NCBI GenBank assembly: GCA_040755755.1
Contig: JBFLZW010000010.1
Coordinates: forward strand, 99,645-163,644
From: a bacterium
GTDB taxonomy: Bacteria > SZUA-182 > DTGQ01
Length of the DNA stretch: 64,000 nt
Reading direction: 5' to 3'
In this document: piece after piece, positions 1-64,000 of the stretch
Position numbering within the stretch: position 1 is the first letter of the stretch
Layout of the letters: every line of letters starts with the position of its first letter
Made by a program: the position numbers and the translations under genes
The notes under the pieces: model-generated
Told to the model about the DNA's origin: nothing
Databases searched by the model: none
Seen by the model: only the letters and a program-made list of their open reading frames with translations

Positions 1-1755
1 CATTAACCGGTTACCCAAAGTGTCCTTAAATGAACCCATCGCCTTGACAACCGCTCTTACCGGCCCATTTTCTTCAATCACGGCTCCTGAATCAGCGTCA
101 TTTTTTGAATCATAGGTTTCATTCATCTTTAATGTATGAGTTGTGCCATCCAATAAGGTGTAAGTCCTGTTTTCATAACCTACCATAGACAAGCCTCCTG
201 AATTATTGGGAAGGACAAGTCTTTTACCATTAACCACAACCTCGTCAAACAGGTTAAAATTTCGTTTCTTTAACCTGAATTGGGCCGGGCCGGTATCTAT
301 GATAATATAATCACCATTATCAGCGGCCAGGGCAGAGCCACCGGAATTGCCCGTTCCTTCAACCAGGTTGATAACTGCCAAATAGTCTTTTGGAACACTT
401 ATCTGGGTATCTACGAGCACCCATTTGAGGTTGCCATTTGGCCAATAGGCCAGAGGTCTGAACTGCTGGATGTTTGCACCACGCAACCCAAGTTGAGCAA
501 TGTCAGTAATTCCTGAATCCTCTGCCAGAGGAATTCCTACGGTCAGGGGTTCATTAATTCTGTCCATTCCCGGCATAGTACGTATTTTACCTGTCCGGGC
601 ACAGTAATCGCTGTCTTGAGTCAAGGCTTCATGAACAGTAATTGGAACATGCAAACCAGCAACCGGAGGATCACCGGGATCCTCATGACCCCCTGGATCA
701 CCCGGATTGCCGGGATCATCAGGGTTATTGGCGATGGTAAATGCCGTGGTCAGTCTGGTATAATTCCAGTTCTTATCATAGGAATAGGTATCCAGGTAGT
801 ACCGGCCATTTTCATATCGGGTTGTATCAATAAATAAGCTGTAAGAGGGGGTCCTGGCTATCTTTATCGACTTTGAAGTTTCTCCTTCTTTTGACCAGTA
901 AAATTCTACCCTTTCAATGCCTGATTCATCGTGAGTTATTGCTTCTATGTTCAAATTTCCACTTTTTGTATCACCACTTTCTACACCAAAGATGTCCAGG
1001 CTGGGAGGGTCTGATTCGATGGTCCCAAGAATTTTGCCGGCACCGAGATCCATGGCTTTATATCCAACCGCATCGAAATAGGTACTGTGAGCCGAATCCC
1101 TCATGATTGAATTTTCGGATGGACGAAAAAGACCCGCTTCACAATAACGGGCCCCTTCATAGGGAGGAGTGTCGATCAAATCAGACCATTTTTCATTGCT
1201 AGGTTGATCATGGATATTCAGGGTACGCTTACTCAGACCATCGCATTTCCAGGCAGTAGCCGGAGTATGGTATTCATCGTCCAGTTTTCCAATGACATGG
1301 CCAAGTTCGTGAGCAAGAACAACATAACTACTAGAGTATTTATAGAGATGCACCGATGATTGGCCATAGCTTTCCTGACCATCGTAATTGTGCAAAACGA
1401 TCAGGATATCACAGGGAGTCTGAGCGGCAAGAGAATTAATTTTTGCCTGATCAAGGTCCTGGCCCGATACCGGGGAATTGGCATCTATCATCCAGACATT
1501 AAACTTGGCATAGTTATTGACAAACCAATTAACGGTGAGTATTCTGCTAAGGTTTTCAGCTACCTTGGCTTCATATGTTTGCATCTCGTTTGACGTGAAC
1601 CCCGATCCTATGAACGTCAAGTCAATGTGGGTCGAAGGGTCACCATTGTCAACTATTTTTGTGACTCCCTGGTTATCATACAGGCAGGCAGAAATGGACA
1701 ACGCTGCAATCAGAAGACAAATCAAGAGAAGATAAGATTTTAGCTTGCTGGACAT
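1..1755 (-). CDS. M64-type zinc metallopeptidase lipoprotein, C-terminus beyond window
   Basis: The frame is open from an ATG at 1755 to the window edge (585 codons, no stop), so the gene is cut off at its 3' end. A GAGG ribosome-binding site precedes the ATG. The N-terminus is a hydrophobic signal ending in a lipobox (I-S-A-C), so an outer-membrane or surface lipoprotein is likely. At about residue 150 lies HELGHVIGKLDDEY, which fits the HExxH...DEY zinc site of the M64 (IgA peptidase) family. An Ig-like segment follows, then a Pro/Gly/Asp linker, then a domain with 'EPLTVGIPLAED' and 'AYWPNGNLKWVLVD' that resembles the N-terminal RIFT-barrel region of PcRGLX/YetA-like proteins. The peptidase call rests on the motif; the barrel call is from memory of the family and is weaker. 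The substrate is unknown. Confidence 0.75.
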   Translation of the reverse strand, partial: MSSKLKSYLLLICLLIAALSISACLYDNQGVTKIVDNGDPSTHIDLTFIGSGFTSNEMQTYEAKVAENLSRILTVNWFVNNYAKFNVWMIDANSPVSGQDLDQAKINSLAAQTPCDILIVLHNYDGQESYGQSSVHLYKYSSSYVVLAHELGHVIGKLDDEYHTPATAWKCDGLSKRTLNIHDQPSNEKWSDLIDTPPYEGARYCEAGLFRPSENSIMRDSAHSTYFDAVGYKAMDLGAGKILGTIESDPPSLDIFGVESGDTKSGNLNIEAITHDESGIERVEFYWSKEGETSKSIKIARTPSYSLFIDTTRYENGRYYLDTYSYDKNWNYTRLTTAFTIANNPDDPGNPGDPGGHEDPGDPPVAGLHVPITVHEALTQDSDYCARTGKIRTMPGMDRINEPLTVGIPLAEDSGITDIAQLGLRGANIQQFRPLAYWPNGNLKWVLVDTQISVPKDYLAVINLVEGTGNSGGSALAADNGDYIIIDTGPAQFRLKKRNFNLFDEVVVNGKRLVLPNNSGGLSMVGYENRTYTLLDGTTHTLKMNETYDSKNDADSGAVIEENGPVRAVVKAMGSFKDTLGNRLM

Positions 1756-2104
1756 AATGTTTTCCTCACCCGGGGCTTCCTGAACCCTGTTCTCCCCCAA
1801 CCCAGTGTTAATAAAATACTCCAAGTTGATAAAAACTCTCCTCTGCTGTTTATGAGAGATCTTTATACCCACATCGCAGAACTCAGGACAGAAATTGTTA
1901 TTACATAGTTTACTTATTTTTTCAGTAGATTTCCAGTGGCAAGATATTTTTATCGTTTTCAGTTAACCTTATAGATATTCATTTCGTTATTTACAATACC
2001 TATAAATATAGTATAGACAGGCTCAGAAATCAAGTTAAAAATAATTATATTTATTTATATATGATCATTATTTACTTAACTGATCCTGTATCAGTAAGTA
2101 TCTT
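1756..2104. other. AT-rich intergenic region, no gene seen
   Basis: 349 bp between the flippase stop and the lipoprotein start, both genes on the minus strand. It is strongly AT-rich, particularly 1900-2090. No coding frame of convincing quality, no clear hairpin terminator and no RNA gene were seen. It probably holds the flippase operon's end and the protease promoter. Confidence 0.6.
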
Positions 2105-3577
2105 CTAGTCAGAACAATCTGCCAGTGGTGTTTTGGCCCTCACCTTGCCGATGATGTTTTTCACATCATCGAGGATGTCTCTTGAAAAAATAGATATATA
2201 CAATACGTAGAAAGCTGCACCGATCAGGATGTAGGTGGACATGCTGAGAATGGATACAGTATCTTTGAAGAGGGCAGTTTTTATCAGGGTGATGAAGATA
2301 AACATCAGGAGTGACCCGATCAGGGGCATGCTGACTACCTTAAAAAACCTGCTGAATGAGACGTCAACCTCTTTCAACACATGGTAGAGAAGGTAGCTGA
2401 ATTCCAGCGGGTAGATAATCAGCCAGGAGAGGGCAACAGCGAGCAGGCCATACTGAATGGTAGCAAGGAAAGCCAGAGGCAACAGGGTGGCGCACAGCAG
2501 TGAATAGGTGAATAACTGCCTGGTTTTTCCAACGGATTTAAGAACAGTAAGTAACACACCGGTGTATGAGTAGGCGATCCCTAAAAGGCAGAATACTCTG
2601 AAAACAGGGAGACTGGGAAGCCATTTTGGCGTCATGACAATGACAAAAATTTCTTCGGAAATGGCAGACATACCCAGCAGGATAGGAAGGGAAAAGATTG
2701 AAATAAAATAGGTGAGCTTTAAGAAGTAATGCTGTAGATCTTCTCTGCTATCCTGAACTTTTGTGAATACCGGGTAGGTGACCTTATTAACTATTACAAT
2801 GACCTTATCGATAGCTATTCTGGAGAAATCCATGGCCACTCCATAGTAACCCAGTGATTTCTCGCCAAGGAATTTGCCAATGATAATCGAATCGCTTTTT
2901 TGACAGACGTAATTCAGCAGGTGGTGGCCGGTTATGGGGATTCCGAATCTTAGGAGGTTATAGATCCTCGAAAAACTGAAATAAAGCTGCGGCTTCCAGC
3001 GGGAATAGTAGAGGATGATAATGCAGGAAGCAAAGTTTTGCAGCAGCGTGCACATAACGAGGCTCCAGACACCATATCCCATGAATGCCATCACCAGACT
3101 GACTGCATTGCTGAAAACAACCGATATAAACTCCGCAAGCGATATTTTTTTGAATTCAAGATTTCTTGCCAGCAGGCTATTCGGTATTCCCTTTACGGCC
3201 ATGAGGAAGGTTACAATACTTAAGGCCCGAATTATATGGATAAGCTCCTGATTGCCGAAAAACAGGGCGATGATTTTGGCAAGGAACCAGGTGGCGAAAC
3301 ACAGGCACAATCCGAAGGTCAATGAAAACCAGAATGCGCAGTTGATATCCTCGATGGTCAGATTTTTTTTCTGGATCACGGTTTCGCCCATGCACAGATC
3401 GTATACGATAACGATGACCGCTTCGTATACCAGGGCCATGTTCATCAATCCAAAATCGTTCGGGGAGAGCAACCGAAGCCAGGCCAGGGTCACGAGCCAT
3501 GAAAACAGTTGTCCAAAAAATTTGGCGGCTCCAATCCAGAATACACTTTTAACGGCCTTTTCGGCTAAATCCCGCAT
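2105..3577 (-). CDS. Wzx-like polysaccharide flippase
   Basis: A 490-residue polytopic membrane protein with about 12-14 hydrophobic segments and the arrangement of the MOP/Polysacc_synt superfamily, predicted to flip lipid-linked repeat units across the inner membrane. I chose the ATG at 3577 (protein beginning MRDLAEKAVKSVFW): it leaves a 13-bp overlap with the upstream amidotransferase gene, similar to other junctions in this operon. A TTG at 3643 would extend it by 22 residues but overlaps the neighbour by 79 bp. It is the last gene of the exopolysaccharide operon. The family is clear; the exact substrate is not. Confidence 0.85.
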   Translation of the reverse strand: MRDLAEKAVKSVFWIGAAKFFGQLFSWLVTLAWLRLLSPNDFGLMNMALVYEAVIVIVYDLCMGETVIQKKNLTIEDINCAFWFSLTFGLCLCFATWFLAKIIALFFGNQELIHIIRALSIVTFLMAVKGIPNSLLARNLEFKKISLAEFISVVFSNAVSLVMAFMGYGVWSLVMCTLLQNFASCIIILYYSRWKPQLYFSFSRIYNLLRFGIPITGHHLLNYVCQKSDSIIIGKFLGEKSLGYYGVAMDFSRIAIDKVIVIVNKVTYPVFTKVQDSREDLQHYFLKLTYFISIFSLPILLGMSAISEEIFVIVMTPKWLPSLPVFRVFCLLGIAYSYTGVLLTVLKSVGKTRQLFTYSLLCATLLPLAFLATIQYGLLAVALSWLIIYPLEFSYLLYHVLKEVDVSFSRFFKVVSMPLIGSLLMFIFITLIKTALFKDTVSILSMSTYILIGAAFYVLYISIFSRDILDDVKNIIGKVRAKTPLADCSD

Positions 3578-5505
3578 GTCAGAATTTCGAGCTCCCCGGA
3601 AAAATTTACGCTTGGTTGAGTGTCTATAAATATCCTGTGCCAAAGCTCCAGAGTGATGAGCGATATAATCGCTGCCTCCGAACCCGATGCGTAATCGGTA
3701 CGGCCTGACACAAAGTCTTCAACCATTTTGGTTATAAATTTCCTGCTGAAATAGCCACGGTTTAAGGTTCGGGAATCCAGGAGTATATCCCTCACATAAT
3801 GAGGTATCTTCCTGATAAGCCATTCCTGAATTGGCATGGCAAATCCCTGTTTCTTCTTTTTCAGAGTATATTCCGGAAGCAGGGGCCGCAAAGCTTCCTT
3901 CATGAGGTATTTTCCAGCGCTGCCCCTGATCTTTAAATCCGTTGGGATGGTAAGGATAAACTCTACCAGTTCGAGATCATGAAAGGGACTTATGGCATTG
4001 AGGCCATGAGCCATGGTCATCCGTTCCACCTTGACCATGAGATCATCCGGAGCATAGGAAATCATGTCGAAGTAAAGAATTTTATTCAAAAGGTCCTGAT
4101 CCGAAACATGCTCATAGATAGAGCGGGCTATGGAAAGGGGATTGTTTTGGGCATTGATCTTCAGCATGTCAGCGCTGTAGAGACATTGTTTGAGCAGCTC
4201 CGGGATCGGCATATCCAGGATTACCCGCTGTTCCTCGATCGGATGGGTCTGCCGGTAAACCATTCTCTTGGTCCTGTCCAGCAATGAGTTGCTGCCCGCG
4301 GACAAGGTCATGCCTGTCAGCATCCGGTTTACGCTTTTGCATTTGAGAAGCCGGAACGGCAGGCAGTCATGCTGTAAGCTGCGGAGGGCTTTAAAATGGT
4401 GACCCGATCCGCCAAGAAGCTGGTCCGGAAAGTCGCCGGTTAAAACATCGCTTCCCTGTTCCCTGGCAAGTTGAGCGGCAAAATAGGATGGGATAGCCGA
4501 GGTATCGGCAAAAGGTGCATCGTGGTGATAGACTAACTTTTCCAGCAGTGAATGAAAGTTATCATCAAAATCAACCAGAATTGTATAGTGGTCAAGGCCG
4601 AAATAGTCAGCGACCACTTTGGCGTCATTTATTTCATTATACCGTTCTTCCTTGAATCCTGCGGTAAATACCTTGAACGGCTGCCTCCCTTTGAGCTCAT
4701 ACATGACAGCGGCAACTGCACTCGTATCGAGTCCGCCACTCAGGAAAGCTCCGGCATCCGGGTATTTCCTCAAGCGTCTTGATACTGCATTTTTGAAGGT
4801 CTCAAGGAATTTTTCCCGATAATGGTTTTCCGGTGTATCCTGGCCATTCAACCGGTATTTGATTTCCCAGTATGATTTTTCACTGATATTTCCATCTTTG
4901 CAGACGAGTATATGCCCCGGTTTCACCTGGTAGATTGATTCAAATAACGTGTCCGGGTTTGGAACATATCCATAGGAGAGAAAATTATTCAGACTCCGTA
5001 AACTGACTGATTTTTCAAAGTCCTCACAGGTAAGAATTGCCTTGATTTCTGAAGCGAATATCATGGCATTTTTCAATCTGGAATAAAAAAGAGGCTTATA
5101 ACCCAACCGATCCCTGATGAGTAATAATTGAGGTATACTCTCATCCCAGACGGCAATGGCGTATGAGCCGTCGATTTTCTCTCCAAAATTAACTCCGTAT
5201 TTGCTGTAGAGCTGGAGGATAAGATCAGCGTTCGAAAGAGAACCAGGATCGAAGCTCTGGTCGCGTACGCTGAAGATATCACCATCTATCACCGCCAACA
5301 GCCTCTTCGAATTGTCATAAACATACTCTTTGAGATATCCATGCGGTTGGTGAGACCTGACGCCAAAAGCCCCCCAGCCTTTCAAAGACTGCACCTTGCA
5401 GTCTGCTCCCCGGTGTTGCATCGCAGCAACCATCCGGGAAAGTAACTCCTCCCCTGTACCTGGTGCCTCAGCGGACCAATAGGTAATGCCGGCTATTCCA
5501 CCCAT
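3565..5505 (-). CDS. Asparagine-synthase-like amidotransferase with degenerate glutaminase site
   Basis: 646 residues with an N-terminal class II glutaminase-like domain (about 1-200) and a C-terminal asparagine-synthetase/PP-loop domain (AFLSGGLDTSA near residue 255). Proteins of this class normally start M-C-G-I, with Cys2 as the glutaminase nucleophile. Here the start reads MGGIAGI (codon 2 is GGT), and the usual FNGEIYN strand reads IDGDIFS. The second-domain SGDGGDE-type motif is also altered (LTGDFPDQLLGG). The protein therefore probably does not hydrolyse glutamine; it may use free ammonia, rely on a partner, or make a different acyl-adenylate product. It overlaps the ATP-grasp gene by 13 bp. 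Its role is presumably in modifying sugars of the exported polysaccharide; the reaction is unknown. Confidence 0.82.
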   Translation of the reverse strand: MGGIAGITYWSAEAPGTGEELLSRMVAAMQHRGADCKVQSLKGWGAFGVRSHQPHGYLKEYVYDNSKRLLAVIDGDIFSVRDQSFDPGSLSNADLILQLYSKYGVNFGEKIDGSYAIAVWDESIPQLLLIRDRLGYKPLFYSRLKNAMIFASEIKAILTCEDFEKSVSLRSLNNFLSYGYVPNPDTLFESIYQVKPGHILVCKDGNISEKSYWEIKYRLNGQDTPENHYREKFLETFKNAVSRRLRKYPDAGAFLSGGLDTSAVAAVMYELKGRQPFKVFTAGFKEERYNEINDAKVVADYFGLDHYTILVDFDDNFHSLLEKLVYHHDAPFADTSAIPSYFAAQLAREQGSDVLTGDFPDQLLGGSGHHFKALRSLQHDCLPFRLLKCKSVNRMLTGMTLSAGSNSLLDRTKRMVYRQTHPIEEQRVILDMPIPELLKQCLYSADMLKINAQNNPLSIARSIYEHVSDQDLLNKILYFDMISYAPDDLMVKVERMTMAHGLNAISPFHDLELVEFILTIPTDLKIRGSAGKYLMKEALRPLLPEYTLKKKKQGFAMPIQEWLIRKIPHYVRDILLDSRTLNRGYFSRKFITKMVEDFVSGRTDYASGSEAAIISLITLELWHRIFIDTQPSVNFSGELEILTCGI

Positions 5506-6755
5506 GAGGATATCCTTTGTGTTACTTGTTTTGACATATCAGTGATCATCAGGGCAAGGGAAATAAGGAATGGCAGGGGATCCTTTCTATCCCAGACCGC
5601 GTAATTGATGTTCCCGCCCAATTTATGAAGTATATCCCCCGGTTTTTTTCTCCGGGTGAACAATTCGCTGGTGAAATGCTTGATAAAGCCATCTTCGGCA
5701 ATCCAGGTAGCTGGCTGATATTTTGAGGAGGAGGATGGAGGCCTGCCTTTGCCAGTGAGGTCAGAGTAGGCGACCAGAGGGAGGTTGATGCCAAAGCTTC
5801 CACTCAGCCGGTGCTGGTCCCAGAACCGGGGATTTATTTCAATCAGGTAATAGATTCCGGTGGCAGGGTCCCTTTTGTACTCAATTTCCGATGTGCCGGT
5901 AAATCCGATAAATTTTAACAGGCGTTTGCTGCATTCAGTGATTTCATTATTAACAGCGCTTTGAACAACAATCCCGGTACCGAACCTCTCCGGTCTCTGG
6001 ATTCTCTTTCGGGTATTGAAAGAAACCAGAACATGAGAATGCCGGTCACAATAGGAACAAAAGGTATAAATATCGTCATCCGCACCCTCGATATATTCCT
6101 GCAGCAATACCGTAGGATTGATGTGCTTGAATCTATTGTATTCCCGCCAAAGAGTTTTCTCGGATGGGCAATAAATCGCTTTCCTTTTTACAATCTTCCA
6201 AATTCTGTCTTTTCTCCAGTCAGCCGCACGAAGAGGTTTTATGATAACCGGGTAGTCAATTTGAGAGCTTATTGAACCTAATTCATCCTCTCTGCCAATT
6301 ACATATGTTTTCGGTGTAGTGACATTGCACCTTTTGGCAGCTTCAAACAATTTCCACTTATCCATGACCGTATTCAGGGTGTTCTTTTCCGGCAGGGCAA
6401 TGATAAAATAGGGTTCGAGTTTTTCCCGGTACCTGTTGAGGAAAAGAATATCATGGTCTCTGGTGGGGAAGATGACCGGCTTTTGGGTTTCTCTTTGAGC
6501 AAGGGCTATCAGAAACTGAGAGAGCCTCTCCGGTTCGGCCTGAGAATCCGGAGAATGGAAAAAATTAACATATCTGCTATAATTACCGCATGCCCATCTT
6601 TTCGATCCTATTCCGAAAACCTTTATCCCTGTTTCGGCAAAAGATCTGGCGATGCCAAGTCCCGTATATGCTAAGTTGAGTATGAATACCGATGGAAATC
6701 CACGTGAATCGAGGTCAACTTCCGTATCAAAATCAATTTTTAATTTTGGATTCAA
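5493..6755 (-). CDS. ATP-grasp family carboxylate-amine ligase-like protein
   Basis: 420 residues. The N-terminus has a Rossmann-like stretch (LNLAYTGLGIARSFAETG), followed by an ATP-grasp fold with 'YPVIIKPLRAADWRKD', 'LLQEYIEGADDDIYTF' and the metal-binding segment 'YLIEINPRFWDQH'. Such enzymes join a carboxylate to an amine through an acyl phosphate. The start is a TTG at 6755 with GAGG about 10 bases upstream; no nearer ATG fits without losing the conserved N-terminus. It overlaps the upstream GNAT gene by 23 bp and the downstream amidotransferase by 13 bp. In this context it may attach an amino acid or similar group to a sugar acid of the polysaccharide, which is inference. Confidence 0.78.
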   Translation of the reverse strand: MNPKLKIDFDTEVDLDSRGFPSVFILNLAYTGLGIARSFAETGIKVFGIGSKRWACGNYSRYVNFFHSPDSQAEPERLSQFLIALAQRETQKPVIFPTRDHDILFLNRYREKLEPYFIIALPEKNTLNTVMDKWKLFEAAKRCNVTTPKTYVIGREDELGSISSQIDYPVIIKPLRAADWRKDRIWKIVKRKAIYCPSEKTLWREYNRFKHINPTVLLQEYIEGADDDIYTFCSYCDRHSHVLVSFNTRKRIQRPERFGTGIVVQSAVNNEITECSKRLLKFIGFTGTSEIEYKRDPATGIYYLIEINPRFWDQHRLSGSFGINLPLVAYSDLTGKGRPPSSSSKYQPATWIAEDGFIKHFTSELFTRRKKPGDILHKLGGNINYAVWDRKDPLPFLISLALMITDMSKQVTQRISSWVE

Positions 6756-7944
6756 TCTCGTGCTTTCCTCTTCTTATGAGGTTGTAACAACCGGTTAACA
6801 ATCTGTACATATTCTCTTGCGTGGAGCGTCTGGATATCCGTATTTCCAGTAAATCCCGTGAATAGTTCTCCCACATTTCCTTATAACCGGCACCCTGGCC
6901 TCCTATCTTGAGAAAATCATACTCCTTATAGCCTTCATGAATCGCCTCCTCTATGCAGTAGCTGTGCAGCAGCAATCCAAGCCGTACATGGGTATTTTCG
7001 TGAGGAATAAGCCCAGCCTGGAAAAAATGAATTTTGTTGTCAAAGGCAAAATTATAATTAGCGGCCACGGGTCTGTTCTCTAAATGTAAAAAGCACAGCT
7101 TTAACCAGCCGTTATTGAATGCCAGAGGTATCAGTTTCTTATGGAATGCCTTCCATTTCCGGCTGAAAAAAGCTCCGGGCTGTCCCTTGCCCTGCCATCT
7201 GTGCTGATGCAAGGCTTCCAGATCATCGAATGCTTTCGAAAGCTCATGTTCATGCTGAACCACATGATAGGTTCCTGACAGTTTATTGAATTCTTTTCTC
7301 CCTCTGGTGATCTTGTAGCGGAGACTTCCCTGAATGGATTGAAGATATTCATCCCAGGTATCAGGGAGTTTAATCAAGATGCTCGGAGTGCGTTTGGTGA
7401 TTTGAAAATTTAACCCATTCTTTCGGGCAGCCTCATGGAGCAGGGTTGAAGCAGGAGACTCGGCGGAAACGTTTTCTAAAATTATTTCATCCCAGGCAGG
7501 GAGACCGGAAAGGCATTTCACCAGGCCATCGATAAAGTCTTTTTCTCTGCCTTCCCGAATGATCAAATCAAGATAATCGGAAACAACGTTTCTCTCACTG
7601 GTTCTGCCGGAACCGAGGAAACCTGCGGTTTTGTACGGTAATAACTTGAAATACCGGATATTTTCACGGTGTATCGAAAGAGGAGCTATCCCGATGATTT
7701 CCTCACCTTCAGATCCGAGAATAATAAACAGATATCTTTCATCACCATAGATTTCCCACCAGGTATACAGCCATTCCCAGGTCTGGGTTATGGCCCTGTT
7801 TGAGCTTCTCTGAACAAGTCTGTTCCAGACAGTGTGAAGGCTTTCAAATTCCTCGGAATTATCAATAATCCTGAAACTTAATCCGCGAGGCGAGGATAGT
7901 TCCGTATCCAGTATTCTGGATTTTATCAGAGCTGAGTTACTCAA
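6733..7944 (-). CDS. CelD/BcsL-family GNAT acetyltransferase
   Basis: 403 residues resembling the double-GNAT (Acetyltransf_6) proteins common in polysaccharide loci: an N-terminal 'ITQTWEWLYTWWEIYGDER' segment typical of the family and a C-terminal 'YNFAFDNKIHFFQAG...EYDFLKIGGQGAGYKEMW' acyl-CoA-binding half. Predicted cytoplasmic, transferring an acyl or aminoacyl group to a sugar or lipid-linked intermediate. The start is TTG at 7944, whose last two bases are shared with the TGA stop of the upstream rhodanese gene (TTGA). This arrangement points to translational coupling and supports both the start and the reading of the rhodanese through to 7941. Confidence 0.8.
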   Translation of the reverse strand: MSNSALIKSRILDTELSSPRGLSFRIIDNSEEFESLHTVWNRLVQRSSNRAITQTWEWLYTWWEIYGDERYLFIILGSEGEEIIGIAPLSIHRENIRYFKLLPYKTAGFLGSGRTSERNVVSDYLDLIIREGREKDFIDGLVKCLSGLPAWDEIILENVSAESPASTLLHEAARKNGLNFQITKRTPSILIKLPDTWDEYLQSIQGSLRYKITRGRKEFNKLSGTYHVVQHEHELSKAFDDLEALHQHRWQGKGQPGAFFSRKWKAFHKKLIPLAFNNGWLKLCFLHLENRPVAANYNFAFDNKIHFFQAGLIPHENTHVRLGLLLHSYCIEEAIHEGYKEYDFLKIGGQGAGYKEMWENYSRDLLEIRISRRSTQENMYRLLTGCYNLIRRGKHEIESKIKN

Positions 7945-8411
7945 TGTTTTCCAATGAGAATTTTTCCATTTCTTACGAGGACAAAACCTGCTTTCGGCAT
8001 CTCATCAAGCCCGCCTAAGATACACAGTGCATTTGTATATCCCTGCTCACGTAATAAGATCGCTGCACGAGCGCTCTGTGCCTCACCCGCTCACCTGCAG
8101 AAGAGTAAAATTGTCTGGTCTTTTGGATATGGGAGGTTAATTTTCTCCAGCGTCGATAAAGGAATGTTAACAGATCCAAGAATACGTCTGCTCTTGTAGT
8201 AATTTGCTCCATCAACTGAAATCAGGATGGCTTTGCCGGATTTATAGATTTCAAATGCCTCTTGAATGCCAATTCTTTTTGCACTTTGAGTTTCTTCTCG
8301 ATACTCGTTAACTATATCTTCATGTGAGGCATTCTCGGATGTCGCCCAAACCGGGTATGGAGGGCACAAGAGCAGGATACCAAGGGCAAGGACCGGAATA
8401 ATTTTCAGCAT
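7941..8411 (-). CDS. Periplasmic rhodanese-like protein, probable selenoprotein (in-frame TGA at 8091-8093)
   Basis: ATG at 8411 follows GAGG at ideal spacing. An N-terminal signal peptide (cleavage near ...PVWA) is followed by a rhodanese domain (SVDGANYYKSRRILGSVNIPL...). After 'ILLFCR' comes an in-frame TGA; the same frame then continues 'AGEAQSARAAILLREQGYTN', 'LGGLDEMPKAGFVLVRNG' and stops at 7941. The text on both sides of the TGA is one intact rhodanese domain. The TGA sits in C-R-U-A-G-E-A-Q-S-A-R, where many relatives have C-x-C-P-x-E-x-x-S-A-R (recalled, not searched), so it aligns with a conserved Cys. A candidate bacterial SECIS hairpin follows. The natural stop overlaps the next gene's start as TTGA. 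The alternative is a nonsense mutation. Substrate not known; the role in the exopolysaccharide operon is unclear. Confidence 0.68.
8057..8077 (-). promoter_or_regulatory. Candidate bacterial SECIS element
   Basis: Immediately downstream of the TGA at 8091-8093, the transcript can form a hairpin: AGA pairs with UCU, a G·A mismatch, then CGCU pairs with AGCG, closing a five-base loop CGUGC. The loop GU falls 23-24 nt after the UGA, within the usual distance for SelB-binding elements. The lower stem is short. A competing fold (GCAC with GUGC) exists, so the element is plausible rather than established. Confidence 0.45.
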
Positions 8412-8443
8412 AGTTACCTCTATAATTTCCACTGGTTATCATC

Positions 8444-9391
8444 TTAAAGAATTTGAGATAATTCCCAGGGGTACCACCGCTTCAGTGCAAATGCTTCAGT
8501 ATGGTGATTGTTTGAACCTATTATCGTTGTTACTGCACAGTTAAAATGAAGTTTCCGCAATATATTGAACATCTCAGGGCTGTACTGGGCTTCTTTGCCA
8601 AATGGATAAGCAAAACTGCTCACCTGTTTACCAACCTTTTCCTCGATCGTTTTTTTTGATTGCTGGATTTCCTCTTCAGCCACAGCAAGCGGTATCCTGG
8701 TCAATATCGGATGGTTGACGGTGTGGGCCCCAAAGGAAATCCCCTGTTCAGACATCTCCCGGATTTCATCCCAGCTTAACATGAGGTTATCAAGCTCCCT
8801 GAAATCATTAACTGCAAGTCTTATGCCCAATTCATCGAGCAGACGGAGCCGCTGCTCATCGGGACAATCTTTGAAATATCTCATGACCTTCTCGGATGCA
8901 GCAAACTTTTCCTCTCTGGTTCGCAGGGGAGCGGTAATGCGCTTATCAGCGGCAAGCTCCAGATATGTTTTGTCTGTTTTCATAAACATGAAGCGCAGCT
9001 TGATAAACCAGGGTGCGATCCCGCTTTCAACATAGCTCGTAGTTACAAAAATAGTAGCCGGAACCTGATATTTTTTCAGAATCGGGTAAGCTTTCTCAAA
9101 GTTATCTTTGAACCCGTCATCAAAAGTGATGGCTACACAACCGCGCAGGGATTCTCCTTTTTGGGATCTCTCCATGATTTCGTCAAGTGACATAACATGG
9201 TAATTCTTTACCAGGAAGGCAATTTGCCGTTCAAAATGACTGGTTGATGTTTCCGGATAAAAGCCGTTGGGCTTATCGGTTATCATATGATAAGGCAATA
9301 CGAAAAATCTCTCTAAAAGAAGACTGAAACGGTAAATTTTAGCCTTAAATAACAACTGCTTGCATGCGCTTTTCACTGGGGACGGTACCAT
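8444..9391 (-). CDS. Polysaccharide deacetylase (NodB domain)
   Basis: 315 residues of the carbohydrate esterase 4 family. The metal-site motifs are visible: 'AITFDDGFKDN' (Asp-Asp), 'GAHTVNHPILTR' (HxxxH) and 'SFAYPFGKE'. It removes N- or O-acetyl groups from a polysaccharide. No clear signal peptide is present, so it may be cytoplasmic or membrane-associated. ATG at 9391 has AGGA upstream; the gene starts 5 bp after the glycosyltransferase stop. It is the second deacetylase in the operon; the other is fused to the exosortase. Confidence 0.85.
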   Translation of the reverse strand: MVPSPVKSACKQLLFKAKIYRFSLLLERFFVLPYHMITDKPNGFYPETSTSHFERQIAFLVKNYHVMSLDEIMERSQKGESLRGCVAITFDDGFKDNFEKAYPILKKYQVPATIFVTTSYVESGIAPWFIKLRFMFMKTDKTYLELAADKRITAPLRTREEKFAASEKVMRYFKDCPDEQRLRLLDELGIRLAVNDFRELDNLMLSWDEIREMSEQGISFGAHTVNHPILTRIPLAVAEEEIQQSKKTIEEKVGKQVSSFAYPFGKEAQYSPEMFNILRKLHFNCAVTTIIGSNNHHTEAFALKRWYPWELSQIL

Positions 9392-9396
9392 GGTGT

Positions 9397-10704
9397 CTAT
9401 TCCTTTGAAACAGGGATGAGCTGATAGTTACCTGAAGGCTTTTGGGGAGCTTTCACCTTCCCCAGTTTTTGAAGCAGTTTTTCAGCGTTTCCCAGCCAGG
9501 TAAATTGATTCATCACTTTCTCCTTTGCCCTCCTGCCCATACGGTTTCTCATCTTTCCATCATCCAGCAATTCTCTGATTTTCATCCTCAATGATACCGT
9601 ATCATTGGGTGGAAACAGGCTTCCGTCTTCACCGTCACGGATTATCTCCCGCAGAGGAGGATAATCCGCTGCAATCGGCGGGACTCCCAGAGCCATATAT
9701 TCAAATATCTTCATTGGCGAACCATGCATATTCGAGCCCGCCATCAAGCCTATGTCAAAGAGCTCAATATATCGTGGAACATCCTGATAATCGACAAAGC
9801 CGGTTATCGTAACCCTGTTCTGGATATTCAAGACATTGATGAGTTTTTCAAGATCTTTCCGGACCGGTCCATCACCTACCAGTAAGACATGGATATCCAT
9901 TTCCTCAAGAAGATCATGGACAGATTGAAGGAGAAAATCCAGGCCATGCCAATATACGAATGCTCCAACGCAGCCGATTACATATCGGGCTTGAATACCA
10001 AGATATTCTTTCCTCAGTTTTTTCGATGGAGGTATCTCAAACCGTTGAGGATCTATGGCATTGGGCAGGACTAAAATTTTTTCTTCGGGGATTTGCCGGT
10101 ATTGATCGAGGATCAATTGCTTAAAGTGGTGAGTAATGGTTATCAAAAGGTTTGCTTTTTCAAATACTTTTCTCTCTATCGACCGTGCCATCTCCTTGAG
10201 GGCGCAGGGCCTCGATCTTTCAATGACAGTTGCATCGTTTACCTCAAGCACGAGGGGAATTCCATATCGTTGAGCCAGAAAAGTCGAAGCAAAGTTGTTG
10301 AGAGCGTATCTCTCATATAAAAAGTCATATTTATAAAGGCTTAACATCTTACGTAAACTTTTATAGGCATAAACGTTATAGCCAAGCTCCATAATTTCAA
10401 AGGCAACCTGAGGTGTGTTTTTACTCACCATGTGCCAGAACCTGTTTAACAATGAACCATGAGAACCATTATTTGCGCTTGCAGTCTCAGGTTTTACTGA
10501 TACGGCAAAAGGGTCGATTCCGGGAGGACCGATAATGTCGACCTGATATCCGCAATTTTTGAATCCTCCTGCCATGCCCCGGATATGAACACCCTCTGCA
10601 CCTTGTCCCTGGGTGCGGTGATGGAAAAGAATCCGGCTGCTCCATGCCCGTGGCTGAAACCGCTCGGCATACTGAGAATCAGCTTTCAGTAAAGCTTCAG
10701 GCAA
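9397..10704 (-). CDS. GT4-family glycosyltransferase
   Basis: 435 residues. It has a GT-B architecture, with an N-terminal acceptor domain beginning near 'RILFHHRTQGQGAEGVHIRGM' and a C-terminal glycosyltransferase group 1 domain with 'GDGPVRKDLEKL', 'GLMAGSNMHGSPMKIFEYMA' and 'REIIRDGEDGSLFP', the donor-binding E-x7-E type segment. It adds a sugar from a nucleotide donor to the growing lipid-linked repeat. The only in-frame start near the conserved N-terminus is TTG at 10704, overlapping the acyltransferase stop by 8 bp; the start is less certain than the gene. Confidence 0.85.
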   Translation of the reverse strand: MPEALLKADSQYAERFQPRAWSSRILFHHRTQGQGAEGVHIRGMAGGFKNCGYQVDIIGPPGIDPFAVSVKPETASANNGSHGSLLNRFWHMVSKNTPQVAFEIMELGYNVYAYKSLRKMLSLYKYDFLYERYALNNFASTFLAQRYGIPLVLEVNDATVIERSRPCALKEMARSIERKVFEKANLLITITHHFKQLILDQYRQIPEEKILVLPNAIDPQRFEIPPSKKLRKEYLGIQARYVIGCVGAFVYWHGLDFLLQSVHDLLEEMDIHVLLVGDGPVRKDLEKLINVLNIQNRVTITGFVDYQDVPRYIELFDIGLMAGSNMHGSPMKIFEYMALGVPPIAADYPPLREIIRDGEDGSLFPPNDTVSLRMKIRELLDDGKMRNRMGRRAKEKVMNQFTWLGNAEKLLQKLGKVKAPQKPSGNYQLIPVSKE

Positions 10705-11803
10705 TTGCTTGTATCCCTTTTTGAAATAAAGAGGCCAACAGCATGGTCACCATCAGGAGAAATGCAAACTGAACTGATAGACTCAGTATGGAGCTGCCCG
10801 AAACAATCGGGTTATACTTGATTAACAAAGCTCCATGCAACAGAAACAACTCATAAGAAATATTGCCGATATAGGTGAGAAACTGGCTATAGTAATTCCA
10901 GGACCCGATGCATGCGAAGAGATAGATCAATCCCATGCAAAAAAGGATGCCGATGACTTCACTGGCAAATTCATACACGATGGAGGGTATGACAGTAATT
11001 ACGGCAGGCAGGAAAAATGATTTAATCCCTATGCTCAAGACTATGCACAACAGGGATACGCCAAAGAGGATTGGTTTATTTTTGGTATTGGTAAACGATT
11101 CCCTGAAAAACGGATGATAATAGCCTAACGCGCAGCCGACCGGGAAAGCGAAGATCTGATTCCAGCCGAGATGAGTGACATAATAGTTCAGGGAGAACAT
11201 TATCGCTGAACAGGTCAGGAGAAAGAGCATAACCTTCTTCCTGCCGGGTAGAGAAGCAGCAACAAAAAACAAAATGTACCATAAAATTAACACGGTAATA
11301 TACCACCGTACGTAATCGATATGGCGTGTTGTGGTATTGATATTGATTCCCAGGAAGGTTAACAGGATATCTCCTGATGGATAGGATCTTCGCAGAATCA
11401 GATAGTCTAATACAATCAATAAAACCGTTGCAATCCAATAGGGTACCATTACCCTTTTCATTCTCTGGAGAAAATAATCTCTCAAGCCGGGCTTTTTGTT
11501 TTTGCTCGACATAGTCAGGCCATAGCCGGAAAGGAGAAAGAATAAGGCAACGGCATCACCACTGAGGATGATACTGCTTTTTGTCTTTGACACATGAAGC
11601 CACAGGTGTCCAATAATCACCAGCAAAATGGCCAGACCTTTGAGTTGACCTGTCTGTAACTTGTCAAGGAGTTGTGAATCAGCCTTTTTCAAGGTAAGAA
11701 AAGAGGCAATGAGCAGGATCGAAAAAATCACCGCATTGGTCAAATTGGCATTACCTGCGGATAACTTGGCGACTTCGTAATTGGTGAAAATGGACTGGAA
11801 CAT
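10697..11803 (-). CDS. Acyltransferase 3 family (OafA-like) membrane protein
   Basis: 368 residues with about ten hydrophobic segments. The family signature appears as 'LKGLAILLVIIGHLWLH' with its catalytic His, followed by 'ALFFLLSGYGLTMSSKN' and the FLQRMKRVMVPYW motif. It probably transfers O-acetyl or another acyl group to sugars at the inner membrane. An N-terminal extension of about 50 residues including one extra hydrophobic segment precedes the domain. It sits between an amidotransferase (24-bp gap) and a glycosyltransferase (8-bp overlap). Confidence 0.85.
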   Translation of the reverse strand: MFQSIFTNYEVAKLSAGNANLTNAVIFSILLIASFLTLKKADSQLLDKLQTGQLKGLAILLVIIGHLWLHVSKTKSSIILSGDAVALFFLLSGYGLTMSSKNKKPGLRDYFLQRMKRVMVPYWIATVLLIVLDYLILRRSYPSGDILLTFLGININTTTRHIDYVRWYITVLILWYILFFVAASLPGRKKVMLFLLTCSAIMFSLNYYVTHLGWNQIFAFPVGCALGYYHPFFRESFTNTKNKPILFGVSLLCIVLSIGIKSFFLPAVITVIPSIVYEFASEVIGILFCMGLIYLFACIGSWNYYSQFLTYIGNISYELFLLHGALLIKYNPIVSGSSILSLSVQFAFLLMVTMLLASLFQKGIQAIA

Positions 11804-11827
11804 TTCTTCTCGCTTATTGTCGGGAGG

Positions 11828-13771
11828 TTATTTTTCTTGGATATCCTGGAGCCAGTTTCTTCCCCAAAACTCAAAAAACAGGATACTCCACAATTCTGCC
11901 GAATACTCTCCTGATCCGGCCTGATGCTCCTTCCACAGAGTGGCAACGGTTTTTGTATTCAGATACCTTTCACAAATGGAGCCTTTCTCGAAGACGGAGC
12001 TTTCAAACATGGTTTTTAAATCATTCTTCAGCCACCCGGAAATCGGCATCGAAAACCCCATTTTTCTCCGATACAAAATTTCCTCCGGGACCAGGGGTTC
12101 GATTGCTTTTTTGAATATGTACTTTGGCTTCTTCCCCTTGAGTTTCAGGCTGGAAGGTATGGTTGCCACCAGTTCCACAAATTCGTGGTCCAGCAGCGGG
12201 ACTCTCACTTCGAGGGCATGGGCCATACTGGCCCGGTCTACCTTGGTGAGGATATCGTCAACCAGATAGGTTTTAAAATCAACATATTGTACTCTGGAAA
12301 GCGGATCGTCGGTATTGGCCCGTTCATAATATTCGTGAAACAGGCGGGATGGATGATAGCCATGCAGCTCTTTTTTCAGGTCGGGATTCAGAATGCTTTC
12401 CCTGAACTGGCCAAAGCAGGACATGGAGTTATAAAACCCTTCCACGGGATCAAGAGAGAGGTTTGTCAAAAGCGTTTTGGCCCGAAACATCTGGGGCAGC
12501 CAATCCGCCTTGGGATACAATCTGGCTAAGGTACCGATGATATTCTCTCGTACCGAAGCAGGGAAAAGGGACCGGGCGGTATTTTCCAGCCGGTCGAAAT
12601 AGTAGCGCCGGTAACCGGCAAAATTTTCATCACCGCCGTCACCGGAAAGCGCCACCGTCACTTTTTGCCGTGCTGCCCAGGAGACGTAATAGGTGGGAAT
12701 GGCAGAGGAATCAGCAAAGGGCTCATCAAAAAACCAGGTCAGTTTTTCCAGGGCCTCTACGGCATTTGGCGAGATCTGCATTTCATAATGATCCGTTTTA
12801 TAGCGATTCACCATCAATCGGGCATAGGGGAGCTCATTGAACTTTTCTTCATGAAAGCCGATGGAAGTTGTCTGCACCGGCTTTGGCACGAGGAGGGACA
12901 TCAGGGCCACGACTGCACTGGAATCCACCCCGCCACTTAAAAAGGCACCTAACGGCACCTCGCTGATAAGCCTGATGGAAACAGCCTCCTTCAGTTTGGC
13001 CAGAATCGCTTCACACCACTCACTCTCTGTCTGGTGGGTTGTTTCACCGAAATTCAGGTCCCAATACCTGTTGAGCGTAATTTCGCGGGATCGTACCGTG
13101 AGGGTGCATCCGGGGAGGAGCTTGGCGATTCCCTGAAAAATAGTTTTCGGGGCCGGGACATAGAGCAGGGAGAAGTAGTCATTGAGGGCTTCCAGGTTGA
13201 GGTCTCTGGATATTTCGGGATGTTGCAGAATGGCCTTTATTTCTGAGCCGAACAGGAATTTGGTCTGGTCTGCATAAAAATAGAGAGGCTTTATTCCAAG
13301 CCGGTCCCTGGCTAAAAAGAGCGTCTGAGCTTTTTCATCCCAGATGGCGAAAGCGAACATGCCCCGCAGCCTCTTGACGCACTCTTCTTTCCATTCTTCA
13401 TAGGCATGAATAATGACTTCGGTATCGCAGTTGGTTTTGAACCGATGTCCTTTATTGCGCAGCTCGGTTTTCAAGTCGGGAAAATTATAGATCTCGCCAT
13501 TAAAGGTAATCCAGACGGTTTCATCCTCATTGGTCATCGGCTGGTGACCTGAAGAAAGGTCGATGATACTGAGCCGGGTATGAACGAAGCCGACATTCCC
13601 TTTTCCGGGAGTGATCTTCCACCTGGGTGTTGGTGGATCGGCCTGGGTGCTGTTCAGAAAATATCCTGCATCATCAGGCCCACGGTGTTTCAGCACTTCA
13701 GCCATCGTCGTGAGCAAAGATTCGCCAACCGGCCGATCCTGGTAATAGAGTATCCCTGAGATTCCGCACAT
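11828..13771 (-). CDS. XrtA-associated asparagine-synthase-type amidotransferase
   Basis: 647 residues starting MCGISGI, with Cys2 as the glutaminase nucleophile, 'KHRGPDDAGYF', 'RLSIIDLSSGHQP' and 'FNGEIYNF'; the synthetase half carries 'PLGAFLSGGVDSSAVVALM' and 'ALSGDGGDENFAGYRRYYFD'. All active-site motifs are intact, in contrast with the second copy at 3565-5505. It matches the 'exosortase A system-associated amidotransferase 1' type. I chose ATG 13771 because it puts Cys at position 2; a longer frame upstream would bury it. It begins 7 bp after the glycosyltransferase stop. Confidence 0.9.
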   Translation of the reverse strand: MCGISGILYYQDRPVGESLLTTMAEVLKHRGPDDAGYFLNSTQADPPTPRWKITPGKGNVGFVHTRLSIIDLSSGHQPMTNEDETVWITFNGEIYNFPDLKTELRNKGHRFKTNCDTEVIIHAYEEWKEECVKRLRGMFAFAIWDEKAQTLFLARDRLGIKPLYFYADQTKFLFGSEIKAILQHPEISRDLNLEALNDYFSLLYVPAPKTIFQGIAKLLPGCTLTVRSREITLNRYWDLNFGETTHQTESEWCEAILAKLKEAVSIRLISEVPLGAFLSGGVDSSAVVALMSLLVPKPVQTTSIGFHEEKFNELPYARLMVNRYKTDHYEMQISPNAVEALEKLTWFFDEPFADSSAIPTYYVSWAARQKVTVALSGDGGDENFAGYRRYYFDRLENTARSLFPASVRENIIGTLARLYPKADWLPQMFRAKTLLTNLSLDPVEGFYNSMSCFGQFRESILNPDLKKELHGYHPSRLFHEYYERANTDDPLSRVQYVDFKTYLVDDILTKVDRASMAHALEVRVPLLDHEFVELVATIPSSLKLKGKKPKYIFKKAIEPLVPEEILYRRKMGFSMPISGWLKNDLKTMFESSVFEKGSICERYLNTKTVATLWKEHQAGSGEYSAELWSILFFEFWGRNWLQDIQEK

Positions 13772-13778
13772 CGCTTTA

Positions 13779-15101
13779 TCAATCAGCTCCTGACAATATG
13801 GTTGAATGGTGACTGTATTCTCTCCGGGCGGCCAAATCACGGTCATGGCCTTCCTGCAGGAGAGACTCCAGTTTTTCCATGCAGGCGGACCAGTTATACC
13901 AGGCTCTTACCTGCTGGCGCGCCCTGGCTCCCAATTTTGCCCTGAGATCTTCATCTTCCAACAGGGTTATTGTTGCACGCGAAATGCTGTCCTGATCGTT
14001 GCCTACCAGGAGATGTTCTCCCGGTACTGCATGAATGCCCTCGATGGTTTTGGAAGTGGTAACTATAGCCCTGCCCATGGCCATAGCCTCCAAAACCTTG
14101 TTCTGTACTCCCCGGCCCAGCCGCAGAGGGATGACACAAATATCAGCTCTCTGGTAGTAGGGCCTTACATCTTCGACAAAGCCGGTTACCCTGATAGTAT
14201 CTCCATTATCGAGGGCTCTTACCTTCCGTCCGGGATTGCTGCCGACGATATAAAACCGTACTTCCGGTACGGCTTTCCTGATCATGGGGAAAATCTCCTT
14301 ACTGAACCAGATCACTCCGTCCGCATTAGCATGATAGTCCATGGCCCCGGTAAACAGGAGAACAGGATAGCCGCTCTTTTTCCCGGGAGCTGAATACAGC
14401 GAAGAGTCCGGAGGGAGAGGATGCAGCTCGTCAGGATCGAAATAGTGATAATCGACGCCGTTGGCAATGACGGTCAACCGGCAGATATGAGGATTCCGGG
14501 TTTGAAAGATCTCAGCCTCTTTTTGGGAAATGACTACCGAGTGGTCAAAAAACTCCGCAGTTTTCCTCTCGTAGCGGGCCAATCTTCGGCCCTCCAGCCG
14601 ATAGATGCGGGAGAGGGGAAAGGATGCAGTCTGTCCGTACTGGAGCCATTTATCAGAATCCACATCGCAAAAATCCATAACCAGGCGGGGAGCAGAGGGT
14701 GCACCGGAGCTGCGCCTGCCAAGGGCAGGCGAGCGGAAGATGTACTCAGCCATCGGCGAGGAAAAGCACAGAATGCAATCAAAAGCCACAGTTGCCAGCA
14801 AATGGTCAACTGCCGTTTGCAGGGTTTTGGCATAAAAGTAGGGTATGGAAAGAGATTCTCCGGAAAAAAGAGCGAATACGCTTTTCAATTTGGCAATCCG
14901 GGGATTGACAGGCACTATCTTCACCTGCTGACAATAAGCCAGAAGATCGTCTCCATAGTGAAGATCTTCCGGATTATCCGCCAGACAGCAGAGATAAATC
15001 TGGTGCTTCTTTGATAACCATTTGATCTCATTGAATGAGCGAATCTTATCCCCTTTGTTGGGAGGATAAGGGATTCTATGCGCAAGGTAAAGTATTTTCA
15101 T
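13779..15101 (-). CDS. PEP-CTERM/XrtA-associated glycosyltransferase (TIGR03087-like)
   Basis: 440 residues. The N-terminus 'MKILYLAHRIPYPPNKGDK' with 'IRSFNEI' is characteristic of the glycosyltransferases found beside exosortase A. The C-terminal group 1 domain has 'VLLFTGAMDYHANADGVIW', 'VTGFVEDVRPYYQRADICV' and 'RGVQNKVLEAMAMGRAIVT' (E-x7-E type donor site). Predicted cytoplasmic, extending the lipid-linked glycan. It lies 23 bp after the FemAB gene. Confidence 0.9.
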   Translation of the reverse strand: MKILYLAHRIPYPPNKGDKIRSFNEIKWLSKKHQIYLCCLADNPEDLHYGDDLLAYCQQVKIVPVNPRIAKLKSVFALFSGESLSIPYFYAKTLQTAVDHLLATVAFDCILCFSSPMAEYIFRSPALGRRSSGAPSAPRLVMDFCDVDSDKWLQYGQTASFPLSRIYRLEGRRLARYERKTAEFFDHSVVISQKEAEIFQTRNPHICRLTVIANGVDYHYFDPDELHPLPPDSSLYSAPGKKSGYPVLLFTGAMDYHANADGVIWFSKEIFPMIRKAVPEVRFYIVGSNPGRKVRALDNGDTIRVTGFVEDVRPYYQRADICVIPLRLGRGVQNKVLEAMAMGRAIVTTSKTIEGIHAVPGEHLLVGNDQDSISRATITLLEDEDLRAKLGARARQQVRAWYNWSACMEKLESLLQEGHDRDLAARREYSHHSTILSGAD

Positions 15102-15124
15102 TCGGCCTATACCGGGAATACTTT

Positions 15125-16273
15125 TTATACCAGATACTTCGACAGGGATGGTCCGATAGTCTGGGTAACCCAGGGGGGCAGCTTTTTCCAGAGCTTTATC
15201 TTTCTCTGGTACTTGGGATTTGCAGGGCTGAGATTGGGCATTTCCGTGAGCCTGTTCAGGAAGTACTGGTAATACAATGGCTTTGGCTCAAAACCCCAAT
15301 GTCTTTTAAAATGGAATGATCCGGTATTTTCCTTGCTTCTTCCGAAATCGAAAAAGCGATAGCCGTTTTCACAGCCATATTTCATTAATTGCCAGTACAT
15401 AAAGTCATTGGGTGCCAGATCCCGGTATTCAACCAGGGAGCCCGCATAATACGGGAGAACCTGGTCTTTATAGAAGAACGTGAGAACTCCGGCAATCGGC
15501 AGCTTGTCCTGGTTCTGGATGATGAGCAGAAGGCAGTTTTCCTTGAATTCATCGCAGATGTTCTCGAAAAACCTGAAGGTAAAAAGTGGTGTTCCCAGAT
15601 TATGGAAGCTCCTCGCCAATACACTGTAAAATGACTTCAGGTTATGGTTTCCAAACTCGAAAGAAAGGTTAAATTTTTCACCCTGCCGGATCATGCGCCG
15701 GGCTTTTCTTGGAATGGCCTCCATGTTTTGGTCAAGGTCCGGGAATATCTCCCGTTTGAAGTTATAATAGAGGCTCTTGAGTGCAAGCCCATTGAGCAGT
15801 TTATCTTTATACCGGAGCTCAAGATAGTCGAGTCCCTGGCTTTTGGTAATTTCCACAGCCCGTTGCAGTAATAAATTTTCTATCTCGGTGTTATTGGCAA
15901 GTGCACCCCCGACTTCTGCAAAAGGGCTGGAGATTATAAACTTTCCAAAAAGAAAGCTTTTGATGAAGAAGAGAGGAAGTACGCCTGCAAGGGTGGTTTG
16001 AGATGATCTCTGATCATCAGGGGTAATGGCTTCCGGCGGGTCGAAGGTCTGCTCGGCGAGCAGGTAACAGGGACTGTGCCCGAAGGTCTTTTCGACAATA
16101 TTTTTCCAGCCGATGAGGTGAAAAAAACTCCCATCCGGATGTGCTTTGACGTAATTATCCCACGCTGGTTGATCATTTGGCCGTAACTGCCTGATTGTTA
16201 TGGTCGCTTTTCTGGAATCGGTTTTCTGAAGGTCGATCATCTGCTGACTTGAGTGAGGTGTAAGAGTGGCCAT
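15125..16273 (-). CDS. FemAB family, XrtA/PEP-CTERM system-associated
   Basis: 382 residues with the FemAB/GNAT fold: 'SFFHLIGWKNIVEKTFGHSPCYLLAEQ' region near residues 50-75 and the C-terminal 'GYRFFDFGRSKENTGSFHFK' segment typical of the family associated with exosortase A loci. Predicted to transfer an aminoacyl group or similar. ATG 16273 has GGAG about 12 bases upstream and overlaps the end of the exosortase fusion gene by 101 bp; the neighbour's overlapping tail is low in recognisable domain content. ATG 16240 is an alternative with no visible ribosome-binding site. Confidence 0.85.
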   Translation of the reverse strand: MATLTPHSSQQMIDLQKTDSRKATITIRQLRPNDQPAWDNYVKAHPDGSFFHLIGWKNIVEKTFGHSPCYLLAEQTFDPPEAITPDDQRSSQTTLAGVLPLFFIKSFLFGKFIISSPFAEVGGALANNTEIENLLLQRAVEITKSQGLDYLELRYKDKLLNGLALKSLYYNFKREIFPDLDQNMEAIPRKARRMIRQGEKFNLSFEFGNHNLKSFYSVLARSFHNLGTPLFTFRFFENICDEFKENCLLLIIQNQDKLPIAGVLTFFYKDQVLPYYAGSLVEYRDLAPNDFMYWQLMKYGCENGYRFFDFGRSKENTGSFHFKRHWGFEPKPLYYQYFLNRLTEMPNLSPANPKYQRKIKLWKKLPPWVTQTIGPSLSKYLV

Positions 16274-18074
16274 TGGTGTTCACTTTCTCCTGTAATCCGT
16301 GCTCCTTACCGTCGATATCCATAAGATACTGGAAGCAGGTCGTGAAGTGGCATTGTTCGAAATTCTGTACGAACTGGAACAAGTTAGAGAGAGTTTTATT
16401 CAGGTTTGTGTAGTGTCTGAATTTCCCGTAGAGTGAGGCTTCTTTTACCACAGGCTGCTCCGGGTCAATTTCCCACGGATGCAAATAGAAGAGATAAGCA
16501 TGGTCATTTTTGAGTATGTATCGAACACCCATTATAAATGCTGGAAAGGGTATCAGGCGGAAATATCCACCTCCTCCCCAGGGAAGAACGCAATCCGAGA
16601 AGGTAATATTACTGATAGGAAGCTCGTATAAATTTTCCGAAACCTTGTGAGCGATACCTTTTTTCCAATTTCCGGCTAAAGCCAACCGCCCGTATCGAGC
16701 ATTGACGCCGAATGAATTAAAACTTGAATCGTAAAGGTACCCGCACTCTTCAACCATTTTCAGAATTTCATCACTGATAGAGAAGCTCGGAGCGCGGTAG
16801 CCAAGAACAGGAAAGCCAATGATATCTTCCAGGAGCATTTTACTCCTGGCAAGATCATCTTCCATATTTTGGCTTGATTGCCGGGAACAGAGCATATGGT
16901 TATATCCATGAGATGCGACTTCATGTCCGCGGGAATGGATCTCCCGGACAAGGCCGGGGATTCGCTCGGCGAGCCACCCAAGTACAAAGAATGTGGCTTT
17001 TACTTTGGCCTCGTCAAAAAAATCCAATAAGCGATAGGTATTTTTCTCTACTCGCAGATCTTTATTCGGCCAGTCAGCAAAGGGGATAACCGGCTTAAAG
17101 TTTTCCACCTGGAACCAGTCTTCAACATCAATGGTCAATAAGAGAGAAGGTCTTTCAGGGGGTGAATTGGAGAAACCGATTTCATCTTTTCTCTCCGGGC
17201 AGTGGTTATATATGAGCGGTTCCTGATGGACTACTGTTTTCCCACCTGTTCCGAGCCGGCCAAGAACATTATGGAAGCCAAGGAGCAGGAGTAATCCGAG
17301 AAGGAAGACCACCATTCCTGAAAACTCATGGAGGAAACCCTGGGCAACTGCGGCACCAAAGCGGCTGGCAAACCCGGCTGTCATACTGAGCCGAAACACA
17401 TTAGCCATGATGGCAATGGGTATGGCTGAGAGAAACAATAGCCATTTCTTTATCCAGGAATGACTGGAAAAATACGCGAATGCCGAGCTCAGGGCCAGGA
17501 GTGAGACCAGTGAGCGAAGGCCGGAGCAGGCATCCACGACCTCCAGGGTCGTATTGGCCAGGTACAGAACATTTCCCTCCCGCACAATGGAAATCCCGAT
17601 GGTTTTGATGAGGTTTTCAGCCATAGCCGAGGAGAATATCTGCAGGGGAAAGGCAATCGCATTCCAGATGATGGCCGGGATCGGGACCATGAACAGGAGA
17701 TAACCCAGGGGAAAAGCGATCTTGCGGGTAATTCCTTTTCCCAGGAGAAAGAACGAAAGGCCAAAGAGAGATATGATGACAGCCAGTCTCATGGTAAACA
17801 GCTCGGCACCGAGGTTGCTCACAATATGCACTGCCATCCCAAGAACGAGGAGCACTATTCCCCAGTTGCCTGATTCCACAGAATACGAAGACAGCTCTTT
17901 TCTCTTATGCCATATCATCGAGACCGCAAGAAGAGGAATGAAAAAACCATGTGAATAGTTAGGGTCTTCCATCCAATCCCTGCCGAGCTCAATAAGAGTA
18001 GTGCTAAAGAGCATAAAGAATGAAGACAGTAAAATAGTCATATAAAGGTAAGTTGAGGAGAGGAGTTTTTTCAT
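16173..18074 (-). CDS. xrtA: Exosortase A fused to polysaccharide deacetylase
   Basis: 633 residues in one frame. Residues 1-275 form a polytopic exosortase with the catalytic triad visible: Cys183 in DACSGLRSL, Arg228 in ANVFRLSM and His249 in GFLHEFSGM. A linker of about 35 residues follows, then a NodB-type deacetylase of the PEP-CTERM class (about 308-590): 'LLLTIDVEDWFQVENF' metal Asp pair, 'HEVASHGYNHML' HxxxH and 'GYRAPSFSI'. In the loci I recall these are two adjacent genes; here they are joined without stop or frameshift. The exosortase half would process PEP-CTERM proteins at the inner membrane. Whether the deacetylase half faces cytoplasm or periplasm depends on the final membrane segment. 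No PEP-CTERM substrate gene was recognised in the window. Confidence 0.9.
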   Translation of the reverse strand: MKKLLSSTYLYMTILLSSFFMLFSTTLIELGRDWMEDPNYSHGFFIPLLAVSMIWHKRKELSSYSVESGNWGIVLLVLGMAVHIVSNLGAELFTMRLAVIISLFGLSFFLLGKGITRKIAFPLGYLLFMVPIPAIIWNAIAFPLQIFSSAMAENLIKTIGISIVREGNVLYLANTTLEVVDACSGLRSLVSLLALSSAFAYFSSHSWIKKWLLFLSAIPIAIMANVFRLSMTAGFASRFGAAVAQGFLHEFSGMVVFLLGLLLLLGFHNVLGRLGTGGKTVVHQEPLIYNHCPERKDEIGFSNSPPERPSLLLTIDVEDWFQVENFKPVIPFADWPNKDLRVEKNTYRLLDFFDEAKVKATFFVLGWLAERIPGLVREIHSRGHEVASHGYNHMLCSRQSSQNMEDDLARSKMLLEDIIGFPVLGYRAPSFSISDEILKMVEECGYLYDSSFNSFGVNARYGRLALAGNWKKGIAHKVSENLYELPISNITFSDCVLPWGGGGYFRLIPFPAFIMGVRYILKNDHAYLFYLHPWEIDPEQPVVKEASLYGKFRHYTNLNKTLSNLFQFVQNFEQCHFTTCFQYLMDIDGKEHGLQEKVNTNGHSYTSLKSADDRPSENRFQKSDHNNQAVTAK

Positions 18075-18098
18075 TGGATAATCCGGACCCCTTATATC

Positions 18099-18755
18099 TC
18101 AGGAGGGTATATATGCCTGGAGCACAGGGATAAGTTGTTGAGTAAACTCTTTCAAATAGTTGACAGTTTCTTCTTCACTGACTGCAACCGGGGCCAGGAG
18201 CCTGACCATGGCTTCATCCGTTCTGTGCCGGGTAATGGAGTCGGTAACCAGGTAAATTTTCTGCATATATTCGGAGGTCATAAATCTTCCCCGGCCCTGG
18301 TACCAGTAAAACATGACCTGCCGATCATTTCCCCGCTCTAGGAGAACATTGTTGACGGTGATATTTTGCCCCTGAAGATCAGGAGAGATAATCGTCGTTT
18401 TTCCGGTTCTGGCAAAATTCCAGCCGGCCCCGGGCATACAATTTTTGGGAGAATGAATGATATCGCCTTTCCGCTGGCGTTGATAAAAGCCGATGTAAAG
18501 CTCAACCGGGGAGCCGTCAGGGGTACGATAATTGCACAGGATCGAATCATCGACACCGAGCTTTTGGTAGATTTTCTGGTCAAAATGCTCTTCCTTGCCG
18601 GTCCACTCGCCTATTTGCCTGGGAAAGGTTGAAAAGGGCTTGCGAGAAGGAATATTTTCATCCCGACTCAGGTATTTGAGGCAGCCCATCGTTACCAGCA
18701 TAATGGCAGCAGCTATAACAATCCGAAAAGGAGATATTTGCTTGACAGGAGACAT
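18099..18755 (-). CDS. epsI: EpsI-family exosortase-associated protein
   Basis: 218 residues. One N-terminal membrane anchor (residues 11-28) then a periplasmic domain with the EpsI features 'FPRQIGEWTGKEEHFDQ', 'LYIGFYQRQRKGDIIHSPKN' and 'CMPGAGW'. In exosortase A loci EpsI is next to, or fused with, the exosortase; here it is separate and just upstream (24-bp gap), while the deacetylase is the fused partner. Its biochemical role is not established. A 212-bp gap separates it from the Wzz gene, so an internal promoter there is possible. Confidence 0.88.
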   Translation of the reverse strand: MSPVKQISPFRIVIAAAIMLVTMGCLKYLSRDENIPSRKPFSTFPRQIGEWTGKEEHFDQKIYQKLGVDDSILCNYRTPDGSPVELYIGFYQRQRKGDIIHSPKNCMPGAGWNFARTGKTTIISPDLQGQNITVNNVLLERGNDRQVMFYWYQGRGRFMTSEYMQKIYLVTDSITRHRTDEAMVRLLAPVAVSEEETVNYLKEFTQQLIPVLQAYIPS

Positions 18756-18967
18756 GTATTTTTTTGTTTAATTACTTGCCGGAAATGTGATACTATTATA
18801 CTATATTGGTGCCTAACGGTCGGATTTCAATGGCATAGCTTCGCCCCGTGAAGTCAAGGCTCTTTTCCATTCCGGTCGATAATCAGAAAACAAGACCCTG
18901 ACTCGCAGAATAACGAAAATGATGTTGTCTGTCCTCTCCTTGAGGAGAGTATGAGAGGGTTACCGTA

Positions 18968-20578
18968 TCACTTCAGGAAAAATAAGGTAAAGGTAGAGGT
19001 AACCGCCAATTCTCTTACTATTATCAGCAATACCGAAATAACAAACATTCCGGCTGTTGATAAAAACAGTATATCCCCTTTTCTTTTTCTTTTTTTATCT
19101 TCCTCTGATATTATGAGAGGGATACCAGCCAGTACAGGGTAATCGAAATATGCCCTGGCTTCATCCAGGTTCTTTGGAGAACTATCAAAATGTTGGAGCA
19201 GATAAATTGTGGCGAGAGCACTCAGGAGACCAAGGGCCATGCTGATTACTATAAGTTGAGGTCTTTTCGGCTTGCTTGGAATCAACGGTAATTGAGCCAG
19301 GTCTATGATCTGGAAATTACTGCCTTTTTCCCGTAATTCAAGCTCCCGTGATATCCTTGCCTCTTCCAGTTTATTCAGGAGGGTCTTATAAATTCCAGCA
19401 TTGACATCATAACCTCTTTGTAATTGAATCAACTCTTCTTCAAGTTTGGGTATATTTTGAACCCTCTGTTCGTATTCTTCTGTTTTTTCCTTATATTCCT
19501 GCACGCGTGCTGCCAATACATCGATCTTGATCTCGATATTACCCAAATCCTGTCTCATTTGTTGATACATGGGATTCAACGCTTCAGTTGTTGAGTCTGC
19601 TCTCTTGTGTTCCTCAGATGCTTTCTTTTCTCCCCTGCTTTTGTTTTTATTTTTATTCTTGGCCTCTTCAGCAATCTTTTGCTCGATTTTTTCTATCTGC
19701 GCTTTGGTGCTGATTACTTCCGGATACTTTTCAGTATATTTATTCAATAAATAACTGAGCTGAAGCTTTAATTGAGCCAATTGATTTTCTAAAGGCTGAG
19801 TGTCACTGCTGCTGGAGCTGAAAAACAGGATAAGAGGCTGTTCCGCAGCAAGCTGATGTTCCAGGAGGGATTTCTGAAGCCGTGCTTCCTGGAGCTCTCT
19901 TTCCGTTTCGGTGAGTAAATTCCTGTACTCTTCCAGTTTTTTGAGGTTATCGCCTTCCTCGCCCGGTAATTGTCCTAAATTTTGTTCTTTAAATACCCGG
20001 ATCGCAGTTTCTGATTCCTCAAGTTTTTTCTTGTAAGTGCTGAGTTGTGCTTCAATAAAGGAGAAGGCATCTTGAGCATGACCTCTGGTTGCACCTAAAT
20101 TCTCTTCAATGAAAAGATTACAGATAGTATTAACGACATTCTGGACTACTTTTGGATTATCGCCTCCGTATGATATTCGATAGAGATTTTTACCGGTGAT
20201 TTCTATGCTGGTAGATTCTCTCATCCTTTCAATCAGCATTTCAAGCTCAAGAGGTGTCTTGATCTTCAGGTCCAGATCAAGCTTTTTGATAACCTGAGTC
20301 AGTCTGCTTCTGCTCAAAATAAGTTGCCTGATGGTGGTTAATCTTTCAGCGGGAGTCTGCGTTACAGCCAGGCCTTGAATGAGAGGATTAATGATTTTGT
20401 CTTTCTCGACGAGTATAGTTGCAGAAGCTGTATACACTTTTGGGGCCATATAACTATAGACAATGCCTATTATGGTAATGAGTGCAAAGATAGCTAAGAA
20501 TAGATATCTCCTGCGGGTTACCATATCGAGAAATGAAACTATCGTATATCTACTTTCTACTTTCTTTGTATTTGGCAT
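18968..20578 (-). CDS. Wzz/GumC-like polysaccharide chain-length determinant
   Basis: 536 residues. A Wzz domain starts with an N-terminal membrane segment (YLFLAIFALITIIGIVYSY), followed by a long coiled-coil periplasmic part (about 190-400) and a second membrane segment after 'LPLIPSKPKRPQ', the usual Pro-rich motif. A third hydrophobic stretch lies at the C-terminus in place of the tyrosine-kinase domain of BY-kinases, which is absent. A charged Lys/Asn-rich stretch near residue 325 is unusual. I chose ATG 20578 with GAGG just upstream rather than the TTG nine bases earlier. It controls polymer length and bridges to the export lipoprotein. Confidence 0.88.
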   Translation of the reverse strand: MPNTKKVESRYTIVSFLDMVTRRRYLFLAIFALITIIGIVYSYMAPKVYTASATILVEKDKIINPLIQGLAVTQTPAERLTTIRQLILSRSRLTQVIKKLDLDLKIKTPLELEMLIERMRESTSIEITGKNLYRISYGGDNPKVVQNVVNTICNLFIEENLGATRGHAQDAFSFIEAQLSTYKKKLEESETAIRVFKEQNLGQLPGEEGDNLKKLEEYRNLLTETERELQEARLQKSLLEHQLAAEQPLILFFSSSSSDTQPLENQLAQLKLQLSYLLNKYTEKYPEVISTKAQIEKIEQKIAEEAKNKNKNKSRGEKKASEEHKRADSTTEALNPMYQQMRQDLGNIEIKIDVLAARVQEYKEKTEEYEQRVQNIPKLEEELIQLQRGYDVNAGIYKTLLNKLEEARISRELELREKGSNFQIIDLAQLPLIPSKPKRPQLIVISMALGLLSALATIYLLQHFDSSPKNLDEARAYFDYPVLAGIPLIISEEDKKRKRKGDILFLSTAGMFVISVLLIIVRELAVTSTFTLFFLK

Positions 20579-20614
20579 TGACCTCAAGATGTTCTCTCCT
20601 CACACAAAGCGATG

Positions 20615-22072
20615 CTAAAATACGAATTTTAAGCCAAGACTGGATTTATGATTACTGTACTCATCAGTCGGAATATCCTTCTGCGGCAGCAGATCATATG
20701 CGGACTTTTTTTCCAGGTATTGGTAGCCAAGCTCAAAAAAGGCATTCGTGCTCATCTTGTACGATAACCTGCATTTTCCATCATAAAGCTTCTGCCGACG
20801 ATTTTCCGGCTCATAGTTGGATTCAGTATAATTACCGTTCAGATATACGATTAGCGGTTTCAGTATCTCCCATCTCAAGGCCGCTCCTCCCCCGGAGGAT
20901 GTATCTTGCCTGGTATCTAAATGATAGGTATAGTTAGACTTTGTCCAGGCACCATTGAGGGAAAGTAAGATAGATCTGGATATTTTCCAGTCCAGATTGG
21001 CGGTTCCATGGTAGGATTTGTCTGACCGCTCTTCCGAGTAAGAGTTGTCTGACGTCTCTTCCGGGCCATAATCCAGGAAATTGTAAGTTGCACCATATCG
21101 AATAATAACTTTTTGATTAAAAAGATCATGCTGGATATTGCCCGAAACCTTGTGAGAGATATAAAAATCGTTGTTTATCTCGTGGGTTGGCAAATAGGAA
21201 GAAGACCTGGTATATCCGGCAGTGATGAGGGTCCTTTTTATCAGGGAAATGTCTATTTGTGAGTCAATAACTTCATAGTCATCTTTTTTGTCCATCTCAT
21301 CTTTTTTCCAAACATGCCCTATTCTTCCCCTCACCCTCACTTTTGATTTCACAAGGTCAAGAGCCAGGCCACCGCTGGCTCCCTGTTCCGAATAAGAAAG
21401 CGTGTCCTCAGAAAAATCCGTATGGGAATACCAGTATCCCCCGATGATCGAAACGTTTTTGCTCAGCCTGCATTGAAGATCAGCATTTTCCTCTTGATAT
21501 TCACTGTTCTCAAGGTCTTCTTCTTCGTCTTCACGCTCATTCCTGTATTTTCTTTCTGAGTAGGTATGAGCCAGAAGGATATTCCATCGTTTCCCGATTT
21601 CCTTTTCCAGATAGGGAGTAACTGAAAAGCAGTTAAGCCTGGCAGTATTGTCCGCCAATAATTCTTCCCTTTCGTCTACCTTGATAAAATCGTAGGTATC
21701 ATTGCCTTTCATACCTATTTTCAATTTTGATCCCGGAGTTATCCCTGTATCCCAGGAACCGGTGTGATGATATTGATTTTCCTGGTGATAGGTATCATGG
21801 TATGTTAAATTCGCGCCATAACGAAGGTTGAGGTAAAAATTGCTTTCTGCCTTGTCAAAAGATACGGATGGAACAATATGGGTAAGACGATCACTTTGTT
21901 TATCCCGGTCAGTCAGGTAAACGTTATCATCATAGATTTCTTCTACCAGGACATTGGTCAGCAATTCAGCTCCCCTGATCCTCGCAGCCTCTCCCGGCTG
22001 GACCGTCAGGAAAGAAGACAATACAACAAAGAAATAAAGCAGAAGATGTAATCCTGTATTTTTCTTCATCAT
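20615..22072 (-). CDS. XrtA-associated outer-membrane beta-barrel protein
   Basis: 485 residues with a signal peptide ending near 'QPGEAARIRG' and a series of alternating, aromatic-ended strands through to the C-terminal 'SSLGLKFVF', the terminal Phe expected for outer-membrane insertion. Matches in layout the outer-membrane barrel family found in PEP-CTERM exopolysaccharide loci (TIGR03016-like). An acidic insert (EREDEEEDLENSEYQEE) near residue 180 may be a surface loop. Function not established; it may form the outer-membrane exit for the polysaccharide. Confidence 0.8.
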   Translation of the reverse strand: MMKKNTGLHLLLYFFVVLSSFLTVQPGEAARIRGAELLTNVLVEEIYDDNVYLTDRDKQSDRLTHIVPSVSFDKAESNFYLNLRYGANLTYHDTYHQENQYHHTGSWDTGITPGSKLKIGMKGNDTYDFIKVDEREELLADNTARLNCFSVTPYLEKEIGKRWNILLAHTYSERKYRNEREDEEEDLENSEYQEENADLQCRLSKNVSIIGGYWYSHTDFSEDTLSYSEQGASGGLALDLVKSKVRVRGRIGHVWKKDEMDKKDDYEVIDSQIDISLIKRTLITAGYTRSSSYLPTHEINNDFYISHKVSGNIQHDLFNQKVIIRYGATYNFLDYGPEETSDNSYSEERSDKSYHGTANLDWKISRSILLSLNGAWTKSNYTYHLDTRQDTSSGGGAALRWEILKPLIVYLNGNYTESNYEPENRRQKLYDGKCRLSYKMSTNAFFELGYQYLEKKSAYDLLPQKDIPTDEYSNHKSSLGLKFVF

Positions 22073-22107
22073 TATTCTCTCTTACGACAGCTTTCATTTC
22101 AAGAGGG

Positions 22108-23094
22108 TTATAAGATACCTGCCGGCACATGGACTGTATCGCCCGGCTCCAATTTTATGTTTTTTTCCAACTTCCCTTTTTTCATGATATCTTTCAATTT
22201 CACCTTGATAACGGCTGCCTTGCCCTCTTTACTATTCCCCTGGAGTGTTTTCCTGACGATTCTCGTATCATTTAAATCTGCATCCTCGGTAGGACCGCCA
22301 GTCATTAACACTGCATCAAGAACCGTAATGCCATTTTTATAAGTTATCGTTCCAGGGGCTTTTACTTCACCGATTATCGTGATTCGCTTGGGAAAATTGT
22401 CCGGTATATAGATCACATCATCCGGGAGAAGGTCAACATTCTGGTTTATGTCACCTTCTTCAACCAGCTTTTCAAAATCTACCGGCAACCGCTTGTTGTT
22501 CCGCAAGATGTAAGCCTTCTTAAGGTCAGCGTTTTGGGCTAAAGTCAAACCACCACTCATTGCCAGGAATTGCAATAAATTCGTCTTTCTTTTTAAGACA
22601 ATCACGCCGGGAGAGCTTGCAGCACCTATCACATAGATCTTATAACTGTTGATACCTTTCACAACGACCGATACTTCAGGATTACTGATGAATGAAGCAA
22701 GTTTTTCGGTAATTATTTTCCGCAAATCCTCGGTAGTTAAACCGATTATTCTGAGATCGTTCACCAAAGGGAAAGATATTTTCCCGTCTGGCCTGACTAT
22801 AACCTCCTGGTTGAGATGTTCGTTCCCCCAAACAGAAATCTGGAGGACATCTTCGGCTCCAATTTTGTAATCATCGTCATGGTCATTAGAGTCTATCCGA
22901 AAAGTGGGGACGGCTCCAATGCTGATGCTGCCGCAACCACTCACTCCCTCTCCCCTGGGGGGAGAGGGTTGGGGTGAGGGGGACTTTTCGGATAGGCCCT
23001 TAGTCGCCACAGCATGGAGATGACTAAAATATCCTGAAAACAATAATAAGGTGGAGAACAGTAAGGCTATGACATATTTTGACTTGCCTGGCAT
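22108..23094 (-). CDS. Wza-like polysaccharide export protein (SLBB)
   Basis: 328 residues. A signal segment is followed by the Poly_export domain ('YKIGAEDVLQISVWGNEHLN', 'VRPDGKISFPLVNDLRIIGL') and two SLBB-type repeats ('YVIGAASSPGVIVLKRKTNL' and 'TIIGEVKAPGTITYKNGITV'). ATG 23094 has AAGGAAGG upstream. It forms the periplasmic/outer-membrane export conduit and is the first gene of the operon. Residues 37-50 (SPSPQPSPPRGEG...) are encoded by a dispersed palindromic repeat inserted in frame between the signal region and the mature domain; the following Cys could be a displaced lipidation site. Confidence 0.9.
   Translation of the reverse strand: MPGKSKYVIALLFSTLLLFSGYFSHLHAVATKGLSEKSPSPQPSPPRGEGVSGCGSISIGAVPTFRIDSNDHDDDYKIGAEDVLQISVWGNEHLNQEVIVRPDGKISFPLVNDLRIIGLTTEDLRKIITEKLASFISNPEVSVVVKGINSYKIYVIGAASSPGVIVLKRKTNLLQFLAMSGGLTLAQNADLKKAYILRNNKRLPVDFEKLVEEGDINQNVDLLPDDVIYIPDNFPKRITIIGEVKAPGTITYKNGITVLDAVLMTGGPTEDADLNDTRIVRKTLQGNSKEGKAAVIKVKLKDIMKKGKLEKNIKLEPGDTVHVPAGIL
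22944..22983. repeat. Palindromic REP-like element inside the export gene
   Basis: C/G-rich imperfect palindrome (arms around CTCTCCCC and GGGGAGAG with a GGGGTGAGGG tail). The same element, with small changes, occurs near 40010, 40210, 42865 and 49325. Here it lies within the coding sequence and is read in frame as a Pro/Ser-rich peptide. Confidence 0.75.
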
Positions 23095-23346
23095 CGATTT
23101 CCTTCCTTATCTATCTTTCTATCACGCTATGAGGAATAGACTCTGCGATTCGCTGATATTTTTCTCTTCGACATAAGTGAAAGCTTCCTTCGGAGAAGCA
23201 GGAAGGGGACCCCTGTCACCCGATGCGATCCGATGGCAGAGGGTAGCGAATTGCGTGATCTGGCCAGAATGATCCTTGCATAGTATAATGAGAGGGGGAG
23301 AGACGCTAACCGGAAGAAAAGTCAAATTTACCAAGAGGGATAACCT
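23095..23346. promoter_or_regulatory. Divergent intergenic region upstream of the exopolysaccharide operon
   Basis: 252 bp between the divergently oriented export gene and the siroheme protein. It has several palindromes (AGGGGTCCCCT, GCTTCTCCGAAGGAAGC) and a conserved-looking block at 23190-23270 that would lie in the leader transcript of the operon. I could not match it to a riboswitch class that I know. Confidence 0.35.
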
Positions 23347-24183
23347 ATGAAATGGACAAGTCAGGCCGAAGAGGCTGTATCAAAGATACCCTTCTTTATT
23401 CGAAAACGGGTGAGAAAGCGAGTCGAAGAGGAGGCGCTTCGCTCCGGGGCCCAGGAGGTCAACCTCTGTCATGTTCAGACATGCCAGAAAAGGTTTATTG
23501 ATAGCATGGAGCAGGAAGTCAGGGGATATCGAATTGAGACATGTTTTGGTTCAGCAGGATGCCCTAACCAGGCAGTACCAGGCTCAGGTTTAGTCCAAAG
23601 CCTGGAAGCCTGCCTTTCCGCCAGAAATCTGAGGGATTTTCTGAAAAACCACGTTACAGGGCCGTTAAAGATGCACCATGACTTTGTAGTTTCGGTCTCC
23701 GATTGCCCGAATGCCTGCTCACGCCCTCAAATCGTAGATATCGGGCTCATCGGTGCCAGCAGGGTAAAAATTTCTGACAAGCCGTGCAGTCAGTGCGGCG
23801 CTTGCGGTAATGTCTGTAAGGAACAGGCTGTCTCGCTTTCACCGGGCATGGATGCCCCGCTCATTGATCCAAACCGCTGCCTTTCCTGCGGCCAGTGTCT
23901 CAAAGTCTGCCCTGCGGGAACCCTCCAGCAGGCAGACACCGGCTATCGCATCCTGATAGGAGGAAAGCTTGGCCGACATCCTCGACTGGGAACAGAGCTC
24001 CCCGGCATTTACTCAAGGGAAGAAGTGCTGAAAATCGTGAACCAGTGCCTTGATTTTTACCTGCTGCATAATAAGGAAGGAGAACGCCTTGGCGAGACAA
24101 TCAAGAGGGCAGAAGATATGGATTTTTTCCCCAGGCTGATCGGAGAGAAACAACCAGCAGTATTGGCCAGCGGATTCAGGTAA
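23347..24183 (+). CDS. Siroheme/4Fe-4S sulfite-nitrite-reductase-like protein with ferredoxin domain
   Basis: 278 residues. The N-terminal 45 residues (KWTSQAEEAVSKIPFFIRKR) look like the PCP_red domain seen at the end of protochlorophyllide reductase subunit B. Next comes a small siroheme domain with the paired motif CFGSAGC (C-x5-C) and CPNAC (C-x3-C), then two ferredoxin clusters, CSQCGACGNVC and CLSCGQCLKVC. A redox role on a sulfur, nitrogen or similar substrate is likely, but it is much shorter than full-length reductases and the substrate cannot be named. ATG follows GAGGG at good spacing. A damaged oxidoreductase follows 15 bp downstream. Confidence 0.85.
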   Translation: MKWTSQAEEAVSKIPFFIRKRVRKRVEEEALRSGAQEVNLCHVQTCQKRFIDSMEQEVRGYRIETCFGSAGCPNQAVPGSGLVQSLEACLSARNLRDFLKNHVTGPLKMHHDFVVSVSDCPNACSRPQIVDIGLIGASRVKISDKPCSQCGACGNVCKEQAVSLSPGMDAPLIDPNRCLSCGQCLKVCPAGTLQQADTGYRILIGGKLGRHPRLGTELPGIYSREEVLKIVNQCLDFYLLHNKEGERLGETIKRAEDMDFFPRLIGEKQPAVLASGFR

Positions 24184-24198
24184 AGGAAAGGAACAAAG

Positions 24199-24821
24199 AT
24201 GTTTCTGAGCATAATACCCTTTATAATCGCCTCTCTTCTGTCAGGGGCGCACTTTATGAGAGCCGGAAGTTTCAACCATGCTCTTGCTGGAGCAGCGATG
24301 CAGGCGCTGCACAGCAATGGGCATGAGGTCGTCTTTCACGATCTCTACCAGGAGCGATTTGATCCTGTTCTCCCGGCTGAAGAGATTCCCCGGGGGGCTG
24401 CGCTCGACCCGGTCGTCAAAGCGCATTGCGATGAAATCACTGCGGCTGACGGGATTATTATCATCCATCCCAACTGGTGGGGACAGCCACCGGCGATTCT
24501 CAAAGGCTGGGCTGACCGGATATTTCGCCCGCAAAGGTGGCCTGTGAATTCCCTGAGGGCGGTGGCGGCGAGGGAATTGCGGTTGGTCTGTTGAAAGCGG
24601 AAACAGCGATTATCTTCAACACCTCGAATACGCCGGAGGAGAAGGAACGCGAAGTGTTCACCGATCCCCTTGAAGCTCTTTGGAAAAACTGTATCTTTGG
24701 CCTGTGCGGAGTTAAGAATGTTCATCGGCGAATGTTCGGAGTCGTGGTCACAAGCTCAATCGAGCAGCGGAAGAGCTGGCTGAAGGAGGCTCAGGAGCTT
24801 GTCAGAGGCTGTTTCCCCTGA
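24199..24821 (+). pseudogene. NAD(P)H oxidoreductase (flavodoxin-2 family), single-base frameshift
   Basis: Two consecutive frames together encode one NQO-like protein: the first runs to '...HPNWWGQPPAILKGWADRIFR' and ends at 24594; the second resumes with 'VACEFPEGGGGEGIAVGLLK' and ends at 24821 with 'NCIFGLCGVKNVHRRMFGVV'. One base is missing near 24529-24531 (CGCCCGC). Adding a base restores R-P-x-K-V-A-C-E-F, matching the family. Either the gene is inactivated or this is a sequencing error. The N-terminus is also atypical, lacking a clean 'ILIILAHP' strand before GSFNHALA. Enzymes of the family reduce quinones or nitro compounds using FMN/FAD. Confidence 0.75.
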
Positions 24822-24884
24822 TTTTTCCATTTGCGGATTTACGCGCTGTATACTTATCCTGCTGCCTATTATGGTGAATATCCA

Positions 24885-24925
24885 CCAGCCGGAAAGCCCC
24901 CGCCACAGGGGGGCTTTCCGGCTGG
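24885..24925. terminator. Strong hairpin terminator
   Basis: A perfect 17-bp inverted repeat (24885-24901 with 24909-24925, loop 7 nt) lies between the convergent oxidoreductase and small ORF. A CCTTTTTCCT stretch follows on the plus side after a few bases, so it is best read as a terminator for the plus-strand gene and possibly for both. Just before it (24832-24854) is a fragment of the dispersed repeat also found at 40091 and 47988. Confidence 0.7.
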
Positions 24926-24957
24926 CGGCTGCGCCTTTTTCCTCTGAGGAAAAGCCC

Positions 24958-25125
24958 TTATGTTTCCCTTTCAGGATTTTCCTTCAAATGTTTACCGATG
25001 ATCTTGCTCAGTTTCCTTGCCGTTTCCGCCGCTTCTCTGATATCGATTGCGGGACCAAACCCCGGAAGCCTTTTCCGGGAAATCTCTTTCAGTTCTTTAA
25101 GCTTTTCGTTACTGATATCTATCAT
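24958..25125 (-). CDS. Small hypothetical protein (55 aa)
   Basis: ATG at 25125 lies 3 bp past the stop of the DUF362-type gene, with GGAGG upstream inside that gene's end. The product is a short charged helix-rich protein (MIDISNEKLKELKEISRK... ending ENPERET). No family recognised. Its tight placement suggests it is translated with the upstream gene and may be a partner or regulator of it. Confidence 0.6.
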   Translation of the reverse strand: MIDISNEKLKELKEISRKRLPGFGPAIDIREAAETARKLSKIIGKHLKENPERET

Positions 25126-25128
25126 GGT

Positions 25129-27768
25129 TCACCATACCTCCCCGTTCTGAAACCTGGCTGTAAAGACCTTTGCGGAAAAGTCCGGATCATACTTTGGATT
25201 TTGCTCTCCATTGGGAAGAAATTCTCTACTGCTTATTTCCCTGATATCGGGTATCCCTTCAGGGTTATAGGCAGCAGGTGAAAAGTAGGGTACGGAATCC
25301 GGCACAAAGAGGATAAATTCTCTGCCGGTTGCCTCCGAAAAGGCTTTGGCATTTGCGTAAAGGTGATCGTGTATTATGGACATTTCAAAGCCGTAGCGTG
25401 CAAACTGCAGGCTGGGCCATTTGGGGATTCCCCTCCTGCCGGTCCCGTAGGTGATCTGGAAAAAGGGATCCATACCTTCCGGCCCTGTTGCCAGCGCCAA
25501 GGCAACAGCCACAGCCAGTGAGTCCAGAAAAACTTTCAGGCTCTCGACATGGCGGGCTTCCAGCCCGGTGGTATCGATATTCCAGGCTTTATTGGCATAT
25601 TTCAGCATTCTTGAATAGATGAAGAAATCACTGTGGTGTATCTCACCCTTTCCTGCCAGATGAGAGCCAATGCCGGCTACAGAAAGAAAGCAATCCCATC
25701 CGCCCTCTCTCCCCAGTTCGAGGTCATCGATAACGCCATCTCCATTCTCATCCAGGGACATGAACTCATCGGAGTACCCGGGGTTATAGCCATAGGCTGC
25801 CTGAGTCAGGGCATCGGTTGCCCGCGCATATGCCAGCACCGTAGTCTGCAGATCCCAGAGGGTATTCAACTGGCTGAAATAGAATTCCCGAGTCATGATA
25901 TCTTCGAATTTTCCCTGCTCAATCCTGCCAAGGTGGCCGTCTTTCGATGCCAGACGCGATGGTTTTGAGGCTGCCGTATCCGCTCCCTTCACATAATAGC
26001 ACAGCTTCCCAAGCCCCCTGCCTGCACTGTAGCCGAAGAGCGTGGATCTGGACAGACGCGAATCAACCCCAAGACGGGTAACGATTGACTTGCGGGCCTT
26101 GTTATACCAGGGCACCGGTACACTTCGGAGAAACCGAGTGGGAGCAAGAGAACTTCTCGGCACATTTTTGAACATATACCGGCTGCAGAGCAGATCAAGG
26201 GCCACAGGGTCTTTCGAGGCAAAGATAAGGCCCTCGTCCTGGGCCACACCCGTGCCGCCGCCGGAATGGTCGATGTTTATCGCCTGGATAGAATCAACGA
26301 TGTGCAGTATGCAAGGTACCTGGCTTTTCAAGGCCAGATTGATGTCTACCATCGTGCCGTCAAGCCCGGAATTCGGGGCCCTGGTTATCCGAAGCGGCAT
26401 TCCCTCTTCATTTGCCTCTTCCACGTACCATCTGGCATGATAGACTCCTCCTTTCTTTTCCCCTCCCGGAACACCTCCTTTTATGCCTGACGGGTAAGCA
26501 TGCGGATAGGCATATGCCCAGTCATGAGTGCCTGGATCATGATCATGCCCTGCGCACATCGGCCATCCTCCTATTCCGAGGTTCTTGATTGCATTGGTAA
26601 TGACCGTCAGGGCGTGGACTTTTAAAACCGGACAGTTGATCAAAACACTTCCCGGATAGTTATCCGGGTCGTTCGGATCTCCGATGAGCGCCTTGTGGAT
26701 AATAATTCCTTCCTTATAGTTGTCGCCGCCATCGGGAACAGGCACTGACCGGCCGCGGTCAAAGCGCTCGGCATTATTCAAATCATACACCATGAGCTTG
26801 CCTTTGCGGGTGGCCTCGCCAGGGGTGAGGTGATTTCCCGTAATGCCGTCCAGATAGCCGTTCATCGGGTTATCATGAGAATCGAGAGGCGTTGTCGTTT
26901 CTGCCAGATATTTTCTGATGAAATAGAAAGGCCATCCTGCCCAGTACGTGGTGCCGTCCGGAAGCGGAAATCCGCACCCTTCCATCAGCGCTTCCGGCGG
27001 ACAGTTAACCAGTGCAGAGTGAGAAGGGATCATGGCTCCAGCTTCACCGAGGGCCATCTGATAATAGGCAATGCCCAGTTTTTCGTGGAAAAACCGCATG
27101 AGTGCAGCAATAAATGTCCAATTGGTCGCAGCGACAAGGCCTGTTGTCAAACCCGGCGAACCATCACCGCTCAGGCTGAGAGCTTCGGGATTAACCAGAT
27201 TCGGCTTAAAAAACAGTTTCTTCCCTGAATTGATTTCACCCTTGATTCTATCTTCAAGGTCTTCCTCGCGTAAGACGGGCCAGAGTGCATGGCCCAGGTT
27301 ATCATAGGTGTAATCAATCCGCTGTTTGATCTGCCTCCAGGCTGTATCATCCTTTTCCTGAATATGCTTTTCAAGCAGGGCAGGTATATCGCCATAGGCG
27401 CTGGCCGGGTTGAGCCTTACAGCGCCGATCAGGGAACCCCCGTCACCGGGGCCGTCGATATCGGATCCCTGTCCATACACAATTCCCTTCAGTCCGAATG
27501 TGTTGAGACAGAGACCGATAGTCCCGACTCCCGCGGCTTTCAAGAATTGACGCCTGCTGAATCCGCCCTTTCGACATACTGGTGACGACTCGATCTGCAC
27601 TGCCGGCCTGGTGTATTTTCCCGCCTGTCTGCCCCAACCAGATGTCCTCCGGCAACCCTTCGATTTCGTGCCCGGTTGAGCAGGCAGACGTGATTCGTCC
27701 GGGTGCGGACAAACCGGTATTTCTTCGCTCATCGCTTTCTGTGGATCTTTTTCAGGACCTTTGGCCAC
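25129..27768 (-). CDS. DUF362-type Tat-exported protein with EF-hand motif
   Basis: About 879 residues from a GTG at 27768 that has AGGAGG at 7 bases; ATG 27816 and ATG 27732 are alternatives without good ribosome-binding sites. A twin-arginine signal 'SRRQFLKAAGVGTIGLCL' begins around residue 70. The body contains 'KLFFKPNLVNPEAL', 'GSVLINCPVLKVHALTVIT', 'AIKNLGIGGWPM' and 'GLIFASKDPVALDLLCSRYM', which match the DUF362 pattern of Fe-S-associated proteins. No CxxC ferredoxin motif accompanies it. A later 'DENGDGVIDDLE' is a Ca-binding EF-hand loop. The long N-terminal tail before the Tat motif is unusual. Function unknown; periplasmic. Confidence 0.75.
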   Translation of the reverse strand: MAKGPEKDPQKAMSEEIPVCPHPDESRLPAQPGTKSKGCRRTSGWGRQAGKYTRPAVQIESSPVCRKGGFSRRQFLKAAGVGTIGLCLNTFGLKGIVYGQGSDIDGPGDGGSLIGAVRLNPASAYGDIPALLEKHIQEKDDTAWRQIKQRIDYTYDNLGHALWPVLREEDLEDRIKGEINSGKKLFFKPNLVNPEALSLSGDGSPGLTTGLVAATNWTFIAALMRFFHEKLGIAYYQMALGEAGAMIPSHSALVNCPPEALMEGCGFPLPDGTTYWAGWPFYFIRKYLAETTTPLDSHDNPMNGYLDGITGNHLTPGEATRKGKLMVYDLNNAERFDRGRSVPVPDGGDNYKEGIIIHKALIGDPNDPDNYPGSVLINCPVLKVHALTVITNAIKNLGIGGWPMCAGHDHDPGTHDWAYAYPHAYPSGIKGGVPGGEKKGGVYHARWYVEEANEEGMPLRITRAPNSGLDGTMVDINLALKSQVPCILHIVDSIQAINIDHSGGGTGVAQDEGLIFASKDPVALDLLCSRYMFKNVPRSSLAPTRFLRSVPVPWYNKARKSIVTRLGVDSRLSRSTLFGYSAGRGLGKLCYYVKGADTAASKPSRLASKDGHLGRIEQGKFEDIMTREFYFSQLNTLWDLQTTVLAYARATDALTQAAYGYNPGYSDEFMSLDENGDGVIDDLELGREGGWDCFLSVAGIGSHLAGKGEIHHSDFFIYSRMLKYANKAWNIDTTGLEARHVESLKVFLDSLAVAVALALATGPEGMDPFFQITYGTGRRGIPKWPSLQFARYGFEMSIIHDHLYANAKAFSEATGREFILFVPDSVPYFSPAAYNPEGIPDIREISSREFLPNGEQNPKYDPDFSAKVFTARFQNGEVW

Positions 27769-27964
27769 TTCTTCTACCTCCTTGCGTTTGTTGGAGAAAT
27801 TCTGGCAGATAACCATCCATATGGTGAGTAGCGGGATTGTAACAAAATTTTACCTCATTGTGTAGCAGATCTTACAAAAAATTAGCAGAGTTTTTGCAGA
27901 AAACTCTGTCCAACACTTATGTTTCGGCCCCCGGCTCCTGAATTCTGTCTTCTGTCTTTTCTTT

Positions 27965-28013
27965 ACTGGCCACTGGCCACTGGCCACTGGCCACTGACCA
28001 CTGACCACTGATC
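27965..28013. repeat. Heptanucleotide tandem repeat (ACTGGCC)n
   Basis: Seven consecutive 7-bp units, ACTGGCC drifting to ACTGACC and ACTGATC. Similar short tandem arrays of related wording (GACTCCT, GTCAGTG) occur in other intergenic spots at 30132-30198, 35247-35278 and 40329-40371. Confidence 0.8.
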
Positions 28014-28144
28014 ACCGGCCATTAAACTTATGCGCAAATGGATGATTTTGGAAATATACAAGAGGAACTCCTCGTTAAAGCACTTTTACGGCCATGAACC
28101 GTGTTTGATGTTTTGAAAGTAAGCTTATAAAATATCAACAAATC

Positions 28145-28329
28145 AAACAGGTATCTCTCTACCGGACACTTTTGAGGTAACAACCGCGAATGAACGCGAA
28201 TGAACGCGAACTGAACAAAGAGGACTCGATAATGAAGGCAAATCAAAAGAATTTATTAGCGTCTATTCGTGTGCATTCGCGGTTGATTACAGGAATTGAA
28301 AAAAAAGTGTCCGGTAGCGAAACAGGTAT
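28145..28329. mobile_element. MITE-like element with inverted ends and flanking direct repeats
   Basis: Terminal inverted repeats TACCGGACACTTTT (28160-28173) and its complement (28303-28316), with internal inverted GAATGAACGCGAA-type sequence also pairing across the element. A 10-bp direct repeat AAACAGGTAT flanks it (28145-28154 and 28320-28329). Another end-like copy, TACCGGACACTTT, is at 33913. No transposase inside. Confidence 0.6.
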
Positions 28330-28379
28330 AATATTTGCAATTACGATTCTCCCAAATGGATGGAGAAAGGATTGTATCG

Positions 28380-30086
28380 ATGAGAGCCAAATATGGAGCC
28401 CACTGCTCCCGCCTGCTGATATGCCTGATCCTGGTCCTGATCACGGTCCTGACCTGTTTCTGCCTGGTTTTTGACGGACGGGGGGAAGCCTTTATTTTCG
28501 ATGACTTTGAATATTGGGATTCCCCCTTTGATCACGGATGGCAAAGCTCAGATTATGCTTACCCGGTCATGGGATATGGGGCAGGGTATGGCCAAATTTC
28601 CACCCGGCTTGATCCGGCTGAAGGGAGCAGGGTCCTGACGGTGCATTGCCTGCCTTCCGTTTTCAACGGATTGCAGCCATATTGCCTGGCAAATTATAAC
28701 CTGCCGGACCCTGAGGCCGGTACAGCGCCAAGGATGGCCGGTTTCAGTTACAAGATGAAGGCCCCTGTCAGCTTTGAAAGCTTTACTCAACTGAGGTGCT
28801 TTCTGCTGGTCAGGACGCGGGAGAGCGGATCGCTCTGGTTATGTTATCTTCCGGTTGAGGGAGAGATGGTGCAGGATTTGGGGAATTTTTCCCCTGATAT
28901 CCCTCCGCCCCCGGAGATTTCCGCATCCGGCCCCATTCGCTGCCTCGGTTATCCTGCCGGACGGGAGATTCAGGATTCCACCTGGCATTGTCTGGTCCGC
29001 AACCTGCAGGAAGACCTTGATCAGGCCGTTCAGGAGGGTCTTTTACCTTCGCCGCAGAGTCTTGAGGGCATCTATGGGATTGTTTTTTCCGGAAACGAAT
29101 ACTCTCTTGACGAAATCACCTTTTCCGATGACCTGTCGCGCTACGAGAATCATCACCCTTTTATCTGGAATCCGGGACCACAGTTTGCCACCCTGTTCGA
29201 GCCCTTTGAGTTGATTCTCTATGCCTCTGACCCTGAGAACAGGAAACTTGCCTTCCATATTCAGGTCAATGGATGGGGGATTCAGGGACTTCCTGCTGAT
29301 GAAGGGTTTTCTCTCCGGGAACTGGATCCTCACGATTATCCGGACGACCCATATCTTGCCAGCGACCCGTCTCTTCAGAGGGCACTGATAAGCTTTACCG
29401 CCCAATATTTCGAGGACCTGCTGGTGACAGTCATGGTATCTGACGGATACACCAATGATATCACCATGTTTCCTCTGTCAGTGGTCAATTACCCTGTGCA
29501 GAATTATCCTCCCCTCATTCAGCGATCCGGAATGCGCTCCCGGTTTGTAGCCTATGTAGGAGAGCCTTTCGTGCATCAGGTCAGGGTGTTCGATAAAGAT
29601 TATGATCAGCTTACCTATTCTGCGACCATCGACGGTCTGCCCGCCTATCAATTCGGCCCCTGGCAGGAAGCCCTTATCGATCCCCACACCGGTCTGATTC
29701 GATTTACCCCCCAGTTTGAGGGTTTTTTCGAGCTGGCGGTAACTGTTCGGGACGAAAAAGGGGCTACCGGTCAGACTGTCTGGGATCTGACCATAGTCAA
29801 CCGGGGTACCTGGCTCAATCACCCGCCGGTACGGGTGGTAAATGTCCCCAGCCCGCAAATGGTCCGCGCCGGAGAGCTGTATACTGTGGCTACCGGCTTT
29901 GTCGATCCTGATGGCGAAGACCTGTATTACAGCACCAATATCGGAACCATGACCCCGGACGGAACTTATTCCTTCCTGACCTACTTTCCCGGTCAGTATT
30001 GGGTAAGCATTGTTGCCTACGATGTTCACGGAGCCCGCAGCTACCTCGATTTTCTCCTCGATGTGCAGCCCTGGTGGGGATATTGA
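28380..30086 (+). CDS. Secreted protein with cadherin/Ig-like repeats
   Basis: 568 residues from ATG 28380, which has GGAGAAAGG upstream. Signal peptide 'LLICLILVLITVLTCFCLVF', then an N-terminal beta-rich region ('FIFDDFEYWDSPFDHGWQ') that resembles a carbohydrate-binding jelly-roll start, followed by at least three Ig/cadherin-like modules: 'NPGPQFATLFEPFELILY', 'YVGEPFVHQVRVFDKDYDQL' and 'VRAGELYTVATGFVDPDGED'. These resemble putative Ig domains of large surface proteins. No catalytic motif, sorting signal or PEP-CTERM was seen. Probably extracellular. It converges with the cytochrome gene 116 bp downstream. Confidence 0.7.
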   Translation: MRAKYGAHCSRLLICLILVLITVLTCFCLVFDGRGEAFIFDDFEYWDSPFDHGWQSSDYAYPVMGYGAGYGQISTRLDPAEGSRVLTVHCLPSVFNGLQPYCLANYNLPDPEAGTAPRMAGFSYKMKAPVSFESFTQLRCFLLVRTRESGSLWLCYLPVEGEMVQDLGNFSPDIPPPPEISASGPIRCLGYPAGREIQDSTWHCLVRNLQEDLDQAVQEGLLPSPQSLEGIYGIVFSGNEYSLDEITFSDDLSRYENHHPFIWNPGPQFATLFEPFELILYASDPENRKLAFHIQVNGWGIQGLPADEGFSLRELDPHDYPDDPYLASDPSLQRALISFTAQYFEDLLVTVMVSDGYTNDITMFPLSVVNYPVQNYPPLIQRSGMRSRFVAYVGEPFVHQVRVFDKDYDQLTYSATIDGLPAYQFGPWQEALIDPHTGLIRFTPQFEGFFELAVTVRDEKGATGQTVWDLTIVNRGTWLNHPPVRVVNVPSPQMVRAGELYTVATGFVDPDGEDLYYSTNIGTMTPDGTYSFLTYFPGQYWVSIVAYDVHGARSYLDFLLDVQPWWGY

Positions 30087-30131
30087 TAAATGAGAAATTG
30101 AGGGGAGCCAGAATAAAGGTTGTCTTTTCTT

Positions 30132-30198
<67 letters not shown>

Positions 30199-30202
30199 TC
30201 CC

Positions 30203-31906
30203 TTACAGTGTCACCATGTGTGGTGAGACAGAGGAGGAATGGCATGCCTGGCAGTCAGGGCCCATCCAGGACAGCCCGGCCTGAGTGGTATGGCAGAGCG
30301 TGCAGTTGTTATAGCCAAGGGGTAGAGCACTTTCGGTATGGGTAGCTGCATGGCAGTTGATGCACCATATCCCGCCATGACCTGCGGAACTCATGAAAAT
30401 TGCAGGCAGGTTTTCTGAATGCAACGGGTCGTGACAATCGGCACAATGGGGCATGCCAAGCTGTCCGGGAATCAGCATCTGGTGGTTTTCCGCATCCAGT
30501 AAACTTCCATGACAATCCACACACCACAAGCCAACCTGGCCATGCACACCGGTCAGACAGCCGGTTGGATGGCACTGGTAGCAGTTGTCAATGGCAATGC
30601 CGGCCCGGTAGGCATGAATATGGACTACATTGCCCAGGTTATGGCAAATGCTGCACCTGCCCCAGGTGTCAGAGACAGCAATATGGCCTGGCGGTGCAGG
30701 ATGGCAGAAATCGCAGGAAGTGTTTCTGCGGTGAGCCACGGTGGTAACTGAAGCAGCATCCACCCAGGCCGTGACCAGGTAATCGGCGGACCCAGCCCCT
30801 TCGGCCAGACCCTCGTAGAGTTGCAGATCGGATCGAAAGAGAACCATATTGCCTGTCTGTCCGGTTGTCTGGACCGTGAAGGCAGGAGCGACCGGGAGGA
30901 GAAATCCATCCTGGTCAAGAGTCTGCGCCCGGATCGGGAGGTTTTTATCCCAGATGCCAAGTTGAAAACCCGCATTGAGCCAGCTCAAGGGGTCCCAGCA
31001 GTACATTCCGCGCGTTGGATTGGCCATGACCAGTGAAGCAACCGAAGATGCTCTGCGTCCGACAGCAGGCAGAGTGAATGGTTTGCCATTCAGATACGTG
31101 GATGGCGAAAACTGAGAATTAATGAAAAAAGGAGTAAATGGAAATAAGGCCAGGTTGTAGAAGCCTGAATAGCCGCAAGAGGAAGAGGGCGAAAAAGAGG
31201 CGGCCTGGCTGGGAATATAAAAATTCGGGGACCCGCCGGAGGCCAGCCTTGAATCCGGAATATAGTAGCCGGTGTTCGAGATAAAATAGCTACTGCCGGG
31301 AATATTGTAATAACCGGAGCTGTACCCTGTGCTTGAGGCATAGCTGTTGTTCGGGAAATAGTAGCTGCCGCTGGTGAAGTTGTAACTGAGGTAGGGGAGG
31401 GGAGTAGCCGGGCTCATCGACGGGTAATAGTACTCACTGGTAGAGCTCATGCGATTCAACAATCCGGCTGAGCTTGAGGATGTCACATCCGGCAGCCGGG
31501 CAGGTGGATAGTAATAGGACGGGTTGGCCGGAAAGGCGCTCTGGGTCTGCGGGAAGTAGTAAGCAGAAGTCAGATTTCCAGCGGTGCCGGAGGAGGAAGG
31601 CGCATAGGTGTTATAAATGTAATAGGTATTGCTCTTCGCATAATAATAACTATTGTTGGCGTTATAGGCACTATAGGCATTATTATAGATATTATTATAG
31701 GTATTATAGGCATTATGAGCAGCATTGGCGTTAGCGTTATGAGCGTTATCGGGAATATAATATTGAGTGTTGGTTTGGGCAATAACGGCCGGGAGGGAAA
31801 AAAAGGCGATGAATGCGGTTAACGCGAGCAGGTAGTTTATTCTTTCGGGTTGATAAACCCTCATCATTCGAAGGCAATATAGAATGCCAAAAGGTTTCCT
31901 GCTCAT
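30203..31906 (-). CDS. Secreted octahaem c-type cytochrome with Tyr/Asn-rich N-terminal region
   Basis: 567 residues. A signal peptide (LLALTAFIAFFSLPAVIA, cleaved near AQTNT) is followed by about 210 residues of Tyr, Asn, Ser, Ala and Pro with recurring YYIP, YYFP and NAYN units. A middle region of about 130 residues has no recognised domain. The C-terminal 170 residues hold eight CxxCH haem motifs: CDFCH, CSICH, CYQCH, CVDCH, CADCH, CINCH, CTLCH and CQACH. The haem half suggests periplasmic or extracellular electron transfer; the aromatic low-complexity half could assemble or anchor it. Plus-strand DNA at 31610-31760 shows the repeat expansion (ATTATAGG-type units). ATG 31906 follows a G-rich AAGGGGGCGGA. 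Confidence 0.85.
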   Translation of the reverse strand: MSRKPFGILYCLRMMRVYQPERINYLLALTAFIAFFSLPAVIAQTNTQYYIPDNAHNANANAAHNAYNTYNNIYNNAYSAYNANNSYYYAKSNTYYIYNTYAPSSSGTAGNLTSAYYFPQTQSAFPANPSYYYPPARLPDVTSSSSAGLLNRMSSTSEYYYPSMSPATPLPYLSYNFTSGSYYFPNNSYASSTGYSSGYYNIPGSSYFISNTGYYIPDSRLASGGSPNFYIPSQAASFSPSSSCGYSGFYNLALFPFTPFFINSQFSPSTYLNGKPFTLPAVGRRASSVASLVMANPTRGMYCWDPLSWLNAGFQLGIWDKNLPIRAQTLDQDGFLLPVAPAFTVQTTGQTGNMVLFRSDLQLYEGLAEGAGSADYLVTAWVDAASVTTVAHRRNTSCDFCHPAPPGHIAVSDTWGRCSICHNLGNVVHIHAYRAGIAIDNCYQCHPTGCLTGVHGQVGLWCVDCHGSLLDAENHQMLIPGQLGMPHCADCHDPLHSENLPAIFMSSAGHGGIWCINCHAATHTESALPLGYNNCTLCHTTQAGLSWMGPDCQACHSSSVSPHMVTL

Positions 31907-32659
31907 TCCGCCCCCTTGCCGGTTGATGCGTGTTGCCGGATATCTCTCTCATGTTCTGACAACTCGATCCGGGTCGTCTGAAGGTACTCACGCTAACCTT
32001 AAACCCACAACCTCAAACTCACAGGAACCCTTATCGATATCCAGGGAATGCATGACCCCGTGGCCTATCTTATCGAAAATTCAACTAATACAATAAGAAT
32101 TAGCATTTTTTGTGCCAATGAGCGGGGAGGAGCCCTTACGGGATGTCCTGCGCATGCAAGGCCCCCTTTAATACCCCTGATGTCCCGCTGCCGGAGCCCT
32201 TCTGCCTCTGGTTTGCTGCCCCAGGGCGCATGCTGCAAACTGGATCGGAAGAGATGGGGAGAGGCTGTGTAAAGAAGATGAAAAATCGTAAAATTTATGC
32301 CATGACAGGACATGGACTGCCTGTGTGTGATATAATAGGCTGACTTTTCCGGCTCTCCCCAAAAAATATACCAGCAATTCACTATTACCAGAGGCAATCC
32401 GGCAAGATAATATTGTCAAGATAAATTTTATTGAGTAATTAACTTGACTGATATTCCGCCTAATAGAGTATATTAAGGAAGGTGAGCATCAGCGGTTTTT
32501 CCAGAGGTTGAATAAGGACCAGACTGACTATCCTCTTCGTTTTACTTCCTGTTTATCACTGCTCATAGTACAAGACAAGCTCATAAGCAGTGCTCCAGAC
32601 ACGCTTCGTATAATATGTCCTGACTGACATGATTGGGTCATCGTACAAGAGAGGGACTT
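31907..32659. other. Long intergenic region, no gene recognised
   Basis: 753 bp between the divergent cytochrome and octapeptide-repeat genes. Open frames present here are short and not protein-like. A possible promoter for the plus strand is TTGACT (32444-32449) with TATATT (32469-32474), spacing 19. Nothing else supported. Confidence 0.45.
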
Positions 32660-33580
32660 ATGTGTGAATTTTTCAGTGCAATACTTACCAAAGATAGTGT
32701 TATTTACAACGCCAACACCGATAGTCACGAAGATTTGCTCGAGAAATCAGGATTAAAAGATACTGACCGGGAACCGGACTTTGTCAGGGTTGAATTATTA
32801 CCCAGGGATAAAGACATTTTCAACCAAAAATCCACGAACTGGTACTTGAAGACGGACCAGGACATTTTTCCTGCATGGTTCAATAGAAAAGAAGCAGAAA
32901 AAAGAACCAAAGAAGCACTCGCCACGGTATGGCAGGAGAGATTCATTGTCGATAATCTTGAGTGGCAGATCAGAAGAGATCAGCGGCTGTTCGTTAACAA
33001 CTCGAAGGTCAAGGTTTTCGACAGCAGAGAGAAGACCTCTTCACGGCTGCCGATCAGACTCTTGAGGTTTCCTGCAACACTCGCTGCCTTAACTACGGCG
33101 TTCCCGCAATCTCTGCCGCTCCTTCCTTATATGTACAGGAACAGCAGCATATTTTCCGGCAACTCTTTCGCCATATTATACGGTAATTCATCAGGGCTGT
33201 TTTGCAGCAACGCATCGGGCGAGCTCCACGACAATTCATCCGTCGTACTGTGCGATAACTCCCTGGCTATATTATATGATAATTCAAAAGCCGTACTTTT
33301 CGACAACTCGTCAGCCGTGATACTCAGCAAAAATGCCCAGGTAGAAGATAACAGCAACGGCAGCGCTTATATTAAAGATTTGACCGAAGACCCGAACTGG
33401 ACGGAGAATTTAAGCTGGAACCTGGACCCAAAGGGAGTGCAGAGAATTGCCTATCGATTAAGCATGATCCTTCGTGAACAGGAGAGGCAAGCGAGGGATA
33501 CCATCAATTATTATGAAAGCCAGTTGTGTGATGAACGCAGAATTCTCGCTTACTATGAAAAGCAGATCAATCAGAGATAG
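32660..33580 (+). CDS. Hypothetical protein with octapeptide repeats
   Basis: 306 residues from ATG 32660, preceded by GAGAGGG. The N-terminus starts MCEFFSAILTKDSVIYN. The centre (about residues 160-240) consists of eight-residue units centred on an Asn-Ser pair: GNSFAILY, GNSSGLFC, DNSSVVLC, DNSLAILY, DNSKAVLF, DNSSAVIL. Such short-period repeats usually build a narrow beta-solenoid. The C-terminal part (DPNWTENLSWNLDPKGVQRI, then a charged helix) is not a known domain to me. Similar Asn-Ser repeat proteins occur in phage-derived and metagenomic sequences, from memory only. No signal peptide. Function unknown. Confidence 0.65.
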   Translation: MCEFFSAILTKDSVIYNANTDSHEDLLEKSGLKDTDREPDFVRVELLPRDKDIFNQKSTNWYLKTDQDIFPAWFNRKEAEKRTKEALATVWQERFIVDNLEWQIRRDQRLFVNNSKVKVFDSREKTSSRLPIRLLRFPATLAALTTAFPQSLPLLPYMYRNSSIFSGNSFAILYGNSSGLFCSNASGELHDNSSVVLCDNSLAILYDNSKAVLFDNSSAVILSKNAQVEDNSNGSAYIKDLTEDPNWTENLSWNLDPKGVQRIAYRLSMILREQERQARDTINYYESQLCDERRILAYYEKQINQR

Positions 33581-33782
33581 GCTTAAAAAGTATATGAAGA
33601 AAAGTATATGAGGAATAGATAATACTCATCATCATCGGGCATGCACAGCTTTGCATGCTGAAACGGCATAGTGAAGGGCACTGCTCACCCATGGTGGCCG
33701 GGCAGAGGAAACCTGAATCAATCTTTTTTCCCCCCAAAAAAGTGAAATTTCAGTGTTACTTAATAAGGTTTGCTATTTCACC

Positions 33783-33812
33783 TTGACAAGCTAACTCACC
33801 TTAGATTACTAT
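33783..33812 (+). promoter_or_regulatory. Candidate sigma-70 promoter
   Basis: TTGACA (33783-33788), an 18-bp spacer and TACTAT (33807-33812) in an AT-rich stretch upstream of the response regulator. The distance to its ATG is about 255 bp, so a long leader or a different target is possible. Confidence 0.35.
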
Positions 33813-33912
33813 TAAATATAATATGTTTCTATCATGAAGTAATTTATATATCATTCTACTTCGTATTCTACACTCTACTATCTTGGATGAGCATTTAATA
33901 TATTTTACTCAC

Positions 33913-33979
33913 TACCGGACACTTTCAAGGGAAAAATAAAGGCGTTCCCATCGTCATTCCCGCCTGCGCGGGAATGACG
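33913..33979. repeat. Solo MITE end and palindromic CGTCATTCCCGC repeat
   Basis: 33913-33925 repeats the end sequence of the element at 28160. 33952-33979 is a perfect 12-bp inverted repeat (CGTCATTCCCGC with its complement, 4-base loop), of the type widely dispersed in bacterial intergenic DNA. The remainder of 33581-34068 holds a GCATGC hairpin at about 33640 and no gene. Confidence 0.7.
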
Positions 33980-34068
33980 CGGTGTGACGCAGAGGTAGGG
34001 AATCAGGCTGTAACAATCTGGTAATGCTCCCTCTTGATTCATGATGGGGGAGAATAGAGAACAGAGCA

Positions 34069-34470
34069 ATGTCCATACAGAAGTTCCATGGTAAGGGTGA
34101 GAAGATCCTCATTGTTGAGGATGAAGAGGATATTCTCAAACTCACGGCAGCACTGCTTCGGAAAAACAACTATTCTGTGAGCGAGGCATCAAGCGTACAA
34201 GAGGCACTGGACATTTTCAGGCAAAAAAAAGGGGAATTCAGCCTGATATTAAGCGACTACAGGTTGCCTGATCAGACTGGCCTTGATTTGATTAATCAGC
34301 TTCTCTTATATCGCCCGGAATTGCAGATTCTCCTGGTTAGTGGCTATGCTATTCCAAAGTCACAATGGGCCGTTATCCGGGAGAAAGGATACCGGTTTCT
34401 TCAAAAGCCGTATACGCTGTCCGATCTGCTTCAAACTGTGAGAGAGATGATCGAGCCAGGAGATCAATAA
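34069..34470 (+). CDS. Single-domain response regulator
   Basis: 133 residues, a CheY-like receiver only. The acidic pair is in ILIVEDEEDI, the phosphoacceptor Asp63 in LILSDYRLPDQTG, a Ser at 91 in the switch position (LLVSGYA) and Lys113 in LQKPY. There is no output domain, so it acts through a partner protein or as a phosphorelay intermediate. No histidine kinase is nearby. It converges with the isomerase gene (21-bp gap). Confidence 0.88.
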   Translation: MSIQKFHGKGEKILIVEDEEDILKLTAALLRKNNYSVSEASSVQEALDIFRQKKGEFSLILSDYRLPDQTGLDLINQLLLYRPELQILLVSGYAIPKSQWAVIREKGYRFLQKPYTLSDLLQTVREMIEPGDQ

Positions 34471-34491
34471 AACGCTCTTTTGTGCCCGGCC

Positions 34492-35229
34492 TTATGTTCG
34501 TGTAAGGCTTTGCGCAATCCATTCATTGAATATCCGGTCTTTTATCCCATTTCTAACCTCCTGGCTGGCAAGATCGGCTTTCATAACCTCCTCGACCAGG
34601 ATCACCTGAAACAGGTCATTGATTTTAAACGGGCCAAGCACATCTTCCGGTGAAGCGTTAAATACCCTGGCAGCTAATTCGGGTCCAAGCAAATGACGGG
34701 ATACCAGGCCAACATGACCGCCGGAATATTTGCTCTTTGGGTCCAGAGAATATTTTCTGGCCAGGCCGTGAAAATCTTCGCCATCCTCGGTCACTTGCAT
34801 GATAATCTCATTGGCCAGATTCTCTTCTTTGACAGCGATGATGGAAATTCTGGCCAGATCGAAGTCAGAGCGGTTATTGACAAAATATTCTTCCACCTTC
34901 TTTTCGTCAGCCAGGTGTTCTTTGAGAAGATCGGTTAACAGGGCCGATTCACAGAAGAATTCAAAGTCAGTTAAGGTCAGTCCTGCATTTTTCAGAAAGG
35001 CAATCATGTCCCTGGCTGAATAGAGGTTGCGGGCTTTCCTGAAATTATCGGCAAATGTCTGAAGCTGGCCGTCAGTAACTGTCAACCCCAGTTCCTCTGC
35101 CTTTTTCCGGGCTTCTTTCTGCCTGATGATTTCAGGATAGATGCTGTAAGCCATACCGGTTAAGGCAAGATATTTCACTATTTCTTCATCCGAAATTTTT
35201 CCCTGAGCATAGCCTGTTTCCATAGTCAT
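34492..35229 (-). CDS. Parvulin-type peptidyl-prolyl isomerase of the peptide export cassette
   Basis: 245 residues. An N-terminal SurA/PrsA-like helical region is followed by a PpiC (parvulin) domain with 'FHGLARKYSLDPKSKYSGGHVGLVSR' region and 'LLGPELAARVFNASPEDVLGPF', close to the family pattern. No signal peptide is visible, unlike SurA or PrsA, so it may act in the cytoplasm or on cargo before export. It is the last gene after the ABC exporter and HlyD adaptor, which fits isomerases seen with peptide-maturation operons. Confidence 0.82.
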   Translation of the reverse strand: MTMETGYAQGKISDEEIVKYLALTGMAYSIYPEIIRQKEARKKAEELGLTVTDGQLQTFADNFRKARNLYSARDMIAFLKNAGLTLTDFEFFCESALLTDLLKEHLADEKKVEEYFVNNRSDFDLARISIIAVKEENLANEIIMQVTEDGEDFHGLARKYSLDPKSKYSGGHVGLVSRHLLGPELAARVFNASPEDVLGPFKINDLFQVILVEEVMKADLASQEVRNGIKDRIFNEWIAQSLTRT

Positions 35230-35246
35230 TCTCCCCTCTAGTGAAG

Positions 35247-35278
35247 TGGTCAGTGATCAGTGGTCAGTGGTCAGTGAC
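35247..35278. repeat. Short tandem repeat (GTCAGTG)n
   Basis: Imperfect 7-bp units GTCAGTG/ATCAGTG in the 96-bp gap between the HlyD and isomerase genes. Reverse complement of the wording at 27965-28013 in part (CACTGAC units). Confidence 0.7.
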
Positions 35279-35325
35279 GCAAGGCGTTATCCAGCGCCGT
35301 GGTCGAAACACTGTTTCCTCCCTGG

Positions 35326-36720
35326 TTATCTCATTTTTATCTTGCGAAACAAAAGGGAAAAGATACTTTTTTTCTCGGTGACCAGCTCTGCGGTCGCTGT
35401 CATACCGGGTTTCAGAAAATATTTTTTCCCCTGAATTTCAAAGTACGGCTTTCGGAGGCTCCCTCTGATATGGTAGATAAATCCCTGTTTTTTATCTTCA
35501 ACGGCTGAGGGAGAAATGGAAAGCACCTTTCCGGACAAGGTTCCGTAATCAGCATAGGGGAAGGCATCGAATTTATAGTGGATGTCCATACCTGCTTCGA
35601 TAAAGCCGATGTCTTTGTTGGCTATCATGATATCCATATAAAGGGGGCTGTCTAGCGGGAGAATAGTGCACAGAAGATCGGATTCCCGGACGTATTCCCC
35701 CCTGTTTCTGAAATAAAGCTCCGAGATTATGCCTGCCCTGTCTGCCCGTATGATGGTCCCTGTATCTTTTTCATCGGCTGCTTGGAAAGAAGGATCGATG
35801 CCTGAAGAAGTATTTCCCTGCAGCGAGAGCATCTTTTCGTTCATGTTCAATTCATGACGAAGCGACTGAATGACGGTCTTTTCTTCAAGTTCGAGGTTTT
35901 CAATCTCCTTCTGAAGAGCGGCCATTTTACTTTCAGCACTCGCTTGGGCATTTTCGATCTCCTGTTGCAGGATACGGTAATCTTTTTCCGTAATGTTCTT
36001 CTGGGAAATGAGCTTATTCACTTCTGCACCCGCCCGCTCGAACCGGCTCTTGATATTGTTATATTCCGCTATGGAAGTAAGCTGTTTTTCAAACAGCTTC
36101 CGGGTGTTTTCATACTCTTTCTCCAGGTTTTTCACTTCCTTGTGCCAGAAGGCAAGGTCGATCTCAAGTGCATGCAGGGAAAGCCTGTTCTGCTCAAGCT
36201 GCAATCTCTTTACCGTGAGCGTGTTCAGCAGATCGCGTTTGATGCGCTCCAATTCGTCCTGAGAGGATGATATGCTGTTGTGGTAGTACTCCTCCTTCAG
36301 AGGGATTGCAGCATGCAGCTCGTCGATTCTCGATCGATACGAGATCGCCTCCTTTGACAGGATGAAAAAGAGCGGTGCGCCCTTTTCAATACGCTGTCCC
36401 TCGGAGATCGCTATCTTCTCCAGGTATCCGTTCCTGTCGGAAAGGACCCTGATGGCAGGTGAATCGGGCCGGGCAAGGGATAAGCCTTCCACGACAATAT
36501 CGATTTTGCTGAGCAGGGAATAGACCAGGGCAACGGCCAGCATCAAGACCATGATATAGATCAATCCCCTGGCAAACAGGTTCGGCATCCTTTGAAGATG
36601 CTCCGTTACCAGATAATTCTCCGAAGGCGAGTCAGCCGGTGTTATCTTCAGCATATCCGGCTGGTCAATCTCCCGGTCTTTCCGGTCTGTGTTTTCTGCG
36701 GTTTCCCTGGCAGATTCCAT
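35326..36720 (-). CDS. HlyD-family membrane fusion (adaptor) protein
   Basis: 464 residues. A cytoplasmic N-terminus of about 50 residues, one membrane segment (GLIYIMVLMLAVALVYSLL), a lipoyl half ('RVLSDRNGYLEKIAISEGQR'), a long coiled coil (about 120-300), the second lipoyl half ('IIRADRAGIISELYFRNRGEY') and a beta-barrel end. It would link the inner-membrane ABC exporter to the TolC-like channel. It starts 22 bp after the exporter stop, with GGGGAA upstream. Confidence 0.9.
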   Translation of the reverse strand: MESARETAENTDRKDREIDQPDMLKITPADSPSENYLVTEHLQRMPNLFARGLIYIMVLMLAVALVYSLLSKIDIVVEGLSLARPDSPAIRVLSDRNGYLEKIAISEGQRIEKGAPLFFILSKEAISYRSRIDELHAAIPLKEEYYHNSISSSQDELERIKRDLLNTLTVKRLQLEQNRLSLHALEIDLAFWHKEVKNLEKEYENTRKLFEKQLTSIAEYNNIKSRFERAGAEVNKLISQKNITEKDYRILQQEIENAQASAESKMAALQKEIENLELEEKTVIQSLRHELNMNEKMLSLQGNTSSGIDPSFQAADEKDTGTIIRADRAGIISELYFRNRGEYVRESDLLCTILPLDSPLYMDIMIANKDIGFIEAGMDIHYKFDAFPYADYGTLSGKVLSISPSAVEDKKQGFIYHIRGSLRKPYFEIQGKKYFLKPGMTATAELVTEKKSIFSLLFRKIKMR

Positions 36721-36742
36721 AACAATTCCCCAAAGTCAGACC

Positions 36743-39700
36743 CTACAAATTCAACTGCTGATGATTCAGGTAATGATACAGTCCACGCCTGGCCATCAGC
36801 TCTTCATGCGTCCCCTGTTCGATGATTTCTCCATTATCCATCACGAAGATGACATCCGCATTCCGTACCGTACTCAGCCTGTGGGCAATGATGAGAGCGG
36901 TTTTTCCTTTCAGAATGACCCGCATGTTCTTCTGAATGGCCTGTTCGGATTCCGTATCGAGCGAACTGGTGGCTTCATCGAAGATAATGATTTTCGGATT
37001 CCGATACAGCACCCGGGCAATGGCGATCCGCTGCTTCTGACCGCCCGAAAGCTGAAGCCCGCTGTCACCGACCCTGGTTTCATACCCCTGGCCAAGGCCG
37101 GTAATGAAATCATGAGCATTGGCCAGTTTTGCAGCCTCCATGACCTTGTCCATGGTTTCTTCCGGATCGCCGAAGGAAATATTTTCGCGGATGCTTCCAT
37201 TGAAGATAAAGCTGTCCTGAAGGATAAATCCCACCATATTCCGCAGGCTGGCGAGATCGATATTTTTCAGGTCGCATCCGTCGATGGAAATTTTGCCCTC
37301 CGTCGCATCGTAAAGCCTGGCAATGAGCTTTACCAGGGTCGATTTGCCGGAACCGCTTCGCCCGACAATGGCCGCTGTCTGGCCGGGAGCGATTCGTAAG
37401 GTTATGTTGGATAGAATAGAGGGGGCGTTCTCTCCTCCGTACCGGAAAAAAACCTTCTCGAAAGTGACCTCACCCCGCGGCTCTCTGATCACCATGCCTG
37501 TTGCCTCTTCCATCGATCCGGGAAACTCAGCTCTGGCGGTGAATACGTCATTGAGCAGATCGACCGAGACCAGTGTCTGCTGGATGCTGTCCCAGGCGGT
37601 TATGATCCGGTTGATCGGCGTTATGACACTGCCCATCAGGGCCATAAAAGCCATCAATTCACCGACGCTGATGGTGCCCTGCATGACCTTTTGGGCTCCG
37701 TACCAGAGAATGATGGTCGAGCTTAACGAGCCCACAAAGTCTCCCAGGGAATGAAAATACATGGCCGTGGTAAAAAGCCTGAAGTCGATGTTCAGGCTTT
37801 TGATATACTTATCCTCCCATTTCCACCGCGTGGGATATTCGATATTCATGGCCTTGACCGTATCGATTCCATTGATCGATTCGATCAGGTGCGATTCGCA
37901 CTCACCCTGAGCGGCAAAGGAATCGACATTCAGTCTCTTGAACAGGGGCGTAAATATCAGCGTGATGGCGATAAAAACGGGCATGAACAAAAGGGCCAGG
38001 GCGGTCATCTGCACGTTGTAATAGAACATCAGCGACAGGTAGACGATGATCAGGATGGTATCGAGAATCATAGTCAGGGCCGTGTTGGTCAGGAAGCTGC
38101 GGATCTTTTTATTCTCACCGAACCGGGAGATGAAATCGCCGACTTTACGCACCTTGTAATAGCCCAGGGGCAGGGAAAGCAGGTGCTTGTAAAAGGCCAC
38201 CAGCATTCTGAGATCTATTTTCATGCTGGTATGTACAATCAGGTATTGCCGCAGGACCCGCACCAGGAACTGGAAGATCAGAATGAGAATCATTCCGGTC
38301 AGCATGATATTCAGCATGGAAGAATTGTTATGGAACAGGACCTTGTCGATCACGTTCTGGGTAAAGATGGGGGTAGCCAGAGCGAAGAGATTCATGAGGA
38401 TCGATGCCACCAGGATCTCCAGAAGGATCAGTTTATAGGGACGGACAAACTGGATGAAGTTCCTGAACGATGTCGTATCCTCGGTCTGTTTCTCAAATTC
38501 CGGGGTAGGCTCGATCGTGAGGGTTATCCCATTCCAGTTATCCTGAAATTTCCCCCTGGGGTAGGTGCGAAGACCGAGGGCCGGGTCAGCCACCCGGACA
38601 TTCTTTTCATCCGCCCGGAAAACAACCACATAATGATACCCCTGCCAGTGTACTATACAGGGAAGGTGGATGGACAGCAGGGTATCGTAATTCAGCTTCA
38701 TCCCCCGGGTGGAAAAGCCCAGTTGCTCCGCCGCCGAAGCAAGATTGGCCAGCGATGAGCCGCTGAGATCGACATGAGCCATGTCTCGCAGCCTGCTCGA
38801 AGAAAAATTCTTCCCGTAATATTTGGCGATCATCATGAGGCAGGTTGTGCCGCAGGTCATCTGATCGTGCTGCATGATAAAAGGAAAGCGGATGTTCCGG
38901 TAATACAGGGAAAAGAATCTCTTCCCAGGGCCTGGTTTTTCCGGGAGAGAAGCTGCTGCCTCGCGGTCAGCGGAGGCATCTTTGTGAACCTGAATATCCT
39001 GGAGGCCGGCCATCTCCTGTTTAATGATTTCCTGGTAGGGTATCGGCGGCTTATCGGTCAGGTAAGAGAGAATGCGGTCTTCGAATACCTTTTTTATTTT
39101 TGGCGAATGGGTCACCAGCTCATGAAAGGTCTCTTTGGCAAGGGAGAATAAGGTACAGTTGGTGAGGCAGATCACATCCGCATACCGCTGGCTGTCCTCC
39201 ACCAGGGCCTTTTCACCGAAAAAATCGCCTTCACGGAGAAAATTGATTATCTCCTGCCGTTTTCCCTCCCACCTGATCACCTTCAGCTTTCCGCTTTCTA
39301 TCAGATAAAATTTATCCGGCTTGGCATTCTGCCTGAAGACTACATCGCCCTCTTTGAAAAATTCCAAATGAAAATTCTGCACCAGGTACTGCAACTGGTT
39401 TGGCGGTATGGACGACAGCTCCGTGCACGATTTCAGGAACTGATGAATGGAGGTGGCTCGAATAAACTTGTCAAAATATTCTCTCAACTCGGGTTTGGAA
39501 TACACGTAGTCGTAAAAAAGCTGATGGTCGATGGATATGATAACGCTGTCTTCCACTGCCCGGGCCGCTGCATTTCTGGGCTTGTCGGTAATGAGGGCTG
39601 TTTCGCCGAAGTGGTCCCCCCCGCTTCTGACCCCGAGATTGATCTCCTGGTTTTTTTCGTTTCTCTGGAGGATGCGGACCTTTCCGCTGTAAACAAGGTA

Positions 39701-39856
39701 AAATTCCTTTCCTGAAGCACCCTGATCAAAGATAAGCTCACCGGCCTTGACCGATTTGAGCTCAGCCATCCTGGTCAACTGGGCCAGTTCCTCATCGCTG
39801 AAGATGGAAAAGAGCGATATCTTCCGGATAAAATGATGGAGATCGTTGATATCCAT
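36743..39856 (-). CDS. C39-peptidase ABC exporter with two cyclic-nucleotide-binding domains
   Basis: 1037 residues. Two tandem cNMP-binding domains (about 10-125 and 140-260; 'SGGDHFGETALI', 'EGDFFGEKALV') precede a C39 peptidase with its Cys in 'QHDQMTCGTTCLMMIAKYYG', His in 'VHWQGYHYVVVF' and Asp in VADPALG. The exporter membrane domain (about 475-760) and the ATPase follow: Walker A GRSGSGKSTLVKL, signature LSGGQKQRIAIARV, Walker B IIIFDEATSSLD. It should cut double-glycine leaders and export the core peptide. The 42407-42586 precursor is the obvious candidate substrate. The cNMP domains suggest that export or processing is gated by a nucleotide signal. Whether both sites bind ligand cannot be told from the sequence alone. 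Confidence 0.92.
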   Translation of the reverse strand: MDINDLHHFIRKISLFSIFSDEELAQLTRMAELKSVKAGELIFDQGASGKEFYLVYSGKVRILQRNEKNQEINLGVRSGGDHFGETALITDKPRNAAARAVEDSVIISIDHQLFYDYVYSKPELREYFDKFIRATSIHQFLKSCTELSSIPPNQLQYLVQNFHLEFFKEGDVVFRQNAKPDKFYLIESGKLKVIRWEGKRQEIINFLREGDFFGEKALVEDSQRYADVICLTNCTLFSLAKETFHELVTHSPKIKKVFEDRILSYLTDKPPIPYQEIIKQEMAGLQDIQVHKDASADREAAASLPEKPGPGKRFFSLYYRNIRFPFIMQHDQMTCGTTCLMMIAKYYGKNFSSSRLRDMAHVDLSGSSLANLASAAEQLGFSTRGMKLNYDTLLSIHLPCIVHWQGYHYVVVFRADEKNVRVADPALGLRTYPRGKFQDNWNGITLTIEPTPEFEKQTEDTTSFRNFIQFVRPYKLILLEILVASILMNLFALATPIFTQNVIDKVLFHNNSSMLNIMLTGMILILIFQFLVRVLRQYLIVHTSMKIDLRMLVAFYKHLLSLPLGYYKVRKVGDFISRFGENKKIRSFLTNTALTMILDTILIIVYLSLMFYYNVQMTALALLFMPVFIAITLIFTPLFKRLNVDSFAAQGECESHLIESINGIDTVKAMNIEYPTRWKWEDKYIKSLNIDFRLFTTAMYFHSLGDFVGSLSSTIILWYGAQKVMQGTISVGELMAFMALMGSVITPINRIITAWDSIQQTLVSVDLLNDVFTARAEFPGSMEEATGMVIREPRGEVTFEKVFFRYGGENAPSILSNITLRIAPGQTAAIVGRSGSGKSTLVKLIARLYDATEGKISIDGCDLKNIDLASLRNMVGFILQDSFIFNGSIRENISFGDPEETMDKVMEAAKLANAHDFITGLGQGYETRVGDSGLQLSGGQKQRIAIARVLYRNPKIIIFDEATSSLDTESEQAIQKNMRVILKGKTALIIAHRLSTVRNADVIFVMDNGEIIEQGTHEELMARRGLYHYLNHQQLNL

Positions 39857-40003
39857 AGCTATCCTATAGCTATCCTGTCGATTGATTTAACTTGACTTAA
39901 CTTACCTTAAGTTCGTTAAGGGCACATGAACTTCGTTAATGGCACCTGCACCCCCTTGCCCGGAGGGCAAGCAGCCCCCCTCGCCCTCTTGGAGGGCATA
40001 TAT

Positions 40004-40290
40004 TCCCCCTCGCCCCTTTGGGGAGAGGGCCGGGGTGAGGGGCTTTTTTGGTAAGTAGCCTCCATCAAATACTATCGCCCCGCCAGGGAGCAAATGTAGG
40101 GTGGTGGGGCTGCTTTTTTGCCCCACCCAATACCGCACGCGATCTCTTTATCGAGCCTGACTGGCCGCGGATTTATCGCGCTGTGTACTGAGGGCAGCGA
40201 TTTTCTCCCTCGCCCCTTTGGGGAGAGGGCCGGGGTGAGGGGCTTTTGGGGTAAGCAGCCTCCATCAAATACTATCGCCCCTCCAGGGAG
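40004..40290. repeat. Duplicated repeat block around the TolC-like gene's 3' end
   Basis: Two near-identical blocks of about 87 bp (40004-40090 and 40205-40290) each consist of the REP palindrome followed by a conserved tail containing CCTCCATCAAATACTATCGC. Between them (40091-40190) lies another dispersed element, with a copy at 47988-48080. The upper block overlaps the coding frame of the TolC-like gene and the lower block covers its stop at 40072. Confidence 0.8.
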
Positions 40291-41958
40291 GAGAAAAAAA
40301 TAGTGCAATAAGCAATTATTTTCTCCCGGCTTCCGACTCCCGACTTCTGACTCCTGACTCCTGACTCCTGATATAAGGTCTTGCATTTCCCTTCTCACCA
40401 GGTAATAGGTGCCGATGAGCATTAGGTAATCCATTTTTGTGTTGAGCAGAGCAAGCTTTGCGTTGATGAAGGCAGTCTGATAATCGAGAGTATCCAGAAC
40501 AGTGCTTTTCTCTCCCACCAGCCGCTCTATTTCGTTTTCGAGATTTTGCTTCGAGATGGCAGCGATCTTTTCATTTAAGGCCATGTTATTCCCCGCTGTT
40601 TCCATATCATCCCGCAGCTCGCTGACCAGGTTTTTGATTTCCTCCCGGCGATTGCCTATCTGGATCATAAGCTGCCGCTTTTTATTTTCCGCTGCCGCAA
40701 GGTCGGCCTGAGCAGCCGTATTCTTCAGGGGAAGGCCAAGTACGCCGGTGATGAGGGCACGGTAATTGCTCGAAGAGATATCTCCAATTGACCGTGACCA
40801 TTCCTGATGATCATAACCATCTATTCCGAATTCCAGGGATATCGTAAGATCGGGTTTTCGGTTGTTTGCAGCTTTTTCTCTTTCTTTTTCAGCTAACCGT
40901 AACTGATGAGCATAATTTGCCAGAATAAAATCCATCTTTTCTGATCTGACCTGCGTATCCGGCCAGGAAGGCGATGGAAAGGAAGCAATCACGGAATCCG
41001 GCTGAGTGGAAAGGATAATCCCTGGATCTGTATCTGAATTTGTATTTGAATCTGATTGGGAGGTATTATATGAAGTATTACATGAGGCATTATATATGGA
41101 GAGCATAAGATCATGCTCTTTTTTCCGCTTTTCGTTTTCCAGATCGGCTATTTCCTTATCCTGAATAAGCAGGGTTGCTTGCACCTTATTTAAGGTTGTT
41201 ATCGGGAGTTTTTGCATCTTCACTTTTTCGTTTACCACATTATATATTTCTTGCGTATTTTTTCTTATTTCGCGTTTCAGCCGGAGCTCTTCTCCCGTCA
41301 GATACAGCGAGAAATAGCTCCTGAATACCTTAAAAAGAATGGTATTTTTCTCATCCTCAAGTTTCTGTATAGCCAGTTCCCTGCGTATGCCGGCCTTATG
41401 GATTTCGAAATCTGCCATTTCCCTGCCCCAACCCTTTAATAAGGGCTGATCATATTTGAAAAAGATGGTCGATGTATACTCATCCTGATGAACGCGCGGA
41501 GCATAATATGTGATCCGGTCACTTTTGGTCGAAAAATGCAGGGATGATGTTCCGGCCAGGGAATGCCTTTTACTGAGGGAAAGATCGTAGTCCATGATGT
41601 GGTGATCCCGGTAATTAGCAGCCGTCAAGACATCCCAGGAATACGTGCCCATTTTACTGCTCATCTTCAGGTAAGGAAGGTAAACAGCCTCCTGATAATC
41701 AACCTCCTGGTCGGCTGTATTTTTATCCAGAAGATAATACCGGATATCGGTATTCTTCTGGAGAGCTATGTTCAGGCCATCGGACAGCGAGAGAGTGACA
41801 GCCGTGCCGGTTTTCCCGTCAGCGGGTTCATGGATGAGCAGAAAACTCATCAGCGCAAGCATGAGCATAAGGATATGGAGATGGATATGGGTGTAGATGT
41901 GGATATGGGTAGAGAAGAGAATGATCGCCGGTTGCATTGTATTACCGAATCTTTTCAT
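40072..41958 (-). CDS. TolC-like outer-membrane efflux protein with repeat-derived C-terminal tail
   Basis: About 628 residues. A signal/hydrophobic region (LMLMLALMSFLLI) follows a His-rich start. Paired coiled-coil outer-membrane factor repeats run from 'LSLSDGLNIALQKNTDI' to 'LLNTKMDYLMLIGTYYLV'. The conserved protein ends near 'RREMQDL' (about 40375); the remaining 100 residues (SGVRSQESEVGSRK..., PLTPALSPKGRG...) are encoded by short tandem repeats and REP elements, so the original stop has been lost or the tail is junk. ATG 41958 preferred to the GTG at 41979; neither has a strong ribosome-binding site. It supplies the outer-membrane channel of the peptide export cassette. Confidence 0.82.
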   Translation of the reverse strand: MKRFGNTMQPAIILFSTHIHIYTHIHLHILMLMLALMSFLLIHEPADGKTGTAVTLSLSDGLNIALQKNTDIRYYLLDKNTADQEVDYQEAVYLPYLKMSSKMGTYSWDVLTAANYRDHHIMDYDLSLSKRHSLAGTSSLHFSTKSDRITYYAPRVHQDEYTSTIFFKYDQPLLKGWGREMADFEIHKAGIRRELAIQKLEDEKNTILFKVFRSYFSLYLTGEELRLKREIRKNTQEIYNVVNEKVKMQKLPITTLNKVQATLLIQDKEIADLENEKRKKEHDLMLSIYNASCNTSYNTSQSDSNTNSDTDPGIILSTQPDSVIASFPSPSWPDTQVRSEKMDFILANYAHQLRLAEKEREKAANNRKPDLTISLEFGIDGYDHQEWSRSIGDISSSNYRALITGVLGLPLKNTAAQADLAAAENKKRQLMIQIGNRREEIKNLVSELRDDMETAGNNMALNEKIAAISKQNLENEIERLVGEKSTVLDTLDYQTAFINAKLALLNTKMDYLMLIGTYYLVRREMQDLISGVRSQESEVGSRKPGENNCLLHYFFLLPGGAIVFDGGCLPQKPLTPALSPKGRGRKSLPSVHSAINPRPVRLDKEIACGIGWGKKAAPPPYICSLAGR

Positions 41959-42406
41959 AAAGATGCCGGGATTGCCCACGAGACAAGCTGATACGGTGCC
42001 AGGTTAGTAACTTTGTTAATAATAAATCTCTTGTATGGTTTTTTCTGAGAGTGGCAATACAAATATTTTTTCGTCCTGACTTGAACATGGCTTCGTATTC
42101 CGCCTTTGGGCTCTAATTTCATGCTGAAAAAAATTACCGATAATGTTTCAAACCAGACTTTTTTTACAGGATGTCTGTCATCTTTTTGGACATTTTCCCA
42201 TAGACCTTGAATATTTAGCTGGAATGGCCGATGAAATAATCAGGTGAGATGATGATGAGGATAGTTTTAATTTTAAATCCTCACCTCGATCCACCTGTTC
42301 CCGCTCAATACTACAAGCAAAGGAGGACAAAAGGTAAGCCAAAAATTGGTAAGTAGTAATCACTTTACCTTGCATTAACTTCTTTAACGATAAAGGAGGA
42401 TAAATC
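41959..42406. promoter_or_regulatory. Divergent intergenic region of the peptide export cassette
   Basis: 448 bp, AT-rich, between the channel gene and the precursor peptide. It must hold promoters for both directions. A TGAGGAT...ATCCTCA inverted repeat (about 42248-42275, AT-rich loop) is the only clear structure; it could be an operator or hairpin. No second precursor peptide was found. Confidence 0.4.
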
Positions 42407-42586
42407 ATGCAGGAAAAAGTTGAAGTTACCAGAATCAAAATTAATGACCTCAGTGAGGATGAAAGACTGAAAGTAGAAGAAATGAAGAAGATTTTAGGCG
42501 GCTACAACACCTCCCGTGCCTGGTATGCATTGTTTGGCGATTCCAAAGGCAATGGAGGAATCTTTGATTTTGGCGAAGCAGGATGA
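42407..42586 (+). CDS. Double-glycine leader precursor peptide (59 aa)
   Basis: ATG 42407 has a perfect AAAGGAGG seven bases upstream. The product has a 32-residue leader ending LKVEEMKKILGG, the L-x-x-E...GG pattern recognised by C39 peptidases, and a 27-residue core beginning YNTSRAWYALFGDSKGNGG and ending IFDFGEAG. The core has no Cys, is rich in Gly and aromatic residues and is acidic at its end. No lanthionine, radical SAM or cyclodehydratase gene is near, so it may be exported unmodified as a bacteriocin, microcin-like or signal peptide. It is divergent from the channel-adaptor-exporter genes that would process and secrete it. Confidence 0.75.
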   Translation: MQEKVEVTRIKINDLSEDERLKVEEMKKILGGYNTSRAWYALFGDSKGNGGIFDFGEAG

Positions 42587-42622
42587 GAAGCACGTTGAAC
42601 CGACTTTTTTCTCCATATCTTC

Positions 42623-42679
42623 ACCACGAAGATCACGATGATATTACCTGTTGCCTGTTATATTCGTGATCTTCGTGGT
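42623..42679. terminator. Inverted repeat after the peptide gene, possible terminator
   Basis: A perfect 16-bp inverted repeat, ACCACGAAGATCACGA (42623-42638) with 42664-42679, with a 25-base loop, 37 bp after the peptide stop. An A-rich stretch follows on the plus strand rather than a T-run, so it may be a dispersed repeat rather than a true terminator. Confidence 0.45.
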
Positions 42680-42805
42680 AAAATAAAAATTCCCCGCCCC
42701 ACTTTCCACCATCCATTTCCACCGTTCCCCGGGAACGGTTTCATATTCCGTTTTGTTTCCCCGGAACGATTTCATACCAGCATTTTTCTCCTTCGGCCCC
42801 CTGTT

Positions 42806-42928
42806 AGGGCAATGCCATTAACAACTGAAGGGCAGGCATTGAGCTGAGGGCAGCCTCCTTTTCCCCCTCGCCCCTTCGGGGAGAGGGGCGTTGGTCGCGG
42901 ATAATCCTTAAGTTAATGCCATTGCCCT
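42806..42928. mobile_element. MITE-like element, copy 1
   Basis: Ends AGGGCAATGCCATTAAC (42806-42822) and GTTAATGCCATTGCCCT (42912-42928) are inverted repeats matching at 16 of 17 positions; the interior holds the REP palindrome and TTGGTCGCGGATAATCC. A second copy is at 49292-49402 between cas7 and cas4. No coding content. The DNA from 42929 to 43260 before cas3 has no gene that I can support. Confidence 0.65.
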
Positions 42929-43260
42929 CTGGGGAGAGGGAGAAAGAGGCAAAAGGGCAGGGGAGGGGAGACAACTTGTCGCGTATTTAAGTTCTGTACA
43001 CAGTTTTACCCTTCCAGACAGGCAGGGGCAAGGGATTAAGTTGAGTGCTCAGTTGCCAGTGGGCTGTGAGCTGCGGCCAGCAGGTACTGGCCGGTGATCA
43101 GATATATTCATAGTATTTCCAATTTTTCTTTGATATGTTACAATATCAGGAAGAATTTATTCACTCGCCCCTTTGTAAAGAATGAAGGAGGGTTTTTACC
43201 CATCCAAATATAATCTTATAATCTGACCGCTGATCTTTTCAGCACAAAGGATGATAGCCA

Positions 43261-45486
43261 ATGATAAAAGCTGACGAACCGATCGCCCATGTGACGGAGG
43301 ATGGCCGTAGGCAATCTCTCTATGATCATTTGACTGGCACTGCCGCACGAGCGGCAAAGATGGCAGGAGAGTTCGACTGTGCAGAATGGGGAAGACTGGC
43401 CGGGCTTTGGCATGACCTTGGCAAGTATTCCAAAGACTTTCAGCAGATGATCCGTACCGCAGATGGCATGGATGCACATCTTGAAACTAAGCAGGGGCAG
43501 GGACGAGTGGATCATTCTACGGCTGGTGGCATCTATTCAATTGAACAATTCGGCAAGGTTGGCCGCATTCTCGCCTATCTCATTACTGGCCACCATGCCG
43601 GACTACCTGACTGGCAGACTGAGAGCTCAGGAATGGCCGCTTTAGCCCAGCGTATTAAAAAAGCTGAACTGCTGAAAGTGATGATTGCCTCAAACCCTCC
43701 ACCTGAAATCCTGAAGCAGGGGGTCCCAAAAGAAAAGCCAAAATCCGGTTCAGATCCCGCTCTCTGGATACGGATGCTTTTTTCCTGCCTTGTAGATGCT
43801 GATTTCCTCGATACAGAATCCTTTCTTGAGCCACAAAAGGCGCAGTCCAGGGAAGGATACCCAGGGCTTTCCGAGTTGCTGCCGATGTTCACGGCATACA
43901 TGGAGAGCAAGCAAAGGGATGCGGATGATACTCCGATCAACAGGCTTCGGGCGCAAATACTTCAACGGTGCAGAGAAATGGCCTCGCACCTGCCAGCGAT
44001 TTTCACCTTGACAGTTCCTACCGGCGGAGGAAAGACCCTCTCATCCCTGGCATTTGCCTTGAATCATGCTGTATTGTATCAAAAGCGGCGGATTATTTAT
44101 GTCATTCCCTACACGAGCATCATTGAACAGACTGCCGACCAGTTCAGGAAAATATTTCCTGACGCCGTTGTAGAGCACCACAGTAACCTCGATGCATCCG
44201 AAGCCCGGCGGGAAACCAGCAGAAGCCGTTTAGCCTGTGAAAATTGGGATGCACCTGTCATTGTCACCACTTCCGTGCAGTTTTTTGAATCTCTTTTTGC
44301 CAGCCGCACAAGCCGCTGCCGCAAGCTCCATAATATCGTGAATTCCGTCGTGGTGCTCGATGAAGCACAGCTTTTGCCGCCTGAATTTTTAAATCCGATC
44401 CTGGCAGTCTTAAAAGAATTGCAGCAGCATTACGGTGTCACTCTGGTTTTGAGCACCGCCACTCAGCCTGTATTAGGACCGCATAAAGCTTTTGATTTCG
44501 ACTTTTCCGGGCTGCCTGAGATGATCGAGATCATGGATGATCCGCTATCACTCCATAATTCCTTCAAGCGCGTAAAGGTGCAGGTCCCAAAGGATTTGCA
44601 TACCCCGCAGACCTGGGAGCAGCTTGCTTCGGAGCTTATAGAACATCCATCGGTTTTGTGCATTGTTAATCGCCGTGACGATTGCCGTGAGCTTTACCAG
44701 ATACTTTGCCAGCATAAGTCTGAAGGGACTATCCATCTCTCCGCTCTCATGTGCGGCGCCCATCGCTCGCAGGTAATATCCCGGATAAAGCAGCGGCTCA
44801 AAGATACTATACCCACTCGCGTAATCAGCACCCAACTGGTGGAAGCCGGGGTGGATGTCGATTTCCCGGTTGTATACCGTGCTCTGGCTGGTCTTGATTC
44901 CATTGCCCAGGCTGCCGGACGGTGCAACAGGGAAGGCCATCGTGAAGAAGGCCATGTTGTAATCTTTATTCCTCCCAGCAAAATTCCAGCAGGACACCTT
45001 CGGCAGGCTGCCGAGATCGGGCGACAGCTTCTGGCCGAAGAGGTGGATGATCTGCTCGGACCGGAACGCTTCACCAGATTTTTCAAGGAGCTGTATTGGC
45101 TCAAAGGAAGCGGATTGGATGCCGAAGGCATTCTCCATGATTTAGGTAAAGATCCGGAATTCAGATTCAGCTTTCGCACCGCAGCCGCAAAATTCCACCT
45201 GATTGATGAATCATGCCAGGCACCGGTGATGGTTAGATACGGTGAAGGGGCTGAGTTGATTGAAAAACTGACCAAAACCGGACCGGAGCGGTGGCTGCTG
45301 CGAAGGCTTCAGCGGTATGTCATTAACCTGCCGCGCTCACTGCATGGAAAACTGCTGGCTTGTGGTAGTATCAGAGAAATCAGCCCCGGGATTTACATCC
45401 AGGGGCATGAGGCACTTTACCAGGAAGACCTGGGTTTCTGCCCCGATAAGTCAATAATATATGAACCCGATGAACTGCTTGGTTAG
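43261..45486 (+). CDS. cas3: CRISPR-associated helicase/nuclease Cas3 (type I-C)
   Basis: 741 residues. HD nuclease domain with LAGLWHDLGKYSKDF and GRVDHSTAGG (residues about 45-90), then an SF2 helicase: Walker A 'TVPTGGGKTLSSLAFALNH', motif II VVVLDEAQLLPPEFL, 'LVLSTATQPVLG' and a C-terminal 'STQLVEAGVDVDFPVVYR' with 'AAGRCNREG'. All motifs intact, so it should be active as the nuclease-helicase recruited to the target-bound complex. It is the first gene of the cas operon; cas5 starts 25 bp downstream. Confidence 0.95.
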   Translation: MIKADEPIAHVTEDGRRQSLYDHLTGTAARAAKMAGEFDCAEWGRLAGLWHDLGKYSKDFQQMIRTADGMDAHLETKQGQGRVDHSTAGGIYSIEQFGKVGRILAYLITGHHAGLPDWQTESSGMAALAQRIKKAELLKVMIASNPPPEILKQGVPKEKPKSGSDPALWIRMLFSCLVDADFLDTESFLEPQKAQSREGYPGLSELLPMFTAYMESKQRDADDTPINRLRAQILQRCREMASHLPAIFTLTVPTGGGKTLSSLAFALNHAVLYQKRRIIYVIPYTSIIEQTADQFRKIFPDAVVEHHSNLDASEARRETSRSRLACENWDAPVIVTTSVQFFESLFASRTSRCRKLHNIVNSVVVLDEAQLLPPEFLNPILAVLKELQQHYGVTLVLSTATQPVLGPHKAFDFDFSGLPEMIEIMDDPLSLHNSFKRVKVQVPKDLHTPQTWEQLASELIEHPSVLCIVNRRDDCRELYQILCQHKSEGTIHLSALMCGAHRSQVISRIKQRLKDTIPTRVISTQLVEAGVDVDFPVVYRALAGLDSIAQAAGRCNREGHREEGHVVIFIPPSKIPAGHLRQAAEIGRQLLAEEVDDLLGPERFTRFFKELYWLKGSGLDAEGILHDLGKDPEFRFSFRTAAAKFHLIDESCQAPVMVRYGEGAELIEKLTKTGPERWLLRRLQRYVINLPRSLHGKLLACGSIREISPGIYIQGHEALYQEDLGFCPDKSIIYEPDELLG

Positions 45487-45511
45487 GGCAAACCTTATGA
45501 AAGGAGGAACC

Positions 45512-46192
45512 ATGCCGAAAATGCCGGAAAAAAGCCGTATCCTGCGGCTTAAGGTCTGGGGCGAAAACGCCTGCTTTACCCGGCCGGAGATGAAAGTCGA
45601 GCGAGTTTCCTACGATGTCATGACACCTTCTGCGGCGCGTGGCATACTGGAAGCCATCCTCTGGAAACCGGCTATTCTCTGGCGAGTCACGCAAATCGAT
45701 GTGCTGAAACCCATCCGCTGGGAATCGGTCAGGCGCAATGAGGTTGGTACAGTCATGTCAACCGACTGCGCAACACCCAAAAAAGGCAGTGGCCAGACTG
45801 GTATGTACATAGAAGATCATCGGCAGCAGCGCGCCGGTCTTTTTCTCCGGGATGTGGCCTATACCATTCACGCATATTTCGAGCTGACGGATAAGGCCGG
45901 ACCGGAAGATACCATTATCAAATTTCAGGAGATGTTTTATCGCCGGACTGAGAAAGGGCAGTGTTTTAACCAGCCTTATCTTGGCTGCCGGGAGTTCAGC
46001 GCTCACTTTGAACCGATTGCCCACGATCAGCCACTCCCTGCGCCGATTTCCACGGGGCGGCATGAGCTTGGCTGGATGCTTCATGACCTGGATTATGGCG
46101 GAGAAGCGCCTATGCCGCGCTTTTTCCGGGCATGCCTGGAAAATGGCCGTCTGGTAATACCGCCATTCGATGATAAGGAGGTGCGGTCATGA
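45512..46192 (+). CDS. cas5c: Cas5 (Cas5d/Cas5c), pre-crRNA processing subunit of type I-C
   Basis: 226 residues starting MPKMPEKSRILRLKVWGENA, with 'FTRPEMKVERVSYDVMTPSAARGILEAI' typical of the I-C Cas5. In this subtype Cas5 rather than Cas6 cuts the repeat; no cas6 is present. ATG 45512 has AAAGGAGG upstream; an upstream in-frame ATG at 45461 would overlap cas3 and lacks such a site. The stop overlaps cas8c by 4 bp (ATGA). Confidence 0.93.
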   Translation: MPKMPEKSRILRLKVWGENACFTRPEMKVERVSYDVMTPSAARGILEAILWKPAILWRVTQIDVLKPIRWESVRRNEVGTVMSTDCATPKKGSGQTGMYIEDHRQQRAGLFLRDVAYTIHAYFELTDKAGPEDTIIKFQEMFYRRTEKGQCFNQPYLGCREFSAHFEPIAHDQPLPAPISTGRHELGWMLHDLDYGGEAPMPRFFRACLENGRLVIPPFDDKEVRS

Positions 46193-47967
46193 TCCTTCAG
46201 GCACTAGCTCAATACTACCAGCGCCTTAAAGATAACTCTCAGGTAGCGCTGGAAGGTTTTCAGAAACAGGAGATTCCTTTCCTGATTATCCTTGATCGCA
46301 AGGGTAATTTTATTGGTCTGCAGGATACACGCCAGGGAGAGGGAAAAAGGAAAACAGGCCGTATTTGCACTGTTCCAAAAGCAGTTAAAAAAACGAGCGG
46401 CATTGCCTCCAATCTTCTCTGGGAGAATCCAGCTTATGTGTTGGGGCGACCCAAGGTAGACAAGAAGAAAGATTTCCCAAAATTGCTGGAACGCGCCAAA
46501 GAGCAGCACGCTTGTTTTATAAGCAATATTCATGAAACCTTTCCTGATCCGGCAGCAGACGAAGGGATTTCCTCAGTAGTCCGGTTTTTGGAACGCGGCG
46601 ATTTCGCTCAGGTATTCGCTCACCCATTGTGGCCGGAAATTGAGGAGAGTGGTGCAAACATTACCTTCCAACTTGAGGGTGACATGGACCTGATATGCCA
46701 GCGTGATGTGGTGATTAAAGCTATTACCAGCGGAGACGCAAATGAAGAAAGAGAGCAGCAACCTTGCCTGATTACCGGTGAACTTGACCAGCCGGTTCGC
46801 CTGCACACTGCCATTAAAGGGGTATGGGGTGCCCAGCCTACCGGCGCCAATATTGTTTCCTTTAACCTTCCGGCTTTTAATTCATTTAGTAAAACCCAAG
46901 GGGAAAACGCACCGATTGGGAAAAAGGCTGAATTTGCCTATACCACAGCTCTCAATACCCTGCTTGCCAAAGGTTCACGGCAGCGTATTCAGGTTGGTGA
47001 TGCCAGCACAGTATTCTGGACAGCAAGGGAAAATTCTATCGAAAGATGGTTCGCCGATCTTTTCGGTGAACCTGCCAAAGAAGTGTCGGACCAGGATAAC
47101 GCAGCTATCCGCAACCTGTACGCTGGACCGACAGGCGGTGCTCCTCCACTGGATGAAGACCTGACGCCATTCTTTGTTCTTGGTCTTGCACCTAATGCTG
47201 CACGGCTTGCGATTCGTTTCTGGTATGCTGGCACAGTCGGCGAAGTGGCCAGAAATATCCGGCAGCACTTCGATGATATCGCTATTCTGCATAGCCCCAA
47301 AGAACCAGACCACCTGTCATTATTCCGCCTGCTGGTATCTACGGCCATGCAGGGAGATTCCAAAAACATCCAACCCAATCTGGCTGGTGAAGTGATGAAA
47401 TCCATCCTGGCCGGAACACCATATCCGAAGACCTTACTCAATGCCGCAATTATGCGGATCAAGGCGGAACAATCCAGGAAGGATAAAAACGGAAACTCAT
47501 TACCCAACGTCTCCTACCCGCGGGCAGCGCTCATCAAAGCGGTGCTGGTGCGGGAGGCGAGATTCTACAGAAAGAGCGAAAAGGAGGTAGGTATGTCGCT
47601 TGATCAAAATAATGCCAACCCTGGTTATCGGCTGGGACGTCTTTTTGCAGTTCTTGAGCGGGCACAGGAATGCGCCAGTCCGGGTATCAATGCAACGATT
47701 CGTGACCGTTTCTATGCTGCGGCCTCCAGCACACCGGTTGTTGTCTTTCCCCACCTGCTCAAATTGAAAAACCATCACATTGCCAAACTCGACAATAAGG
47801 GCCAGGCTGTCAATCTGGAAAAGCAGATCAGTGAAATCATGGCCGGGCTCAGTGATTTTCCATCCCGCCTGGACCTTTGCGATCAGGGACGTTTTGCCAT
47901 TGGTTATTATCATCAGCGGCAGGACACTTCTTTATCAGGAAAGAGGAGCGGTAATCCAAAAGAATAA
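46189..47967 (+). CDS. cas8c: Cas8c (Csd1), large subunit of type I-C Cascade
   Basis: 592 residues from the ATG that overlaps the cas5 stop. The family pattern is clear: 'MILQALAQYYQRL', 'ASNLLWENPAYVLG', 'CLITGELDQPVRLHTAIKGV', 'SFNLPAFNSFSKTQGENAPI', 'TVFWTARENS', 'FFVLGLAPNAARLAIRFWY' and 'SLDQNNANPGYRLGRLFAVL'. It recognises the PAM and recruits Cas3. The coding frame is complete. 28 bases of tail and a dispersed repeat separate it from cas7. Confidence 0.95.
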   Translation: MILQALAQYYQRLKDNSQVALEGFQKQEIPFLIILDRKGNFIGLQDTRQGEGKRKTGRICTVPKAVKKTSGIASNLLWENPAYVLGRPKVDKKKDFPKLLERAKEQHACFISNIHETFPDPAADEGISSVVRFLERGDFAQVFAHPLWPEIEESGANITFQLEGDMDLICQRDVVIKAITSGDANEEREQQPCLITGELDQPVRLHTAIKGVWGAQPTGANIVSFNLPAFNSFSKTQGENAPIGKKAEFAYTTALNTLLAKGSRQRIQVGDASTVFWTARENSIERWFADLFGEPAKEVSDQDNAAIRNLYAGPTGGAPPLDEDLTPFFVLGLAPNAARLAIRFWYAGTVGEVARNIRQHFDDIAILHSPKEPDHLSLFRLLVSTAMQGDSKNIQPNLAGEVMKSILAGTPYPKTLLNAAIMRIKAEQSRKDKNGNSLPNVSYPRAALIKAVLVREARFYRKSEKEVGMSLDQNNANPGYRLGRLFAVLERAQECASPGINATIRDRFYAAASSTPVVVFPHLLKLKNHHIAKLDNKGQAVNLEKQISEIMAGLSDFPSRLDLCDQGRFAIGYYHQRQDTSLSGKRSGNPKE

Positions 47968-47987
47968 TTATCCATTTGATTATAAAG

Positions 47988-48080
47988 CAAATGTAGATTT
48001 GGGGGCTTTTCGCCCCACCAAATACCGCACGCGATCTCATCGCCGATCCTAACTGGCTGCGGATTTAGCGCGCAATGTAC
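47988..48080. repeat. Dispersed repeat between cas8c and cas7
   Basis: About 93 bp matching 40091-40190 (shared blocks CAAATGTAG, CCCCACC, AATACCGCACGCGATCTC and GCGGATTTA), with a partial copy near 24832. It contains a GGGGGC...GCCCC hairpin that could reduce transcription into cas7. No coding content. Confidence 0.75.
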
Positions 48081-48095
48081 AAAGGAGGAATTTCA

Positions 48096-49199
48096 ATGAA
48101 TACCACGATTAAAAACCGTTACGATTTTGTGCTTTTGTTTGATGTGAAAGATGGCAACCCCAATGGTGACCCTGATGCGGGCAATCTTCCCCGTGTCGAT
48201 CCGGAAACAGGACACGGCCTGGTTACCGATGTCTGCATCAAGCGTAAAGTCCGTAACTACGTGGGGCTGTCAAAGGAGCTGGCAGTTCCCTATGACATTT
48301 ATGTTAAGGAAAAATCTGTTCTTGGCAGGGCTCATGTCCAGGCGTTCAATGCCCTGGGCATTAAACTCGGCGAAGAGGTAAAACTGCCGGTTCCGAAAGA
48401 AATCGTGGAAGACCTGAAAGAAATTGATCTTCCGGAAGGATTGACTTTACTCCTTCCTGATCCTGATGATGAAGCCGAAACAGCCTTTTTAGTCTTGGCC
48501 TCTGATATGGACAAAAAGGAAGCTCAAGCAAAACTGAAAGAGGTAACTCTATCCAAAAAGGCGAAGGACTTCCTTACCAACGCCCTGAAAGCTGCCAAGT
48601 CACGCAAACCCACTGGTGAAGAAGTGGAAAAGGGCAGAGGCAAGATGTGCGAAACTTTTTTTGATGTGCGTACATTCGGTGCTGTAATGTCTCTGAAATC
48701 GGCGCCTAACTGTGGGCAGGTACGAGGGCCGGTACAATTGACTTTTGCCCGCAGCGTGGATCAGGTGGTTCCCCTGGAGCACAGCATAACCCGCATGGCG
48801 GTTGCCACCGAAGCGGAGTCGGAGAAACAGCAGGGAGATAACCGCACCATGGGAAGGAAATATACGGTCCCCTATGCCCTGTACCGCTGTCACGGCTTTA
48901 TCTCGGCATCCTTAGCAGGCCAGACAGGTTTCAGCGAGGATGACCTTTCTCTCTTCTGGGAAGCCCTTATCAATATGTTCGAGCATGACCGCTCAGCGGC
49001 ACGGGGCCAGATGGCGACCCGAAAACTCATTGTCTTTAAACATGATTCAGTAATGGGCAACGCACCTGTTCATAAACTTTTCGATATGGTGAAAGTTGAA
49101 GCCAAAAATGTTCCCGTAAGGGATTTCAACGATTACACTATTATTGTTCCCGGCCAGGATGTCATGCCACCAGGCGTTACCGTTCTCGAAATGCAGTGA
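48096..49199 (+). CDS. cas7c: Cas7 (Csd2), backbone subunit of type I-C Cascade
   Basis: 367 residues from ATG 48096, with GGAGG upstream. Family text: '[20 protein letters not shown]', '[12 protein letters not shown]', '[12 protein letters not shown]', '[26 protein letters not shown]' and '[16 protein letters not shown]'. It coats the crRNA as the filament of the interference complex. A short in-frame upstream ATG at 48075 has no comparable ribosome-binding site. Confidence 0.95.
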
Positions 49200-49291
49200 C
49201 CCGTTTGGCTACAGATATCTGGGAAAACTCCCAATTATTACTCTACTCAAGGTGGATTCTATCATTCATCCCCACCTAACACCCTCCCTCA

Positions 49292-49402
49292 AGGGGCAAT
49301 TGCATTACTTGGGGCAGCGTTTTTCCCCCTCACCCCTCTGGGGAGAGGGCGGGGTGAGGGGCATTGGTCGCGGATAATCCTTAATGTTAATGCCATTGCC
49401 CT
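49292..49402. mobile_element. MITE-like element, copy 2, between cas7 and cas4
   Basis: Right end GTTAATGCCATTGCCCT is identical to that of the copy at 42806; the left end (AGGGGCAATTGCATTAC) has decayed. The interior again carries the REP palindrome and CATTGGTCGCGGATAATCC. It occupies most of the 308-bp gap 49200-49507, which has no gene. Confidence 0.65.
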
Positions 49403-49507
49403 CAAAAAGGGGGGCGAGGGAATGGATAGGTTTACTATCCTTAAGATGGGTAAGTTATTTTGCAGGAGTTCCCTGGAGACATTGTGGAAAGATGAAAGGA
49501 GGTCACT

Positions 49508-50140
49508 ATGACTTCACAAGAACTAACCGACCCCATCATGGTCTCCGCCCTGGAGCATTACAGCTACTGTCCCCGTCAGTGTGCCCTCATCCATATAGAG
49601 CATATATGGGACGAGAACATTTACACCATGCGTGGCCGGGATGTGCACGAGAATGTGGATATCGACTCCTCGCACCTGTTGGCTGGCGTCCGCTATGAGC
49701 GGGCGCTGCCGATATGGTCGCGCCGACTGAATATGGTGGGGAAAGCCGATCTGGTGGAGTTTCACGGTGATATTCCCTATCCGGTCGAATATAAATCCGG
49801 CCACCGCCGCACTGGCCACCACGAGGCGATGCAGCTCTGCGCCCAGGCAGTCTGCCTGGAAGAGATGCTCAGCGTAAGGGTGGAGAAAGGAGCGCTCTAT
49901 TGGCATGGCTCACGCGCGCGGAAAGAGGTAATATTTACCGCGTCCCTGCGAGAGCAGCTTGAAAAGGTGGTTTCTGCCGTTCATGAGATGATTGCTAACC
50001 GGCTTATTCCCCCTCCGGTGAATGATAAGCGGTGTAAGGATTGTTCATTGAGAGAATCCTGCCTGCCAGATGTGATCGGTGATAAAACCAGGAACCGGCG
50101 GGCGGCCAGAGAGCTGTTTACTCTGGAACGTCCGGAATAG
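49508..50140 (+). CDS. cas4: Cas4 RecB-like nuclease, adaptation module
   Basis: 210 residues. An N-terminal Cys in HYSYCPRQCALIHIE and a C-terminal cluster CKDCSLRESCLP supply the four Fe-S ligands; the RecB-type motif is PVEYKSGHR with a preceding Asp (GKADLVEFHG). Cas4 trims prespacers and helps select the PAM end. ATG follows AAAGGAGG. Cas1 begins 86 bp downstream. Confidence 0.94.
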   Translation: MTSQELTDPIMVSALEHYSYCPRQCALIHIEHIWDENIYTMRGRDVHENVDIDSSHLLAGVRYERALPIWSRRLNMVGKADLVEFHGDIPYPVEYKSGHRRTGHHEAMQLCAQAVCLEEMLSVRVEKGALYWHGSRARKEVIFTASLREQLEKVVSAVHEMIANRLIPPPVNDKRCKDCSLRESCLPDVIGDKTRNRRAARELFTLERPE

Positions 50141-50226
50141 CGCAATCACAGACTTGTTGTTTGCAGTACCCTTCAATCTGCCGGTATGTCTGAGGATTGA
50201 AAGCAAGCGAAGCGGGAGGAATACAC

Positions 50227-51267
50227 GTGAAACAGTTTCTGAACACGCTGTATGTTATGACCCAGGGAGCTTATGTCTGCCTGGATCATGAGACAGTGAA
50301 GATTGAAGTAGAGGGAAAGGTGCAACTCCAGGTTCCCCTCCATCACCTGGGGGCCATTGTCACTATGGGAAATGTCATGATGAGCCCCTTTATCATGGCC
50401 CGATGCGCGGACGATGGCCGGGCGGTGGTGATCCTTGACCGGAATGGGCAGTTCAAATGCCGCATGGTCGGAAAAACCAGCGGTAATGTCCTGCTCCGCC
50501 AGGCCCAGTATGAGGCGGTCAGGGAACAGGAGCGGACTTTGGCCATTGCCAGAAATATCGTTGCCGGTAAGGTAAAAAATGCCAGACAGATACTTTTGCG
50601 CGGGATACGGGAGAGCGATAATGAAGAAAAGGAGGAGATCGATGCTTTAAAGAAAGCCAGCGATACCATTTCCAATGTCCTGTTCCATCTGAAGGACGCA
50701 AAGGATATTGACGAGGTGAGAGGATTTGAGGGAGAAGCGGCCGAAGCTTATTTTCAGTCCTTCGACCGGATGGTCAAGAAGAGCGAGCGGAAGTTCTTCA
50801 CCATGAATGGCCGAAGCAGAAGGCCGCCGCTTGATCCGGTGAACAGCCTCCTGTCGTTCCTTTATACCCTGCTGCTGAATGATTGCGTTTCAGCACTGGA
50901 AGGAGTCGGGCTCGATTCACAGATGGGTTTTCTCCATGCCCTGAGGCCAGGAAGACCATCATTAGGATTGGACCTGATGGAAGAATTCCGTTCTATATTG
51001 GCGGACCGTCTGGCGCTGACACTGATTAACCGGAAACAGGTAACTGCCAAACATTTCGAGTCCAGACCCGGCGGAGCTATATATCTTAATGATGAGGGAC
51101 GCAAAGCCGTGGTAGTGGCCTACCAGAAACGGAAACAGGACGAATTCCACCACCCGATTCTGGATTCAAAAGCCCCCTTCGGCCTTATCCCTCACATTCA
51201 GGCAAGATTGCTGGCCAGACACCTGCGCGGAGATCTGGAGGCATATACACCTGTTTTGTATTCGTAG
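50227..51267 (+). CDS. cas1: Cas1 integrase (type I-C)
   Basis: 346 residues from a GTG at 50227 with GGGAGG seven bases upstream (protein VKQFLNTLYVMTQGAYV). An in-frame TTG 30 bases earlier is an alternative. Metal-site residues are in FEGEAAEAYFQ (Glu), GFLHALRPGRPSLGLDL (His and Asp). With Cas2 it inserts new spacers at the leader end. Confidence 0.95.
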   Translation: MKQFLNTLYVMTQGAYVCLDHETVKIEVEGKVQLQVPLHHLGAIVTMGNVMMSPFIMARCADDGRAVVILDRNGQFKCRMVGKTSGNVLLRQAQYEAVREQERTLAIARNIVAGKVKNARQILLRGIRESDNEEKEEIDALKKASDTISNVLFHLKDAKDIDEVRGFEGEAAEAYFQSFDRMVKKSERKFFTMNGRSRRPPLDPVNSLLSFLYTLLLNDCVSALEGVGLDSQMGFLHALRPGRPSLGLDLMEEFRSILADRLALTLINRKQVTAKHFESRPGGAIYLNDEGRKAVVVAYQKRKQDEFHHPILDSKAPFGLIPHIQARLLARHLRGDLEAYTPVLYS

Positions 51268-51397
51268 TGAAGAGGTGTGAGAGCACCATAAAAGTTACCC
51301 ATGAGCCAATGGAATCCTTTTCACTATTTCCTCACTCACCGAAGATGTACAAAGCAACAAGGAGTGAGCAAGTGATTGCGGGTAAGGAACTAAATAC

Positions 51398-51688
51398 ATG
51401 CTGATTATCGTCACTTATGATGTATCTACCGAGACAAAAGCTGGTTGTAGGAGACTGCGGCGGGTAGCCCAGGTATGTAAAAATTATGGCCAGCGAGTGC
51501 AAAAATCCGTCTTCGAATGTCAGGTCAATGATGTACAATTCGAACAACTGCGAAGGAAACTTCTCAAGGAGATCAACAAAGACGAAGACAACCTTCGACT
51601 CTACCGGCTTGTAGGGCAGAGGGACAACTATGTTGAGACATATGGACAGAGCAGGACCCTATTCTTTGATGAACCTTTGATAATTTGA
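51398..51688 (+). CDS. cas2: Cas2, adaptation protein
   Basis: 96 residues with the ferredoxin-like start [16 protein letters not shown], '[20 protein letters not shown]' and '[14 protein letters not shown]'. Forms the Cas1-Cas2 integration complex. A 130-bp gap precedes it; the leader and array follow directly. Confidence 0.95.
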
Positions 51689-51945
51689 CCAGGCAATAAA
51701 TAGTCTCCACCACCCGCATGCAGGTGGGGTGGGGAGGGGAAGTGTGAAAGGAATAAATGTTATTCAGCGCGAACCTGATGCACCATCGGAAATGCCGGGG
51801 GGGTCGCGGATGAGGTAAGGATATGGTTTTATTAAGCTTGGGAGGAGGTGATACTTTTTATTAGAACATTTTGCAGCCTAAATTTCAGGGGTTCGCGTAA
51901 ATGAGGATTTAAGTATCTGTTTATGTTTGAGGAAATACAGATACT
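51689..51945 (+). promoter_or_regulatory. CRISPR leader
   Basis: 257 bp between cas2 and the first repeat, on the same strand. It includes GCGCGAACC ... CCGGGGGGGTCGCGG (51768-51809) and an AT-rich stretch with a GGGGTTCGCG block near 51890, of the kind found in I-C leaders. It should hold the array promoter and the integration-guiding sites; new spacers enter at 51946. Confidence 0.8.
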
Positions 51946-54900
51946 GCGGCACCCGCCCTCGCGGGCGGGTGAGGATTGAAACCTGACAATCATAAGGGTG
52001 AAAGAGCTCCAGACTTCCAGCGGCACCCGCCCTCGCGGGCGGGTGAGGATTGAAACTGATACTTGAAATGGTACCTCCAACCTTTCCCCGGCGGCACCCG
52101 CCCTCGCGGGCGGGTGAGGATTGAAACTGCCCGATAATCTACGCACGGCCGTGTTGGATAATGGCGGCACCCGCCCTCGCGGGCGGGTGAGGATTGAAAC
52201 TGCCGACCACATACGATGCTGAATAGCAATCTGCTTGCGGCACCCGCCCTCGCGGGCGGGTGAGGATTGAAACTTTGCCCTGTAACCTGCACGAGTGTAT
52301 GCGCGGGAGCGGCACCCGCCCTCGCGGGCGGGTGAGGATTGAAACACCAATTTGGGGAGGATAACAACCTCTGTTATCCTCTCGCGGCACCCGCCCTCGC
52401 GGGCGGGTGAGGATTGAAACCGCGGAGATTGACGCACTCTCCCCAGGTTATCGGGCGGCACCCGCCCTCGCGGGCGGGTGAGGATTGAAACCTTGCCAGG
52501 ACGCCAGCATTTCGGCGTCGGAAGAGCGGCACCCGCCCTCGCGGGCGGGTGAGGATTGAAACCGTACAGCGATAGGGCCTGCTTGTCGTCGCTTTTTACC
52601 GCGGCACCCGCCCTCGCGGGCGGGTGAGGATTGAAACGTTTGATCATGCCTCTGGCTAGCAAGAAATGAACCAGCGGCACCCGCCCTCGCGGGCGGGTGA
52701 GGATTGAAACTTGAATTTTGTCTGAATTACATTGAAGATGACCGGCGGCACCCGCCCTCGCGGGCGGGTGAGGATTGAAACGATCTCCTCAATGATGATG
52801 ATGAGGATGATGAGGAGGGCGGCACCCGCCCTCGCGGGCGGGTGAGGATTGAAACCGCACTAATGATGATGGTGAGGGTCTGTGGATCCGCGCGGCACCC
52901 GCCCTCGCGGGCGGGTGAGGATTGAAACAACCTATCGCGCGCATACACTCGTGCAGGGTATAAGCGGCACCCGCCCTCGCGGGCGGGTGAGGATTGAAAC
53001 AGCAACCTGAATCAATTGCACATCGCTCGTTTCCGCGGCACCCGCCCTCGCGGGCGGGTGAGGATTGAAACATATGTTCCTCCTGGGCTCCAGATCAGAA
53101 GTCCGGCGGCACCCGCCCTCGCGGGCGGGTGAGGATTGAAACTCCGGGATGCGTATCCCGGAGAACCTCAACCTCCCAGCGGCACCCGCCCTCGCGGGCG
53201 GGTGAGGATTGAAACTGGAGTAAAGTTGAGGAATGATGTCAGACCTTTCGCGGCACCCGCCCTCGCGGGCGGGTGAGGATTGAAACCCAAACACCTTAAA
53301 TCTATCGTCTATCTCTACCACGCGGCACCCGCCCTCGCGGGCGGGTGAGGATTGAAACAATCTGAGCCCCAATCAGAATTCTAACATAATCCCAGCGGCA
53401 CCCGCCCTCGCGGGCGGGTGAGGATTGAAACTCGATATACCATGATAGGTATTCTTTACCCATTTCGAGCGGCACCCGCCCTCGCGGGCGGGTGAGGATT
53501 GAAACATAAATTCGGGCAGAGATTTAGTCCAATCACATACCGCGGCACCCGCCCTCGCGGGCGGGTGAGGATTGAAACTGTACAGTTTACCTTTTGATGA
53601 GCAAAAAAAGGAGCGGCACCCGCCCTCGCGGGCGGGTGAGGATTGAAACTCGCTGATCGGGTCCAAGTGGATATCGGCATCGAGCGGCACCCGCCCTCGC
53701 GGGCGGGTGAGGATTGAAACAAAAACCTGCTGGTTTTGTTTCAAGCGCTCGGAATATTGCGGCACCCGCCCTCGCGGGCGGGTGAGGATTGAAACTCCGG
53801 GATGCGTATCCCGGAGAACCTCAACCTCCCAGCGGCACCCGCCCTCGCGGGCGGGTGAGGATTGAAACTTCCCCCAATTAAACAAGGCCCTGATATGTCT
53901 TGCGGCACCCGCCCTCGCGGGCGGGTGAGGATTGAAACATGATGAGTATTAGGATTTACATTTATTTTATTGCGCGGCACCCGCCCTCGCGGGCGGGTGA
54001 GGATTGAAACCAATGTGGGAGGTATTGCATGGGCGTCTACTTTGGCGGCACCCGCCCTCGCGGGCGGGTGAGGATTGAAACAGGAACATTTGCATATATA
54101 ATTTTTGATCTACCTGCGGCACCCGCCCTCGCGGGCGGGTGAGGATTGAAACCACCTCATGTATCGAGGTATTGAAACAGCCAAAATCCAGCGGCACCCG
54201 CCCTCGCGGGCGGGTGAGGATTGAAACATTGTCCGCTCACGGAAGAAGAAAATTAACCTTCGCGGCACCCGCCCTCGCGGGCGGGTGAGGATTGAAACTT
54301 ATCTCCTCGATCCTGCGGATTGGCCGCAGGATGGCGGCACCCGCCCTCGCGGGCGGGTGAGGATTGAAACTGGAAGTCGGGGACCACGGTACTGGACTAT
54401 AGCCAGCGGCACCCGCCCTCGCGGGCGGGTGAGGATTGAAACTTTGATCTCATCCAAATCTTATGTTTGCCGACCTCGCGGCACCCGCCCTCGCGGGCGG
54501 GTGAGGATTGAAACGGCCCCTCCGATCCTCGTAGTGCCACTAAAAAAGCGCGGCACCCGCCCTCGCGGGCGGGTGAGGATTGAAACAACTTTTTGTCAAT
54601 CGGCAGAAAATTTATTCCATCGGGCGGCACCCGCCCTCGCGGGCGGGTGAGGATTGAAACGTGGAGCGCCAGCAAATTGAGCTCTCGGTGCAGCGCGGCA
54701 CCCGCCCTCGCGGGCGGGTGAGGATTGAAACATAGGTCTTTGGCTCAAACTCTGGCAATTCACATAGCGGCACCCGCCCTCGCGGGCGGGTGAGGATTGA
54801 AACAATCTGAGTATCAGCATCTGTGATCTCTACCTTATAATGCGGCACCCGCCCTCGCGGGCGGGTGAGGATTGAAACTCTGGTTTGTTCTTTTGAGCCA

Positions 54901-57900
54901 AAAATCTTTCAGAGCGGCACCCGCCCTCGCGGGCGGGTGAGGATTGAAACGATCCGAGTTAAAATCGATTTTAACCTTGACTCATGCGGCACCCGCCCTC
55001 GCGGGCGGGTGAGGATTGAAACCGACCTAAATTGGTCAAATCCTCGATTCTGGGGAATGCGGCACCCGCCCTCGCGGGCGGGTGAGGATTGAAACTCTCT
55101 GCCGGTACTCTTTGCCTTTCCGGGCAAAAGGCGGCACCCGCCCTCGCGGGCGGGTGAGGATTGAAACATGTTTGGTTCCATTTCTTTTGCTTACCGATCG
55201 AGCGGCACCCGCCCTCGCGGGCGGGTGAGGATTGAAACTATCTGTAGCCACAATGGGATTGTGTTATCTGGATATGCGGCACCCGCCCTCGCGGGCGGGT
55301 GAGGATTGAAACTGATACTTGAAATGGTACCTCCAACCTTTCCCCGGGCGGCACCCGCCCTCGCGGGCGGGTGAGGATTGAAACACCGGGAAGAATCCAA
55401 ATTTGTCGGAAATATCTATAGCGGCACCCGCCCTCGCGGGCGGGTGAGGATTGAAACACTCATCCGACCCATAGTCTCTTTAATCGCCCACAGCGGCACC
55501 CGCCCTCGCGGGCGGGTGAGGATTGAAACAAGATTACGATCAGGATGTTTTGTCGGGCTCGATCGCGGCACCCGCCCTCGCGGGCGGGTGAGGATTGAAA
55601 CTCATTCTCCGGATCCTGAGAAATGAACGATGGAGGCTGCGGCACCCGCCCTCGCGGGCGGGTGAGGATTGAAACCTGGTGTTCCCCAGGGGAGAATTTC
55701 GGTAGTATTTCGCGGCACCCGCCCTCGCGGGCGGGTGAGGATTGAAACACACCGTGGAATCCTGCGTCCTCGATTTCCAATGTGCGCGGCACCCGCCCTC
55801 GCGGGCGGGTGAGGATTGAAACTTTGATACGCCGGTTAAGTTTTTTACCGGCATATCCGGCGGCACCCGCCCTCGCGGGCGGGTGAGGATTGAAACGCGC
55901 CAGTGCTTATAAACATAACTTTCGCTTAACTGCGGCACCCGCCCTCGCGGGCGGGTGAGGATTGAAACTCTCCCCTGGTTGGCCGGTGGCCAGGGGAGTT
56001 ATCAGGCGGCACCCGCCCTCGCGGGCGGGTGAGGATTGAAACGTGGAGCGGCATCAGGTTGAGCTCTCGGTGCAGCTACAGCGGCACCCGCCCTCGCGGG
56101 CGGGTGAGGATTGAAACGTCGAGCGCCAGCAAATTGAGCTCTCGGTGCAGCTGCGGCACCCGCCCTCGCGGGCGGGTGAGGATTGAAACTGATACTTGAA
56201 ATGGTACCTCCAACCTTTCCCCGGCGCGGCACCCGCCCTCGCGGGCGGGTGAGGATTGAAACTTGAGTAAACTTTTGACATTATCCAGCACGGCCGGCGG
56301 CACCCGCCCTCGCGGGCGGGTGAGGATTGAAACACGATATCCACTTCACCGTTTTTCCCGATAATATGCGGCACCCGCCCTCGCGGGCGGGTGAGGATTG
56401 AAACTATGAATACAATAATTACAATTAGTTACAGGGCAATAGCGGCACCCGCCCTCGCGGGCGGGTGAGGATTGAAACCCATATCCCATACTCGATCGGT
56501 CTTTTGCCAGTAGCGGCACCCGCCCTCGCGGGCGGGTGAGGATTGAAACAATTTCCGGGAGTAATTTAGCTATTGCCGAGCGAGCGGCACCCGCCCTCGC
56601 GGGCGGGTGAGGATTGAAACACCCAAAAACTTCCCGCTTTTCCCAAACACCCTAAAGCGGCACCCGCCCTCGCGGGCGGGTGAGGATTGAAACTGCTGAT
56701 TTTTTGCTGCCATTTTGCACCGATTGTAGCGGCACCCGCCCTCGCGGGCGGGTGAGGATTGAAACGTCATTACCATGAGCTCAGCGCAACCCGTTTCCAG
56801 GCGGCACCCGCCCTCGCGGGCGGGTGAGGATTGAAACAAACTAGAGCAAAATGCTTTAGTCAGACATGATGAGCAGCGGCACCCGCCCTCGCGGGCGGGT
56901 GAGGATTGAAACCCATTCTCCTCAATCGGCCTAGTGGTCCTCCCCAGGCGGCACCCGCCCTCGCGGGCGGGTGAGGATTGAAACTTGCCAGGGGAGGGGG
57001 CACCAGGTTTATTGCGACAGCGGCACCCGCCCTCGCGGGCGGGTGAGGATTGAAACGTCGAGAGGGTTATATCATATATATATATAGGCGGGCTGCGGCA
57101 CCCGCCCTCGCGGGCGGGTGAGGATTGAAACAACAAGGGGGTTAATGATCGACGCTTCAAACTCACGCGGCACCCGCCCTCGCGGGCGGGTGAGGATTGA
57201 AACACGTAATCTTTCGCCAATCTCCCAAATATCCGGCAAGCGGCACCCGCCCTCGCGGGCGGGTGAGGATTGAAACATTTTTATATCTCCTCATCCGGCC
57301 GGTTTCCCTCCCGCGGCACCCGCCCTCGCGGGCGGGTGAGGATTGAAACAAATTTGAACCAACTATTGTCCACCTACCACCGCCTGCGGCACCCGCCCTC
57401 GCGGGCGGGTGAGGATTGAAACTGGCTGGCTATGGTTGACCGAATTCGTCCGACATCGCGGCACCCGCCCTCGCGGGCGGGTGAGGATTGAAACGAATGC
57501 CCCCAGCTATCCCCAGAGGACGAAACAAGCGGCACCCGCCCTCGCGGGCGGGTGAGGATTGAAACGGAATCCATCGGTATCAATGCCAAGCTCGGCTATC
57601 GCGGCACCCGCCCTCGCGGGCGGGTGAGGATTGAAACATGTCAGGAGGGATTATGCATGAAAGGTCATATCGCGGCACCCGCCCTCGCGGGCGGGTGAGG
57701 ATTGAAACAACATTATCCAGCACGGCCGTGCGTAGATTATCGGGCGGCACCCGCCCTCGCGGGCGGGTGAGGATTGAAACTCCAGAGAATTTCTCGAATT
57801 CCTCCCATAATACTGCGGCACCCGCCCTCGCGGGCGGGTGAGGATTGAAACCATTCCTCCCCAACTATGGCTGTCCTCCCCTGGTCGCGGCACCCGCCCT

Positions 57901-60900
57901 CGCGGGCGGGTGAGGATTGAAACCCAACCGAAGTACAGTGGGTGGTTATCGCTATCTGCGGCACCCGCCCTCGCGGGCGGGTGAGGATTGAAACAATATC
58001 TCCTGTACCTGTACCGCTATCGATGAATTGCGGCACCCGCCCTCGCGGGCGGGTGAGGATTGAAACTATTCTCCACATCCGGCTATGGTTGTCCTCCCCT
58101 GGCGGCACCCGCCCTCGCGGGCGGGTGAGGATTGAAACCTCATTCGGCCGGGTGATTCTCCCCTGGCTGGCCGGCGGCACCCGCCCTCGCGGGCGGGTGA
58201 GGATTGAAACTCCGACGACCCGCACGGAGTTTGGCGAATTTGGAAATGCGGCACCCGCCCTCGCGGGCGGGTGAGGATTGAAACCGTCTCATCCCACGCA
58301 AGCTCGTAGGTCTGAACTCCCGCGGCACCCGCCCTCGCGGGCGGGTGAGGATTGAAACGACTTGCCAATGCCTGTCCCTTGGTGCATAAACATGCGGCAC
58401 CCGCCCTCGCGGGCGGGTGAGGATTGAAACAGGGTGAAGGGTGGGTTGATGAGTACAGGGCAAGCGCGGCACCCGCCCTCGCGGGCGGGTGAGGATTGAA
58501 ACTCGCTCGTCAGGTTCCGGGATATCGTCAAGCTGTCGCGGCACCCGCCCTCGCGGGCGGGTGAGGATTGAAACCGGCGGCGGTGAGCAGAGAGAAAACG
58601 GTTCGCAGGGCGGCACCCGCCCTCGCGGGCGGGTGAGGATTGAAACGAACTCGTGTTCTACGGACAAAAAATTGCCCGACCGGCGGCACCCGCCCTCGCG
58701 GGCGGGTGAGGATTGAAACTCTTGCCTGGGCTGAAACTCACCGGACAAGAAATGCGGCACCCGCCCTCGCGGGCGGGTGAGGATTGAAACTCAGCGGGTG
58801 TGGCTTAAGTGCAGGAATTGTCATGCGGCACCCGCCCTCGCGGGCGGGTGAGGATTGAAACTGGTTTCGGCAAATTTAACCATTTCTAACCTCCACGCGG
58901 CACCCGCCCTCGCGGGCGGGTGAGGATTGAAACCTAGTGAGTTAGAAGTTACCGTAGACATCCCCAGGCGGCACCCGCCCTCGCGGGCGGGTGAGGATTG
59001 AAACACTCTGGCAGAAATCACAGCAATATGTGATTGCATGCGGCACCCGCCCTCGCGGGCGGGTGAGGATTGAAACAACAAAGGGGTTAATGATCGACGC
59101 TTCAAACTCACGCGGCACCCGCCCTCGCGGGCGGGTGAGGATTGAAACCGGCATCGATAAGGAGATTGCGAAGATTATTTTCGCGGCACCCGCCCTCGCG
59201 GGCGGGTGAGGATTGAAACAGGAGTCCATTTTTCGGCCCCGCCGATATTACAGGTGCGGCACCCGCCCTCGCGGGCGGGTGAGGATTGAAACGGCTTGGC
59301 CTCCACAATCGATTTGGAGCGCACCCAGCGGCACCCGCCCTCGCGGGCGGGTGAGGATTGAAACTCTACCTGGGCCGGGAACCGGCTTTATTACTGTAGC
59401 GGCACCCGCCCTCGCGGGCGGGTGAGGATTGAAACACCTCATGTATCGAGGTATTGAAACAGCCAAAATCGCGGCACCCGCCCTCGCGGGCGGGTGAGGA
59501 TTGAAACTCCTCCCCAGGTTTGGCCGATAACCTGGGGAGAGCGCGGCACCCGCCCTCGCGGGCGGGTGAGGATTGAAACAACCGAGTACCAAAAATGGAA
59601 TCAGAGCTTTAGAGCGGCACCCGCCCTCGCGGGCGGGTGAGGATTGAAACCGAACGTGAAGCTGACGAGCTGATCGATGTAGCGAGCGGCACCCGCCCTC
59701 GCGGGCGGGTGAGGATTGAAACTCGCATCTCTACTTGCCTGAATTGCTGCCCGTATGCGGCACCCGCCCTCGCGGGCGGGTGAGGATTGAAACTCGCATC
59801 TCTGGTAGCCTGAATTGCTGCCCGTACCGCGGCACCCGCCCTCGCGGGCGGGTGAGGATTGAAACGAGAGCCTCGCGCGCGATGTAGACATCAGGCGATA
59901 GCGGCACCCGCCCTCGCGGGCGGGTGAGGATTGAAACTCGCATCTCTGGTAGCCTGAATTGCTGCCCGTACCTGCGGCACCCGCCCTCGCGGGCGGGTGA
60001 GGATTGAAACTCGCATCTCTGGTAGCCTGAATTGCTGCCCGTACCGCGGCACCCGCCCTCGCGGGCGGGTGAGGATTGAAACGTACAGGGAGAGAGCCTG
60101 CTTGTCATCACTCTTTACCGCGGCACCCGCCCTCGCGGGCGGGTGAGGATTGAAACAATCACTTACCTTAAAGTATCACTTTAACTATTGCGCGGCACCC
60201 GCCCTCGCGGGCGGGTGAGGATTGAAACAAGATTGCCAATGCTGCCTGCACTTCGCCCTGGTGCGGCACCCGCCCTCGCGGGCGGGTGAGGATTGAAACT
60301 TGGTATTGTCGTATCGTTGAATATACATCATTAGCGGCACCCGCCCTCGCGGGCGGGTGAGGATTGAAACTCTTCTCTCTGTAATCCATTCGCCAAATGA
60401 TTTCGTGCGGCACCCGCCCTCGCGGGCGGGTGAGGATTGAAACAAGTTATTCCTGATTTTCCGGTAATCAGGGTGACTGCGGCACCCGCCCTCGCGGGCG
60501 GGTGAGGATTGAAACATCTGACTCCTCACGCATGTGGTGGAGCGACAAGCGGCACCCGCCCTCGCGGGCGGGTGAGGATTGAAACCTGCCTGACTTGCAA
60601 ATGAATGCCTTGTACCCTCATAGCGGCACCCGCCCTCGCGGGCGGGTGAGGATTGAAACATCGTATCCTTGGGCATAACCTTGATCTTGCCACGCGGCAC
60701 CCGCCCTCGCGGGCGGGTGAGGATTGAAACTACGAAGGGCACGACGAGCTAAAGCTTGTCTATGGCGGCACCCGCCCTCGCGGGCGGGTGAGGATTGAAA
60801 CGGGTATACTCACTTAATGTGAGCCCGAATTTTTTTGCTGCGGCACCCGCCCTCGCGGGCGGGTGAGGATTGAAACGTGTATCGAACGGGTTGTACAATG

Positions 60901-63838
60901 GGTACGCAAACTCGCGGCACCCGCCCTCGCGGGCGGGTGAGGATTGAAACCCTCCCTGATAACAGATAAAGATTTCGAGGAATAGGCGGCACCCGCCCTC
61001 GCGGGCGGGTGAGGATTGAAACCCTTTCATCCGACCGGGTTTCCCTCCCCTGGCTGGCGGCACCCGCCCTCGCGGGCGGGTGAGGATTGAAACTACTATT
61101 TTACCTTTCCAAAAATCGGGGATTTGTAGCGGCACCCGCCCTCGCGGGCGGGTGAGGATTGAAACTCGTTATCAATGAATGCCTGCGAACACAGAATAGA
61201 GCGGCACCCGCCCTCGCGGGCGGGTGAGGATTGAAACCATATTGGGTATTGGAAAAAGAAAATTATATTAAGCGGCACCCGCCCTCGCGGGCGGGTGAGG
61301 ATTGAAACGGCGGCAGACTCACGGGCTCCTTCAATACATAGCGCGGCACCCGCCCTCGCGGGCGGGTGAGGATTGAAACTAGTCCGATCTGATTGATACT
61401 CAGAGCCTGAATAGCGGCACCCGCCCTCGCGGGCGGGTGAGGATTGAAACTTCTATCGGCTACTTCAGGAGATAGATAATTCAAGCGGCACCCGCCCTCG
61501 CGGGCGGGTGAGGATTGAAACCGTTGACCGTAATAGTAAATTCAATGTAATAGTATCGCGGCACCCGCCCTCGCGGGCGGGTGAGGATTGAAACCTGGAA
61601 CAGACGCTTGGAATACCGCGAACTGAACCGCGGCACCCGCCCTCGCGGGCGGGTGAGGATTGAAACCCGGAGCAGCAATTGCTGCTCAGGATCCCACACG
61701 TGCGGCACCCGCCCTCGCGGGCGGGTGAGGATTGAAACGCTCTCGAGCTGCATCAAGAACATTCTTGGTATTGCGGCACCCGCCCTCGCGGGCGGGTGAG
61801 GATTGAAACCAGTGATTTGTACACTTTGGCAACATAATCAGCCGGGCGGCACCCGCCCTCGCGGGCGGGTGAGGATTGAAACTTACTGGTTATTACCCTG
61901 GTAGTGCTTCCTAACTGCGGCACCCGCCCTCGCGGGCGGGTGAGGATTGAAACCGAAACCTTTCATGAATTGCCAATCATAAACCTTGCGGCACCCGCCC
62001 TCGCGGGCGGGTGAGGATTGAAACATGGCAGTAACCCTGCACCTGATCCACAGGCAAAAGCGGCACCCGCCCTCGCGGGCGGGTGAGGATTGAAACCTCC
62101 CCTGGCTGGCCGGTAGCCAGGGGATCTATCAGCGCGGCACCCGCCCTCGCGGGCGGGTGAGGATTGAAACGTTAGTAGTGTTACTATTACCACTACTGAC
62201 GGTGGCGGCACCCGCCCTCGCGGGCGGGTGAGGATTGAAACATCCCAAGCAAATAATAGATCGCCCTGCCTGATCAGGCGGCACCCGCCCTCGCGGGCGG
62301 GTGAGGATTGAAACCCTCCCTGATAACAGATAAAGATTTCGAGGAATAGTGCGGCACCCGCCCTCGCGGGCGGGTGAGGATTGAAACCAGTATCAGGTGG
62401 CAAAGATAGTACTGTATTGGCTCGCGGCACCCGCCCTCGCGGGCGGGTGAGGATTGAAACATTCTCCTCCTGAGAATTTATATCGGGTAACAGGAGCGGC
62501 ACCCGCCCTCGCGGGCGGGTGAGGATTGAAACAAACTTTTAAAGAGGATATCTATCAGCATTCACCAGCGGCACCCGCCCTCGCGGGCGGGTGAGGATTG
62601 AAACTTTATGCTCAGGATGTTACGAAACCCTTCAGAACGCGGCACCCGCCCTCGCGGGCGGGTGAGGATTGAAACAAAAGCACTTCCCACGCATAGTTGA
62701 CTCCTGCAAGAGCGGCACCCGCCCTCGCGGGCGGGTGAGGATTGAAACTGATAATTATATAGGTTATTTTGGCGGTATTACAGGCGGCACCCGCCCTCGC
62801 GGGCGGGTGAGGATTGAAACTCACCAGAGTTTTGAATAGTGAGAATATCAAGGCAGCGGCACCCGCCCTCGCGGGCGGGTGAGGATTGAAACGATGACGA
62901 TCAGGAGCGGATCGATGGTTTTTTTCAGGCGGCACCCGCCCTCGCGGGCGGGTGAGGATTGAAACCATAATCTTATACCAGCCCGCTACCAATGGAGGAA
63001 AGCGGCACCCGCCCTCGCGGGCGGGTGAGGATTGAAACAATCTCCACATCCGGCCGAGTGGCTCCCCTGGCCTGGCGGCACCCGCCCTCGCGGGCGGGTG
63101 AGGATTGAAACTTTAAAAGTCATATGGCAAATATCGAAAATTGGCCGGCGGCACCCGCCCTCGCGGGCGGGTGAGGATTGAAACATCTCCGTAGAAATAA
63201 CTTTCCCCGACCGCCCGGGCGGCACCCGCCCTCGCGGGCGGGTGAGGATTGAAACACTGGTGGCAAATACGATCCCATACCACGAGATCGCGGCACCCGC
63301 CCTCGCGGGCGGGTGAGGATTGAAACCTGAGTCTGAACAAAATGTATTGTCATCGCTATATCGCGGCACCCGCCCTCGCGGGCGGGTGAGGATTGAAACC
63401 TGTTTATAGAAGTGTTCATTGGGTTGGACAATCAAGCGGCACCCGCCCTCGCGGGCGGGTGAGGATTGAAACAAAATGATGTTGAGAATATCATCGATAA
63501 GTTTTTGGCGGCACCCGCCCTCGCGGGCGGGTGAGGATTGAAACCCGACAACCGTAGCATCGTAAGCTCGTAGCTCACTATGCGGCACCCGCCCTCGCGG
63601 GCGGGTGAGGATTGAAACTCCGACGACCCGCACGGAGTTTGGCGAATTTGGAAAGCGGCACCCGCCCTCGCGGGCGGGTGAGGATTGAAACACCCCACGC
63701 AGGCTCGTGGGTCTGAACTCCCATGAGCGCGGCACCCGCCCTCGCGGGCGGGTGAGGATTGAAACATAACGCTAGGGATAGCCATTAATTGAGTTGAACT
63801 GGCGGCACCCGCCCTCGCGGGCGGGTGAGGATTGAAAC
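51946..63838 (+). CRISPR. Type I-C CRISPR array, 165 repeats / 164 spacers
   Basis: I located 165 copies of a 37-bp repeat, the first at 51946-51982 and the last at 63802-63838; all read as identical. Period 70-75 bp, giving spacers of 33-38 bp. The repeat is GCGG, a 9-bp stem CACCCGCCC/GGGCGGGTG with loop TCGC, then the 11-nt tail AGGATTGAAAC, which becomes the crRNA 5' handle. The leader is on the left, so newest spacers are near 51946. Several spacers recur or overlap (see findings). Terminal repeats usually decay; this one does not, which fits truncation by the element that follows. Protein-like frames across the array (FNPHPPARAGAA, FQSSPAREGGCR) are artefacts of the repeat. Confidence 0.98.
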
Positions 63839-63877
63839 CTACCAAATCAGCCAATTGTCTATCATTGGTCAAATGAT
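63839..63877 (+). other. Spacer-length segment after the last repeat
   Basis: 39 bases between the last intact repeat and the element end. The first 35 match the array's spacer length, so this may be a 165th spacer interrupted at its end by insertion. Confidence 0.45.
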
Positions 63878-64000
63878 TGTGATAATCTAAAATTCCCCCA
63901 TTTTAGGGGTTTGTGACAATGCAAAATTCCCCCACCCCTGACTGAAGTTTCCGGTATTATATGGGCAGAAAAAAACTAAAGACCATGATACCGGAGGCAG
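63878..64000 (+). mobile_element. Putative left end of an IS21-like element
   Basis: Two direct copies of a 23-bp motif, TGTGAnAATnnAAAATTCCCCCA (63878-63900 and 63912-63934, 3 mismatches), followed by a ribosome-binding-like GGAGG at 63993. Multiple terminal repeats ahead of a transposase gene are a feature of IS21-type elements. No transposase coding sequence is in the window, so the family call rests on the end structure and memory of similar ends. Confidence 0.5.

What the first reader, a model, noticed from the sequence alone, without database searches (positions are those of the whole stretch)
7941..8411. Rhodanese with in-frame TGA, likely selenocysteine, in an exopolysaccharide operon
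Seen: one rhodanese domain continues in the same frame across a TGA at 8091-8093; the restored protein ends with a TTGA overlap to the next gene; a hairpin with a GU-containing loop begins 13 nt after the TGA. Known: selenocysteine often replaces a conserved Cys, and rhodanese-type selenoproteins exist. From memory, related proteins have C-x-C-P-x-E where this has C-R-U-A-G-E. Inference: this is a real selenoprotein, giving CxU redox or sulfur/selenium-transfer chemistry in the periplasm. It is not a standard part of exosortase loci that I know of.
Basis: partly seen in the sequence, partly recalled or inferred. Interest (0 to 1): 0.78.

Follow-up and report, generated by a model that had tools for sequence, protein, structure and literature searches.

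The report
Exported selenocysteine rhodanese, CxU type
This bacterium carries a gene for a rhodanese-type (sulfur-handling) protein whose internal stop codon is very likely read as the selenium amino acid selenocysteine; it sits among genes predicted to build an outer polysaccharide coat, and it is a divergent relative of a selenoprotein group already on record.

Summary
On the minus strand (8411-7941) one rhodanese domain runs in frame through a TGA (8093-8091) and ends in a TTGA overlap with the next gene. The genome has selA, selD (itself with an in-frame TGA), two selB and two tRNA-Sec(UCA) genes. Relatives agree: 120 of 120 listed database proteins (the window's own included) end at the residue before this codon, and 80 of 80 loci kept from a genome scan (120 found) have TGA there. 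In those loci a hairpin follows the TGA in fixed register with clear covariation. The window's hairpin sits in that register with GU in the loop, but it is diverged: a covariance model of the family does not recover it. The predicted fold is rhodanese; Cys105 holds the usual catalytic place, Sec107 lies two residues on. CxU rhodaneses are in print; this one scores 46.7 bits against an NCBIfam cut-off of 115, looks exported, and belongs to a small C-R-U subgroup. I judge it a new variant of a known kind. Its tie to exopolysaccharide is adjacency only, not conserved in the three other family genomes searched. The chemistry (Cys persulfide resolved by Sec) is inferred.

The parts
7941..8411 (-). 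rhodanese gene, 156 codons plus stop, read through TGA codon 107
8340..8411 (-). hydrophobic N-terminus, residues 1-24, likely export signal
   Evidence: by eye; also hydrophobic in P0004-P0008; low-confidence part of the model; no signal-peptide program was available
8097..8099 (-). Cys105 codon, at the usual catalytic place of rhodaneses
   Evidence: aligned to the active-site Cys of solved rhodaneses; end of strand 100-104 in the model
8091..8093 (-). TGA codon 107, very likely selenocysteine
8057..8077 (-). predicted SECIS-like hairpin; stem core 8073-8070 with 8064-8061, loop CGUGC 8069-8065
   Evidence: against: z +0.86; family model does not list it
7941..7944 (-). TTGA overlap of the rhodanese stop and the TTG start of the next gene
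6733..7944 (-). next gene, GNAT (FemAB-like) protein, 403 aa
   Evidence: PF13480
8444..9391 (-). preceding gene, polysaccharide deacetylase
   Evidence: PF01522
5493..6755 (-). ATP-grasp protein
   Evidence: PF02786, PF02655
3565..5505 (-). asparagine-synthase-like protein
   Evidence: PF00733
2105..3643 (-). polysaccharide flippase-type protein
   Evidence: PF13440
9397..10704 (-). glycosyltransferase
   Evidence: PF00534
10697..11803 (-). acyltransferase
   Evidence: PF01757
16173..18074 (-). exosortase fused to a polysaccharide deacetylase/DUF3473 part
   Evidence: PF09721, PF01522, PF11959
18099..18755 (-). DUF3485 (EpsI-type; that name is recalled) protein
   Evidence: PF11984

Best explanation
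The gene at 8411-7941 encodes a single-domain rhodanese that is predicted to be exported and whose in-frame UGA codon 107 is very likely read as selenocysteine. Shown: the frame, the homology on both sides of the codon, the conserved TGA and hairpin of the wider family, and a genome with the genes to make and insert Sec. Inferred: Sec is inserted at codon 107 with the help of the hairpin at 8077-8057 and one of the two SelB factors. After export, Cys105, at the place of the rhodanese catalytic Cys, would take a sulfane sulfur as a persulfide. Sec107 would attack it, releasing sulfide (or passing the sulfur on) and leaving a Cys-Sec bond that an outside reductant must open. The protein would thus be a sulfane-sulfur or thiol redox enzyme of the cell envelope. 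I put Sec insertion at about 0.95 and this chemistry at about 0.5.
For: Sec genes: selA, two selB, two tRNA-Sec UCA, selD with an in-frame TGA, two FdhA over the family cut-off with TGA. Coding after the TGA: E 5.2e-07 in this frame only. Truncation at the same residue in 120 of 120 listed proteins, own included. TGA in 80 of 80 loci kept. Hairpin covariation in 81 sequences, window included: 98.2% of cells paired, 0 of 500 shuffles reach it. Rhodanese fold, pLDDT 92-98 over the domain. TTGA junction at the read-through end.
Against: The family covariance model R1 does not list the window hairpin among 22 matches up to E 10. The hairpin is no more stable than shuffles, and pair 20-34 is G-A. 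The stop codon of the six close relatives was not seen as DNA. Export is judged by eye. No redox or sulfur partner gene was found among the nine neighbours scanned. Nothing here tests the chemistry.
Confidence: 0.62

Rival explanations
1. Same Sec protein, different chemistry: a sulfur (or selenium) transferase in which Sec107 or Cys105 carries the chalcogen to an acceptor, or a thiol peroxidase, not a persulfide reductase.
For: The fold and sequence matches include transferases (GlpE, PspE, YgaP). Of 80 relatives, 4 have U-x-U, which shows that the first position can be Sec too.
Against: No acceptor or sulfur-pathway gene is seen next to it among the nine neighbours scanned. No direct test either way.
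Confidence: 0.33
2. The TGA is a true stop: the gene is a decayed or shortened rhodanese, or a base error made a Cys codon into TGA.
For: The family model misses the hairpin; its stability is ordinary.
Against: TGA in 80 of 80 loci kept, truncation at the same residue in 120 of 120 listed proteins, conserved in-frame second half, in-register hairpin, Sec genes present.
Confidence: 0.04
3. UGA is read as another amino acid (Trp, Gly or Cys) by a changed genetic code.
For: None beyond the open frame.
Against: TGA ends 10 of 30 main frames counted, a tRNA-Trp with anticodon CCA is present, and a full Sec gene set is present.
Confidence: 0.01

Closest known systems
NCBIfam NF041203 rhodanese_LYCAU ('form 3', CxU, in PMC13188914; 'COG0607 form 2', CxU, in PMC9312934, taken to be the same from the shared example TKB26178.1)
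   Same: Small rhodanese with C-x-U in the active loop; best NCBIfam match of the window protein, E 2.2e-12.
   Different: 46.7 bits against a cut-off of 115; N-terminal export-like stretch; C-R-U-A-G-E in place of C-A-U.
the wider IFYC-x-U-P group retrieved here (80 loci, L065-L144)
   Same: TGA at the same column in 80 of 80 and a hairpin in the same register.
   Different: 23-34% identical to the window protein for those aligned; has VCAYDD where the window has ISVD; most start without a signal-like stretch; five scanned singly (L070, L094, L098, L116 of these 80, and L051) also miss the NF041203 cut-off, at 60.4-65.2 bits.
classical single-domain rhodaneses (GlpE, PspE, YgaP, BH2092)
   Same: Fold and the Cys at the start of the active loop.
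   Different: Longer active loop with Sec two residues after the Cys.

Membership tests
bacterial selenoprotein (UGA-encoded Sec) | Sec synthesis and insertion genes in the same genome | tested here: met
   selA, selB x2, selD, tRNA-Sec x2
bacterial selenoprotein (UGA-encoded Sec) | in-frame TGA with homologous coding sequence on both sides | tested here: met
bacterial selenoprotein (UGA-encoded Sec) | TGA or Cys at the same column in relatives | tested here: met
   TGA in 80 of 80 loci kept; for the six close relatives only the protein end is known
bacterial selenoprotein (UGA-encoded Sec) | SECIS hairpin just after the TGA | tested here: inconclusive
   met in the family; in the window in register with G26 U27 but missed by the family model and not stable beyond chance
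bacterial selenoprotein (UGA-encoded Sec) | selenium in the protein | not testable with these tools
   needs mass spectrometry or 75Se labelling
NF041203 rhodanese_LYCAU | score over the curated cut-off (115 bits) | tested here: not met
   46.7 bits
NF041203 rhodanese_LYCAU | C-x-U in the active loop | tested here: met
   C105-R-U107, with U inferred
rhodanese domain PF00581 | score over the gathering cut-off | tested here: met
   34 bits against 22.2
rhodanese domain PF00581 | rhodanese fold with Cys at the start of the active loop | tested here: met
   model and matches; Sec modelled as Cys
standard component of exosortase/exopolysaccharide loci | same neighbours in other genomes | tested here: not met
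   flanking deacetylase has no close relative in the three other family genomes (best 33% identity; none in G002); 7 of 82 wider-family loci, all Geomonas, have a GNAT gene nearby; context of the six close relatives could not be read

The most novel reading that the evidence does not exclude
A selenium-gated polysaccharide operon: ribosomes that stop at UGA-107 never reach the TTGA junction, so the downstream FemAB-like GNAT protein would be made in proportion to Sec insertion. The exported Sec rhodanese would then be both the selenium sensor, through its own codon, and an envelope redox enzyme, its diverged hairpin perhaps read by the second SelB/tRNA-Sec pair that this genus carries.
Probability: 0.12. 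Interest if true: 0.78.

Novelty: new variant of a known kind. Interest (0 to 1): 0.47.

Why it matters
It adds a likely exported, divergent branch to the CxU rhodanese selenoproteins, and shows that in the wider group Sec is the rule at this place (80 of 80 loci kept), not an occasional swap for Cys. It gives that group a covarying hairpin locked to the codon frame, and a gene arrangement in which selenium supply can be tested as a control on a surface-polysaccharide gene. All 120 listed database entries are cut off at the Sec codon, so the group is easily missed or misnamed.

Tried and rejected
Close relatives with DNA: the first genome-contig scan and one viral-contig scan with alignment A1 gave no relative. 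A search of 386 genomes with A1 (E 1e-10) gave, besides the window's own, two ordinary ArsR-rhodanese proteins with C-R-G-R-N-C.

Cys forms: a search with the part from residue 57 of P0123 had one candidate and no hit. That is weak evidence, since the search needs shared exact words.

The TGA flagged inside the L023 match is that gene's own end, not the Sec column; L027 was not resolved; neither was counted. The covariance model R1 was built as an independent test of the window's hairpin and did not find it. Neighbours: ten wider-family loci were listed and 20 proteins from nine of them scanned; no shared partner except a pyruvate:ferredoxin oxidoreductase upstream in Ca. Jettenia and Ca. Loosdrechtia, and the GNAT gene in Geomonas. 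Papers: none in the library holds selenoprotein, rhodanese and LYCAU together; two hold selenocysteine and exosortase, one occurrence of each, seen as listing only; searches on two tRNA-Sec or two SelB gave listings. Of papers opened, only search passages were read: PMC13188914, PMC9312934, PMC1794560, PMC1088965, PMC2398784, PMC8318568, PMC5330540.

Full report
What is there. The gene lies on the minus strand: ATG at 8411, in-frame TGA at 8093-8091 (codon 107), end at 7943-7941. Its end overlaps the TTG start of the next gene as TTGA. It encodes 156 residues with a hydrophobic N-terminus that looks like an export signal (by eye; no program for it was available). Pfam finds one rhodanese domain across the TGA. 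An HMM built only from the stretch after the Sec codon in 80 relatives has one significant hit in the window, this frame just after the TGA, E 5.2e-07 against 0.19 for the next. So the second half is coding sequence of the same domain.

Can the organism read UGA as Sec? By gene content, yes. The genome that holds the window (5.26 Mb, 88 contigs) has selA, two selB over the cut-off, two tRNA-Sec with anticodon UCA and selD with its own in-frame TGA. Two formate dehydrogenase genes over the family cut-off carry a TGA in HCAR[LT]-U followed by hairpins with GGUCU. TGA still ends 10 of 30 main frames counted in the window.

Is the TGA conserved? The first protein search gave five proteins, the window's own and four others, all ending at C-R. 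A profile search gave 3231 proteins; of the 120 listed (own included), 120 end at C-x before this column, 7 of them at C-R. The profile held truncated rows, which favours truncated hits, though not their exact end; the other 3111 were not listed. A genome scan with a second alignment matched 193 stretches, 120 of them relatives, of which the best 80 were kept. All 80 have TGA at the column: 76 C-x-U and four U-x-U (L116, L119, L126, L143). The 40 not kept were not seen. Cys at this column was seen in one more distant locus, L025.

The hairpin. In the 80 loci plus L051 and L052 the register is fixed without gaps. Counting U of UGA as 1, pairs 20-34 to 24-30 enclose loop 25-29; G26 is in 82 of 82 and U27 in 74 of 82. 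Pair 21-33 joins two third codon positions and changes in step: UA 46, CG 30, GC 2, AU 1, UG 1, unpaired 2 of 82. With the window added to the 80 loci (81 sequences, 78 distinct), 98.2% of cells pair, against 18.5-55.6% when partners are slid. None of 500 shuffles reaches the paired fraction, the covariation score, the cells changed on both sides or the pair types; 32 of 500 reach the number of pairs with a change on both sides (2). The shuffles do not account for relatedness. The window keeps pairs 21-33 to 24-30, the last as U-A where 80 of 82 others have C-G, and keeps G26 U27; by synonymous recoding this combination has frequency 0.0028. Against: pair 20-34 is G-A, the fold is no more stable than shuffles, and model R1 built from the 80 loci does not list it among 22 matches up to E 10. 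The same model finds L051 and L052, not used to build it, at E 5e-15 and 4.9e-14, and the FdhA hairpin of this genome at C13 at E 0.00032. The window's element is thus a diverged one, and its use in decoding is likely, not shown.

Structure and chemistry. The AlphaFold model (Sec modelled as Cys) has mean pLDDT 89.4 and 92-98 over most of the domain. The best Foldseek matches in the PDB are rhodaneses. Cys105 follows strand 100-104 and residue 107 lies in the loop before helix 111-122; the profile alignments to solved rhodaneses pair this Cys with theirs. So Cys105 holds the classical catalytic place and the Sec is an addition. This suggests, untested, a persulfide on Cys105 resolved by Sec107.

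Surroundings. The gene lies between a polysaccharide deacetylase and a FemAB-like GNAT gene in a same-strand cluster with a flippase-type protein, asparagine-synthase-like, ATP-grasp, glycosyltransferase and acyltransferase proteins, an exosortase fused to a deacetylase/DUF3473 part, and a DUF3485 protein. The flanking deacetylase has no close relative in the other three genomes of the family (best 33%; none in G002). For the rhodanese itself G001 has no match and G002 and G003 only weak ones, E 6.0e-4 and 4.2e-6. In 7 of 82 wider-family loci, all Geomonas, a gene similar to the window's second GNAT-like gene (15125-16273; not scanned itself, but the Geomonas copy L069 matches PF13480) lies upstream. 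The polysaccharide link is therefore adjacency, with a weak echo in one genus.

What is known. Reviews list CxU rhodaneses; I saw table passages of PMC13188914 (form 3, NF041203, CxU) and passages of PMC9312934 (COG0607 form 2, CxU). The window protein matches NF041203 best, but at 46.7 bits against a cut-off of 115, so it resembles that family and is not a member by its test. Five members of the wider group scanned singly score 60.4-65.2 bits and also miss it. I file the finding as a new variant of a known kind.

Verdict. The Sec is near certain from comparison; export, the part played by the window's own hairpin, the chemistry and any function in polysaccharide making are inference.

Noticed in passing
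G000 C31:87832-89757 and C2:79241-81202 (L159, L155); tRNA-Sec at C7:658-751 and C2:81261-81350: Two diverged selB genes (38% identical) and two different tRNA-Sec genes in one genome. The same-genus genome G001 has both selB types, its second one 75% identical to C2's, with a tRNA-Sec gene close by, so contamination is unlikely. Genomes with two tRNA-Sec are in print (passages of PMC5330540).
   Followed up: partly
L116, L119, L126, L143 (TGA pairs at the C-x-U place): Four relatives have TGA at both places, U-x-U, in genomes titled Deltaproteobacteria, Nitrospirota, Nitrospiria and Nitrospiraceae. The review table lists one Sec for this form.
   Followed up: partly
L011 2198-2269: Fluoride riboswitch about 600 nt from the second tRNA-Sec gene.
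   Followed up: no
16173-18074: Exosortase fused to a polysaccharide deacetylase/DUF3473 part in one frame.
   Followed up: no
43261-63735: Looks by eye like CRISPR-Cas genes (43261-51267, plus strand) followed by a long repeat array: many frames from about 51.8 kb on repeat the same short peptide. Type not tested.
   Followed up: no
L179 (G001 C134) and L178 (G003 C87): Molybdopterin-type genes with HQAR[LI]-U whose hairpin after the TGA reads GGCUCU in place of GGUCU; a possible second hairpin type.
   Followed up: no
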